Assembly (NCBI RefSeq): GCF_949628265.1
Contig: NC_088788.1
Coordinates: forward strand, 7,440,001 to 7,504,000
DNA length: 64,000 bases
Direction: 5' to 3'
Source: Cloeon dipterum
Lineage: Eukaryota; Arthropoda; Insecta; Ephemeroptera; Baetidae
The position numbers were made by a program, and so were the translations under genes. How positions within the stretch are numbered: the first letter of the stretch is position 1; every line of letters begins with the position of its first letter. The notes under the pieces are model-generated. The model worked only from the letters and a program-made list of their open reading frames with translations. It was not told the origin of the DNA and did not search any database. Shown here piece by piece: positions 1 through 64,000 of this stretch.

Positions 1-589
1 GACTGGAGTTGAGATGTCAGCGCCTCTAGTGGCGGGTTTAAACCATTCATTGAAACTCTTTCTCTTTTTCTTGCCATATTGAAGGCGCTTTAGTCCCGAA
101 ATCTTGCTACAGAAAGACACCATTTTGTCCTAGTTGCTTCATGCAATTACACACATGCCCCCCTCTCGCTAACTGGAGTCAAATCTGTTTATAATAGATT
201 AGAACGTTAAAAGATCATCTCTAAGAATTAATTTTAATAACAAGTTTCACTAACATTCATTACAAAAATCAAAGATAACTATTATTCAATTTTTAAACAT
301 TAAAAACATTTTAAAAGCCAGAAATTAACACGTCAAATCAGTATTTTTAAGCTAAGAATGCACAGTGGCAGGATCAAATCTAAAATTGCTGAGCAATAAT
401 GTACCAGAAAACATTGCAAATGAACGGTGGCTCTATCTGTTGACGGCATAAAACACCAAAGGACTGTCAAAATTAATAATTTGAAGTTCTTAAAAATACT
501 GTGATGCAAGTGTCTCAATCATCTTCTAGGGAACTCCAGCAGCGAAAGCGTATTGTGGTCTTGAAATTATTATTCCTGACTTTTTTTAG
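1..589. other. Left-edge non-coding stretch
   Basis: AT-rich sequence upstream of the receptor exons. I see no exon that I can support. A short near-palindrome (CGCCTCTAGTGGCG) lies at about 20-34. It is probably intron or upstream flank of the receptor gene that continues off the left edge. Confidence 0.4.
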
Positions 590-861
590 GTGAGTGACGT
601 GAAGGCCGAGGCGTACAAGTGTCCGTGGGTGGACAATGTGGAAATGAAAAAACACGCGGCCTTGATGGTGACCGCCGCAAGCAACAAGGACGAGTGCAAC
701 CTTCCAGGAGCCCCCTTCTTCTCGTTATCGCTTGAGTTCTTAGCCTCTGTAGGAGTTTCAAGTTAATTTATATGAATATTTAAATTAAAAATATGTTTTC
801 TTAGATGACCAGTGGCGTCTTCACCTACTTCATGGTCCTCATTCAGCTGAACAAAAATTAA
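590..861 (+). CDS. Gustatory-type chemoreceptor, last two exons (partial)
   Basis: Two plus-strand exons, 590-748 and 805-861, are joined by a 56-bp GT..AG intron in phase 0. The first encodes a segment with a PWVDN run and a hydrophobic FFSLSLEFLAS stretch. The second reads MTSGVFTYFMVLIQLNKN and a stop. The TY-FMVLI-QL block matches the TYhhhhhQF motif that closes the seventh membrane helix of insect gustatory receptors, and the short tail after it fits that family. Odorant receptors end similarly, so the split between Gr and Or is not secure. Earlier exons lie outside the window or were not recognised. A poly(A) signal AATAAA at 1037-1042 lies 176 bp past the stop. Such proteins are multi-pass ligand-gated channels in sensory neurons; the ligand cannot be told. 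Confidence 0.65.
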
Positions 862-1584
862 TATTTCAAGAGATCACTGAAAGTAAATTTCAGTTTTTTC
901 TGATCCTTTGTCATATCAAACGGGAGAACAAATTAACAAGCTGCGCAAATATGGCCTCTGCTGGAGTAAGACCTAAAAATGGCTGATTATTTCATCCAAT
1001 TTTTTAATTCAAAAGACAAATTTGCGACAGTAGTGGAATAAATTAAAAAAAAGGAATATTCACGTCAAGCTCAAAAAATAAAAACACCTAAAGGATCAGC
1101 TGGTAAAGGTAGACCCTGGACGACACCATCTTGCCCTTCTGATTGGATCTACTTCTGCTCTTTTAATAATTCTTTATCGATACATTTCATTAAACAACCT
1201 TATGTGTAATATAAAGATGGAATAAAAGTCGCAGATTTAATTCTGAAGCTTTAATTTATTTGCAAGGCTTCAATCGTCGCAACCAATGAATAATGAAATA
1301 CACAAATATCAATGGTCCATATTGGTGCACAATTTACAAACGAGGCCTGTCTGGCGCGCCCCAAATCATAAAAATATGTATTCATCAAGTGGAACAGGCA
1401 GGTGTCTCAAGGGGATCGGCATTTCAATTAATTTCATATTTTATTCACTCATGTACAGCGAGGAAACTGACTAAAAACTTGTAAGTGTGTGTTGTGTGGA
1501 AGGCAGACGTGCGAAATTAAACTGGTGGCACTAGTCTCTACGCGGGTCTGCTGCTTGGAAATGGACACACGCAAAGAAAAATGC
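862..1584. other. Spacer between receptor and pinin genes
   Basis: It holds the likely 3' UTR of the receptor (AATAAA at 1037-1042) and, on the other strand, the 3' UTR of pinin. The tail-to-tail arrangement explains the lack of promoters. Short open frames at 1286-1484 show no family likeness. Confidence 0.5.
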
Positions 1585-4086
1585 TCAGTCGTAGAGCGGC
1601 TCGAACTCCTCGACCTGCATGCCGCCGCCGCCGTTCTCCTGCCCTTGCTCAGGCTCCTGGCCGTTGGCCTCGGTGCCCGGCGGCGGCGGCTCAACGCCCC
1701 CCTCGCCCCGCAACGCGACCCCCTTCGACCCCTCCTCCCCCTCCTTACCTGCAATTCCGCCATCGTCCAGCTCCGGACCAGCCTCCCGCTCCAAGTCACC
1801 TGAAAGGATAAAAGACGGGTTTGTAATATTAAAAATTAATTCGAAATTTGATTTTTTAATTATTTTTTGAATGAGACATGTTGTACACTTTCATGAAATT
1901 CGTGGGAAATGATCAATGATAGGTTATATATAGCACAAAAGGTGATTTAAAAGGAGATTAACCTTCTCGTGGGGATTTCTAGTGTTGAAAATAAGACGAT
2001 TTTTTCGGTAACTATTTTTAAACTGTTATTTGGCGAGAAATAGATGGTTTTAGACGATTTCTGTGCCGATTTAGACAATTAATCAGAATTATTAATAATA
2101 ATTTAGTGTTATTGTTAGTTTTTATAACATTTAATTGGCCAAAATGACAAAAAAGTAAATATAAAGTGGTTGTTGGGAAAATATTAGTGACCCACCAATT
2201 GATTTGTCTCGTCAAGAAGAATCATCTCTATTCCAAAAATTATCGATATTGAACAGCAATTATTTTTTTTCAAAATATTTGTCCAGTTCAACTTGAAGGC
2301 AATGCTTAATATTTTGACTGGCGGTTCACATTTTAATCAAATACCTGTACATATTTGATGTAAAATATATGCAGTTTCCCTGCTAGCATTGTTTCAAGTT
2401 ACAGACTGGTAAATAATTTAGGAAAAATTCCCCTTGGCGAGACCAATTGATTTGTGTGTCGTTTTTCTCATATTGAAAATCCACACTCACTGTCCATTTC
2501 TTTGAAGGTTGGTCTGTCAACGGTGGCGATCTGCGACTTGCGGGCGTGCCGCCTGTCCTTGCTGCGCGACCGCGACCTGGACCTCTTCCGGCCACCTGAC
2601 CGTCGCTCCCGACGCTCCTCCCGTTGGGGCCGCAGCACTGGTCTCCACTTGCCGTGCTCCTCAAAGAACTCTAGGTCCTCCTTCAGCTGCGCCCGCCGCG
2701 CTTCAATCCGCTCTAAACATGAAAATTGACAATAGATTGTTCGTAATTTATAAAAATTTCAGCTTACTCTCGACGTACTCCTTGGAAGCCTCGAGCAGTT
2801 TGAGCGTTTCGGGCGTGTGCACCTTTGGCGAGTAGAATATCTGCGGTTTGGCACTCGTGCGAATAAAATTAACCAGATTCCTCTCGTTCTGTTCCCACTC
2901 CTCTTGCTACAGAATTTTAATTAATAAAACGATGCCATCAAAAAGATAAAAGAGATCTTACAGCTTTGATCCTGCCAACTTTCTGCTCTATCTTCTTGAC
3001 CTCGATCTGCTTTGCCCTTCGATCGGCGAAGAGCTCCAGTTTGTCTTTGCGCATTTGCTCCTTCTCCAGGCGCGCATTTTCCTCCAGCTTCTGCTCCACC
3101 TTGGCCTTCTTTTCCTCCTGAATTTTTATTTTATTAATTGATCAACAGCTCAAAAGGAAGATATCCACACAAACCTTATCTTTTAAAAGGGTTTCTTCCT
3201 TCTGGAATTTGACCAAAGTACCGAGCAGAGCTCCAAACATTCTACGGTTTCTATAAATTTAAAAATGTAAGATTAAATTATTTATTTCATACGGAATTAT
3301 TTACCTGGCTTTGCTTTTCTCATCTTTGCTCTGCGCCGTGAGAACATCTTCACGAGTCACCAGCATTTCCTTTGACGGAATAACCTTTGACTGAAGTGCT
3401 CGCTAAAAATTAACATATTTATTAAATTTTATTCACCATCTTACTTTTTAACTCCCGACTCACATTCACCGGCCGTTCTTCCTCCTCCTCCTCAGGTTCT
3501 GCAGTCCTTTTGGATCGAAGTGGCACCCCGGATAGTCTGCAAGAAAATTATAACAAAAATTAAACCCAGAAAAGCCTCCCAAAACGTCACCTGTCGCAGT
3601 GATAACCGCCAGATCTAAATTTTAGATTTTGTTTTTAATCAGCTAAAAACCAAATCCATCCTCACCTGCTGAAGACACTGCCTCCGACTGACCGCCTCTT
3701 CATAGCTGGCGGGCCGTCCTCGGCCTCCACTCCGCCAGGCACAATTCTCCTCCTGTTTACAAAATGTCAATGCCGCCCAGAATAAATTTTCTGCCAAAAA
3801 CAAACCTTCCCGGAGGAGCTTCAGCGCGGCCAGTGCGGTCTTTGGAGACGTCTGGCCGACCTCCGAGGCTGACCACCCTTCTCAATCCAGTGCCGGGCCT
3901 GCCAAAATGCGAAAATCAGCTAAAAATCGAATGAAAAGGACGGAAAAATACGCACTGCAGAGACAGCGGCGGCTCGTTGGGGTCGCGGCCCGTGAAACGC
4001 TTGATGGTCTCATCGACGCCCTTGAGCTTGGCGTTGGCCTGCTCCAACTCGGCCTGCAGGCTTTCCAGAGTCACCGAAATTTCCAT
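1585..4086 (-). CDS. Pnn: Pinin (nuclear speckle / exon-junction-associated protein)
   Basis: Eleven exons on the minus strand: 4086-3956, 3898-3806, 3752-3666, 3614-3591, 3536-3464, 3402-3305, 3250-3175, 3117-2962, 2906-2768, 2712-2491 and 1799-1585. They join into 437 codons plus stop. The N-terminus (MEISVTLESLQAEL, then FTGRDPNE) matches the pinin N-terminal helix. Residues about 169-292 carry the Pinin/SDK/MemA domain, with NRRMFGALLGTLVKF at its start and QEEWEQNERNLVNFIRT later. An RS-rich stretch (GGRKRSRSRSRSKDRR) follows, then an acidic glycine-rich tail ending EFEPLYD. Pinin works in the nucleus with RNPS1/ASAP-type complexes on splice-site choice. Human pinin has a much longer Ser/Glu-rich tail; the short tail here fits an invertebrate form. 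The tiny 24-bp exon 4 rests on splice phase alone. Confidence 0.9.
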
Positions 4087-4446
4087 TCTGCCCGAAATCT
4101 AGAGGAAAAGTACAAAAACACTCGGCTGCAGTCTTCATGCACGCTTTTCAGTACACAACAATCATGGACACCGCTTGCCGGCCAATGACGTCGCTCGCTA
4201 CTCGCTACGAATCGCTGCTCTCTTATTGGTCGTGACGTCACAACGGCGCCAACACACTGCGCTATGCCTTTGCATTAAGAATTTATTGTATTTTAATTTG
4301 CTTATTTACGTTGTGTATCTCCTATCTCAACCGGAAAACGACTGATTATGATTAATAATATTGTGCTTTATATATTTTCAATTGTAATAAAACAATTTTC
4401 ACGTTTTTTATATATATATTTAAGAAATGTAAACAAAATTCCCGTC
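4087..4446 (-). promoter_or_regulatory. Pinin promoter region with CCAAT and CRE-like sites
   Basis: The interval upstream of the pinin start holds a CCAATGACG sequence near 4176-4184, an inverted CCAAT (ATTGG) at 4225-4229 and a full CRE palindrome TGACGTCA at 4233-4240, with no obvious TATA box. This suits a broadly expressed housekeeping gene. The part nearest 4446 must also contain the 3' end of the sulfotransferase gene. The minus-strand AATAAA at 4287-4282 is a candidate poly(A) signal, so the two functions may overlap. Confidence 0.5.
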
Positions 4447-5660
4447 TCAAATCCAGCCGAATCTAATGCCGGTGATGTTGTGGAAGTCGTTCACGGGCTG
4501 TCGGAAAAATATTTTCAGATTGTGAATGATGCCCCACTCGATACGCGGATGCTGCACGCTGATGGCCCGCAGGGTGCCGTTCAGGCACTCCCGCTCGGTG
4601 TCCGTGGGGTCGACGATGCACGGAAAGGCGCCGGTGCCGTTCGCTTTGAAGTGCGCCGCGCTCACGTAGAAGCGGATCTGCAAGAAAACCTGCAGCCGTT
4701 TCAGCACTTTTGCGGGCTCGACGACCAGGTCCTCCGCCTTGAAAATGAAGAGTTGGCGCCTGGGGAAGTACCTGAGCCAGGGCTGCAGGTGTTTGGCGTA
4801 CAGGCCATCCTGCAGGGCCGTCCAGTTTTCGTTCAGGCGGCCCATGTTGCCTTGGATGAAGGCGAATTCGCGGTAAGGCTTGAAGAACTTTCCGTTTGCC
4901 TCTCTAAAGTTAAAGATTATTTATTTTAAATCTTTGGTTTTCTTTTAAAACGGACTTTTCCATCTGGGCGTATTCTGATATCGATCTTCGGATCGGATCT
5001 CTGACGCCCAGGATGATTTTTGCGTCAGGGTTTGTCTTGAAGATTTTCTCAGGTACAGCAGCGTTTGTAAAATAAGAAGGGCATCTTTCGACCACCACCT
5101 GATAGTCTGCGGCCGCCGGCATGTTGCTTCTGCAAATTTAAAAATTGGATGGAATAAGGACTAAAAATAATTATTTGTGTAAAACCCAACCCTTTAAAAA
5201 TTTGTCTCCAAAATTTAAAATTAATCTCAAACAACAATTTTCATTACTTGTACCAGTCGATGCCATTGGAGAAGAAATTATCAAAATAATGGAGCTCCTT
5301 ATCAACAAGGACGACGTCCGGGTGGACCCCCAAAAAGTCAGCAACGGCGAGGGTGCCGCATTTTCGGACGCCGATGATGTAGGCGTCCGGCAGCCTGGAC
5401 TTGGTCGGCTCGTCCGGGTCGAGGAAATACTCTACAACCGAGGTGTCTGGCTCAAACCGGAGGTCCTCGAGCTCGGCCACGGGCTCCGAGAGGACCCGCC
5501 TTGCAGAATTAATGGCCGAGCGGATGACGCAGTTGTAGTAGATGAGCGCCAGCAGGATCAAGCCGTAGCAAAGACAGTTGCGGTTCAACTCGGCATATTT
5601 TCCTCGCTTCCAGACGTTGTTGATGCCGCGCACGATTAAAATCACGATGATGCGAAACAT
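4447..5660 (-). CDS. Heparan sulfate glucosamine 3-O-sulfotransferase-like protein
   Basis: Three exons, 5660-5248, 5129-4956 and 4903-4447, give 347 residues. I start at the ATG that opens MFRIIVIL; the longer frame upstream begins with GTG. A membrane segment at about residues 30-46 (LCYGLILLALIYY) makes a type II Golgi anchor. The 5' PAPS-binding loop is GVRKCGT (97-103), followed by KELHYFD, the 3' phosphate loop ILGVRDPIRRSISEY, the block LQDGLYAKHLQPWLRYF, the C-terminal FPC...C pair and the family ending FGWI. This order is that of HS3ST enzymes, which move sulfate from PAPS to the 3-OH of glucosamine in heparan sulfate. Odd points: KGGT is KCGT, and the family EKTPSYF block reads ERCPSYF, replacing a lysine thought to help catalysis. 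The exon 2 donor (GTCCGT) is weak. Activity is therefore uncertain, though the fold is clear. Confidence 0.85.
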
Positions 5661-5921
5661 GGTTGGATGGAAAAAGACACGTTTCAGGCAGGCACGAGCA
5701 CCCACCGGCCGGCGTCACGGATGGGCGCCTCCGCAGCTGGTCGGGAAACTGTGTCACCGCGACGGGAAAGTTTCAGTTTTGTTTGTTTCTAGCCGGAAAA
5801 GTTTTAAATTTGATCAGGCTCTCATGCAAAAGTAGGCAGTATAATTGTTAGAAATTTTAAACCTTCAGTAAAGCGGGAAAATTTCAAACAATATTTTGTT
5901 AAGACATTTTAATTTTATTTA

Positions 5922-7524
5922 TTAAAAGTCATCATCACTCAAATCAACAGGCTTATTTGCTACAGCAGTGACAGCAGCGACGTTAGCCATCATTTTATCG
6001 CCGAGGGCAATTTCATCGTCGTCGTCCGTGCCCAAATCCGAGTCCTGACCTGCGCCAAGCAAAAGATCAGAGTCTGATCCAAGCAGACTCGCACTGTCGT
6101 CGTCCTCCTCCTCCAAACCGGCACCAGACATCGTGCCGAAAACTCTCCGTCCCGTTCCTGGAACTGAAATTTGTTAAAAAATGTTTTTTTTTATTTATAA
6201 ATTTAAGAGAAAATTCACCATCCATTCTCGAAGGGGCTTTTAAAGGTTTGCTGTCATCCTCTATGGCTGCGAGATTGTCAATGGAGTTGTTGTCCAAAAA
6301 TTTCATTTCCTGCTCCTGCGTTTTGGACGCTTCAAGCAGTTTCCTCGCCGCAGCCTTTTTTAATTTAATAAATAATTCAAAATCTCATCAAAATAAATTA
6401 ATCACAATTTGTTCCTGGTGGCGTCGTTCTTGGGCCTGCTCCACCTGATTTTTAGCCTGTTCAAGATAGGCTAAAATCCTGTGCTTGACCACGTACTCCT
6501 CCCACAGGACGGCTAGCTCGCCCTCCAGCTTCTCGTATTCCTCCATGAACGCTGGTCTAAAATTTTTAATTTTTTTTAAATTAATTTTTATTTAAAATGT
6601 GAGAATACCTGACTCGCTGCATGCCCTCCATTCGTTTCTGTGTACGCTCCAGCTCGAGTTTCTTCTTCTCGATTTTGGCGTCGAGCGCGGCCTCGGCGCC
6701 GGCGATGCCGTGAATCTGGCGCTGCACCTCCTCCATTTCAGCCTTGGCCGCTTGCGTCTGCTCCTTCACCGCCTGCTCCGCTTTGCTCAGCTCGATGTGC
6801 TTCGACAACGCGTTTGACCGGGTTTCCTGAATGAAATTTTATTTAAGGAGCTTTTTTTTTAAAAAAAAATTAGAATTCTTACTCGCAAAGAAACTTCTTT
6901 GTTGAGCAACCCGTAAAAATTGGCCCCTTTTGTGGTAATGTCCGAGGCAAGCTGGCGGGCTAATTTGATGTCATCAATCTGTTTTAATTATTCCAATAGA
7001 TTTTTCACCCCTTTTTACACGAGTCAATAATATACTTTTGAGGAAATGTCCACAGGAACATAACTGGCGCCTTCGTCATCGTCATCATCGTCCTCTGATT
7101 TGTCACTTTCCAATGCGTTGTAAAGCACTGTCACGATTTTCAGCAACTCTTTCACGGCATAGTTGTCCGCCTGGTACAGCCTCTTCGTGTTCACTTTGAT
7201 TTGCACCTTCAGAGCCTTAAAAAATTTATTAAAATAAAAATATACGGAAAATTCAATTGATAACCAGCATTTCAGCCGCAGATCGGATGAGAAGAACCCT
7301 TTGCTGCTCTGTCTCGTACTCAGAAGGGATGTCAATGTCGAATTTGGACAGGAGCCACACCAGAATATCGGCCACGAGCGGAAAATTCGGCTGGCGGAAG
7401 CTCTCAATCGAGATAAACCTCGGATATCCCAGTGTCCGCATCATGTCCGTGAAACCTGCACCGGTTTTTGAGTAAAAAATAAATTTCATCATAGAAACTC
7501 ACTTCTTAATTCGAAAAAAGACAT
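5922..7524 (-). CDS. CLUAP1: Intraflagellar transport protein 38 / clusterin-associated protein 1
   Basis: Eight exons, 7524-7503, 7455-7265, 7215-7036, 6978-6883, 6826-6609, 6556-6406, 6354-6219 and 6163-5922, encode 411 residues, close to the usual 410-415. The N-terminus MSFFELRSFTDMMRTLGYPR matches the calponin-homology-like head of CLUAP1, followed by FRQPNFPLVADIL, then VNTKRLYQADNYAVKELLKI, a long coiled coil (IEKKKLELERTQKRMEGMQ) and the conserved C-terminal RRVFGTM, acidic stretch and SDDDF end. It is a subunit of the IFT-B complex that carries cargo to ciliary tips, so in an insect it should matter for sensory cilia and perhaps sperm. The gene starts head to head with MUS81, 258 bp apart. 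Confidence 0.93.
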
Positions 7525-7782
7525 TTTTGCTCCATTATGTGCCGTCGCCGTCTCGCCGCAGGAATCACAGACAGAATTCGCGCGCCTAGTTCTGAAAATT
7601 TGCAGCCAGGTGGCGCCGAACGCTCTTTCAGGAAAATCAGCCAATCAGCGCTCGGCTCTTATTCCGCCTGGTAATGTGTAATGTAAACAAAACAAACGTG
7701 AAGCCGGATAATTTCCATCTAGATTATTTGAGAATTTCATTGGAAAATTGATGGTTGAGGGGGTTGTCACTGCATTTCCAGC
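7525..7782. promoter_or_regulatory. Shared divergent promoter, IFT38 and MUS81
   Basis: Only 258 bp separate the two start codons, so the promoters must overlap. The interval holds a CCAAT box within CAGCCAATCAG (about 7638-7648) and the sequence CCAGGTGGCGCC at 7606-7617, which contains AGGTGGCGC, the core of the insect CTCF motif. I did not find a clear RFX X-box, although ciliary genes often have one. Confidence 0.5.
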
Positions 7783-9721
7783 ATGGCCTCGAGTGAAGAG
7801 ACGGCGAAAAGACGGAAAGTCAAACATGTCAGGCCGAACGCCCTGTTTGAAAAGTGGATCACTGAGTGGCGAGACGAGGCCAAGGAAAAAGGTCTGCAAA
7901 CGGCCTACACCTACAACAAGGTCTGCTTATTTATTTTATTTCTGTATGAAAGAGACTTAAATATTGAGAAATTTGCAGGCCCTGGCGTCCTTGAAACTGT
8001 ATCCGCTGCCTTTCAAGTCGGGGAAGGAATGTTCGCTGCTGAAAAACTTCGGCGCAAAACTCTGCTCCATGCTGGACAAGAGGATCGAAGAGTACAAAGC
8101 CGCAAACCCCGATGACACAAGTGAGTAATAATGTAATTAAAATTTAAAAATGCATAATTTTTGTACTTTTCAAGGGTTTTCTAGTGAAGCGTCAAGCCTG
8201 CCAAAACCATCTCCGACAAAAAAAGCAAACTCGCCCAAAAAGCGACGTGCTCCTGCCAAGAAAAAGCAGACGCAGCCTGAAGAGGACATTGTGGAGGATC
8301 TCGAGACTGTTTCCGTGCAGATTGCCCCAGGGCAGGTCCAGGTCAAATTGATCGTAGACTGCAGTGAAACGTAATTTAATTCGCAACATTTTTGCTGAAA
8401 AATAATAATTTAAAAATTTTTACGCACAGTGCGGCACAGAAAGCTTCTCAAAAGATGACTGCGAAGGAGCTGGCACTGCAGGGTATTCCGTACGAGGTGC
8501 GAGACCTGAATGTGGGTGATTTCCTTTGGCTGGCCATCGCCCCTGACGGAACTGAACTCGTTTTGCCTTTTATTGTCGAAAGGAAGAGAAGCGACGATCT
8601 CGCGCACAGCATCAAAGGAAGTCGATACCATGAGCAAAAAGTTAGTTCTATACGCTCATTTTTATTTTAAAAGCCTTGCTAATTTTTCACTACTTTAAAA
8701 ATCACCTACATCTTCAAAATGAAAATTAAATTGAATTTTTTTAGTAATAAAAGGCTTAATTGTTTTATATTTTTAATTTCTTATGCAAAGAAAACGTTAA
8801 TTTTAATTTGATCAATGGCTTGATTTTATTCAATATTATTTTTTTTTAATAATTCAAAATCTTCAAGTAGTAACAAAGTTTAATAATTATGAGAAAATTG
8901 CAATAAATAAAAAGAGTGTTATAGTTATTGAAAATAAATTAGAATTTTTGAAATAATTTACATTTTTACAGGTCTAATTAATTTTTTTGTTCAGATGCGG
9001 CTGAAGATGTGCGGTCTGAACGTGATTTACCTGATTGAAGCTACAAAACATCACACAGCTCTGCCCCAGGAGACGCTTTACCAGGCGCAGACCAACACCA
9101 ACATCGTCGACAAGTTCTGCGTGCACAACACTTCCAACGTCAAGGAGACCGTCTCCTATTTGGCCACCATGACCAGGGTTTTGCAGAGAAAAATGAGTGT
9201 TAGAAATAGAACTAGAACAACTTTAAGGGGTTGTTTCATTTATATTTGTTTGCAGGGGAAATTTATTAAGAGCTGCGGCGTGGATGACAGTCCCGAATAT
9301 TCACTTTCAGCCCAAACGCTTTGTCTTTACTCATTCAAGGAGTTCCAGCAAGGATCTGTGAAAATTGAGGTAGGAATCTTTTTAAAATAATATATCAGTC
9401 CCAAGAATTCTCTCTAAAGTGTCTTAATTAAACAATTCACACTAATCATCATTTTTATAGAATTTCACGGTGCGGGAGATGTTTGCTCAGCTGTTGCTGC
9501 AGATTCAGGGAACGTCTGTGGACTCAGTTTATGCCGTGGTGGAAAAGTTTCCGACGCTGGCGCACATGCGAGGCGCCTTCGCCAACTGTGATTCGCTGTC
9601 GGAGAAGATCGGGCTGCTCACCGTGCTGCAGTTCGGCTCCTCCAAACGCAGTCTTCCTTATGAGGTCGCCAAGAGGATTGTCCACTTCTTCACGGTCCGT
9701 GACTTTGAACAAATTCAGTGA
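7783..9721 (+). CDS. mus81: MUS81 structure-specific endonuclease, catalytic subunit
   Basis: Seven exons, 7783-7920, 7979-8120, 8175-8370, 8430-8640, 8995-9198, 9256-9369 and 9461-9721, encode 421 residues. Residues 1-93 form the N-terminal helix-hairpin-helix module. A basic proline/lysine linker follows, including SPKKRRAPAKKK, a likely nuclear signal. The XPF/ERCC4-type nuclease starts at IVDCSE (Asp155) and has the hallmark ERKX3D motif at 209-215 (ERKRSDD), then SIKGSRYHEQKMRL. The C-terminal part (TVREMFAQLLLQI to the stop) is the second helix-hairpin-helix region that pairs with EME1. The enzyme cuts flaps, stalled forks and nicked Holliday junctions. It is shorter than human MUS81 (about 550) because there is no room for the winged-helix domain between the linker and the nuclease. 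The 9198 donor (GTTAGA) is atypical but keeps frame. Confidence 0.92.
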
Positions 9722-9792
9722 CACTCATGTGAAGTTTGGAAAAAATGGACACTCTCATTGTCAGTGCGTCTGCTGATTACTGATTACTGCTT

Positions 9793-9798
9793 AATAAA
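9793..9798 (+). terminator. MUS81 poly(A) signal
   Basis: AATAAA lies 72 bp after the MUS81 stop codon in an AT-rich stretch, the usual place for the cleavage signal. Confidence 0.6.
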
Positions 9799-9904
9799 TA
9801 TTATGTTTAATGGAATTTTTTTAACTTATTCTCAATAACATTTAGTCAAGATTTGATGTCAAAAAATCTTTATCAGTTATAAGATAATTTAAAATTATTA
9901 TTTG

Positions 9905-10126
9905 ATGGAGTTTGCGAGTTATAACACTCAAAAAGTTACTCCTTGTGGAATTTCAAATAGGAAAATGGCTATGAGAGCTTTATCAAAAATCTTTTCAATT
10001 TTGGGAGCAGATGAAATTTATAAATTTTTGCTTTTGATGAAAAAATATTTTCTGCCTAGTTTCCCAGAGAGGCCGTTAGAAAAATTAGTTCAAAATTTCG
10101 AGGATGACAAGTTATTCAGCCCTTAA
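9905..10126 (+). other. Unassigned 73-codon open frame
   Basis: An ATG-started frame with a protein-like make-up (for example ILGADEIYKFLLLMKKYF) ends in TAA at 10126. I recognise no family. It lies between the MUS81 poly(A) signal and a small transposon copy, with no clear promoter. Chance remains likely in such AT-rich DNA. Confidence 0.15.
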
Positions 10127-10142
10127 TAATTTTTGAATTAAA

Positions 10143-10567
10143 GAGGATTCATATACTGCAAAATCCTTGTTGCCAATGCATGAATATCCCTAAGATTTCA
10201 GTTGAAGCCAAAATTAATCCAACTAACTTTGTAGCCACTCGTCTAAAAAATGTACAGTGCTACTTGGATTAATTTTGCTTTTCAAATGGCGAGAACTGTC
10301 TTCTTACTTGAAATCCTATTTTATTTCACAACAAATAGTTTCCCTAAAAGGTTCATGCGCTATTGGACAGACCTCGACGAGATGGGAATAGAAATCTGCG
10401 AAAAAAAATGTGGTCAAGCGTCGTAAATTTTAGAGAAAATTTTAAAAAATTGAACTTCTACTGTAGCATGTCCCTTTTTTAACTCTTTCAAATTGTATCG
10501 ATCAACTGCTTATTGCATCCAACAATTACGTATTCAAATAATTTTGTAACTGTCCGGTATCGAATCA
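10143..10567 (+). repeat. TA-flanked MITE-like element, copy A (diverged)
   Basis: It aligns by eye with the copy at 16208-16644: the CTTGTTGCCAATGCAT block, CTTTTCAAATGGC, CTTACTTGAAATCC, ACAGACCTCGACGAGA and TTGCATCCAACAATT occur in the same order. The terminal repeats are worn (GGATTCATATACTG on the left, CCGGTATCGAATC on the right), so this looks like one of the oldest copies. No transposase is present. Confidence 0.7.
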
Positions 10568-10792
10568 ATTTAATATATTAAATTTTTTTAAATCACGCCA
10601 GGATATAAAATAAAACATTATTTTTATTATCAAAAAGGTTAAAATGTATTTAAGTCACACATAAATGCGCACGTTTGAGCATAAAATAGTATTTACAGGG
10701 GGATGACTCTCAGCACTCGGGACTCAAGGCACTTATGACTATTTACACTTGCAGCTTTTTTAGTCTTTTCACTGTTAATTAATCAAACGAGC

Positions 10793-13700
10793 CTACTTCT
10801 TGTGGTACCCTCCGTGGCCGCCGCCACCGCCACCGCCGGAGGAGTGGCCGCCGGCGTTGCCGAAGCCGCTGGAGTAGCTGTTGGAGGTGGAGTACGCCTG
10901 GCCGCCTCCGTGGCCGCCCGCAGCGCCATAAGAACCGTGACCGCCAGCGCCGTGGCCGCCGCCGACGCCAGAATCGTGGCCGCCACCACCCAGGCTGCCG
11001 CCGAATCCGCCTCCGTGGCCGCCGGACGAGTAGCCGCCGGCGTAGTCACCGCCGTGGCCGCCGGCCGAGAGTCCGCCTCCGTGGCCACCGACTGAGAGTC
11101 CACCTCCGTGGCCGCCGGAAGAGTAGCCGCCGGCGTAGTCACCGTGGCCGCCGGCCGAGAGTCCACCTCCGTGGCCGCCGGACGAGAAGCCGCCTCCGTG
11201 GCCTCCGGAGGCGTAACCGCCGCCGCTGGAGGCGTATCCGCTGTGGCCGCCGCCGCTAGAGAAACCACCTCCGTGGCCGCCGGCCGCGGAAAATCCACCC
11301 CCGGACGCGTATCCACCCCCAGAGGAGAAAGCAGCGGCGTTGTGTCCGCCCCCATAGCCGTCGGAGGCGTACGAGTCGCCGTGGCCGCCTCCGGAGGTAG
11401 CGTAAGCGCCGCCGCCGCCACCGCCTCCGCCGTAGTGCTCGACGTCATTGCCGCCTCCGTAGCCGCCGCCGAGGCCGCCGCCGTGGCCGCCTCCATGGCT
11501 CTTGTATGACTCCTTGATGGTCGGCACGTTGTGGTGCACGTGCTCGTCCACGTGGTGCACCGTGTAGATCTGGTTCTCGTGGTGCACGTCGTGGTGCAGC
11601 TCCGGCACGTGGATCCGGATGTGAACGCTGCGAAATTAATTAATTAAAATAGTGATTTAATCTTTCATCTAAATGTAAAGAAACATGAAGCACTTCTAAT
11701 TGTTTACTTGCATATTTCTTTAAAACAATAACTATTGTATTAAGCATAGTTATTAATTTAAAAAAATGAAATTAAGATTAATGATGGGAGTTTTAAAATT
11801 AATTTTAATCATTGGTCATTTTTCATTGTACTATTTAGATTTTTAAATAAATTTATGAAATTAAATTTGGGTTTAGATTAAAGATGACTTTATCATTGAT
11901 TATTTTCTCGTGGATTCCATCCAGTAAAAATTAAATAAAATGTCGTTACAATTTGGTTTTGAATCTCTGCATAGCACATAAATCAATAGTGAAAATAAAT
12001 TTAAAATTAATAGTGTCATAGAATTATCAACGTTATTTAAAATTTAGAAAGTGTAAACCCAAACATCCTCCATTCTCTTTTTAAATTTTCAGAGTGCGTA
12101 CACGCATGTCAATTTAATCCCAAAATAATTGGAATTATGCCTAATCACGTGCGTGTATATGAGTGAGTGAAAAATGATTTATGCGTCCGCGTGTAATACA
12201 TTTCCATCAAATTTTATTTTTTTAGAAAGCTGCTTAAAATGCAGCCGACAATTGTTGGCGTGACAATAGGTGATGCTGCCAATGCTGAATAATAAAAAAG
12301 CGTTTACACGCCCATTCCGGCTTTTAACACACACGTATTAGCGGTTAACAGAAAGCCGCAGACGTCGGCCTGGCATAAATAATAATAAGATATATCGTCT
12401 AGGCGTGAGAAATAAACGACTCTGCGGTCGAAACTCTTTTGTTTAAACAGGAGACTGACACTGCTGGATGCAATCGATACTCACTGTTCATGTCCGCCGA
12501 AGAAAAAGGCGCTCGCGATTCCGCACCAAGCCGCAAGCAGCAAAGACTGGATCTGTATGAGCAAAATTAAATTAAGAAGGCATGGAAAAAATTACAAAAT
12601 TGTTATTTGTCTTCTTCGTGATAGGTGAGTTCAAATCTTATAAAAATTACCGAAAAAATTCGTTAGTAAAACCCTTTTTTTAATATATGAGCAATATTTT
12701 TCCACAACTATCTCCTATAATTATTTTTTACTATTATCAAATTAGTAGTACTATAACTTGGAGCAGAGAAATTGCAGAAAACTGTTATAAATTGTTTAAA
12801 TACATACAAAACGCCAGAAGTGGAAAAATAAAGATAGTAGACACCCAGAAAACATAAATATATCGTTTGAGCTTTGTCTGTTATTTGGTAGCGTCTACTT
12901 ATAGAATTAAAATTTAATTTAATGTTTTGTAATTAATTTAAACATAAAAGATAATAAAATAATTTACCAAAAGAAAACCAAATTTAGCTTTTATTTATGA
13001 AGTTATAAAAAATAGCAACATGCAATTGAAACATTCTTGTCTGGAGCGAGTGAAATTGAACAAGAATAATTCCAGCAGACGACAGCGGTAATTATCGCTG
13101 CGAGTTCGTGATCGAGTTGGCTCTGGAATTCGTGACGCGTTCATTATTCCAGAGAGCAAGAGAGAAAATAATTTCGGACACGAAAGGCTGCACTGAAAAT
13201 TATTCTCTGCTGACCGCGTAAAAAATCACGAATTGACCGCGAACACGAAAATTATTGCTAATTTCTCTTCATGCCGTGCGTTGAATTGACTCTTAATTCA
13301 GGTTAAATATTTCAGTAAATATTTGCCCTCTTTTAAAAAATCTGAAATATTTAAAAACCATTTAAAAGCTCAAACGTTTAATTTCTCCTTTTGCCACGCG
13401 AAATTAACATTTAATTTGCAAGTAAATTCAGGCTGACACACGAGTAAGAAATTTCAGGGCGGTAATGTGTGAGAGAGTAAAAAGGTGTACATTATTATTA
13501 TTTCCACGAGAGTGAGTGAGAGAGAGAATTGAAGAAACGTGTGCATCCGCGGCGCGACTTTGAGATCGTGAGAATGGCGCGAACTTGAACGAACACGACG
13601 CCGGTGCACGAGATGCAGATCGTCATTAGCAGAGAAAGTAAAAATGAAAAACAAGATTTGATTTCCGACCCCCCGTGCGTGGATGAGTGCAAAACGACGA

Positions 13701-14644
13701 AGGAACACGCGTCGCTGCTCGTCTTATCTCACGGATGAAATCAAAAGCGAAAGAAACGCGTGCGGAGTGGACCACACACACTCCATCTTACTCTCGGACA
13801 TAGTGTGGGAGAGAGCGGAAACAATAGAACTGCTCTTAATGGTGCTGCGGTAATTAACTAGTTGCTTTCTTCATGCAAATTGACGAGTAAAGTGCTGGAG
13901 AAAATGCTCCAAATTGTTCAAATGTGCAAATTATTAAATTTAGCATCGTAAAACGTTTTTGTCTTTAATTTTAAAATTATTTTTTTATATAGTCTGTGAA
14001 ATATAACATACTAGAGCAAGTAAAATGACTAAATTGATGTATAGAAAGAAATTGTTTATTATTATCCGTTTTAAAGGTGTATATTTCAGTTTGTTGTGAA
14101 GCTGTAAAATAAATTCAGTCGTCTTAAAATTTCCAAATTGTGATCCGATTGTTTCTATGAGAAATAAATGTAATCCCACGATGGAGATAAATTAAATAAA
14201 TTCATAACATCAATCAATATTCGGAGTAAACCAATTTTCGAGCCTGATTTTAAATTAAAATCTCCTAAAATGTTATTTTAATTTTTATAAATTTATTAAT
14301 TTAATGATTCCCAATTTTTTATAGACTCACACCTGCATTAAAAGCATTTACAAATTTTGTAGCATATCTGAGAATATTGAAACGTTAATCCCTATTAAAA
14401 TTTTAAATTTGGATCGCCCTTTAGAAATTTTTTTCCTAACTGAGCAGCATTAGTCTAAAATTAACGTACCTTTTTAAATTAAAATGCCTTCATTATCACT
14501 AAACCTGACCCGTAAATTACAGAAAATAAATTTCAATGATTTGAAATAATAAAAAAGATCACATTTCACATTTTGAGAAATTATCCTTAGAAACCATAAC
14601 AAAATGACGTGGAAATCGGTACTCACAGTAAATTTCTGCCTCAT
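10793..14644 (-). CDS. Secreted glycine/histidine-rich cuticle-type protein 1
   Basis: Three exons, 14644-14627, 12552-12485 and 11627-10793, encode 306 residues. Exon 1 codes only six residues (MRQKFT). Exon 2 supplies the hydrophobic signal peptide core (IQSLLLAAWCGIASAFFF). Exon 3 opens with HVHIRIHVPELHHDVHH, then YTVHHVDEHVHH, then long GGHGGG, SSGGH and GGYS repeats ending HGGYHKK. Glycine-rich, histidine-spotted secreted proteins of this kind are typical of insect cuticle, though silk-, glue- or antimicrobial-type roles cannot be excluded. Intron 1 is about 2.1 kb, unusual for this window, and may hold enhancers. A TATA box lies about 100 bp upstream of the ATG. It shares exon plan and phases (0, 2) with the three paralogues at 27.7, 31.5 and 33.8 kb. 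Confidence 0.82.
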
Positions 14645-14739
14645 TGCTGGTGCTTGTGGTGAGTATTGGCGGCTGTGTGTATGTCTGATCGGCGCGGAAG
14701 CGAGCGTAAAGTGCGAGTAATAAACGAGTGCGTGGCTGT

Positions 14740-14750
14740 TATATATATAA
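14740..14750 (-). promoter_or_regulatory. TATA box of Gly/His-rich gene 1
   Basis: On the minus strand the sequence reads TTATATATATA, about 97 bp upstream of the start codon. This predicts transcription starting near 14715. Confidence 0.6.
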
Positions 14751-16207
14751 GAGAGGCGGCGAGTGCGTCTCGCTCCTCACCACTTCTTTTTGCCCGCTCC
14801 ATGCGCCTTCAAACAAACGCGCCGGGGAGACGTAGAGGCGCAGATCGGAAGGAGGAGAGCGCGCCTTTTTCCCTTTTGCCTTGGGAAAATCAATTAGTTA
14901 AATTAATTGATGCATTGTGCCTAATCCATCTGTCGCCGCGCGCCGCCGTTGCACTGCTTTTATAATTTCTTCTAACTTTCGAGAGCGGCGAAACTGCATC
15001 AATTAGACGTGCCGAGCTGTTAATTTGTTTGCCTATATTATATACAGGATGAGTTTGGGTGTGTGGGATTTTGCATGCAAATTTCCGGCGTTTGTTGCAT
15101 TAATTAATCACCGCGTCTGGCTTTAATTTTGCACTGGGAAAGTGAAACTTTTTCTTCATATCGTCTCCACTGCACCAATAAAATTTATTGTTAGTAAATG
15201 ATATGAGAGCGAAGAAATTATAATTTGCTAGCAACAAAAATTTAGGTATGAATATGAAATTTAAACTCGTGTTTCCTTCCATTATTTATCCAATTATTGT
15301 TTTATGTACATTTTTCAATATCGGATTTTAAAATGTTCATATTTTTATACAGCTTAAACGCTTTGAATTTGATTTTTTTTTTAATTTATGCGGGTCAACT
15401 ATGCAATTAAATCGATAGCAGATAAAAATCTTATTGAGAATTACAAGTACTAAAATTATTTAAAATGATATTTATTTTCAAAATCATTCAATCGCCTGTT
15501 TAGATTAGATTTGTCTTGTGCAATCTTGAAATTATTCAATGAGATAACGGTCAGTGAGGTTTAGCTTCCAGTCTTTTAAGGATTAACGCATTCATTAATT
15601 TTCGGCTTCCAAAATAGTTTAAAAATTATGAGGACTAATCTATTTGATTCCATGCTAAAATTAAAATGGCATTTTTTTCATTGCAAAAAATTGATTAAGT
15701 TTTTAATTTGTAAACAGTTGGTTTATCTAAATTTCTTGGATGGAACTTTGTATAAATATTTTTCGAATATATTCTGTTTAATTTGCCAGCAATTCCTACT
15801 ACCATTTGGAAAATTGTTGCTATCTGTCGCAATAACAATAATAAGGAATATGTATTATTTTTTAAATTAATTATTTTGATAAATAGTATTTAGGACAAGC
15901 TGATATCATGCAGATGCGCTGTTGCTGCTCCCATATTTTTTTAGTAATTGTTAAAAATAAATAATTGTTTTCTCCTACTCTCTAAATCAAATATCCTGAG
16001 AAAAGGATGCCCATTAATATCGTTACAAACTGTTTTGTAAGTGAATTTAACGCTATTATTAAGATCTAGATTATGAGTTTTCTAATGTTTGGTGTTCTTA
16101 TTTGTAGATGGCCAATTAAATGGTCACTTTGTGGTAAAAGTTCTTGATGGTCGATTGTTTTTAAAATTTCAAATTAAATAAAAACAATAACAAAATAAAA
16201 ATAGTTA

Positions 16208-16644
16208 AAGAGGAATGATACTGCAAAAGCCTGGAAAATGCTTGTTGCCAATGCATAAACTCGTCCCTTAAGATTCAGTTAAAGCCTAAATTGACCTAAG
16301 GAGCGCTGTAATTTTTTGAGAAAATTGGCTGGAAAGTTACCGTGCTTTTCAAATGGCAATGGCTGTCTCCTTACTTGAAATCCGATTTAATTTCAAAAGC
16401 AAGAGTTTCCCCAATAAGTGGCATACACCGTTGAACAGATCTCGACGAGAGGAATCGGAATATGCCAAGAAAATATGTTCGAGCACTGTAAATTTTGGAG
16501 AAAATTGGCAAAATTTGAATTTTTATTGTAGGAATGTCATTTTTTTATTATTGCAAATTGTTGAACAAATTGTTTATCGGTCAATTGTTTAAGGCATCCA
16601 ACAATTTAAATAGTTTTCAATTGTTGCCCAGTATCATTCCACTT
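16208..16644 (+). repeat. TA-flanked MITE-like element, copy B (intact ends)
   Basis: The ends are AAGAGGAATGATACTG and, at the right, CAGTATCATTCCACTT, its near-perfect reverse complement, flanked on both sides by TA. The 437-bp body has no open frame for a transposase, so this is a non-autonomous DNA element. The TA target and short inverted ends suggest the Tc1/mariner superfamily, but no enzyme relic confirms it. Confidence 0.8.
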
Positions 16645-19329
16645 TAAATAAAGAAGTGATTATATTAATATAATAAATTAGAAAAATGGGTTGAATCAAA
16701 TAAATTCAATATTTTTCTTTTAATAATCTTCTGTAATAAAATTTCTAAAAATACATATTTTGCACATTTTTATTTATAATTAATATGGTACAAATAGTAA
16801 AATATTAGATTCCTTTTCCATCATAATATCGAGGGTTGAATTATAATTAAATTTGCATATGTAAAAAATAAAACCTTAAAAAATTAATCCAGATCAATAT
16901 TGTCTTACCTAAAACAATTGAAATGAAATATTAGAGCATCTTTTAAAAAAGTAGTCTAATTTGCACTTGTTATTACTTTACCCATTAAATTAACCGAAAA
17001 GCGGCTTAGTCACTGTTTATTCGGTCTTATTGCATATTGCAGTGGAGAAATGTGGGGCAGAGAGAAGTAACGGTCGAGCGTGCATTTGACGTAACAAGTA
17101 TATAACAAGGCTGGCTCTCGTGACAATGGCCTTCTGAAATTCAGACTGTCCATGATCCTGACTGCTGACTGACCACCAATTCTCACGAGCGCGGAGAAAA
17201 GCTGCACTGCTCGCGATTTGATAATGAGAAACGATCTGCAGTTGAAAGAAAGTAGAAGGGAGCAATGCGCTCTCTGCAGTGCAGCATCCGACCGACCGAC
17301 CGACCGACGGAAAGTGAAGGGCAGCTCGCTCGTCGTAATTTTATTCTTTCTCTCTTCTCGCGCGCGAACACCGCTTTTTTCGAGCCCATCATCTCGCCGG
17401 TTAATGAGCCTCGCGCGCGCTTATCTCCGTCCGACGAACGACTCGTATGTGCGCGCTGTAATTTAGTAAAATAATCATGTGCGCGCGCGTTTGATTTCTT
17501 TCTTACTCGACGTGCCTCACTGACCGTACAGACATATTTCCGAGATTATTATAAAGGCTATTTATAAACTCGCCGCGGTTTCAACGGAAGGAACGGAACG
17601 AGAAAGAGAGAGAAATTATACATATTTACAACTCATTCTACTTTTCATTGCTTTAAATCGTTTTCATTGACTGAAATTAACACTATGTAGTCCGTGCTTT
17701 TCCCTGTAATTAGGGCTGTGTTTCAACTTTTACAACATATTTCTGGTGCATGTGTGTTACCAAGTAATGGAATTGTATTGAGTACAAATCTTGCAATTTA
17801 AATTAATAGTTTTCTGTTTAGTTTTTCCTTATTAAGTTATTTTTCGCGTCAAAATTAATTTAGAAGAGTTGAAAGAAAATAAACATTGTTGAAGACAAAC
17901 ATTAAAAAATATTGCAGTTTTCTGCTATTTAAATATTAACTTCAACACAAAACAGGGGTGGGTTTTCCAATTATAATACAAAGTTTAAGAAGTAAAATAA
18001 ATTTTTCGTATTTTCTCATATCCAGGAATAGTTAAAAAAATTTATAATTGATCTACTAAGTATTTTGGAAAACAATTAAAAATTGTACTATTTTAATATT
18101 TAATTTTACTTTTTATTATCATATATATTTATCTACAACCTGGACATGAAATTGTGAAACTGGTAAAAGAAACCTTTATTTCTTTTTAACGAGAATAAAT
18201 TTTCGGAAACCATCAGAGTTTAGAAAAATTGTTTTAAAAATAAATACAATTTGCCCTTGCTGCAATCTAACTACTTTGATTTTAAAACGAGTTTCGCTAT
18301 TGAAAACAAAATTTGAAAATTCTTACTTAATAATTGAATTAAAATAAAATTAATCACTAATATTATGTCCTTTGGGGCATACTAAAAATAGGCAAACACC
18401 AAAGATTTCAAATTTTATTTTTAAATTTTATTCAAATTTTAAGGAAACTTCCCTTATATATTTACTTTGACAAGGAAGATTGCTCATTGTTCGGGATTTT
18501 AAAATGACTCAATTTTTTTTACGAGAAATATTTCTAATCCATTATTTTAATATTGCAATTTTACCGCAAGGGAATTCTGGAATGTTGCCTTGCCTGGAAA
18601 TATATTTTCTTTGTAGCAATAACCTTAAAAGTAATATTCAATTTAAATATATTATAAATTTGGAAATTTCGGGATTCGTTAAAAAATTAAAAGAAAATTT
18701 TGATTATACAAAATAAATTTATTATAGCTTTTTGTAATTATTTCAATCTTTTTGCTCTACGTACAATTAAGGTTTGCCTATTTCACTTTCAGAATTAATC
18801 TCACTGGAACAAAAACGGAATATTTAAATTTCTTGTCCATTTTTTAGGCCCCTGCATAACCACTGATACTGTCGAATAGAAAAATTTCGACCACTAAACC
18901 GGCTTGACATCTCGTGCGCAAATAAGAAAGTTACCACCAAAAACATAATGTGAAATTGTAACAGTTTCCTTGTAAGATCAACAACTCTAGCTTGTAGAAC
19001 ATTCAAGAACACCATAATAAATATTGTTCCTGTTTCAATAAACTAATAAAGCATTTAACCACATTTCATTACACCGTCGGTATTTTTATAGGTAATAAAA
19101 GCCAAAATTAATTAACAAACATTCCGTGCCGTAAAAAAAGGTTCACGACGAGGCGCGCTTGATTGACGCGGATCGACGAATAAAAGGAGAATTTTCTCCG
19201 CGCACGGATTTGAGTTTTCTATGCAAATGCAATTGCGATTCCGAGAAAGGCTTTTCTACTTTATTGTGTCGTTGCATAAAAATGGGATCTGTGTGTAACG
19301 AGCGCCGCGGGCCACTCGATGAAAGGGAA

Positions 19330-19350
19330 ACACACACACACACACACACA
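19330..19350. repeat. (CA)n microsatellite
   Basis: About ten CA units lie within a GC-richer non-coding island. Confidence 0.9.
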
Positions 19351-19802
19351 TAGAGCAAAGAGTAAAATGCGCCGCATCACGCTGCTGCTGCTTCCTTCCT
19401 CTCGTCGCAACACAATGCAGACTCTCGCGTGTGAAATTTTTAGAGAGCATCTCACGATCGCAGGCGGGGTCGAGATGAAAAATGAACTCGGCTTGCGAGT
19501 GAGTAAAAAATTATTACGCACTCGATAACAACAAAAAATAAATTTAACAAAGTGAGCGGATAAATGAAAGTTGTAATTTTGGTTCGTTGTTTAAAACTCA
19601 GAAAATCGCCACCGGGCAAAATCAAAAGAGAGAGAAGTTAAAATTTTCGGGATCAACGAGCAAACGGTCAACTTTCTCGTATTTAACTAAATCGTCATTG
19701 TAAATTGTTGGCATTTTTATTGCCATAATATGCGTTAAAAATTCATTCTGCAGATTACGCAACTCAATTTATATTTGAGCCAATATTTTCATGCTCTGCT
19801 TA

Positions 19803-20225
19803 AAAAGGGGAATGATACCAGGGCCACAATTGAAAATTATTTGAATTGTTGGATGCCATAAAAAATTTGTTCAACAATTTGCAATAGTAAAAAAGGTCCT
19901 TCCTACAATAAAAATTCAAATTTTGCCAAATTTCTCCAAAATTTACAGTGCTCGAAGATATTTTCTTGGCATATTCCGATTCCTCTCGTCGAGATCTGTC
20001 CAACGGTGTATGCCACTTATCGGGGAAACTCTTGGTTTTGAAATTAAATCGGATTTCAAGTAAGGAGACAGCCATTACCATTTGAAATATACGTAAACTT
20101 TCCAGCCAATTTTCTCAAAAATTGCAGTACTTCTTAGGTCAATTTAGGTTTTGACTGAATCCTAAGGGATGAGTTTATGCATTGGCAACAAGCATTTTCC
20201 AGGCTTTTGCTGTATCATTCGTTTT
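19803..20225 (-). repeat. TA-flanked MITE-like element, copy C
   Basis: Reverse orientation relative to copy B. It starts AAAAGGGGAATGATAC after TA and ends CTGTATCATTCGTTTT before TA. Internal blocks (ACAATTGAAAATTATTTGAA, TTGGCATATTCCGATTCC, TCGTCGAGATCTGTCCAACG, GCATTGGCAACAAGCATTTT) match copies B and F closely. Non-coding. Confidence 0.78.
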
Positions 20226-21277
20226 TAAATTACAGGTTTTCTTCCTTGTTTAAAAATTTGTTAAAATGATTCATTTTGCGGCGAAAGTGCGACAGAGAGA
20301 CCTGCTAATTTCGGCGCCGCTGGCCAAAATCGAAAGTGTCTGTTTCTGTTTCAATTTTGGGGTTGACAAGCGATTGTCAACTTTCTCGTCTTTTTTTACA
20401 AAATATAATCATCGGCGGCACGCGTGTTATGCCAAGCGCATATTGCAGTGAATTTCTCACCGGAACGAATGAGTTCCCTCGTAAAAGACATAATTATTGA
20501 GCTATTAAAAACGCTCGCTCAACGCCTCCTGGCTATACAAAATCGCTGCTGTTATTGAGAATAAGAGGCTCTCTGGAAACGCATCAATCAATCATTTTCT
20601 CACGCTGAATATGTTCGTAGGCGTCAAAGACATATTTATTATTCCTATTATTCTTAACCACTCTCAACGCCTAATATTTATATCATCGAGTGATAACATA
20701 GTCAAATTTCCAGAACATAAACTTTTACGAATGAAGGGAGGAATATTTTGAAAAAAAAAGATTCAAGAGATAAAGCGTTTGAGGTTGTGGATCTTCTGCG
20801 GATATTTTAACACCTTTTAATTCTTGTTGTTGACCTGTTTAAAATATTCTTTGAGGTTGCAATTTTTTGTCAAAATTGTCTGAGAAAATTTATGTGCACT
20901 TTTTAGACTCGTTAGAGTTTGATATATATGCAACTTGAATGAAAACTAATGCAAATCATTATCAATTGTTATCCACATCATCGAATCAAGAACACAGCGC
21001 TAGAGGCTTTTGATATCAAATCTGGTTCGATTATTTATATCTGGTTTGTATTATATAAATGTGTGTGAGTGTGCCACGTATGTGCTTACATTTTTGTGTT
21101 CTTTCATACAATACATTAATTTATGAAACCTTAAAAATACTGCAAAAACAAATGCAATAATTAAAAATCGATTAAAATTATTTCTCGCTTTGTTTGTTAA
21201 GCTATCGAAATTAAAAACAAAATCAGCAGCAGCTTAATCATATTGGTCTTAAAAAAGAATAACTGGCACACTTTTTA

Positions 21278-21713
21278 AGAAATTGGATCGATACAGGACG
21301 ACACTTAAAACTATTTTAATTGTTGAATGCAATAAGCAGTTGACCGATAAACAAGTTGTTCTACAATTTTCACTAATAAAAAGGACGTTTTGCTAAAGCA
21401 AAAATGAAAATTTACATCGCTAGACCACATTTTCTTATTTCTTATCAGATTTTAATTCCTCTCTCTGAGATATATCGAACAACGTATGAAGCCTTTTAAG
21501 GAAACTCTTTGTTTTAAAATAAAATCAGGTTTCAAGTAGAGAGACAGTTTTTACCATTCGAAAAGCATGCTAACATTGCAGCCACTTTTCTAAAAAATTT
21601 ACAGTGCTAATCAGGTCAATTTTTGCATCAACTGAATTCTTAGAGATGAATTTACGCATTGACAACAAGCATTTTCCAGGCTTCCGCAGTATCAATCCTC
21701 TTTTTTGTCAATA
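21278..21713 (-). repeat. TA-flanked MITE-like element, copy D (diverged)
   Basis: Same orientation as copy C, with recognisable blocks (TTGTTGAATGCAATAAGCAG, TTCAAGTAGAGAGACAGTTT, GACAACAAGCATTTTCCAGG) but worn ends (GGATCGATACAGG on the left, CAGTATCAATCCTC on the right). Non-coding. Confidence 0.7.
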
Positions 21714-22138
21714 AATAAGTTTTGAAAAGATTGGTCCAACATGATATTAACGAGGAAGGAATTCTTTCGTGTCACTCGCCGACAGCAGACTTCAAAGAGT
21801 CAGAAAATAATCAAATGATTTTCAATCATCTTTTGTGATAGGTTTTCCAAGTGAAATTTTAACTTCCTTTATACTTGTGACACAAAAGAATTCCGCGTTC
21901 GCGAGTGCCATGTATTACCATGTTGTAACAATCGAGATCATTTCGCAAGATACGCTTGCCAAGCAGGCGCATAAATCGATATCACACCGAGATAAAGCGC
22001 AAATGGACGCCAAAACCACATGTGTACGTGACAATTAAAATCGTGTTTCGGCCGGTGATGCCAAAATGCTTCTGGTGAAACCTTACGGTCAGAGAGAAAA
22101 AAACTGTAACACTACAGAGAATTTATTGAGATTTATTA

Positions 22139-22154
22139 CGCGCGCGCGCGCGCG
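22139..22154. repeat. (CG)n dinucleotide tract
   Basis: Eight alternating CG units, a potential Z-DNA-forming run, inside a CpG-bearing island of otherwise AT-rich DNA. Confidence 0.9.
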
Positions 22155-22989
22155 GTGAGAGCTAAAATGCACTTTCTTTGACTGCGTGCGCGCACCGTCA
22201 TCCTCCTTGGCCATTTGCACACGCGGAAGCCGATTTTTTAATTTTATTTATCATGAATAATGCGCTTTGTCTGCCGCCTGCCGGCTTTGCTCCTGAGACT
22301 GCATCGCATTTCGTCTCGTGGGAAGCGTAAATTGTTGCGTCAGTTTGATGAAGATGCGTTACCGGCACGTAAAGTCAAAATACATAATTATTTCATGGCT
22401 TATTAATTTTGTGGTACAAATTTTAATATGAATGTCAAGATTTCCAAATATTTATAATTGAATTGTCCAAGTAAAATGGCTAACATTTTTAATCTAAATA
22501 ACATACATTTAAGTCATCAATTAATTTATTAAAAAAATGAAAAGATTAAAAATTTGAAGTTTTGTTTTTTTATGAAAAAAAACATATTTTATTTGAACAT
22601 TTAAATTTATTGAAATTTAGAAAACAAAGGATTTATAAATAAGGTAACAAAATATTTTAAGTGTTTTGTATTTTTTACCACTGGAGGCAGAGAAAGGAGA
22701 TAATCCTGGGAAGTTTTTATCTTAGAATTAGTGTGTGACGAGTGCGTTAAATTTGATTATCGCAGCTTATTACGACGAGAGATCATTATACGCCCCCTCA
22801 CAAAAACACACAAAAACACACACATGCTCGAATCTAAAGAGAGAGAAAGGGAATTTCCGGCAAGTAATGATAATTTCATTATTCACGGACAAAGGTGAAT
22901 GAGCGAGCACTTTTGCCTCATCAGCGACGCTCAATTTCTCCTTGAAATAGGAAAATTTCAAAACACCTACACCTGATTTCTATTTATTT

Positions 22990-23260
22990 ATTTATATTCA
23001 ACGTTTACAACAATGTTCTAGACTTTTTCTTAGACCATTTAAGAAAAAATCATATTAACCCAGTTTTTAGGGAAATTTTCAATGGATTATTTGTTTAGAG
23101 AAATTGCTAAATTTTAATTCGATGGTTTTAAAAATTCCCTAAAAACTGGGCTAATAATGGGATTTTTTTCTCAAAGGATAGAAAAATCCTAGAACGTTAA
23201 ATATAATGAAATCTCTCTTGTTAGGGAAATTTCAGTGGATTATTTATTTATAGAAATCGC
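22990..23260. repeat. Imperfect inverted repeat with an added direct repeat
   Basis: The left arm contains TTAACCCAGTTTTTAGGGAA (about 23056-23075) and the right arm its inverse TTCCCTAAAAACTGGGCTAA (about 23134-23153). Outer segments also pair loosely (GTTCTAGACTTTTTCTTA against GATAGAAAAATCCTAGAAC). A partial direct copy (TAGGGAAATTTCAGTGGATT) follows at about 23222-23241. It looks like a small fold-back or nested MITE. Ends and target site are not certain. Confidence 0.5.
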
Positions 23261-24940
23261 GTACAACTATATCAAATTAAATTCTATAAAAATTCCTTCC
23301 GTGTGTTAACTTTAAAAAAAAGAATTGGATTAGCGGGGAAAGTGCAGCACAAATAAGCTGCTAATTTCGGCGCACAATATGTGCGAGCTGTAGCTGCTTC
23401 CTCAAAGAGTGCAAAAAACGAAATGGTTCCTTCGCCGCAGCTGTCGCGTCTGCCGCCGGGAAAGCCCGCAATGCGCGAAAGTGTGTAATTCACAGACCCA
23501 GCACACAGAGAGCGGTGTGCAATTGCAAAAATATAATATAGTATGCTCTCCATTCACACGTGCGGCGGACAAGCTGCTTCTGCTGTCAATACACCGCGAA
23601 TGAATGCTGTTTGAGAAATTCCTCCCGCGGCCATTTATTTGACTACGAGACACCAATTTCGCACAAAGACGTGTCATTCATTGCGAGAGAAATTGCTGAA
23701 ACACTCTGTTTCGAACAAAATAAAAAATTATAACAATGGAACTAGCTTGATGGATTACATTGTTAGAAATTGGGAGTTTGATTGATTTTTTGATTTCTTG
23801 AAAATTACTGAGAAAATTGGCTCCGAGGTTAAACTGCTAATCAATTTTGGTGGGATGTATTTCACCAGAGGGGAAATTTATCTCATAAATCGCGCACCGG
23901 GACGAGCAAAAAACGATGTCAAGCCAAATTTAATAGAAAAAACTTTAAATTTGTCGAGAAATTCGGCAAATTTGGCGCTGATTTAATGTTTGCACATTTT
24001 TTTATCAACATACGATCAAGTACAACTATTGCTAATTGTAGTCAAGACGATTCATTTTATCTCAAATGGTATCAGTTCTTCTAAAACTGAGAAATTAGAA
24101 TAAAAATATAAAAAAATGCAAGTGGGAAAATGGAGAGAGAATTCATTTTAAGAAATTAAAATGGTGGAAAATTATTTTTGAACGGCAGTGCATGATCAGC
24201 ATAACGTTTTAAATTTATATTTATAAATTTTTTCGGCTAAAATGTACATTAATTCAAGTATAAGTCACAAAACAATCACATTCTACTTATTATTTTTGCT
24301 GCTCTTGTAAATTTCAACGTTTTATTTAGGCTGAATTATTTCTTATAATTTAGCAAAATTTATATCAACATTTCTCAGTGCTCGCTTTTTAAGTTTCTCT
24401 TTTCCTCAAAGGCCTACATATTTATTCTAAAAGATTTCTGAATGCAGTGTAGTCATCGACAAAATTATAACAATATGAAATAAACCAGGAGTATCTTAAT
24501 AAATTTCCCTTTTCATTTTTTTTTGCTAATCTGCGTGCAAAAATGTCGACAGATAATTTAGCCTGCAGTTAAGCATAAATTGCATTGTTTAAATTTCGAT
24601 CCTAAGGAAGCGTGACCGCGCAGCAGAGCACGTAAAAAAGCACTTGTCCAGCAAGAGAAAGAGGAGGTGATAAAAGAATCGTTAAAATTCCTCAAACAGA
24701 TGCTCCGATTTAAAATTTCTAGACTCGGCAAAAGTAATGAGTTTTTTTTCTACTCTGAGAAGCAGGAAATGATACGTTTAAGTCTTTACGCAATGCAGTA
24801 AAGAGATTATTATGCAGTTGGCTCTGGTCCGAAACTTTAGCCTCAATGCGGGAGGAATATTATTGCCATAAAATTAAATTTTCACTTTACACTGCCAAAA
24901 CATGCAACAGTGCAATAACCTTCCTTTACATGAACTAATT

Positions 24941-25218
24941 TGTGATACTGGAAAACCCCGGAAAATCAATCCCTATGACCTGTAAGAATTCAGTTTATGC
25001 CAAAATTAATCTAGGTTATTCCATGGAAAATTTTTCTTTTGTAATTGACTGTTTTAAAAATTAAATTCTTATTTTATTTAACAACAAAAGAGTTCCCCAA
25101 AAATTTTGATACACTATTGGATATATCTCAATGTGAGGAATCGAAACTTTCTAAGAAATTATGGCAAAATGCTCTAAATTTTGAAGAAAATCAGCAAAAT
25201 TTTAATTTTAGCAATTGA
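24941..25218 (+). repeat. MITE-like element, copy E, truncated by a fold-back insertion
   Basis: Starts at GTGATACTGGAAAA and keeps, in order, the AATTCAGTTTATGCCAAAATTAAT, AACAAAAGAGTTCCCC, ATATCTCAATG-GAGGAATCG and GAAAATCAGCAAAATTT blocks of the family. It stops where the fold-back element at 25219 begins. The distal end of the family was not found on the far side. Confidence 0.6.
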
Positions 25219-25630
25219 CCAGTTGCATAAACCCTTAGTTATTGAAGCCGCCAACAGATGGCGCAACTACAGACTTTCTTAAAAATTTTGTTTTAAGGCA
25301 TTTCCGCTGCGATTTCAGGCTCAATCTAGCTATTTTGATTTTTTTTATTAATTTGCTAATTTTTGACGTACTGAAAACCAAAATCGGTTCAGCCATTCGC
25401 CGTAGAAACGTTGGAAAATATTTTTTTATTTCAAAAAATAGTTTTTCCTGATTCTACGGCGATTGGCTGAACCAATTTTGGTTTTCAGCACGTCAAAAAA
25501 TAGCAAATTAATTGAAAAATGCACAGTAGCTAGATTGAGTCTGAAATCGCAGCGGAAGTGCCTTAAAATCGAAAGTCTACGGTGGTGCCATCTGTTGGCG
25601 GCTTCGATCACTTAGGGTTTATGCAACTGG
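25219..25630. repeat. 412-bp fold-back element with long inverted arms
   Basis: Two arms of about 200 bp are near reverse complements: CCAGTTGCATAAACCCT at the left end against AGGGTTTATGCAACTGG at the right, and CTGAAAACCAAAATCGGTTC against GAACCAATTTTGGTTTTCAG near the centre (about 25425). Each arm has GCCGCCAACAGATGGC, which fits the CTCF core closely. Because of the symmetry both strands show the same open frame; I regard that as chance. No transposase. Confidence 0.8.
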
Positions 25631-27608
25631 TGAATTTTGAAAATATAATTTAAATAGATTTGTTTAAAAAAATTAAGTGTCACGAGTCATTTATGTCCAA
25701 TTGCTTTCCCAGCATTTTTAAGCCCGCTTTTCACGCTTGCTAGTGATGAATTCTCGGCGTGTCAAGCTATTTTTTGCGCCTTTTCTGTTTAAGAGAAATG
25801 CGACGCCCGCGGCCTCACTTGCACTCTCTATTCAATCACTCTCGTCAGCTAGAGCGTTTGTGTCAGCCACACACACATCACGCAAAACAAATTTGACATT
25901 GCCAACGGAAAAAAAATAGCCGCGGAGAAGGGGAGTCGCAAAGGTGCGTCGTTCGTTCGCTCGTTGAAATTAAAAGAGAGTGAGAAAAGTGATTGTGTGG
26001 TCAGTCATCCGACCGAGGCGCAAACTTTATCTCAATTATAAAGCAGCAGCAGCAGCCGCGCGCTCTTTCCATCTGGAGGATCTGCAAAAAGCTCTCACAG
26101 GGATTTCACTCCTCTCGTCTCACCACAAAATAAATATAATTACACTCGGATGGAGAGGATCTTAAGACGTTTTAAATTGATGCACAGATGAAGAAAAAAA
26201 AATAAATAGCTCATCAAAGACTCATAAGGAAGTAATTTCGAAAGTTTCTCCTCATGAAATAATTTTTGTTTAATCCATTAAAATTATGTTAAATTAGTTC
26301 AACTTCAATTTCATGTTGAAGCTGAGCATTACATGTTATCTGACATCTATATAAAAAAAAATTGCATTTTAAAGAGCGAGTAGACAACATATTATAAACA
26401 AACATCAAAATATCAGTTTCTCCTCGTGATGGCCCGCAGATCAGTTCTCACCATCAAAAGTTTGTGCCGCGCGCGAACACGAACTCGTGCATGCAAATTT
26501 TCGCATGCGGATTTGAAATATGTTGCGTTGAGAGGATATGCGGCACGCCGCACTTCGTGGCTCTTTCACTGCTCTAACCCTGAACCTGAGCTTGAATCGC
26601 AACAGCGAAAGAACGCGGGCAGGGGCAGCGAAAGTGGAAAAGAGCAGTGCACTTTTCTTACTGTTTCACCTGACCGCACGCCGCGAAGAAAATTAATTAT
26701 ATATCAATTAATTCCAAGGCTAACAAGTACTACGCAGTTTGCAATTAATTAAAACTTCTTATGTAGGATTTTTGTTTTTAAATATTTTCTGCAAATTTTT
26801 AATTGAAAATATTTTATGAGTAAATTAGACATTGAATAACCACAGAAGTTAATTTCGGAAAAAAATGCCACTCTGAGAAATAAGTCAACGCAGTTAGTGT
26901 CAAATAGTACACATAAATAAGGAAATAAATAAAATAAAAATTTAATTATACAGGTGGAGTAAAACAGAATAATTTACAAAACATGTTTGGAGGCTCTTCA
27001 AGCATCACATAAATAGATTTTACGAAAAATAAAACTTAAAAAGAATTTGCACGTCATTTATTAATTAATCCTGCGGCATTTTGGATTGGCGGAAAAATTG
27101 CCAGGAAAATCAGCCAAAAATTTGGAGCCAAATGACATCAAATAAAAACCGCTGCCATATTTGGGCGATGATGCGTCGCATCTGGAATTTACGACTTTGG
27201 CAATAGTCTGATTGTGAGTGAATAAAATGGGCGATTTTATTGGAACACTGTCGCCCTTTGTTTTCTAATCCGTTGACAGAGAAAGCGTTGGACGCACAAA
27301 GGTCCAAATAAATAAATTGATATCAATCATCGCGCGCGGCGGCGTTACATATTTGGCTCCGTGCTGCTCTTGACTCTTGGCTGTGACAAAACAGAGGCGG
27401 CATGCAGAAAAGTGAGTGGCCGCTCAGGTCCAGCTGCCCTTCACTTTGGCCCTGCCGCTGCGCTCAGCCTTCTTTTCTGTCCGAGAGAGAAGCTCCTCCT
27501 CATTTCGCTCTCGGCTAGGGTGCACTCACACTTTTTTCCTTCCGAGACCCATTCTTCGGGCGCCGACACCGTGAAAAAATATGCGAGTGCACCGGACCTC
27601 TCGCCGCA

Positions 27609-27616
27609 TATATAAG
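27609..27616 (+). promoter_or_regulatory. TATA box of Gly/His-rich gene 2
   Basis: TATATAAG lies 54 bp before the start codon, in a CpG-bearing promoter. A likely initiator, CAGTTTTAG, lies about 32 bp downstream. Confidence 0.65.
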
Positions 27617-27669
27617 CCAACAGCGTCGCCATCGCCGATGCAGTTTTAGTTTCGCCGCACAGCATAGAC

Positions 27670-29539
27670 ATGTCTCTCGCTTTCCGCCTTGTGAGTACAA
27701 ATCGAAAAATATTATTTATTCAAACAGCTATTTCAAAACACTGTCAATTTAATTGTTATCAATTAAAATTTATTTTAATAGACGCTAGTTATTTATTTTT
27801 AAAATGTTTGGTACGTTTTAAATTTTCATATCTCTGGAGGAAGTCATTTTGAATGTTGCATAATTATTTGATTAGAGAATTCTGTAAATGTAGAAAATAT
27901 TGAGATTTGTTGACGCGTTTTGGTATTTTCCTTCTTAAAAAATATATCAGGAATGAGAGAATTGCGTTTTTACTTAATTTTACATAATTTGATTAACTTC
28001 TTAATCTTTGATTACTGTTTTTAATATAACTGAGGATTAAATTTAATTTTGCCAGGGTTTGGCGAGCGTTCTCGCGGTAGTGCTGGTTTCGTCCTGCGTT
28101 GAAGCTGGAGGCGGCGGTGGAGGCGGGTAAGTTTTTAATATTTAATCCTCTCCCGACAAACGAGAATTAATTTCATTTTTTGTTAAAAAAAAACAGACAC
28201 AAAAAGTACATCATCCATGTGCCGCTGAAGGTGAAGGTGCACCACCACACGCACACCGTTTACAAGCACATCTTCCACGAGGATGACGGCCACCACGGAG
28301 GCGGTGGAGGCGGCGGAGGTCACGGAGGTGGTCACGGAGGCGGTCATGGCGGAGGCGGCGGACACGACGCCGGGCCAGTTTATCAGATAATCTCAGAGGG
28401 TTATGGAGATTCTGGCAGCCATGGCGGCGGACACGGAGGCGGACACGGAGGAGGAGGTCATGACTCTGGACATGGAGGTCATGGAGGTGGTCACGGAGGC
28501 GGTCACGGAGGTGGTCACGGAGGCGGTCACGGAGGTGGTCACGACAGCCTTAAAGGTGAGATTTGAGACTTTTGTTGAGTTCAGTGAATTTAATTGTTGA
28601 ATTATTTCTTCAGGAATTCTGGCCCTTGTCAAATTGCACGGATCTGGAGGCCACGGCGGACACGGAGGAGGCTCTGGACATGGTGGAGGTCACGGAGGAG
28701 GTCATGGAGGTCAAGGAAAGGCTGTCACCGCCTTCGACTCGTACGGACACATCCTGGGGGCTGGATACTCGGGCAACCACGGCGGCGGCTACAGCTCTGG
28801 ACACTCTGACGGCGGCCACGGCGGTCACGGTGGAGGAGGAGGCGGCCACTCTGGAGGCGGAGGTCATTCCTATGACCTGGGTGGCCACGGAGGCTCTGGA
28901 GACCACGGAGGCGCTGGAGGACATGACGCGGGACACTCGTACGACCTTGGAGGTCATGGCGGAGGCGCCGGCGGCCATTCTGGAGGTGGTGGCCACTCGG
29001 GAGGCGGCCAGTCTTACGATTTCGGTGCTGGAGGCCACGGAGGCGGCAGCAGCGGCCACTCTTACGACCTTGGCGGCCACGGAGGATCCGGGAGCCACGG
29101 AGGTGGTGACGCCGGCGGCCACTCAGGTGGCGCAAGCTACGATTTCGGCGGAAGTTACGACCTTGGAGGCCACGGCGGCCAATCTGGAGGTGGAGGCGGC
29201 CACAGCTACGACCTTGGAGGCCACGGAGGCCAATCTGGAGGTGGAGGCGGCCACTCTTACGACCTTGGAGGCCACGGCGGCCAATCTGGAGGCGGCGGCT
29301 ACGACTACGGCCACTCTGCCGGCGGTGACCAAGGCCACAGCGGCGGCCACACCTCCGGAGGCGGCGGCGGCGGTGGATATGACCTCGGCGGCCACTCTGC
29401 TGGAGGCGGCGGCGGCCACTCAGGCGGTGGAAACGACCTGTCCTCGTACGGCGGCAGCGGCGGCGGCCACGACGGCGGCCACGGCTACGCGACCTCCTCA
29501 TACGCCTCGTACGAACGCAACTGCGAGCACCACCACTGA
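27670..29539 (+). CDS. Secreted glycine/histidine-rich cuticle-type protein 2
   Basis: Four exons, 27670-27690, 28056-28126, 28197-28555 and 28614-29539, encode 458 residues. Exon 1 gives MSLAFRL. Exon 2 completes the signal peptide (GLASVLAVVLVSSCVEA) and ends in a glycine run. Exon 3 carries the shared motif YIIHVPLKVKVHHHTHTVYKH, split here as IIHVPLKV and HHHTHTVYKH, then GGHGGGHGG repeats. Exon 4 holds repeats built on HSYDLGGHGG and ends YERNCEHHH. The single cysteine near the C-terminus is unusual in so repetitive a chain. AATAAA signals lie at 29809-29814 and near 29829. It is the only plus-strand member of the four-gene group and the only one with its repeat region split by an intron. 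A role in cuticle is likely but inferred from composition. Confidence 0.83.
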
Positions 29540-31464
29540 GAAAAATTGTTTAATTTTCGTTTTAACCGCCCAAAAACTATTTGATAAGCCGAGTGAATGT
29601 CGTCTCAGGTGCGAATCTGTCCGGGGCCCCCAAGTTCCTCCCGCAAAAATATGAAGAAATTCGTCCCCGTCCGCTAACTGGTATACTTGGTTCGCGACTA
29701 GTCTGACTGAATCATTTTTGCTCATCATTTTTACTGTTTTGTAAATAGCAGCCATCGTTTTTTACATATTGTATTTTGTTGTTGTAACCTACTGCTCTCA
29801 CTTTTATAAATAAACAACCGTTTTTGTAATAAATAGAACTATGTTTCCTTTGACGCAGTCTAACACCTCTGAACGCAACCGCACAACCGGAGCAGATCGA
29901 TTATCATTAGAGTAGAGCAGCAACTGTACAATTGAAAACGATCCTCATTTGCAATTATATTCTATTTCCACATGAGCAATTTCTATCTATATTTATACGT
30001 TCGAAATTTCTCTCCTCGTCCGAGAGAGAAAGGAATCATTTGACGTGATTCTCATGAAAATGTCCCTCTTTGGGAGCACAATGGACCGTTTCCAGAGTGA
30101 AAGGTCAGAATTCCTTTTTTATTCACTGCTTTGCGCGCCAGAAGCGAGAACGATGGAGCCATTAAAAGCCAAATGGAAAGACGACGTGCTTTATTTTTTG
30201 CCCTCTCTCAGTGAGATCGATGAGGAGGAAAATAAAATGTGTGCACGTGCGCCCACGAGGAGAAAATTATGATTATATTTTTCACACTCGTGAGGAGCGA
30301 TTCATCGCCGCCCAAAAGCAGATTGAAATGTCTGTGAAAAATAATCGAATAATTTAATTAATCTCTTGAAAGTTGTTGTATTATCACAATGAAACATTTA
30401 GATCAACATCTAAATTGTTTGACTATTTATTTAGTAGCATTAATTTTAAACAGTAATTTTGTTTAAACTTATAATTTATTTTTTATTTTTGTTTATGTAT
30501 TTAATATTTTATGATTTATTTTAACTTAATAAAATATTGTTTATAATATTAATTTATTTTTTAAATTTTATTTCAATTCTGATTTTATATTTTTTTATAG
30601 AAATCTAACACCTAGAAACCTAAGATTCACCAATAATATTTAAACATGATAAATAAATTTAAACCTGGCTAGACATCACATCTCTAGATGAAAGAAATAA
30701 AATAGAAATTACTCCAAACAAGTTTTTTATTAATTGTTAGTAACTTAAATATGTTAAATGAATATGGCTTCTACGAATCATTTTAATGAGTCATGTTAAG
30801 CTAAAGAAAGCAGTGATTTTAATGGGTTTTCCGATATATTAAAGCAAATATAGCTGGTTAAAAGAGGATCATTCTCCTATAAGCGGGAACTAATTTTGTA
30901 ATTTTAAGCAAAAAATTGGGTGTTGAAATAGAGACTTAAATTTTTTGAATTGTGCTATTGAGGCTATTTTTAAATCACGTATTCATCTTTTATTTATTAT
31001 TATCATCACATATTTTCCTCTCGTGTGTTCATCGTCTTGGTTAACTTTTTAATCCGTCTAACCGAAAGTCTGTGTTTTTCTCACGTTCAGCTGAAAAAAT
31101 GCGTGTGTTTTACGGTTGAGTTGAATTTTCGTGGTCGCGGGAGAGTGATGTATGCGGATAACTCGATTGCACGCAGCGTGATTTTTACTTTCTTTCTCGT
31201 GGCGGAGGGCGCATCTATTTGACTCTGCGCGGCGATTACTCGCTCCATTTCATCAGTCAGAAAACTGCGTGCGGTCCACTTTCCGCGCAACCCACACAGC
31301 CGTAAAATCTCTTTTCAAGCAAAAACCGTAAGATTTTTATAGTAAAATAAAAGGTTATCTACATTTATTGCAACAAAAATCACATTACAAAATAGTTAAC
31401 AGGTTGAAAATTAGAGTTTGTACAGTTTGAGGAACGTGTTGGATGATTTTTTTTGTCAGTCTAG
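29540..31464. other. 3' UTR and spacer
   Basis: The first 300 bp are the 3' UTR of Gly/His-rich gene 2, with two AATAAA signals. The rest is AT-rich, with GC-richer islands at about 29.86-30.33 and 31.0-31.32 kb. The last part is the 3' UTR of gene 3. No gene was seen. Confidence 0.5.
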
Positions 31465-32342
31465 CTAATGGTGGTCGTGGCCGCCGCCGCCTCCACCGCC
31501 TCCGTGGCCGCCTCCATGGCCGCCACCGTGACCACCGCCTCCACCGCCGCCTCCGTGTCCGCCCTTCTTGTGGTGGATGTATACTGTCTTGGTGTGCGTG
31601 TGCTTCTTCACGAAGTAAGGAACGTGGATCTTGATGTGAACACTGCAAAAATTATACATTTTTCATTTTGAAAATAACTTTCATTCGAAAAATTTAAAAT
31701 TAATATAAATCAAATTTGAATTTATTATTTATTGTGTTCTATATTTTGTCGTAAAAATATTTGCTGAAATTAAAATTTTAAATACACACTTAAAACACAA
31801 TTTTCTAGTTTTTTTAAATTTTACTTTGAGTTTTATTTTTTAAATATCAATTATTTTGTCAAATAAAAAGTTAATTAATTATAAAAAAATAAATATTTTT
31901 TTTAAAAAATTAAGATGATTTAATTTGAGATTATTATAAATTCATAATTATTATTGAAGAATTATTTTATGTGTCTAAATTCAAAAATTTTTATATTCTA
32001 CACTGCTCTAGACCTGATTATGATTACTATGAATAAATACAATGCATATTGATGAAATAGTCAAATACTTACGAGAGGTATCTTAATTCGAATTAAATAA
32101 TAACGACAAAACGACAATTCTCATAATTTAAATCAAAGAAAATAATTATGCACGTAGGCTTGATCAGAAAATTTAGAAATTACAAAGAATGAGACTTACT
32201 GATCCTTTTTGCCGCCTCCACCAGCCTCACTGAGGGTGATTGCGATCGCCGCCAGTAACAGCACCGCGAGCTAAATTAAACATTTAATTAAAACCCCGTT
32301 AATAGAATTTTGAAACCGAATTACCAGTGTCTTGGTGGACAT
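31465..32342 (-). CDS. Secreted glycine/histidine-rich cuticle-type protein 3 (short)
   Basis: Three exons, 32342-32325, 32270-32200 and 31642-31465, encode 88 residues. Exon 1 gives MSTKTL. Exon 2 gives LAVLLLAAIAITLSEA plus GGGGKKD. Exon 3 gives HVHIKIHVPYFVKKHTHT, KTVYIHH, then a GGHGGG tail ending HDHH. It is the shortest and simplest of the four paralogues and shows the common core: signal peptide, IHVP motif, His/Thr stretch and Gly/His tail. Intron 2 (557 bp) is AT-rich and empty. The product is probably secreted and may bind metal through its histidines; that is inference. Confidence 0.82.
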
Positions 32343-33829
32343 ATTGCAGGTGTGTGCGTCTCCGAGAGAGGAAAAACGAAAAGTGCAGTTGCGGCGAAAA
32401 ATGCAGAAGCGTTTTATAGGCGGCTGTCCCGCCCCCCGCTCGTCCGCCCGCCCGCCGCGGACGCCTGTCAAGGACGGCCCGGCGAAGAAAGCAGGTGACA
32501 AAAAAGACGCACGAGAATGCAAAACTATCGCGTTTGTCCGATCGCCGAGTATCAGAGCGTTGCATCGCTCGCTTGCAGCCAGACATTGCTCCGCAGACAC
32601 TTTCCAAAACGCTTGTGTTGTTTGCACACAACGCAATTTCATTGTGTGTTGGTGCTGGACCACGCAGCGCGATGGCTTGAGCAACGCGTGCTTTTGCAAA
32701 AACCAGATGAAAACGAGAGCATAAATAATCGAGGCTTATGTAAGAACACCTATATATGAGTTGCGGGTAGACATTGTACTATAAGGGAAATTAAAAAAAC
32801 GAAATCAAGTTGAATTTATCACAATACTGTAAATCACATGGCTGTGTTAATATTTATAAAAAATAATAGTATTTTAATACTTATCATTAAAATTATATTA
32901 AAAAATATAAAATAAACATTAATAATATAAATAAATTAAAAACATAATAAATTTACTGTTAAAGTTTTTTTCCATTCTTTTTCTTTTAAGACGAATATTT
33001 TTTAAACAAATTTTTAGTTTTAAAATAGTAAGTTTACATTAACAAAAAACATTTTATTTTTCAATTATTTTAAGACAAAAATCAGAATTAGCATCAAAAC
33101 CTTTTTTACATTTTGAAAATATTCTAAATAAAATTGCAAAATTAAAATAAAAGAAATTTCCCTGTTACTTTGTTCTCTCTAATTTTATTGCAAACTGTGG
33201 AGAACGATATTTGCAGAAGCAACAGGTTTAAAATACATATTAATAACTGCTATGGATTTAACGATCTATGAAACGTTCTGCTTTTTCGGCATTTGTTGCC
33301 AGAGGAGAAAGGTGTTTGCATTAAGAAAGGAAATTCTGCACGGACTTTTTGCGAATTATGTCACCTCTCTATTCAACTTCTTGCTCACGAGAGAGTAATG
33401 ACCGCGCACATCTGCGGCGAGTGGTGTGCACAAATCATTTCCCCATTGTTATAAACTCTTCCGGCGGTAATGACCACTCGAAATCATCACTCAAATGGAA
33501 AACGAAAGTGGAGCGGTGGATTAAATGCAACATGTTTCAAACGGAGAGATCTTTTTAAAAATAAAAACTTTATTTTATTAACACTTTTGTGGTTATCGTA
33601 CAGCGATGCAGGTATCATAAATTTAATAAATCATTTCAGGACGTAGAAACAGGCGAGCAGCGTGGCACAAATGGCAGCGGGCACGGTCAAAACCACAACT
33701 AGTCACCTGAAAAAAATGCAGAAAAATAAAACTATTAAAAAGGAGAGAAGAAATAATTTCATTCGTATTAATATTTTCCCTTATTTTTCCTCGTTCTCTA
33801 ATAATTTTGCACAACCCCCAAGACAACAA
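32343..33829. other. Promoter of gene 3, spacer and 3' flank of gene 4
   Basis: The first 350 bp are the GC-rich upstream region of gene 3. About 32.8-33.3 kb is very AT-rich and empty. A GC-richer island lies at 33.3-33.55 kb. Minus-strand AATAAA signals near 33.57-33.59 kb probably end the gene 4 transcript. A possible extra 3' exon at 33.63-33.71 kb is discussed among the findings. Confidence 0.45.
32412..32418 (-). promoter_or_regulatory. TATA box of Gly/His-rich gene 3
   Basis: TATAAAA on the minus strand, 70 bp upstream of the start codon. Confidence 0.65.
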
Positions 33830-35062
33830 TTAAAATTTTTTATTAGACCTGCGCCAGGAGTGGTGGTCACCGTGGCTGTAGGAGTCAGCGTGGGCAGAAT
33901 GGTGACCCCAAGTGGAACCACCCTTGTCATCGTAGCCGTTTGAGTCTTGATGTTTGTCCTCGTGGATGAATGAGTTGTGCGCCTCCCCTCCATCCTCATG
34001 GCTCGAGTGGTGGTGGTCATCCACGTGGTTGTGGTCGGGGTAGTCGTGATGGTGATGGTCATGGTGGTAATGGTGGTCATAGTGGTAGTGGTGCCCTCCA
34101 CCACCTGAGTCACCCTCCCCTCCTCCTCCTCCGTGACCATGATCCTCGCCTGAGCCACCATGGTGATAATCATGCCCTCCATAATGGTGTCCTTCCCCTC
34201 CGGCCCCTGATCCACCCTCTCCTCCACCTCCTCCAGAATGTCCATGATCACCCCCTGAGCCCCCTCCGTGGTGGTGACCTTCCCCTCCACCTCCGTGGTG
34301 TCCTCCACCGCCTCCGGAATGACCATGGTCACCCCCTGACCCTCCTTCGTGGTGGTGACCTTCCCCTCCGCCACCTGAGCCGCCTCCCCCTCCTCCGTGG
34401 TGGTCGTCGTGCCCTCCGCCGCCTCCCCCTCCTCCGTGGTGGTCATCGTGCCCTCCGTAATGGTGGTGGTGATCACCTCCGCCACCCCCGTGGTGGTGGT
34501 CATGGTCCGAATGGTGGTGGTGGTGCGAGTGGTGGTACGAGTAATGGTCGCCGCCGTGCTTCACCGGCTCCTCCTTGTCCCACACATGTTTGTAGATGGT
34601 GTGCGTGTGGTGGTGCGTTTTGATTTTCAACGGCACATGGATTATGATTTTCTTCCTAATTAAAAATAAATTATTTTATTAAAAAAGTTAAAGCAGGCTT
34701 ACATTTAGAAAATTAAGTAATATTTTACTCTTCATAAATGGAAAAAAATGTTAAAAATAAATAAAATAAACAATTACTAACTGTCTCAACAGTAAAAATA
34801 CTGAATCTGATCATTAAATTAATTAAAATTTATTCCAGCTTGGCTTATATTAATTTTAATAATTTCAAAAAGTACTTACTTTTTAGCGGAGACCGAGACT
34901 ATGCATATTAGCAATAAAGGAAAGACCTGCAAAAATGTCAAATTAATTCCACTGAATACAATTTAGAAGCAGCAGTCGAGGCGTATTCCAAATAAACCGA
35001 TTCACTAGTCACAACATCACAGAAGGAGCGTCGTGCAAACTCACCAGGAGCACAATTCGCAT
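33830..35062 (-). CDS. Secreted histidine/glycine-rich cuticle-type protein 4
   Basis: Three exons, 35062-35045, 34926-34880 and 34655-33830, encode 296 residues. Exon 1 gives MRIVLL. Exon 2 continues the signal peptide (VFPLLLICIVSVSA) and a lysine run. Exon 3 opens KKIIIHVPLKIKTHHHTHT and IYKHVW, then long His/Gly blocks (HHHHHSDHDHHHGGGGG, EGHHHEGGSGGDHGHSGGG) and a less repetitive C-terminal third rich in His, Asp and Ser. Histidine clusters are denser than in the other three paralogues, so metal or pH-dependent cross-links are plausible but unproven. A TATA box lies 40 bp upstream of the ATG. The last codons lie on a GT that could be a splice donor, so the C-terminus is less certain. Confidence 0.78.
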
Positions 35063-35101
35063 TTTGTCGCCAACTGGGAGGCTGGCAAGTGTCCGCGGGT
35101 G

Positions 35102-35108
35102 CTTTATA
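35102..35108 (-). promoter_or_regulatory. TATA box of Gly/His-rich gene 4
   Basis: TATAAAG on the minus strand, 40 bp upstream of the start codon. Confidence 0.65.
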
Positions 35109-38082
35109 GACGAGCTTTGTTGCTCTGATTGCGAGGCGGCGGCGCCGGCGGCAACGGTGGATCAGGAAAAGGTCCAAACTCGCTTCAATAGACACACGAC
35201 AAGCCGATGGCCCCTTGTTTTCTTGTAATTGATGCATTCGCTCCGTCACAGTTTCACTCGGGGGGAAAAAATTGATCAGTTCCGAAATTATTGCACGCGC
35301 CACTTATTATCGCAATCGCAGCTGCTATTTGGAGTTTGTCGTCCACTTCTCACGGCGATCGCTGAAGATGGCAAAAATTGGCCTTCAAAAGCGTGCACGG
35401 TGTCAATGTCGCTGGTCTAGTGATCTAGCATCGGCGGCCGCGTTGCAAATTAATTTGGTAAACACGCTCCGATGAGCGATGAGTTTAAGTAAACTCGTTT
35501 TGAGAACAGTTTCTCTTCACTCTGGAGAGAAATTCTGTTAAATTTAATTAACTATTTTTATACAGCGAGATCTATGGTATTACCTGTTTTTCTTATTGAC
35601 TTTTTAACCTTAAAAAAACAGTGCTGCAATAATTTAAAAATTATAACTTGCTTCTCGTGTTTCCGGATTTTTTTAATTAATGATTTCTTTAAAATTCTAA
35701 GAGAATTGTTACTGCAAAATTCAACCTAAGGAATAATTTTTTTAAAGAATTAAAAAAGGGCTAGTTAAAATAATTTTGAATTAAGCTTCAGAGCTTAAAT
35801 CATTTTCACAATCATTTTCATGCAATCGCGGTTTTATAAAAATGCCACACAAACCAAGAATTACCATGCGGTAAATAAAAAATTGGTATCAAAAAGCAAC
35901 TGGAAATTTGTTATGAAACTCGGAATTGTAAAAAGCGAGGAAGCACTCATTTACTATTAAATGAAAAATACTAAAAACATCGTGTATTTCTGCCTTTATG
36001 GGCATCTTTATAAATCTACTTAACATTTTTCATTTAATATCCTCTATTTAAAAAAATATTTTTTAAAACATTTTTAGCACCAAATTATTTAGAACTAAGT
36101 TTGAAAATGATTTTTATTATGTTTTGCCCCCCTAAAAATCCTGGAATTAGTTGTCTTTAATCCTTTAACAATTAAAAAAATGTTTCTAAAAATAAAGTTT
36201 CACTTGTCTGAACATTCTGAACTAAAAGAACATCAAATATCACGCATGAATTAGAAAAAAACACGCTTGGCCGGTATTCTTTGTAATTAATCGGTGTTCC
36301 GCGTGCTGGAGAGAAACTCAATCAAGAGGTGTGAGAAAAAAATTAATTATCTTATCTTCCTCTGGTTTATGCCAAAGCTTTCCTGCTCCAATAATGAGCT
36401 AAAAAATGATTCTTTAGTTCAGCGACCTATTCAGGAGGAAACAACTGCTAATCAGCAAGAACGACGAGAGTGCATGATGAAAGAGCACCTTTTATTTGGA
36501 CTGCTTTTTGCCTTTGAGCCGGCAAACACAGCGTTAACCGTACCAAGCCGCTTTCCAATCATAATAATCCGTTCAAAAAGGATATTTCGCGCTTTTGCAA
36601 CACTTGAAGAGCTTAAAAAAAAATGAAAAATGAAAGTTGTTTATTTTACTGGAAGTTTTATTTAATGCATTTAATTTAAAAAATAATAATATTATTTTTA
36701 AATTTCAGGCTGGGTATTTAAAATTATTTCTCGGAGAGAATTATATCTAATAATTAAATTAATTGTTATTTAATAAATTTAAAAACGGTACTAATTAACA
36801 ATCTAGACATAATTTTATTACTCTCTAACCTGGTCGCAATTATATTCAGTATAAATTAAAAGAATTTGAGTTAAACAGAGTGAAAAAATCGGTTCGCTGT
36901 GCCTTTTGCGTCGCGGAATAACCGAGCAAATATACAACAGAGTTAAATTTGGCTTAGACGAATTGTTATTGCGCAGTGAAAGGTTATTCACTCGCGTTGG
37001 CCGGCGCGGCGCGAAGGAAAGGGAAAGACTCCCTCACACTTTCTATCGCGCATCGTGCAAGGCTGGAAGATGAAACTAAAGCACATCGGCTTGATGGTTT
37101 ACGTTTACGCGGCGCTGGTGATCTTGAAAAGAGTCCAATTCGAACACGTTCCACTCGAGTGCGGCGAAATGTAGCTCGTCACCATCACCACAGCCAACAA
37201 CACTTTGTTTTATTCAAATGCGAACCGAAAGGAGAAAAAGATCGATCGATGCCGATTTGAATTCCGCTCACGCTTTTGTGACTTTTGCTTTCTTGTACTA
37301 CGCTTGTGTTAAATGTGCTAATATAAAGGCATTTGGTGCATTTTCAGCTTGGTAAAAATTAAATAAATTAAAAAAATTGGCAGATCGTTAAACAAAATAA
37401 AATTATCTTTCGATGGCATTAAAAAAATTGATTATAGTGCCTGGATTGGGTATCTGTAAGTGTTTGGGGGTTGTAAAGGGGTTGCTTGGAGGTTCATGGC
37501 TGAAATAAAAACAACCCCTGATGAAAATTAATCTTTAAGTCAACTTTGACACAAATGAACTTATTTCCAAGGAGGGGAAACATTGAAAATTCACGTTTTA
37601 GGTGGTGGTAAATCGTTAAGGGGTGATCGTAAAAGGGATTGGTGTTAGTGTTGTACTCTAAATAACGTACCCTCATGTCCCTCGTGCTCATCCTTTAAAA
37701 TTTTACAGCGATTTTGACTACTATCAAGGCTGCAGTGAAAAGGTATCCAAAAATCTAACCCGGGATCGCTCACTGCCGCTACAATTCGGATATTACTCAC
37801 GCTTAAAGGGTTAAATTTATAGTTGACTCTCAATCCAGATTGATATAATAACGAATGAGCAATAAAGAATTTACCACGAAGTAATTAATTAAATATCAAA
37901 TAGACCCTATCATTTATATTTTAATTTGAAGAACCACAAAAAATCAGTTTCTTATGTTTGTGAAATCAATTGTTGGTTATAATAACAAAACTCAAGAAAT
38001 TTTCTCTTATTTGAATAATTTGAAAATTAAAATTTATTTCTAAAAAAACGAGCAACATAATGAATAAGAATGTTAACATTTA
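35109..38082. other. Gene-free spacer
   Basis: AT-rich, with GC-richer islands around 35.1-35.5, 36.25-36.6 and 36.9-37.3 kb that resemble those further left. A stretch at 37.44-37.83 kb has a different, G-rich texture (GGGGTTG tracts) and an unassigned minus frame. It may be an old repeat. No gene could be supported. Confidence 0.4.
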
Positions 38083-38600
38083 TTTAAATCTTCGAGCGCG
38101 TGTTGGACTTATCTGTGAGGAATGAAAAGAAGCGGTTGACGTCACGCACGCAGTTGTGCCCCCCGTGGCAGTGGCAGGCGTAACCCCGCGTGAACCGGCG
38201 TTTCTCGAGATAAACATGAGGTCAACTGAACACATTTGTAATCCACAGTTGCCAACAAGCTCCGTTTCCAACAACTAGGACACAAAAACCCTGAAATATT
38301 AAATTAACTGAATGCCAAATTAAAAAATATTCAAAATAATAATCATTATATAATAACAAATTGGCATTCATACCCGTTAAAACCAGATTTTTCTCCAGGA
38401 AAACGTTTATAATCATTAAATAATCCAATAATATCATTCAAAACCTTTAAAAGCCACGATTTTCCAGCCAATTTGGCTCTCGCAGCCGCGAATTCCTCAT
38501 TTTCCCGACGCGCCAAATGCAGCAGCGCCACGAGCGGCGTTTTCCTCAAGCTCCAGTGGGATGCGGCAACCCTGCTGTTCTCTTTGTCAACACACACGCC
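38083..38600 (-). other. Possible minus-strand transcript divergent from the H-protein gene
   Basis: GC-richer sequence on the minus strand begins close to the H-protein promoter. It ends with a frame reading HVYLEKRRFTRGYACHCHGG, further residues and a stop at 38089-38091 that overlaps AATAAA (38088-38083). An upstream frame (SHWSLRKTPLVALLHLARRE) looks protein-like. I could not join the two in phase, nor find a convincing start codon or family. It may be a short cysteine-containing protein, a non-coding RNA or chance. Confidence 0.25.
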
Positions 38601-38672
38601 GGCCGAGCGAGCAATATTTTATGTAATTGGGTCTGATCACTGATCCGATTCGCGTCCGAAGAGGCGATAAGG

Positions 38673-41041
38673 ATGGTCGTGTGCTCCGTGGTCGTCCGCA
38701 GGCTGCTGGCCGCCGCCCCCGCCGCCCCCAGGCACGTCTTCACCGGCCTCCGATGGGTCACCTCCACCCCCGTCAAGTTCAATGGTGTGCAAAAACCCTG
38801 AAATTTTAATTTAAAATTTATTTAATGAATTATTTGTAGAAAGGAAGTACACGGACAAACACGAGTGGGTGCAGGTCGACGGAAAAATCGGGACAATCGG
38901 AATCACACACTACGCTCAGGTAAAAAAATACATATATAAGGAATTATTTAAATTATTTTTATTTAATTTTAATAATTTTTGAATAATTATTATATAGGAC
39001 GCCCTGGGGGATGTCGTCTACGCACAACTGCCTGACCCTGGACAGGAATTCTCACAAATGGGTTCGTATTTTTTAATTTTATTAAATGTTTAATTTATTT
39101 CCTTTTAAATTATACAATTTAAATTTTGTTTAAGGTTTGGAATTTCAGTTATTATTGACCTTGTCCAGCAGTCAGTGATTATTAACCGTGTGAAAAATTA
39201 TCAAGTATAGAGATATAATCTTATCTTGCTCCTCTCGAGTAGCAGCAAGATTTTTGCTGTGTCCACTCCAGACTCCACAGATCTAGGCGCTCAATTAAAT
39301 TCATATTGCGGATCATATTTTGCCAATCACCTCCATAAACTTACAAAATTTTTGTATAAACATTATTTTTTAACATGAATTAGTTTTAAATATTTAAATC
39401 ATTTTTTCTTTTTTAGTACAAATAAATAATCAATGTCCAGTTTTTATGTTTTTTTTTTTATAAATTTTTTCTGAAACCATGTGATCATTAATATCTTTTT
39501 GCGAATTTTATGCTGGGTTAATTTAAATTTTAAAATTATCTGCTTGCAATTAAAATATTACTTTATTAAAAATATTAAAGAGCAAAAATAATCTAATAGT
39601 AACGAAACAAACTAATACATACAAATTTATTAATTATCTTGCTTTTCCATTTTTTTGTTCATTGTTTTGACTAATTTTTCAGTCTCTTCCAACTTCATTA
39701 TTTGGAAAAAGAGAAATTAAAAAAAACTATTAGTTTCTTAAAGAAAACTACATTTTGGCGGCTAGTTAAGAAAAAGTTTTTAAATGACTGATTTTTTTGT
39801 TTGTTTTTGTAGATGAGTGTGGCGCTTTGGAGAGTGTGAAGGCGGCGAGCGAGCTGTACTGCCCGGTGTCCGGCAAGATTGTGTCCAAAAACACGGAAGT
39901 CGAGGACACGCCTGGACTGATCAACAAATCGTGCTACGAAAAAGGTCAGTTGCTGCTCACTGCTAACTCTTAGTTAGGCAACGTGCCACGCTCCCCAGCT
40001 ATGCCGGCGCCATAACTCGCACTTAACATGGAATGAATAATAAAATAAAACGCTTGGTCATTAATTTGTCAGCAATCTTTGAGGCCATTGCAAAAGTGCA
40101 AAGTTATAAAAGTTGTTAATTGGTTTTAGTTTATTAAATCGAATTTAATTTTAATTTTTTGAAATTAATTTATTAATTAGAAAATTTTATCCATTTTACT
40201 GGCATGGTATTTAAAATATTAATTGGAGCAGAAATAGATTTACAACTATTTGATTGCAGCATGATTAATTGCGTTTTATTAAATAAATTAGCATGGGAAG
40301 CAATATGATTGTCAGTTATTTAAAAATTGCTGTTTCAGTAATATTTGCCTTTAGCCATTTCATTTTTTATCCTTTAAAATTCTTAGCCATCAAATAGTAT
40401 TGAAAAAAGATTTGTCAGTCGTTCAGGAACGAATTAATAAATTTCCCTCTATTTCATAGCGGTCAAGACTTTTTAAAGATGATGTTCCTATGATTTGAAA
40501 AGTTAAAATTGAATTAACTGTTTATTTTTAATTTTCATTTAAAAATTCCAACCTTGTTGACATGCATTTAGTTACTTATTGCTCATCATGCGATTTATCT
40601 GGAACATTCCAGGCATATTTATTTTATAAAGGATAAAAATAGTCTAATTTGGTTTGAATTAGATATATTTTGCGTACAGAAAGATTTTTATTTTTTAAGC
40701 TAGCATGTACTGAATGCTTCTAAAAACTATTTTTCTAATTATTATTTTTAAACTGATTTAATATCATGAGTTTTGGTTTCTGCAAACAGCCTTAGCACCT
40801 CATCTTGAACCTTTTTTATTCAGATTTAAATTTTAAAACAACCATCTCGCTAAAGTTTTTTAATTAAAAAAAAAATCCTCTGGATTCTGTAAATATGAAA
40901 ATTTTTATTCAATCTCAACGAAGTGTAATATTGTTATTTGTAGGCTGGCTGTTCAAGTTAGAGCTGAGCAAGCTGCACGAGCTGGACGGGCTGATGGACG
41001 AGGCTCAGTACGAAAAGTTCCTGAAGACTGACGACCACTGA
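38673..41041 (+). CDS. GCSH: Glycine cleavage system H protein, mitochondrial
   Basis: Five exons, 38673-38784, 38840-38919, 38998-39061, 39813-39944 and 40944-41041, encode 161 residues. Residues 1-37 form an arginine-bearing mitochondrial presequence ([16 protein letters not shown]). The mature part starts [13 protein letters not shown], continues [19 protein letters not shown] and carries the lipoylation site ESVKA (Lys95), then [10 protein letters not shown] and the C-terminal GWLFKLELS. In the glycine cleavage complex its swinging lipoyl arm carries the aminomethyl group between the P, T and L proteins. It can also pass lipoate to other enzymes. Introns 3 (751 bp) and 4 (999 bp) are long and AT-rich, with nothing recognisable inside. 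AATAAA at 41214-41219 is the likely poly(A) signal. Confidence 0.94.
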
Positions 41042-41219
41042 CCCAAAGAGCCGATTAATTAATTTTTAAGCCTCTGTAGTACGAAAAACAACCATCAGTC
41101 ATTGTATTGTGTGAAACGAAATGAAATTGCAGCTTTTGTGGACGAGAATCTGTGATAGTGCGAGCTGCTGCTGCTGCATTTTTTTGCTGTCAAATGGGTT
41201 ATAAAAAAAATATAATAAA

Positions 41220-44200
41220 AATCCGTCGAGTCACAGAACTTTGGTGAGATTTCCTTCAATTAGGACAAAGTCGAGGCAGGGATCAAGGGCACGAGTGTCT
41301 GCTGATTTATCAGGCGCTGCTGACATGACTCGAGCATGCAAACTCATTGACCCACTCGACGAAAGGCTTGCCGCGATTGCATCAAATTATATTATGCTGA
41401 AAAGAAGAATCTGGAATAACTGCCGGATTTTTGTTTTTTTGTTTTAAATAAATCGTCAGTTTCTTTAATTTAGATATTCTATTGAAAGATAAAGTTTAAA
41501 AAAGTAATTTGTGTAAATTAATGGTTTTTTTTTCTTTCTGGTTTAATAGATCATATATTTTGTTAAATATTTTGATATCCTCCAGGTCTAAATTAAAAAA
41601 AATATTAGTCCTCTCAATCAAATGAACATCAGATTAGAATGATGATCATCATTTGGATTTTTTTAGTTATAATTTTCTAGAAATTACATTTCAAAAGTTA
41701 AAAATTTGAATTTTTGCCCATTTTTTCATTGCTATGTCTCGGATTCTAACCGCATTAGAATCGTAAAAACTAAACACCTAGACTCATCTCAAATTTGTCT
41801 AATGAACAGGAACGTTTTCTGTTTTCCTGCTGCAGAAAATATATTTTAAATAAATTCAAATTGAAATTAGAAAAAAACGAATAATTATTATTCATCCACG
41901 TAATTTTTTAATGAAAAACAGTTATTTTTACGAGCCATTTTTAGATTAAAAAATAATCACGCGATGCGTGGATCATAATATTATTAATTGCGCGTATATT
42001 CCCAATGGACGTCACTCGCATGAATGAAAAAATTTAAAATTTCCACTCTAGGGAAAAACAGCAAGTAGTAGTCATCTTGCAACAACCTGTTTTCAATCCT
42101 CGTACTCTTAAAAAATAATTTTCCTCGCCCGAAATTGCCAAAATCCCATCTTCTGGAACAGTTCCTGTTCTAATTTAATTAGAAATCCCTCTGAAATCAC
42201 CTGAGCCGCTGCGATTTGCGAAGAAACGACGCGTGCTGACGTCACGCAAGACGTAGTTTGTGCATTATTACACCGGAGTAAAAAAGAGCTAATTCTGCGG
42301 GATTTGCGTCACGGCGACACACACTGCAAAAGTCCGAATCATCTCGCGTGAGCAGGAGTGTAGCTGCGGAGACAAAACACAATTTATATGATATTCCACA
42401 TCGTGGAATTTTAGGATGGAAGCATGGTGCACGGTATGCATTTAATGAAATATTTCAGCCTGTGCTATATTGCCGTAACACACACTCCAGGCGCGGAGCA
42501 AAAGGAAATATCGACCGCCAGCTCGACTATATTGACCTACAAATCCATTCATAGCGACTAGAAACATCACACTCACGCTATTTTGCAGCGCTCAAGCTTA
42601 GAGTTGCAATCACAGGAACGTGCAATTTATTGTTTATTTAATATTGAATTATTAATTAAGAGAATATTATTATTTAAATAGTATTTTTAATTTTAAACCA
42701 ATTTTGGAATGAAAATAAAATTTAATTTTGTCACCTAATCTATAAAAAATTAAATTGTTAATAATGACATCACATATTTGAGGAATTAAAATTTAATGAT
42801 ACGAAATAGCACTAAAATTTTATAAGTACACTGCTTTGTTTCATTTTTTGTTAAGATAAATTGAACGAATAATGTTTATAAATAAAACTAAATATAGCGG
42901 GTTGCCTTGGAAATACATAACAATTGAATTCAATGAAAATATATAGCGGCACAAAAATCCACACTTTCAAACGCAAATGCTAGTTTTTAAAAAGATTCTG
43001 TCTGCAAAGTCTACTGATTTAAGAAAAAAAACTATCTCTCCACTTGTATAGTTTTCAAGTCGATTTTTTAAAGACTTTTCAAATGAAATTTTCCCAAATT
43101 GGTTAGAAAATTATGATCTAATTTACTCAAAAAATTGAAATAATATATTTTATACCAATTTTAATCCACTTTTGCCAGGAAATTGACTGAAACTAAATTA
43201 TTTGCTATCACTATCAGGATTAAAAATAATGAAATCATCAGGAAATTATTTAGATAACCTTCAGAAGGCTAATTTTTTTCTGCGCTTTTCAACTATCAAG
43301 TCGATTACAGAAATGAAGCGAAGGTCGAGTACTTTTTAGTAGATCAGCACAAATTCCTCAACTGATTTGGAAACATTCGAAATTTAAAGAGGTTAAAAAA
43401 TCCACAATATCAAATATTTAAAATTTTATTATAAAAAAAACTGAGCTGAACAGTACTTCTTTCAAAACTACCCTGCAGAGCCGAGGGGGTGGGCGGTTTG
43501 TTGAACTTACTATTTGTCATTTTTCCAACAGCAGGCACACTTTAGGAAATTTTGCTGAAATGTTGAAATTTTAGATGAAAAAATATAGATAACATTTTAA
43601 ATTAAATTATTAGCAGTTACAAATTAACACCAGAGAGCAGAAATATAAAATGCACTAAAATAAGAGACTAGGTTTTTTCTTAAATATTTAAAATTTTAAT
43701 ATTCCATAGTGTCAGCAATAATTGAATTTTTTATTAAGTCCTTAACGTAGAGATTTAATCATTTTTGCTAAAATTGTATTAATTATTACAAAATGTAAAA
43801 TGAAATGATAGTATTAACAGGAACTGCGCGACGTGCGTAACACAAATATAACTTTTTTACCGCCAAAACAATATGAACCCATATGCGAGAAGTGCGCATG
43901 CGTCAGAGCTGGCACACGCCAACCGCCAGCTGTTAGCGGCTGACGTCGGCCACAGCAGCTCTGACGCATGCGCAATTCCCGCATACAGGTTCATATTGTT
44001 TTGGCGGGGAAAAAAGCTCGCTGCATTTTTTGGTCGGAAAAAATATCCAATTTAACTAATTCGACCCTCAAGAATCAATTGGTGTGCTCAAAAATGTCGT
44101 CAAAGACGATTCTTTAATTAAAATCATGGTGGTGACTGACAAATTACCGAATCAAATCTATGAAAAATTTGTTTTAGCAAATTTTGAAAGTTAAACTAAA

Positions 44201-44570
44201 TATTTAAGATTTTTAAGCAAGTCCGTCCCTTAGATTGCATGAAAGAAAACATGTCTATCCCACACATCATTCATGTTTACACAGTGTTAACGAACTGCTC
44301 AAAGTTTAGAAAGAAAAATTCCTGTTTGGCCACGAGAATGCCCCTCTATTCTGTTGAAATAACTTTTCGTGATGAAATTTCAAAAGCATATTTTCCGAAA
44401 TTTATTATTTATCATCTTGGCCCGAGACAGAAATGAAACTTAAATCCCGCTTAAAAAGTGCAATTCGAATTGGCCGATTGTGTGAGCGTACGTGAGGTGA
44501 GGTGTGCGGGATTGGAGGGAGGCTGGGTGGCGCGGCGCAGCTGCACCAGTCGGGGCGTCGCGGCGGCGCG
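41220..44570. other. Spacer between GCSH and acetyl-CoA synthetase
   Basis: AT-rich DNA without a supportable gene. It contains a CpG-bearing patch at about 42.2-42.6 kb and the fold-back element at 43852-44016. Sequence from about 44.45 kb onward becomes GC-rich and belongs to the synthetase promoter. Confidence 0.5.
43852..44016. repeat. 165-bp fold-back element upstream of acetyl-CoA synthetase
   Basis: The left arm (CCGCCAAAACAATATGAACC, then TGCGCATGCGTCAGAGCTG) is mirrored by the right arm (CAGCTCTGACGCATGCGCA, then GGTTCATATTGTTTTGGCGG). The arms are about 55-60 bp, with one short central loop containing TGACGTCGGCC. It is GC-rich against an AT-rich background and could form a long hairpin. 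It ends about 630 bp before the synthetase start codon. No coding capacity. Confidence 0.8.
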
Positions 44571-44579
44571 CATAAAAGG
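44571..44579 (+). promoter_or_regulatory. TATA-like box of acetyl-CoA synthetase
   Basis: CATAAAAGG lies 66 bp before the start codon in a GC-rich promoter. A TTCAGATT initiator-like site is at 44611-44618. Confidence 0.5.
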
Positions 44580-44644
44580 CGTGCGCGCGGCCGCATCGAG
44601 CCTTCCTCGCTTCAGATTGTGGCCCAGTGCTTGTGGCGGACGCA

Positions 44645-47600
44645 ATGGCACCGGACGTGTTTTACCCGGCGGCTGGCACGGCGTCCAAGGCGCACTGCTC
44701 GTCGATGCAGCAGTACCGCCAAATGCACGCGCGCTCGCTCGAACAGCCCGAACAGTTCTGGGGACAGATCGCCGAGCAGTTCCACTGGGAGGCGCCGACC
44801 AAGGGCAAATTCTTCGAGTTCAACTTCGACATCCGCAAGGGACCAGTGTTCGTCAGGTGGATGCACCAGGCCTCCACCAACATCTGCTACAACCTGCTCG
44901 ACCTCAACGTCAAAAAGGGACTCGGAGACAAGGTCGCCTTCTATTGGTCAGTAATAAATAATTTAGTAAAAATTATATAACAAAAATTTCATTCTGGAGG
45001 ATCAAGTTATATTGATAAAAATTTTCTTTAACGTTTTTTTTAATTATTTTGAGCTTAACAGAAACTGTTCAAATGTTCAGAATTATTTACTTTAAACTGT
45101 AAGCTCTCACTTGTTAAAGCAGTGTACACTTTGATTTTTTTGTTAAAATACTAGATTAAAAATATTTCTACCATTTTTTAAAAACATTATATTATGTAAC
45201 CTTTTTATTTTTAAAACGATTGTTTAAATAAGTTAATTTCTAGGTGCCTAATTAACGGGAAGAGAACAGAAACAATGTTTTTTTGTTTGATTTAAAATAA
45301 AAAACTTCAATTTATTCCTGAGATGAAATTTATTTAAACATAGTCCCACTAAAAAGCGAATTTTTAGCACTTAAATATTTAAAAATTCATTTTAAAATCC
45401 TAGTACTTGCCTCGAGACTTGTAAAAACGTCTAGATATAGGCTTTGAAACCGTCTAAAAATGTATATATGTTGCATAAAGAAATTAAACATAATTAATTG
45501 CAAAAGAAAAAAAACAAAATAAACAGACTTAATAATATTTTAATCATTCCATGCTAAAATCTTAATATTTTCATTTAAAATAATATTTATCTTTATTGAA
45601 TATATTTATGACGTTTTTACTATGAATTTTTAGGAAGCACTTTGGAAACACTAGTTCTATCCGTTAAAAATAAAACAATTAAATAAATTAATTAATTCAG
45701 TAGGCACTACATATTAAATAATGATAAAGGCTATTTCCGAATAATGTGTCATGAGTATTTTTTTAAGCCAGAGATTAAAAATTATACTAATTTTAAATTT
45801 GAAATCTCGCTCTTTGAATGGACGAGTATTATTTATCTCACTCTCAGTATCAGCGAAAAATAGGCCGCGCGCGCGATCGGCACGATTTGCATAGGCGCGA
45901 GTGCGCGGCTTCAGGAAATGACGCCGTGCAATTACGATTCTCTCGCTCTGCCGATGAGTGTGTATGTGTCAACACTCTCGAAATTGTCATCAATTAAAAA
46001 CTGCCAATCACGATCGCTATCGCAATTTATTTTGTCTTTCTATTGCTCAAATTTTATTTTATTAATTAATGATATTTAAGCACACGAAATTAAAAAAGCG
46101 GGCTATCAACTATCAAAACTTTTAAAAATCAAAATAATCAAGATTTCCAAGCAAACACAAAAACTTCCTTGTTTTGACGAGTATTTAAAAATTAAAAAAC
46201 AGAACTAAAGAGAGAAAAAACCCGCCAACGAATTAAAATTCATCAGTTTTGTTGTAAAATAAGCATCTCTGTTGAATTTTAATCCTCCTATCTATTTTAC
46301 TTCCTTTCGAAAAAATGCGTCGTGCACATCCGGCGCCTGCAATTAGCATCTCTTTTGGCCTTTGACCCCCAGCAGCAATTTCAAAAGGAGCCGTATTCTC
46401 TGCTCGGCTGCTTTTTGTCGTGCAAATAATGTCTGAAAAGGGAATATTACGCTCTACATCTGCCTGACGACGATGGCAAATGGGTTGTCGGCGCGCGCCG
46501 CTCGCCGAGCAGCGCCGGATTTTCTTCCGTTCACACGCTGCACGCCGGATAAATATCGATTTTCGACCGAGCGCGCACTCCCTCGCTGACCCACCTACGT
46601 CAGCCGCTGCGCTGACTGCAAAAAGGTCACGGGTTGATTGCCAACCGCCGAGCACCAATGCATTTCAGCCGGGATTCTTGCAACACGTTATTGATTTTAA
46701 TCTTTTGCTCCTTAAAAAATATTGAAAACAAAACAAAAAATGATAAGCTGTGACGCACTAAAAATGTTGATGATGATTTTTTTTCTATTTTGACGATTTT
46801 TTCCGTACAAAATTGTGAATTGTTTCTTAATATAGCAGAAATAATAATTAAAAAAGCATAGACAAAATAAATTGTAATTGGGGGTTCCATATTAAATTTT
46901 AAATTAACTTTTGGAAAGTAAAAATTTACGTTTGTGAAATATTCCTAGTAAATTAAATTTGGTCAATAATTATTTTATTTTCAACGTTTGGTCATTTATT
47001 TTAATATCCTCGAGGCTGATATTGATTTATTTCATATAATCATATATATTCTATTAATAAAAAAGCTCCAATAAGATCTAACAAAAAGTTCACTTTTCCG
47101 TTAATCTTTCTTTTTTATTTTTAGCACAATATAAATAAATGCTAGACGATTTAAAACCAGCCAATACTTTACAACATTTAACTTTCGTCCTTCTATATTT
47201 AGAAAAATCTGGAGCCACACTATTTCTTTTAAAGTTTAAAGAAAAATCGGAAATATAAACAATTCCTGTAAGAGTCGGGCCAATCTGATTTCAAAACAAA
47301 CTGTTGTTGTGCCTTGATAAACAACGACATTTTTTTCATTGTGTTCATTATCTGTTGGCTCTAGGAGACAAACAAGCCCACAAAACAGAATTTAAATATT
47401 ATACAAAGCCGACGCGCACTCTCCTTTCTTGATTTTCAAGGCGTAATATGGGAAACGGAAACGATAATTAGAACGATATAGCCTTGGAACAATAAAAAAG
47501 TCAACTAAATGATGCTGATCGTGCGCTTACTTTTTATTTACATTAATTTAACAGCTGCACTGATCGTTTTTATCTTTGCCTTGGGTGACCGGACTGCCTT

Positions 47601-50600
47601 TTACAAACCAAGGTGACGCAAAAAACGTGAGGGCAAAGAAAAAAAATGTAAAACAAGACGTACTTTCAAATTCCGGTCGGCGCAACGAGAGTTTTATTCA
47701 CAGTCTGATTTTTTTTAGTATAAATTATTCATTTAAAGCTCAGAAAAAAAATAATAATTTCCCGCACACAATTCCTAAAAATAAATTTTTCTAAGCTTTA
47801 ATAATAAAATTATGAATTGTGTGCAGCGCTGGGCATGGGCAATTTTGCGTTTTTTTGCGGCTAGTTTCTCCTGCATTTTTGGTGTTCATGAAAAATTACA
47901 TTTGAAATGGTTAAAAACCCACGAGTCAGCAAAAACCAAAAACCCGTTTCCTCTCCATATAAGGCATTTATTCAATAATATAAAACCATGAGGTGCAAAA
48001 AACCGCAAACAAACACTGCACTGCAAGTTAGGGAATCTCCCTGGGAGATACCCAGCACTGCATGATTGTGGTATCTCCCGATATACTTATTTTTATGTTG
48101 ACTGGAAACTGGGATGCGTCACACCCGCGCGGGTTTTCCAATTCCACGCATAACTCGATCAATACTATGCTGCATTCATGAGAAAAATACGCTTTGTGGT
48201 AGAGAAAATTGCAGAAGTTATCCTAAAATAATAATTCGTTTAAAAAGAAATCAGGTGTCAGCGTAATTTACAAATTAAATAAATGCAATAATAATTTTGC
48301 TAATGATAGATTTATTGCTCGTTCTTACTGGTGATGAATTTTTCTTTTAAATAATGGCCTAATTTTTGTAACGCAAACCCTAGTAAAAATTTGTTTTCCT
48401 AAAATAAAAAAATGTTTAATATTGGCACAGGAGGAATTTTAATTTTAAATTCCTACTGATTATTGTAGACTACTTCCAGGAAAAAAATATTTAAAAAAAA
48501 TTAAACTGGTCAGTTGTTGCAAGAAAAAATAAATCGAAATTTTGTCTGAGTTTTATTTAACTTTCATCAATATGTTTAGGGAGGGCAACGACCCCGAGGA
48601 CTACACGCGTGTGACCTACAAGAAGCTGCTGGAGCAGGTGTGCAAGTTCGCCAACGTGCTGAAGAGCCATGGCGTGGACAAGGGCGACCGCGTGGCCATC
48701 TACATGCCGATGGTGCTCGAACTGGTCGTCACCATGCTCGCGTGCTCCCGCATCGGCGCCGTCCACTCCATCGTGGTAAGTAGATTTAGAATTTAAATTT
48801 TGGGAAAATCTAATGGTTTACTTTCTGGCAGTTTGGTGGATTCTCGGCTGACTCGCTGGCCGAACGGATGCACGACTGCAGGGCGAAAATCCTCGTCACC
48901 GCCGACGGCGTTTGGCGTGGCGACAAACTCCTCCTTTTGAAGGAAATCTGCGACACTGGTAAGCATAAACTATTTTAGTCAGTAATAATAAAATATAATA
49001 TAAATAACTAGTAAAAAATATAGTTTTTGTATGATTTTTATTGTATTAATTTTATCATTTAATTAAAATTTGCATTTTTTTGTCTAAATAGTTGTTTCGT
49101 AATTATAAATAATTTAAATTTGAAAACGTATTTCTTTAATTTTACTATTCAATTTAAAACCAATAAATTGTAGGAATGTAACCACGTTACTTGATCAAAT
49201 ATATTGTAAAGCAAATGCTATGAGATCAACATTTATATCATTGAACAATTTAAATTATTTAACCTTTTTATCAAATTAAATCATAATTTTTTAGTTGGAA
49301 ATAATTTCTTTCATTACTAATTCCTGCATCATTCTTCTCATATGTCCTTCGAGAAACAATTAAAATTAATTTCTCTATATAATCGCTTCCTCATTTGCTC
49401 ACACAATTAAAGTGCAATAATTATTATCGTGTGCTCAATAAATAAATAAATCTTTTTCTTTCAGCTCTGGAGAAGTGCTCCGGCCTCGGTCACAACGTGG
49501 AGCGATGCGTGGTGGTGTCGCACCTGAGCCGGCTGAGCAACGCCCACTCGCAGAAGGCGCCGGGCCAGAAGAGCGCCGCGCACACCACGCCGTTCACGCC
49601 CGGCCGAGACCTCTGGTGGGACGACGAGATGAAGGCCGCCGCCACCTTCTGCTACCCCACCTGGGTCGACGCTGAGGATCCGCTTTTCATGCTTTACACC
49701 AGGTAAAAATTATTTGAAGACAAAAATTAACCGTTTTGTAATAGTAAAAATATTCACTAACAGATAATTATTTTTTGTTTCTATTTTTTATTGATCAGTT
49801 TATAAAAATTTTAATTTATGTCTTTACATTAATATATATTTTTTAAATAAATTCCCTATTAAGAGCATTTAATTTTGATGTTAGAAAATAATTTTTCATA
49901 GTCTACTTTATTCCACATTATCTACTGTTTTATTCCAATTTTAAATTTTTGCAGATAAAAATAAATACACAAGCAATTTTTAATCTTAAATAAAACTATT
50001 CCAGTGGTTCAACGGGCAAACCAAAGGGTGTGTTGCACACGACAGCCGGGTATTTGCTGTACGCGGCGACGACCTTCAAGTACGTGTTCGACTACCACCC
50101 TGGCGATGTTTACTGGTGCACTGCCGACATTGGGTGGATCACGGGACACACCTACGTCGTCTACGGACCCCTCGCCAATGGAGCCACCTCAGTCATGGTG
50201 AGAGAAAAATTAATTCCCATCATTATTACAAAAAATTATGTAAAAATTACTTCAAAAATAAAACACCTGAAACAATAATTCTAAAATACGAAATAAAATC
50301 AACTAATCCTGAAAGTTTTTTGCAGTTTCTGAAATAAAAAATTAATCAAAAAAAATTTCCCATTACTATAATCATTAATTTATTATTTTTTTCTTTTTTA
50401 GTTTGAGGGGACGCCATTCTACCCCCACAACGGCCGTTACTGGGAGGTAATCGAGAAGTACAAAGTGAACCTGTTCTACACGGCGCCGACGGCGATCAGG
50501 GCGCTGATGAAGTTCGGCAACGAGCCTGTCAAAAAGTAAATCAATTCCCTTCTTTTTGTGACACTGTCTATAATTGTGTAAAATTACAAAAGGTTCGACA

Positions 50601-52422
50601 TGCGGTCGTTGCGGGTGCTGGGCTCCGTTGGAGAGCCGATCAACCCCGAAGCATGGCTCTGGTACTACCGGCTTGTCGGTCAGAACAAGTGCTCCATCGT
50701 GGACACCTTCTGGCAGACGGAGACGGGTGGACACGTGCTCACACCGCTTCCCGGCTGCACGCCAATGAAGCCTGGATCAGCAGTGAGTTAAATTTTTATT
50801 AACAAATAAAAAAACCATGCAATTTTTAGTTATTTTTAATTTTTTAAACTAAATATTCCTCCCAACTGCGATGCAAACATATAAAAAAAAAACGATTGTG
50901 AAGAGCACCTTGCGGCCGTGCTCTCATTTATTCCACGAGCCGAGCGTGACAATGGAAAAGCGAGAGGCGCTTGACCCTCGAGAGAGCTCGTTGCTTCTTT
51001 TTATTTTCCACAAAGCGGTGTCAAGGCCTTTTGAAGCGAAATTAAAAAGGTGTGTGAAATTTCCAGACTTTCCCTTTCTTCGGGGTGAAGGCCGAGCTGC
51101 TTGACGAGGGTGGCAAGGTGATCGAGGGCCCTGGCGAGGGCTACCTGGTCTTCAGCCGACCCTGGCCCGGCATCATGCGCACCCTCTTTGGCAACCACGA
51201 CAGATTTGAAAGTACTTACTTCAAGAGATTCCCCGGATACTACTGCACAGGCGACGGTAAATTTAATACAAAAAATTTAGTCAGAAAATGATATAAAAAA
51301 TTAATTTTTCTTTTAAAATAAATTAATAAATTTAATACTTTGGTTTTTTAGGTGCACGTCGGGACGAGGACGGCTATTTGTGGGTGACTGGTCGGATGGA
51401 CGACATGCTGAACGTGTCTGGACACTTGCTGAGCACTGCTGAGGTCGAGTCAGCGCTGGTCGAGCATCCTGACGTTGCCGAGGCCGCCGTCGTGTCGCAC
51501 CCGCACCCCGTCAAGGGCGAGTGCCTCTACTGCTTCATCACACCCAACGAGGGCGCACCCTTCACCGCCGCTCTCGTCGCACAACTTAGGAAGAAAGGTA
51601 AATAAAAAATACCAAACGATTTATTTTAATTTAATATATTTAATTAGCGTTTTACAGTTCATCTCGAAATGATATTGTTCCATAGTCTTAAAAAATTAGA
51701 AATTTAAATATTTAACAATTAATTTATAATTTTTAGAAAAAACAAAACTATATAGCGTACAAATTAAACTAAAAATTGATACGACTAAAAACTGCAGTCT
51801 TTAATGCGGAGCTAATTTTTTTTATATTTAAGCCACTGGAATTTTTTCTAATCAGTTGCATTGTTTGCTAGCAATAGAGCTGGAGAAAGAAAGCATGACG
51901 TCAACCCTTCTTAAGGGCGGCAAAGATAAGGGTGTGGAAATTTTTAGAGTGGTACATATATATATTGTGTGAATTTCCTTTGTTGTTCTTGACGCTCTTT
52001 AAATCAAACAATCGACTAAGAACAACAGAAACATAAGTGGCCATGACACTGATGACGTCACAATATGGCCGCTCTCTTTGTTCAGCGCTTGACGGCTACC
52101 GCGGCAACCAATTAAAAAATTCCAATTACTCTCCAAATTTAAATTCTTTTAGCTTCAAATTACAAATTAATCATTTTACCTTCAAAATTTTGTTTTTGCA
52201 GTTCGTGAAAAGATTGGTCCTTTCGCTTCCCCGGAGGTGGTGCAGCACGCGCCAGGGCTGCCGAAGACCAGGTCGGGCAAGATCATGCGGCGGGTGCTGC
52301 GCAAGGTGGCGCTGAACGAACGCGACGTCGGCGACATCTCAACGCTGGCCGACGAGGCCATCGTCGACATCCTCTTCAACAACCGGCCCGCCGAGGCCTC
52401 GAAATTGCACAAAGCGTGCTAA
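44645..52422 (+). CDS. AcCoAS: Acetyl-CoA synthetase (AMP-forming), ACSS2-type
   Basis: Ten exons, 44645-44946, 48580-48775, 48832-48958, 49465-49702, 50005-50197, 50402-50535, 50593-50782, 51067-51256, 51352-51597 and 52202-52422, encode 678 residues, the usual size. The adenylate-forming fold shows the A3 loop [11 protein letters not shown] at about 286-296, [28 protein letters not shown] and [11 protein letters not shown], the hinge and substrate region [17 protein letters not shown], and the C-terminal [11 protein letters not shown] whose Lys632 is the lysine silenced by acetylation in this family. It turns acetate, ATP and CoA into acetyl-CoA in cytosol and nucleus for lipid synthesis and histone acetylation. 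There is no mitochondrial presequence, so it is ACSS2-like rather than ACSS1-like. Intron 1 is 3.6 kb. A long 3' UTR may reach AATAAA at 53051-53056. Confidence 0.95.
44947..48579 (+). other. Large first intron of acetyl-CoA synthetase
   Basis: 3.6 kb, mostly AT-rich, with GC-richer islands at 45.8-46.0 and 46.3-46.7 kb that contain no spliceable coding frame I could confirm. These are candidate intronic enhancers or alternative promoters. A small inverted-end repeat lies at 47823-48061. Confidence 0.5.
47823..48061. repeat. Possible MITE with short inverted ends
   Basis: The left end GCAGCGCTGGGCA is the near inverse of the right end (reverse complement GCAGTGCTGGGTA), 239 bp apart. The interior is non-coding. 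No clear target-site duplication, so this is tentative. Confidence 0.35.
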
Positions 52423-53904
52423 AAAATTAACTGTTAGAAATAACCCCCGTGGAAAATTAAAAAAAAAATTATATAATTTCGGGCGAAACCCGTGTTGCGA
52501 AACTTGTTTGCCATGCAAATGATTTCATTCGATCGACATATATATTTTTTCTTCTCATAAAATTTTGAACGAACTTGGTTGTGATATTCAGAAGCAGGAA
52601 TAAGCTAGGGCAGGTGCTCATAATTTATTATTAAGAAGTCTCGGCTGGCTGATTGCGTTCCAGTGCACATATCAACGCCTGGCATTGCCATTTAAATCGC
52701 ACACAGGCGTTAGCTAGAAGAATTAAAGTGTTGAAATACATAGTAGCAAGTAAGGTTGAAGTGACGGCCTTCGATGTGGTGATAATAAAAATCTCTCGTG
52801 GCAGCGAAACGCACCAAGTTGTATCAAGCACTGGTTAAATGAGTTAGTCGTTAGTTCCAGTCTAATTTTAAGATATAAAATACCATATGACATTCAAATT
52901 AATGATAAATAATCCAAGCCAAGTGCACAATGTTATACGCAGCACTGTCTAATCATCCGTATAAATGTCTAAATAATGAATAATATTTTTGATGTCGGAC
53001 CAAAATGAAAAAAAATACGTGTAAAACTGCCAAAATTGTTCAGAAAGAGGAATAAAAATTCAGGAATCGTGTTAAACAGACACAAATTGTGGTTTTATTT
53101 TTCCAAATGATGAAAAACGGTTTACAAAATGATTTAGACAGTCTATGAAATATATATATAACTAAAAATAAATTATTTCAGGACAAATTTTCCTGTTTTT
53201 TCATTTAGAGTCACGTTAGGTTTAGACCCTTCAGGTTGTATTTGGCCTGAAATAATTCAATGCGCAGAAATTTTGGTCCAGCAACTCGACCAAAAACATC
53301 AAAAGAGGGGCTACTGTGTATCATGCCTTGGAAAATCGAAATTTCGACAAAAGGTTGCGAATGGTAACCTTGACCCAAGACTTTGTGGAAATTTAAACGT
53401 TGTTCAGGATCAAAAAGTATATTAGTTTATTAAAATTTCACAGGGCCTAGGGGATACATGGCTGAGGATTGGCACAATTTCGATTACTCGACCTTACCCC
53501 TGGGTCACTTTAATTAAAATAAATAAATCTGCACTGTTTTTGAACTGAAAATTCAAATTGTATAAGAAAATCAGCCATTATTTGCCTCATCGTCCCAAGC
53601 AAGATTTATTAACTGTAAGTGAGAAGTAGGCAACCCGCTAGACTTTCAGGTTGTGCGCGTTGCATTTTTGTTTCCGAGGTGTGATACAATCCAAAAGGGA
53701 TTGAATTTATTTTCCTAAGAAGTTTATAAGGATTTATTATTTTAAAATACAGCCTGCTGTTTTTAACCTTTTCAAGAACTGTTTTCAAAAGTGCCCGCAA
53801 CTCGATATTTTTACTTTACTAACGCGAACCTACATAAACAAAACATGTTTTGAATTAGTATCATTTTGTTTCAGTCTTTCAAACTGTTGAAGTCGAGGTC
53901 CAGG
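52423..53904. other. 3' UTR of acetyl-CoA synthetase and spacer
   Basis: Probably 3' UTR up to AATAAA at 53051-53056. Beyond this is AT-rich spacer. From about 53725 the sequence belongs to a duplicated unit whose second copy begins near 55457. Confidence 0.45.
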
Positions 53905-54790
53905 ATGGCATGCAAAACTGAATATATCAAGATCAACACTCCAGCTTCGTCGAACATGGAAAAGGTATTTGTAGAGAGTTTTAAGGTTACAAGAACAAAT
54001 TTATTCTTCTCCATTTTCCTCAGAAAATTAAGGCCGAATTTGATCGAGATTTCTATTATGAGTTGTGCAATGGCGTGTTTTACTCAAATATATTGTACCT
54101 GTTCAGCGTACTTGGTAACATTAGGATTTTTAAAAAATGAAAATTAATTAACATTGCTCCCCTGCGTAGTTGCCAACGAATTTGATTTGAGCTTCCTGCA
54201 ATTCTTGATTATGAACTCGATCCCAATATCGCTGGCTTTCCTCTTCAGCATTCCCGCTTCCGTAGGAGCCTTCAATTGTTTAATATTCTATGGATTCGTT
54301 GTCAACACTCTGGGCATCAAAGGGCCTGTTGAAAACACTCCCGACGCCTTCTACCTGTCCGGATTCTCTGATTTGTCGATTTGGTGGCACTTGGTCATTG
54401 ACTTTGGTCAGTTTTTAATTGTATATAATTACGTTCTGTTATTCACAAGTTTTTCTTATTTCAGTCTTTTGCATATTCTTCATCGGAATTCTCAAACATC
54501 GTGCATCCTTTCGTGCAGAAAGAACAGAAGTATGAAGTTCCAATTATGAGTTCCAATAAAAACAATTAACTGTTTGATAATATGTATTTTTAATTCAAAA
54601 TATTTGGTCAAATAGCGAAAACACGATTTGATAATAAAGATAATATAATCTGGTAAACATTCGACACAGAGTGCATCATTTATTAGGTATTTTTTTTTAT
54701 TTAATAGTCTCAACGTGTTGTGATTGTCCATACACTGGAATAAAAATTAAAAGTGCGCGTGAAATTCAAAACAAACCTCAAAATTAAAAC
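53725..54790 (+). repeat. Tandem duplication unit, first copy
   Basis: Sequence from about 53725 (GGATTTATTATTTTAAAATA) through the membrane protein gene to about 54790 matches 55457-56500 in order, including introns, UTR and flank (CAACGTGTTGTGATTGTCCA at 54711-54730 and again near 56432-56451). This is a segmental duplication of a whole small gene. The intervening DNA contains a younger MITE insertion. Confidence 0.8.
53905..54535 (+). CDS. Small multi-pass membrane protein, copy 1 (unrecognised)
   Basis: Four exons, 53905-53964, 54024-54114, 54170-54406 and 54465-54535, encode 152 residues. I do not recognise the family. The start (MACKTEYIKINTPASS) is polar. Hydrophobic segments follow at about 37-54 (FYSNILYLFSVLV), 58-80 (FLIMNSIPISLAFLFSIP), 82-100 (VGAFNCLIFYGFVV) and 121-140 (WWHLVIDFGVFCIFFIGIL), with a loop GIKGPVENTPDAFYLSG between the last two and a basic tail. 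So three or four membrane passes, no signal peptide and no known motif. AATAAA at 54555-54560 closes the transcript. The second copy at 55635 has the same exon phases and most of the same residues. Confidence 0.7.
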
Positions 54791-54836
54791 CTAATTATAT
54801 AACAATTTTTTTTTCATTTTCGAAATCGACCAATTA

Positions 54837-55271
54837 AAGTGGAATGATACTGGGCAACAATTGAAAATTATTTAAATTGTTGGATGCCTTAAACAATGAC
54901 CGATAAACAATTTGTTCAACAATTTGCAATAATAAAAAAGGACCTTCCTACAATAAAAATTCAAATTTTGCCAATTTTCTCCAAAATTTACAGTGCTCGA
55001 ACATATTTTCTTGGCATATTCCGATTCCTCTCGTCGAGATCAGTTCAACGGTGTATGCCACTTATTGGGGAAACTCTTGGTTTTGAAATAAAATCGGATT
55101 TCAAGTAAGGAGACAGCCATTACCATTTAAAAACCACGTTAACTTTCCAGCCAATTTTCTAAAAAAATTACAGCGCTCCTTAGGTCAATTTAGGCTTTAA
55201 CTGAATCCTAAGGAACGAGTTTATGCATTGACAACAAGCATTTTCCAGGCTTTTCCAGTATCATTCCTCTT
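54837..55271 (-). repeat. TA-flanked MITE-like element, copy F (intact ends)
   Basis: 435 bp, starting AAGTGGAATGATACTG after TA and ending CAGTATCATTCCTCTT before TA. It is in reverse orientation relative to copy B and very similar to it throughout. It lies between the two tandem membrane protein genes and is not seen next to the second copy, so it arrived after, or at one side of, the duplication. Non-coding. Confidence 0.85.
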
Positions 55272-55290
55272 TAAGTGTAATAAATAAATG

Positions 55291-55355
55291 TGGTGTAGGC
55301 TTATTCATAGAGTTGTATCGGTTTGCTTTGACTAATATATTGGATTAAAATAATT
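55291..55355. repeat. Short repeat shared with 62476-62539
   Basis: TAGGCTTATTCATAGAGTTG and TTTGACTAATATATTGGATT here match TAGGCTTAATCTTAGAGTTG and TTTGACTAATACATTTGATT at 62476-62539, in the same order and spacing. Confidence 0.6.
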
Positions 55356-55456
55356 CATTCATTTTATGTGCACCTTAATTTGCTTCGACGCATTTTTTTC
55401 GACTTTTGCAATTTCCGCGGTTAATAGAATTGGCCAAAATTAATTTAATTCATTGT

Positions 55457-56500
55457 AAGGATTTAATATTTTAAAATACAGCCTGATGTTGTTAACTTTT
55501 TCTAAAACTGGTTACAAAAATGTCCGCAAGTCGATATTTGTATTTTAAGAAACGCGCACCTATTTAAACAAAACATGTTTTGAATTGGTATCATTTTGTT
55601 TCAGCTTTTACAACTGTTGAAGTCGAGGTCCAGGATGGCAAGCAAGACAAAATTTATCAAGATCAACACTCCAGCCTCTTCGAACAGGGAAAAGGTATTT
55701 GTAGAGAGTTTTAAGATTACAAAAAATTATCCTTCTCTATTTTCCTCAGAAATCAGAGGTCGAAACTGAACGAGATTTCTATCATGAGGTGTGCAGGGGC
55801 GTGTTTTACTCAAATATATTCTACCAGATCAGCGTATTTGGTAACATTTAGATTTTTAAAAATGAAAATTAATTAACATTACTCCCCTGCGTATAGTTAC
55901 CGACCAATTTAATTTAAGCTTTCTGCAATTCTTGATTATGAACTCGATCCCAATATCGCTGGCCTTCCTCTTCAGCATTCCCGCTTCCTTAGGAGCCTTC
56001 AACTTTTTCATGACCTATGGACTCATTGTACACAAGCTCGGCATCAAAGGGCCTGTTCAAAACACTCCCGATGCCTTCTACCTGTCCGGACTCTCTGATT
56101 TGTCGTTATGGTGGAACTTGGTCATTGACTTTGGTCAGCTATTAATTTTATATATACGCTCCTTTATTCACAATTTGTTCTTCTTTCAGTCATTTGCATA
56201 TTCTTCATCGGAATCGCAAGACGTATTCGCAAATATCGTGCATCCTCTCAAGCAGGAAGAATAGAAGTGTGAAGTTCCAATAAAAACAATTCACGGTTTG
56301 ATAATATTTTGTATTTTTAATTCAAAATTTGTGGTCAAACACGATTTGATAGTAAAAATAAAATAATCTGGTAAATATTAGACACAGTGTGTACTGTAAT
56401 TAGGTAAATATTTTTAATTTAACATATAGTTTCAACGTGTTGTGATTGTCCATACCCTGGAATAAAAATAATAACTGCGCATGAAATTAAAACCAAATTA
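55457..56500 (+). repeat. Tandem duplication unit, second copy
   Basis: Partner of 53725-54790. Matches include the 5' flank (TTTTAAAATACAGCCTG), AAACATGTTTTGAATTGGTA before the first coding exon, all introns and the 3' flank. Differences are scattered and several change residues, so the two genes are drifting apart. Confidence 0.8.
55635..56272 (+). CDS. Small multi-pass membrane protein, copy 2 (unrecognised)
   Basis: Four exons, 55635-55694, 55750-55840, 55897-56133 and 56190-56272, encode 156 residues. The open frame and all splice sites are kept, which suggests a working gene rather than a decayed copy. Compared with copy 1, the central membrane block (FLIMNSIPISLAFLFSIPAS) is identical. 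The N-terminal region and the loop after the second helix vary (MTYGLIVHKLGIKGPVQN), and the C-terminus is longer and more basic (ARRIRKYRASSQAGR). AATAAA at 56279-56284 follows the stop closely. The gene ends tail to tail with the caspase-NACHT gene, 271 bp away. Function unknown. Confidence 0.7.
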
Positions 56501-56543
56501 TATTTTTTGTTTTCGAGGTATGAGACTAGATACTAAGCAACAA

Positions 56544-59500
56544 TCAATTCGTACAGAATTCCCAGTTAAAAGCGTAATCCAGAGCAGACTCTCCTTCGCT
56601 GCTCTTGACGGTGACATCGACGTTTTTGCTGAGTAACAGGTCGACCACGTCCCACCTGCGCCACATGCAAGCAAGCAAAAGGGCGGTTTCCCCTTTTTTA
56701 TTGCGGGCGTTTAGGTCGATTTGCCCTTCATCGATCAGCCAGCGCACCACTCGAAACGAACTCTGGTGTTTACGGATTGCTACGTGCAACAAGTTGTCAC
56801 CGTTTTGGTCCAGTTTCTTCACCAAATCCGAGTTTCGCTGGTGCAGCCGAGTGAACATGTTGAGATCGAACAAAGTCTTGCGCAGAACATTTTTGCCACA
56901 GTTTAAATGAGCTCCTTTGTCCAGCAGCTTTTGCATCAAGTCTAGATTTTGCCATTTCGCCGCGTAAAACAATGCCGTTTTCCCACACTTGTCTGCCTTA
57001 TTCACGTCGGCGCCTAATTCGAGCAGGACATTGGCCGCCTCCAACGAATCGGTGTAAGAAGCGAATATCAACGCTGTCCGTTTGCTCGTGTCGGTGGCAT
57101 CCACGTCCAGTTTGATTTTAATGACTAGCCAATGCAAGACCTCGACCGAATTGTGAATTGCTGCCAGGTGCAACGTGGTCTTTCCGTTCTCGGTTACCTT
57201 TCTAACCAATTTCTTGTCTTTTTCATGCAGCAGTTTGTTGATTTCTAAATTAAACAAGGCGTGATGCATCGCGTTTTTTCCTCTCTTGTCCGTTTTCTTC
57301 GGGCTGGCGTTTTTCCCCAGTAAATATTCCACGACGTCTAATTTGTTGAACCTGCATGCGAGCATCAAGGCAGTTCTGCCGTAGTGATCTTTGGCCTCAA
57401 GACTCGCTCCAAAGTCTACCAGCCACTGCACAACCAGCAAATGCCCCTTTTCCGCCGCTAAATGCAACGCTGTGGACCCGACGAGCCCTTTAAAGTCCGA
57501 ATTGAACCATTTTCCTTCCAAATCCTCGCTCAAGTCCCTTAATCGCCGCTCGTTCGCTCTGCTTATCCTCCAGATGGCTTGAAGGTTGGCCCCTGAGTTA
57601 GTCAAGCATTTTACGCATTTCAAATGTCCTTCGTCTGCAGCCAAATGCAGTGGCGTCGCCCCTTCTTTGTTTTTCAAATTAATGTCCGCGCCCATATTGA
57701 TACACTTGAGCAGTTCATTCAAATCACCGCGTTTTGCTGCAGAATTAATTCCGGATTTTCCTATTTTCACCACAATGGCTGCGTAGTTTGGCGCTTTATA
57801 CCAACAAAACTGTTCCGAAACCATGCTCAGTGCTGGTCTGCCTTGATTGTCCACGGCTTCGTAGTCTACCCCAACTTCCTCGACGAGGAAACGCACGAAA
57901 TCCACCACAAATGCTTTGTCTTTTCTAAAGGTCTGGAAGAAAATGTGCAAGGCCGTTTCGCCGTTGTTTGTTCTTTGGCTGGCAAGTGCATTACTTTTCT
58001 TGTGCAGAATTTTGATTATTCGCTTGGAAGCGTTACAAACGCAAGCAAAATGTAAAGCATTCCATCCATTTCGGTTTGTGGCCTCCACGTCGGCGCCCGC
58101 GTCAATTAACTCGATAACTAATTCCTCGTAGCAGTATTGGGTGGCGCAGTGCAAGGCCGTTTTCCCACTTTCGTCCTTGTAATTTACGTCTCCTTGCAGC
58201 ATGAGAAAGTGGTCTTTGCAAACCAGCATCGAGTCCCCAGGTAGAAGAAGAGTTTTCAGGTCGGCGCCTTCTTCCACCAGCCATCGACACATTTTGAGAT
58301 TATTTTTCAGAGCTGCCAGTTGAAGAGGACTCATGCCACCTTCCGTCTTGATCCGCTTTAAATTCGAGCTAATTGAAAGTAAATGTGCAGCAGTTTCCAT
58401 TTGATTACGGGCAATGGCGTGGTGGAAGGCATTCCAGTTTTCTTTCAATTCCGCTATTTCCAACGTTTCAGTGTCCCGGACGAATTGATCCGCCACTAAG
58501 AGGTACTTGACTATGTCCAGGTGTCCGTTTGCCGAGGCCACGATCAGAGGGTCGTGGGTTTTACCGAAATAATTCGCTACTCTGGCATTATTAGCGAATA
58601 AAATCTCGACGCACCTGATGTGTCCAGCCTCGCAAGAAGCATAAATTGCGTTGCGGTGGTCGTGAGTCGCATTTGGATCGCCGCCGTTCTCTATGAGCAG
58701 AGTGAGGACTTCAGCGTTCCCTTTTCGAGCGGCATCAAAAAGCTGCTCCTTTTTTCTGGTTTCGAACTGCATTTCTTGTATCAGAAGAGAGAATGCGCCG
58801 GAAAATTGATCATCAAGCCTCTTGTAGAGCTTGGCGGCGTTGTTTTCTAAAATTGCGTCCAACAGTTGACGCTGAATCTTTTTTAGTTTTCGCTCATCTA
58901 TTGCGCCCAGTTCTACCAGTCCAATAGCGATTTCTTCATTTTTAATTGCTCTGAGGAGCAGACGCGGCCCGTTTCGGATGCGAATAGGCCTTTCTTTGTC
59001 CAAGCAGAAGGATACGTTCGGTTTTAAAAGGTTGAAAATATTTTTCAAATCCTCACAGCACACAATATCGAGAAAATTATAGGGACTTGTGTCAATAGCC
59101 ATTTTCAACACTATTTCTGAGTGCTTCTCGAACTTATCTTCATTATTGTTGTAAAAATATGCGTCGACAAACCTTCTGCACTCTGCGTAATCCCACCATT
59201 GACAGCGGTCAAACATACGAAGACCAGATGTTCCAGATTCTTGAAAATCAATCAAGAATTGCTGAGCAGCGAGGAATTCGGCGAACGTCTGATGCAAGAA
59301 AGTGACCTCTCCGTCCAGAAAGGTCGCGATGCCAAAGTTGTTCATCCTTTCCACTTGTTCCATGCTGACGCCCTGGCCGACAAGACACTTTTCGCTAATA
59401 AACCGAGACGCTATGAGCCGCAGTGGAATCAAAGCCAACTCGACCTTCTCCACGGACACCAGATAATTTCCATTTTCCCTTTCCAGACAAAATTTCACTT

Positions 59501-62247
59501 TCTGTTTCACCACTCTGTTGTACATATTGTACAAATTGTCCTCAAATCCGCATTCAGCCAGCATGGAAAGGTGCAACGGGTTTCCCAGGAAGGTATTCGC
59601 CACGAAACTCTTTAAGAAAAGTCTGTTTTCCTCTTCATTTCTCTTGGCCACTAAATGCAGGAGCTCCTTTTGTTTCGTTTCATCGAAAGACCTAATTGAA
59701 AGGGACACTGCGTTTTGAGCAACTTTATCCCTAATTTCGTCCGCCTCGTGGGGCCTCGTTCCTATCCACATCGGAAGCCCCCTTTCCTTTAAAACCCTCA
59801 CCAGCCCTACCACCTTTTCTCGATATTCAGGGCAAATTTCGTCAAATCCGTCCAAGAACACAATAATTTTGCTACTCGCTATCCAATCGGAAATTTCCTT
59901 TGAAGAGTAATTTGACGCCATTGCGAGAAATTCCACCTCATTCACCTGATGTTTCTTCAGGAAATAGATCCTGTATTTGGGAAGCACAATTCGCAAAATT
60001 TTGACATCGCAATCTGCTTTGCCGAGTTGGAACGCGATTTCCCTGAGAACGGTCGTTTTTCCTGAGCCAGCGACAGAACTCAAGAGCCACACACGATTTT
60101 CCTTCAGAGTTTCTTTCGCCTCTTGCAGCAAATCATCGAAAGTCAACACTTGTTCAGCAGAGTTTTTACCGCGTTTCAATTTGAAATCCGGTTTGACGAA
60201 AGACCGCGGCCATTCAGGGAAATCGAGGAGATGCTGCAGCGTTGAATTGAGCAAGACGTTCCCTTTTGTTTCGCAAACTAGAAGAGGGTATAAAAGCTTT
60301 TGAAGACTTTTACCTTTCTTGAGATCATCGCCGTTGAGGATTTCAATCAACTTAGCAATATGCCCTAGAAAAAAAAATAAAATTTTAGGTGAATAAAAGG
60401 GGCGGCACTGTTTAAAATTACGTTTTTCTTTTAAAACTAGAACAAGCCATCCGCTGTGATTTGTAGCCAAGATTTCATAGCTGTTCTGGCGAAAATTAAG
60501 CTGCAATTAAATTTATGAATAAATAAATTTATTTATTTTAAGTTGAGATCTTACGTAATCTGATTCAATTTTTGGCTGGTCCAATATGAAAAAGATTTTC
60601 GGTTTTCCAATCCAGGCTTCATTGTGCGGGCCACAAAATCTGTGCAAAATGTCTGTAATTGGTTTCTCTTCGCCATCCACCAGCACGCAGATTTCTTTCT
60701 TTGGGATTTTCATGAATTGCGAGTCGGCTTGTTTCTCATTAATAATTTTTTCGCTCACTTGGCCGAACATGCAAGTCAAAACGCAGCCAACATCCTCGTC
60801 AGAATTTGTAACTAAATATGAATTCGGTCAAAATTGCAAGAAATCTAATGAAATCTCTTTACCATCATTGAAAAGCAATTCAATGGCTCTCCCACTTAGT
60901 TTCCTCTTACTGGTCTCGAAGTGTAAGTTTTGACTTAGAGCTCTGTACATTGCCGCCACTGAATCGTCATTTGAAATTTCGTGCAAGATGAAGGCCCTCC
61001 TTCCTCGCAGGTTCTTACCCGAATCCGACCGCCAGGAGTAAAAGTCGGAAACGAAAATAATGTTCTTCGTATTCCCAATCCCGTCAGTGAAATTATTAAT
61101 TTTTGTTGGTTTCTGATTCCTGGAAAATTTAATTTTAATTAAAGACAAATTAATGCTTCATTAACTTTTTTTTAGAATATTAAACTCACTTTGAAATATA
61201 GAAGAGTGCATCCTGCGAAAATAACTTCGCTTCAGGCGTTTGGCCGTCGTGTTTTTGCGCCCCCAGGTTGTAGCCTCTGGACTTTACGTGGATTCGCCGC
61301 TGAACTGAGGATAGGACGGCCAAAAGCAGTTGGTCTTCTTCCATCGAGTTTAGAACGCAACAAAATGCTTCAACAAACCACGATCCGCAATTTGCATCTC
61401 GATTTGATTGGGTTTCTGAGTAACAAATAACCATTAAAAAAGATTTAAAGAGTTATTTAATCTAACTCACTTTCAACCGTCGAATAAAATATGACCAAAT
61501 TATGAATTTCGGGGTCAAAAGTAATTCTACACGAGTTCCGATTGTCATAATCACTGCAGTCGGGTCTCGGGCATCTCATTTTTGCGTCTTCAAGTTCCCC
61601 TCGACAAGGCTGCAGAAATTGTTATTTAAATTAAATAATATATATCTCGGATCGTCGATTGAAAATTAAACTCACGCCGAAGTTGACGAGTTTCAAACAT
61701 TTATCGAATCCATTCAGTCTTTTTAGGGACTGGAATATTTCATCCGTGGTGAAATAAATAATCATATCATCCTGGTCGCAGTGGTCGGTGTAAATTACTC
61801 CATCTTCGGCACCGTGCGAGAGAAAGAAAAGCACAAAAACATCGGGAATGTCTGCATAAAAGAGCGTTTATGTTTTTAGAAAGTGAATATATTTCAAACT
61901 CGAACCTTTGAAGTTGAACAATGTAAAAAGCTTGTTGTTGTCAGAGAGAAGCAGCAGCAAATTTTCTTTATCAACTGACAAAAGATCGCGGAAGTTGCAG
62001 TTTCTCTGCTCCTCAAAGGTCGACCTCAGGTTTTTCACGTCAACATCATCGCCTTTGCGAACAACATCTTTGCCTTTGTAGTCGTAGTGGACGACCAGAA
62101 CCCAAACGCTAATTGTAAGAAAAGCAATATTTATCTTTAATAAATATAAAAAATAAAAATAATAATAATTTACTTTTCTGCACGTCTGGTCACGAGGTGC
62201 CCGTCTATAGAAGACTCAAAAAATCCCAAGTTCGCTGGACCTGTCAT
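56544..62247 (-). CDS. Caspase / pseudocaspase / NACHT / ankyrin-repeat protein
   Basis: Nine coding exons (62247-62174, 62108-61906, 61851-61676, 61609-61471, 61415-61190, 61119-60863, 60811-60555, 60500-60422, 60364-56544) give 1743 residues. Domain 1 (about 26-272) is a caspase: RKGDDVDV, LSHG (His105), PCRGE (Cys153) and, in p10, SNRDANCGSWF. Domain 2 (about 285-470) is caspase-like (LRGRRAFILHE, GKPKIFFI) but has CMFG and LDQP where the catalytic His and Cys should be. A NACHT ATPase follows with Walker A AGSGKTT (Lys573), Walker B IIVFLDGFDE (637-646) and winged-helix FLHQTFAEFLAA (826-837). From about 1010 to the end lie ankyrin repeats (GATPLHLAADEGHLKCVKCL). It resembles an NLR sensor fused to its effector protease, presumably cytosolic. 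The ATG chosen is the first in frame; an acceptor at 62276 implies an upstream exon, so a prodomain may be missing. Confidence 0.85.
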
Positions 62248-63319
62248 CTTGCAGTCATGCTCAGTCAGGTCGTTTCCTGAATAATTTGCACTTGTAAGGC
62301 CATAATTATGCACTCTTCAATTTCAGCAGGTATTAAAATGTGCCAAAACTATTTAATTTGCATAAAAATATGATTAAATTATCTCCATATAAGGCTACAA
62401 GAAATCATGCTTCAATTTATGGCATTTTTAAAATAAATTAAAGTTAACTTCTTCATATTTAAAATCTGTCAATTTTGTATAGGCTTAATCTTAGAGTTGT
62501 GTCGGTTTTCTTTGACTAATACATTTGATTAAAATAATGGGCCTAGCTGCCAAAACTGTGGTAATTTAATTGCGTCCAATTATGCGCCTATTACGTGAGC
62601 GCGACTCTCGAGGCCCAAGGCCAAAGCAAGTGAAAACGAAGCTCCAAAACTTGTGTATAGTCCGACTCTCTCAGAATGTAACCGTGCAATGGATATAGTC
62701 AACGATTTAAGTAAATATACAAATATATAAATTTATAAAATATGTATTTTGTATAAAAATTGTTGTAATTTTTATTTAATATAAAAATTTAAAGTATATA
62801 AATAACTAACAGACAATAAAACAGTTTCTTTATTTTGTTTATTAAAAAATTTTAATTTATTTTTTTTAATTATAGACTTGAACATATTTTTCAATAAAGG
62901 ATTTTTACGATTTTACACAAATTGTTGCTAGTAAAAGTAAAAAATATATTATAAATTAAGGAGAATACGCAACACTATATATCTTCATTAAAAGTGTCAT
63001 AGGTACCTTATTCAGAGTTTCTAAATTTCCGCATAATTATTTATTTTGCTTTACAGAAAATACTTAAATTTTAATCGTTGAAAATGATGTTTTAGGCGTT
63101 GTTACCTTTAGAAGGAAAACTGAGTTTGGTAGTTGAGCAATGTGTAATTTTAACGGCACGAGGACGCAATGTCAAAAGAATTATTATTTATCAATTGTTT
63201 GCGCTTTGAATAATCGGATTCTCCAATTTACGATTTCTTTAAAACTGTTTAATAATTTGCTCATTATAACAGTAAATAAATAATCCCAGTTGAAATAGTT
63301 ACTTTGTGCTCTTCAAAGG
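62248..63319. other. Upstream flank of the caspase-NACHT gene
   Basis: A minus-strand splice acceptor ends at 62277, so exon 1 or 5' UTR lies further right. A CpG-bearing patch at about 62.57-62.70 kb is the best promoter candidate. The rest is very AT-rich. I found no CARD- or DED-like exon here. Confidence 0.4.
62476..62539. repeat. Short repeat shared with 55291-55355
   Basis: Same block as in front of the second membrane protein copy. It suggests that the duplicated region once extended, or was copied, to this side of the caspase-NACHT gene. Confidence 0.6.
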
Positions 63320-63591
63320 ATGTCAAAACAAGGTAATCCAAGATTTTGGGAGCGTCGAGAAATAACGACCACAAACACTCTCACTGGCCGGCAAACTGGT
63401 TTTCCTCCCGCCGCACACACACAACCTACAACAACGGTCCAAACCACGATGATCTCTTCAAAGTATATCCGACCCATACAGTCCTTCCTCTGTCTCATCC
63501 GTTAATTCTCATGCCACCTGTGGATTCTCCTCAAACTTGTCGCGCGCCAGCCCAGCCGCCTGCTCCGTCCGACACGTTGATCTCCTTTTGA
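63320..63591 (+). other. GC-richer patch with overlapping unassigned frames
   Basis: Two plus-strand frames (63320-63505 and 63346-63591) and one minus frame overlap. The second is proline-rich near its end (PPVDSPQTCRAPAQPPAP). This could be an exon of a gene continuing off the right edge, but no splice pattern is convincing and I recognise no family. Confidence 0.2.
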
Positions 63592-64000
63592 TAGGAACAC
63601 AAATTGTGGATTAATTCTTCCCGTCAATTTTGAGTTTTATTAAATGTCAGTTCAAATTCTGTCAGACTGTTTTCCTGTTTTACCGATTTAAATAAATAAA
63701 CTCATCTTTCAACAGAGGATTAGTTTTTTTTGTGCAGAATAATCTTAAGAGCGTAAAACTACCAATTAAAATTACTACAATTTATGCTTTTATGTATTGT
63801 ACGCACTACAGGAAATCCTAAAATTCAGTCGCTTACTGTTTGTGTATTTTTACTTACAGAGGAGAATAAAATCAAAGATGTTTTCAAGCTATTAATTTAC
63901 AATCCTCTTCATTTTCGAAGCATTAATTTCTCACTTTTTAAATAAATTTTATTTCTTTAATATTTCACTATGGCATCATCCGACGTCTGCGTTACTTCGT
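63592..64000. other. Right-edge non-coding stretch
   Basis: AT-rich. Nothing recognisable. Confidence 0.4.

Follow-up and report, generated by a model that had tools for sequence, protein, structure and literature searches.

Vertebrate NLR inflammasomes use a NACHT switch that leads to caspase-1, and NLR signalling is usually absent from descriptions of insect immunity. A 2024 survey distinguishes arthropods by NLRs in which an N-terminal effector domain is missing (PMC11508797), in agreement with the first-pass annotation of the DNA studied here, which had stated that insects are generally described as lacking canonical NLRs. Other papers report NACHT in 15 bacterial metacaspase sequences, together with metacaspase-NACHT-WD40 proteins (PMC3501461), fungal NLRs that carry an S8 or CHAT protease and control gasdermins (PMC12881547), the NACHT-ankyrin combination in Neoptera and fungi (PMC3499355), and the caspase-8/c-FLIP-L heterodimer, a known system (PMC11121540).

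Here we describe a gene in a 64,000-nucleotide stretch of the mayfly Cloeon dipterum genome (NC_088788.1, positions 7,440,001 to 7,504,000; hereafter the window) that is predicted to combine a caspase, a pseudocaspase, a NACHT ATPase and ankyrin repeats. The gene is a member of a large mayfly family, not a lone odd protein, and bears out the insect origin suggested at first pass; this family does not fit the description of arthropod NLRs in the 2024 survey (PMC11508797). Among the matches listed in open-access full text, considered mainly by titles and abstract starts, no published counterpart of the family was found.

Gene structure and domain architecture

The gene extends from start codon to stop over positions 56544..62247 of the minus strand, on which all features given below lie, and is composed of nine exons and eight introns encoding 1743 aa. 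Exon 1 (62174..62247) begins with the start codon at 62247, and exon 2 (61906..62108) has a weak donor, GTTCGAGT. Exon 3 (61676..61851) contains the SHG motif with the codon of His105 (61814-61816), exon 4 (61471..61609) contains the PCRG motif with the codon of Cys153 (61604-61606), and exon 5 (61190..61415) encodes the caspase small-subunit part (STVE...GSWF), as located by alignment to caspase-3. Exon 6 (60863..61119) comprises the end of caspase domain 1, a linker and the start of domain 2, exon 7 (60555..60811) encodes the pseudocaspase core, exon 8 (60422..60500) is a 79-bp exon carrying a conserved ATNHSGW motif, and exon 9 (56544..60364) encodes the NACHT domain and the ankyrin array. 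Consistent with the nine in-phase exons and the one-chain layout first proposed, splice reading and translation fit all exon phases into one continuous frame. An eight-exon model broke the frame and was rejected; the nine-exon model took its place.

Pfam profile searches, the check that the first-pass annotation had called for, recover Peptidase_C14, NACHT and Ank, all above their cut-offs. The order caspase, pseudocaspase, NACHT and ankyrin repeats in one predicted chain is borne out. Caspase domain 1 (aa 1-280; 61098..62247) spans exons 1-6, and pseudocaspase domain 2 covers about aa 295-525 (60201..61055). The NACHT match (aa 564-706; 59658..60086), with a score of 28.4 bits against a cut-off of 26.7, contains Walker A (GSGKT) and Walker B (FLDGFDE), whose Lys and Asp, respectively, are each kept in 45/45 aligned family members, so that the intact motifs claimed for this ATPase are verified. 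The ankyrin array, likewise claimed and likewise matched by Pfam, covers about aa 1001-1740 (56556..58775). A caspase-clan domain and NACHT are therefore predicted together in a single chain, with the tripartite order of NLR/STAND proteins: N-terminal effector, ATPase and C-terminal repeats. Among the Pfam matches of the window protein there is no CARD, PYD, BIR or DED, and no LRR, the sensor of animal NLRs strictly defined, at E up to 0.1, the repeats being ankyrin. NCBIfam and PADLOC gave ankyrin or weak ATPase matches, with the NCBIfam ones far under cut-offs.

Caspase domain 1 keeps its catalytic residues

The family alignment (n = 45) comprises the window protein and 44/60 family proteins, the other 16/60 being excluded as fused or truncated. 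His105 is kept in 45/45 members and Cys153 in 44/45, verifying the two catalytic residues named at first pass. Both caspase units have a predicted caspase fold, and animal caspases are the best PDB matches by sequence and by structure among the matches listed. Because of these matches, and because the gene has eight introns, horizontal transfer from bacteria is not favoured.

The active-site motif is GPCRG, not QACxG, with Gly at the Gln place in 41/45 members. We take the Gln of QACRG to belong to the S1 pocket and Arg42 and Arg203 to be the two S1 arginines for Asp at P1; at the positions given by the PDB-sequence alignment, Arg42 is present in 42/45 members and Arg203 in 26/45. Given the replacement of the S1 Gln and the limited occurrence of Arg203, the substrate preference of domain 1, read from sequence, is probably unusual, and its activity is not assured.

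The same substitutions, with Arg203 absent from 19/45 members and domain 2 already a pseudocaspase, lend some weight to an unlikely alternative, in which caspase domain 1 is weak or dead and the family comprises regulatory decoys that bind, block or activate ordinary caspases in a c-FLIP-like manner under NACHT control. However, the catalytic His and Cys are nearly invariant in a domain whose parts average a majority fraction of about 0.5-0.65, Arg42 is widely kept, and the pN/pS of the domain is 0.46, all of which argue against decoys.

Caspase domain 2 is a predicted pseudocaspase

Predicted-structure comparison reveals a caspase fold in domain 2. With the correspondence to active caspases read by eye from motifs and a short alignment, residue 437, which the GKPK-FF anchor puts at the catalytic Cys place, is Cys in none of the 45 members, and the SHG place holds His in 0/45; P0048 (1/45) has a Cys one column past the catalytic place. 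The second caspase-like domain claimed at first pass is thus upheld and refined: by sequence and structural model, it is a pseudocaspase. The model of both domains has a pTM of 0.85, which, as the single measure used, suggests that their relative placement is fixed. Structure matches include 3h11 and 3h13 (caspase-8/c-FLIP-L), with other caspases scoring equal or higher. Pfam C14 stretches number two in P0021 and three in P0002.

An expanded family in two baetid mayflies

Protein searches gave 63, 69 and 40 rows with 109 distinct ids; some thousands of word-sharing candidates were scored per search, so distant relatives could be missed. The same architecture, which the first-pass annotation had suggested looking for among arthropod proteins, was found in two baetid mayflies only, Cloeon and Neocloeon, the coverage of other mayflies being uncertain. 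None of the non-baetid-named proteins P0061-P0063, P0078 and P0080-P0099 is listed with C14 and NACHT together, and P0061-P0063 and P0080 have NACHT and ankyrin with no caspase match. In a tree of 53 rows, 32 Cloeon rows (window included) fall on one branch and 16 Neocloeon rows on another, while three Neocloeon rows and one Cloeon row form an older mixed group.

Genome-wide, there are 101 NACHT matches, of which 75 are located either past 29 Mb on C4 or within the first 5 Mb of C2 (hand count), and one 445-kb cluster holds 18. A caspase-domain exon lies upstream on the same strand at at least 37/101 matches; none was found for 64/101, in a count that is a lower bound and includes some matches perhaps outside the family. 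The same domain order is present in 20/20 loci read, chosen among good matches, and also in Neocloeon.

The region after NACHT changes faster than the caspases and NACHT. Specifically, in uncorrected counts from non-independent pairs, mostly within one paralogue cluster, pN/pS is 0.41 in caspase domain 2 and 0.40 in NACHT, beside the 0.46 of domain 1, and is 0.94 (bootstrap 0.75-1.23) in the linker and first ankyrin repeats and 0.59 in the next ankyrin repeats, with a highest 50-column window of 1.32. Median dN/dS is 0.39, 0.36 and 0.33 in caspase domain 1, caspase domain 2 and NACHT, and 0.71 after NACHT; for locus L056 against other loci, caspase domain 1 has a dN/dS of 0.64-1.00. Separate expansions in two genera, clustering and a fast region after NACHT are typical of recognition repertoires, and they make it rather improbable that the family serves signalling outside immunity (in development, in moulting, or in recognition of eggs or sperm) with the same parts and expanded for other reasons, a reading with which the NACHT-ankyrin combinations of no known function noted in Neoptera would be consistent (PMC3499355).

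Integrity of the gene and its relatives

If the caspase exons and the NACHT-ankyrin exon belonged to two neighbouring transcripts, the one-chain protein would be a gene-model artefact, as an AATAAA inside intron 7 and the fused or truncated database predictions in the family might suggest. However, introns 6, 7 and 8 are only 51, 54 and 57 bp, so that they could hardly accommodate both the end of a transcript and a promoter, the exon phases agree with one frame, the separately predicted homologue P0001 is colinear with the window gene, and the order recurs in every locus read and in Neocloeon, which makes an artefact highly improbable. We give just as little credence to the reading that many members, possibly including the window gene, are pseudogenes or mobile-element cargo, to which high copy number, clusters and P0026 (Ser in place of the catalytic Cys and an altered Walker B) might point, since 88/101 NACHT matches have an open frame of 500 aa or longer (hand count), no stop occurs in seven matched segments across the 20 loci, and median dN/dS is 0.33-0.39 in the caspases and NACHT.

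Proposed mechanism

We propose that the proteins probably constitute an all-in-one NLR-type receptor family, with an ankyrin sensor, a NACHT switch, and a caspase/pseudocaspase effector in cis. The ankyrin repeats would detect either a ligand or some disturbance of a host protein, and the NACHT ATPase, as the switch, would oligomerise. The pseudocaspase may be a built-in dimer partner, in cis, of the active caspase, comparable to c-FLIP-L for caspase-8, while the N-terminal caspase would be switched on by proximity and would then cleave cellular targets, most likely starting cell death or alarm. We infer that the proteins bind a ligand, oligomerise, pair their two caspase units in cis, act as proteases and have a role in immunity. 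The inflammasome-like or death-switch function put forward at first pass is a well-reasoned but putative one. There is one CARD match genome-wide, elsewhere than in the window gene, so no link to the known adaptor path is visible. An extended proposal, for and against which we see an even balance, is that baetid mayflies possess tens of death receptors, each complete in itself, in a repertoire comparable to that of R genes: an adaptor-free animal inflammasome with its own cleavage specificity, each receptor being a cis caspase/pseudocaspase heterodimer under a NACHT-ankyrin switch.

With this family, an insect lineage has a large set of NLR-type proteins whose predicted effector forms part of the chain. 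The family would offer a simple one-chain system for testing how NACHT oligomerisation leads to caspase activation and what a pseudocaspase does in cis, and would help to test whether all-in-one receptors arise repeatedly across bacteria, fungi and animals. Because Cloeon dipterum can be maintained in the laboratory, the receptor system is open to testing.

Comparison with known systems

Compared with the vertebrate inflammasome, the mayfly protein has no CARD or PYD, carries the caspase in the same chain, and has ankyrin repeats in place of LRRs. Compared with caspase-8/c-FLIP-L, the mayfly pair lies in one chain, without DEDs, and is fused to NACHT-ankyrin. Fungal NLRs resemble the mayfly family in having an N-terminal protease module and ankyrin among their repeats, but the S8 and CHAT proteases fall outside the animal-type caspases and the fungal partners are gasdermins (PMC12881547), for which a search of the Cloeon genome gave 0 matches, with its control also silent. 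The NACHT-ankyrin proteins of Neoptera likewise combine NACHT and ankyrin repeats in insects, but the accessible description mentions no caspase (PMC3499355), whereas the mayfly family has two caspase-fold domains. Bacterial metacaspase-NACHT-WD40 proteins (PMC3501461), like the mayfly protein, join a caspase-clan protease to a NACHT ATPase and to repeats within a single chain; in contrast to them, the mayfly protein has a protease whose best matches, among those listed, are animal caspases, has a pseudocaspase after the caspase, carries ankyrin repeats, and resides in an insect.

A nine-exon gene encodes a caspase–NACHT–ankyrin protein

The focal gene occupies positions 62247 to 56544 of the minus strand and comprises nine exons, with GT-AG at all eight introns. 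The reading frame is kept only with a 79-bp exon (60422–60500); an eight-exon model broke the frame and was dropped. The splice sites and the intact frame bear out the consistent-phase, nine-exon gene proposed in the first-pass annotation. Profile searches of the 1743-residue product recovered each of the Pfam domains expected there, namely a caspase domain (residues 28–244, E = 2.1e-19), a NACHT domain (residues 564–706, 28.4 bits against a cut-off of 26.7), and ankyrin repeats (residues ~1001–1740). A pseudocaspase domain lies at residues ~295–525, and the Pfam matches of the protein include neither CARD nor PYD.

The last three introns measure 51, 54 and 57 bp, leaving hardly any space for a second promoter between the caspase and NACHT exons. 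Furthermore, P0001, which was predicted separately on a Cloeon contig of 219 kb, is colinear with the window protein over residues 1–1366, with 91–96% identity by region and one gap. An AATAAA inside intron 7 counts against the single-transcript reading. By region, 4.5–8.8% of residues differ between the window protein and P0001, both from C. dipterum, which may reflect cryptic species or strong polymorphism.

A small plus-strand gene is present in two tandem copies (53854–54549 and 55584–56264), ending directly downstream of the focal gene, and its product is hydrophobic (MNSIPISLAFLFSIPAS...). Long, low-complexity Gly/His-rich frames occupy 10786–11643 (minus strand), 28171–29651 (plus strand) and 33784–34675 (minus strand); a stretch like IHVPLK.K.HHHTHT.YKH is common to the latter two, and the frames perhaps encode cuticle-type structural proteins.

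The family is large and clustered in the Cloeon genome

Across three protein searches, the 63, 69 and 40 rows obtained correspond to 109 distinct proteins. The architecture recurs among them: 63 carry both C14 and NACHT in the Pfam columns (hand count), comprising 19 from Neocloeon triangulifer and 44 from Cloeon, the latter from more than one assembly and hence not a gene number. In the third search, queried with members that have no long ankyrin part, all 40 rows are Cloeon or Neocloeon. Five proteins of one clade (P0020, P0021, P0026, P0029 and P0034) bear an additional N-terminal stretch of some 200 residues, from position 1 to ~210 (YFAYCLDTKTK.NYFIVPS...), to which the best Pfam stretches of P0021 and P0034 give no assignment. 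P0026, in which Ser replaces the catalytic Cys and Walker B is altered, may be decaying or may have a regulatory role. A further possible protease-NLR fusion is P0061, a NACHT-ankyrin protein of metagenomic origin whose SprT-like and metallopeptidase matches, N-terminal to NACHT, are weak and below cut-off.

The genome of C. dipterum, a mayfly of the family Baetidae (order Ephemeroptera), comprises 190 Mb and 10 contigs. With 106 out of 119 candidates scored, it contains no fewer than 101 NACHT matches, family membership not being assured for each. Contig C4 holds 46 of these, 45 of them past the 29-Mb mark, and C2 holds 34, of which 30 fall within its first 5 Mb (hand count); a single 445-kb cluster holds 18. 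By hand count, 75 of the 101 crowd near one end of these two chromosome-sized contigs (C2, 0.8–4.7 Mb; C4, 29–36 Mb). An upstream same-strand exon of either caspase domain, within 6 kb or inside a locus read, accompanies at least 37 of the 101, a lower bound with 47 of 404 caspase-exon candidates scored. All 20 loci read, which were picked from good matches, show one stop-free arrangement: four segments of caspase 1, two of domain 2, then NACHT. A Peptidase_C14 exon cluster on contig C5 (27147932–27160033) has no neighbouring NACHT, and locus L001 there shows the standard QACRG motif, indicating that the genome encodes ordinary caspases alongside the GPCRG family.

The region after NACHT changes faster than the caspase and NACHT domains

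In a quick-search, midpoint-rooted tree of 53 rows (14 of 50 inner branches weak), one branch unites 32 Cloeon rows, including the window protein (support 100), and another unites 16 Neocloeon rows (support 99). Three further Neocloeon rows group with Cloeon P0054 (support 94), P0048 and P0054 pair with support 100, and Neocloeon P0076 is isolated on a long branch. Because the two genera group apart, with one mixed group, the family is most likely older than the Cloeon/Neocloeon split and expanded later in each genus separately.

Of 190 paralogue pairs, 46 or 47 have dS of 0.02–1; their median dN/dS is 0.39 (caspase 1), 0.36 (caspase 2) and 0.33 (NACHT), compared with 0.71 in the post-NACHT part. 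Locus L056 deviates (caspase 1, 0.64–1.00). Nine paralogues from the C4 cluster give pN/pS values of 0.46 (caspase 1), 0.41 (caspase 2) and 0.40 (NACHT). The ratio rises to 0.69 in the second half of the STAND region and to 0.94 (bootstrap 0.75–1.23) across the linker and initial ankyrin repeats, and is 0.59 (0.45–0.76) in the repeats that follow. For a set of ten paralogues, it climbs to 1.32 in one window of 50 columns. This contrast describes rates and does not formally test for positive selection; it is what one would expect if the effector and switch are conserved and the sensor diversifies.

A proposed self-contained protease-NLR and its counterparts

In STAND proteins, the repeats keep NACHT closed until a ligand binds, whereupon nucleotide exchange yields a NACHT oligomer that gathers the N-terminal effectors. 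By analogy, a ligand on the ankyrin repeats would open NACHT, nucleotide exchange would drive oligomerisation, and the oligomer would gather caspases, each with its own pseudocaspase partner in cis, resulting in limited proteolysis and thereby cell death or alarm. We thus infer for the focal protein a ligand, an oligomer, cis pairing, protease activity and an immune role. A CARD/PYD adaptor would be unnecessary, since the caspase and its partner sit in the receptor chain; the C. dipterum genome has one CARD match.

Among the open-access matches listed, the text available held no published account of the mayfly family. The NACHT-ankyrin combination is recorded in Neoptera (PMC3499355). A 2024 survey describes arthropod NLRs as being without an N-terminal effector domain and for that reason does not count arthropods among the phyla where an inflammasome may exist (PMC11508797), a description that the mayfly family does not fit. 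A cnidarian survey counts 35 Pfam domains paired with NACHT; the several named in its available text include CARD and death domains, and no caspase (PMC8260672). Bacteria also combine protease, NACHT and repeats, as metacaspase-NACHT-WD40 proteins (PMC3501461), fungal NLRs carry protease modules that control gasdermins (PMC12881547), and a fungal NLR survey considers the all-in-one design possibly ancestral for STAND proteins (PMC4986451). The mayfly family is likewise a protease-NLR of the all-in-one kind; its host is an insect, its caspase is animal-like, and a pseudocaspase lies in cis.
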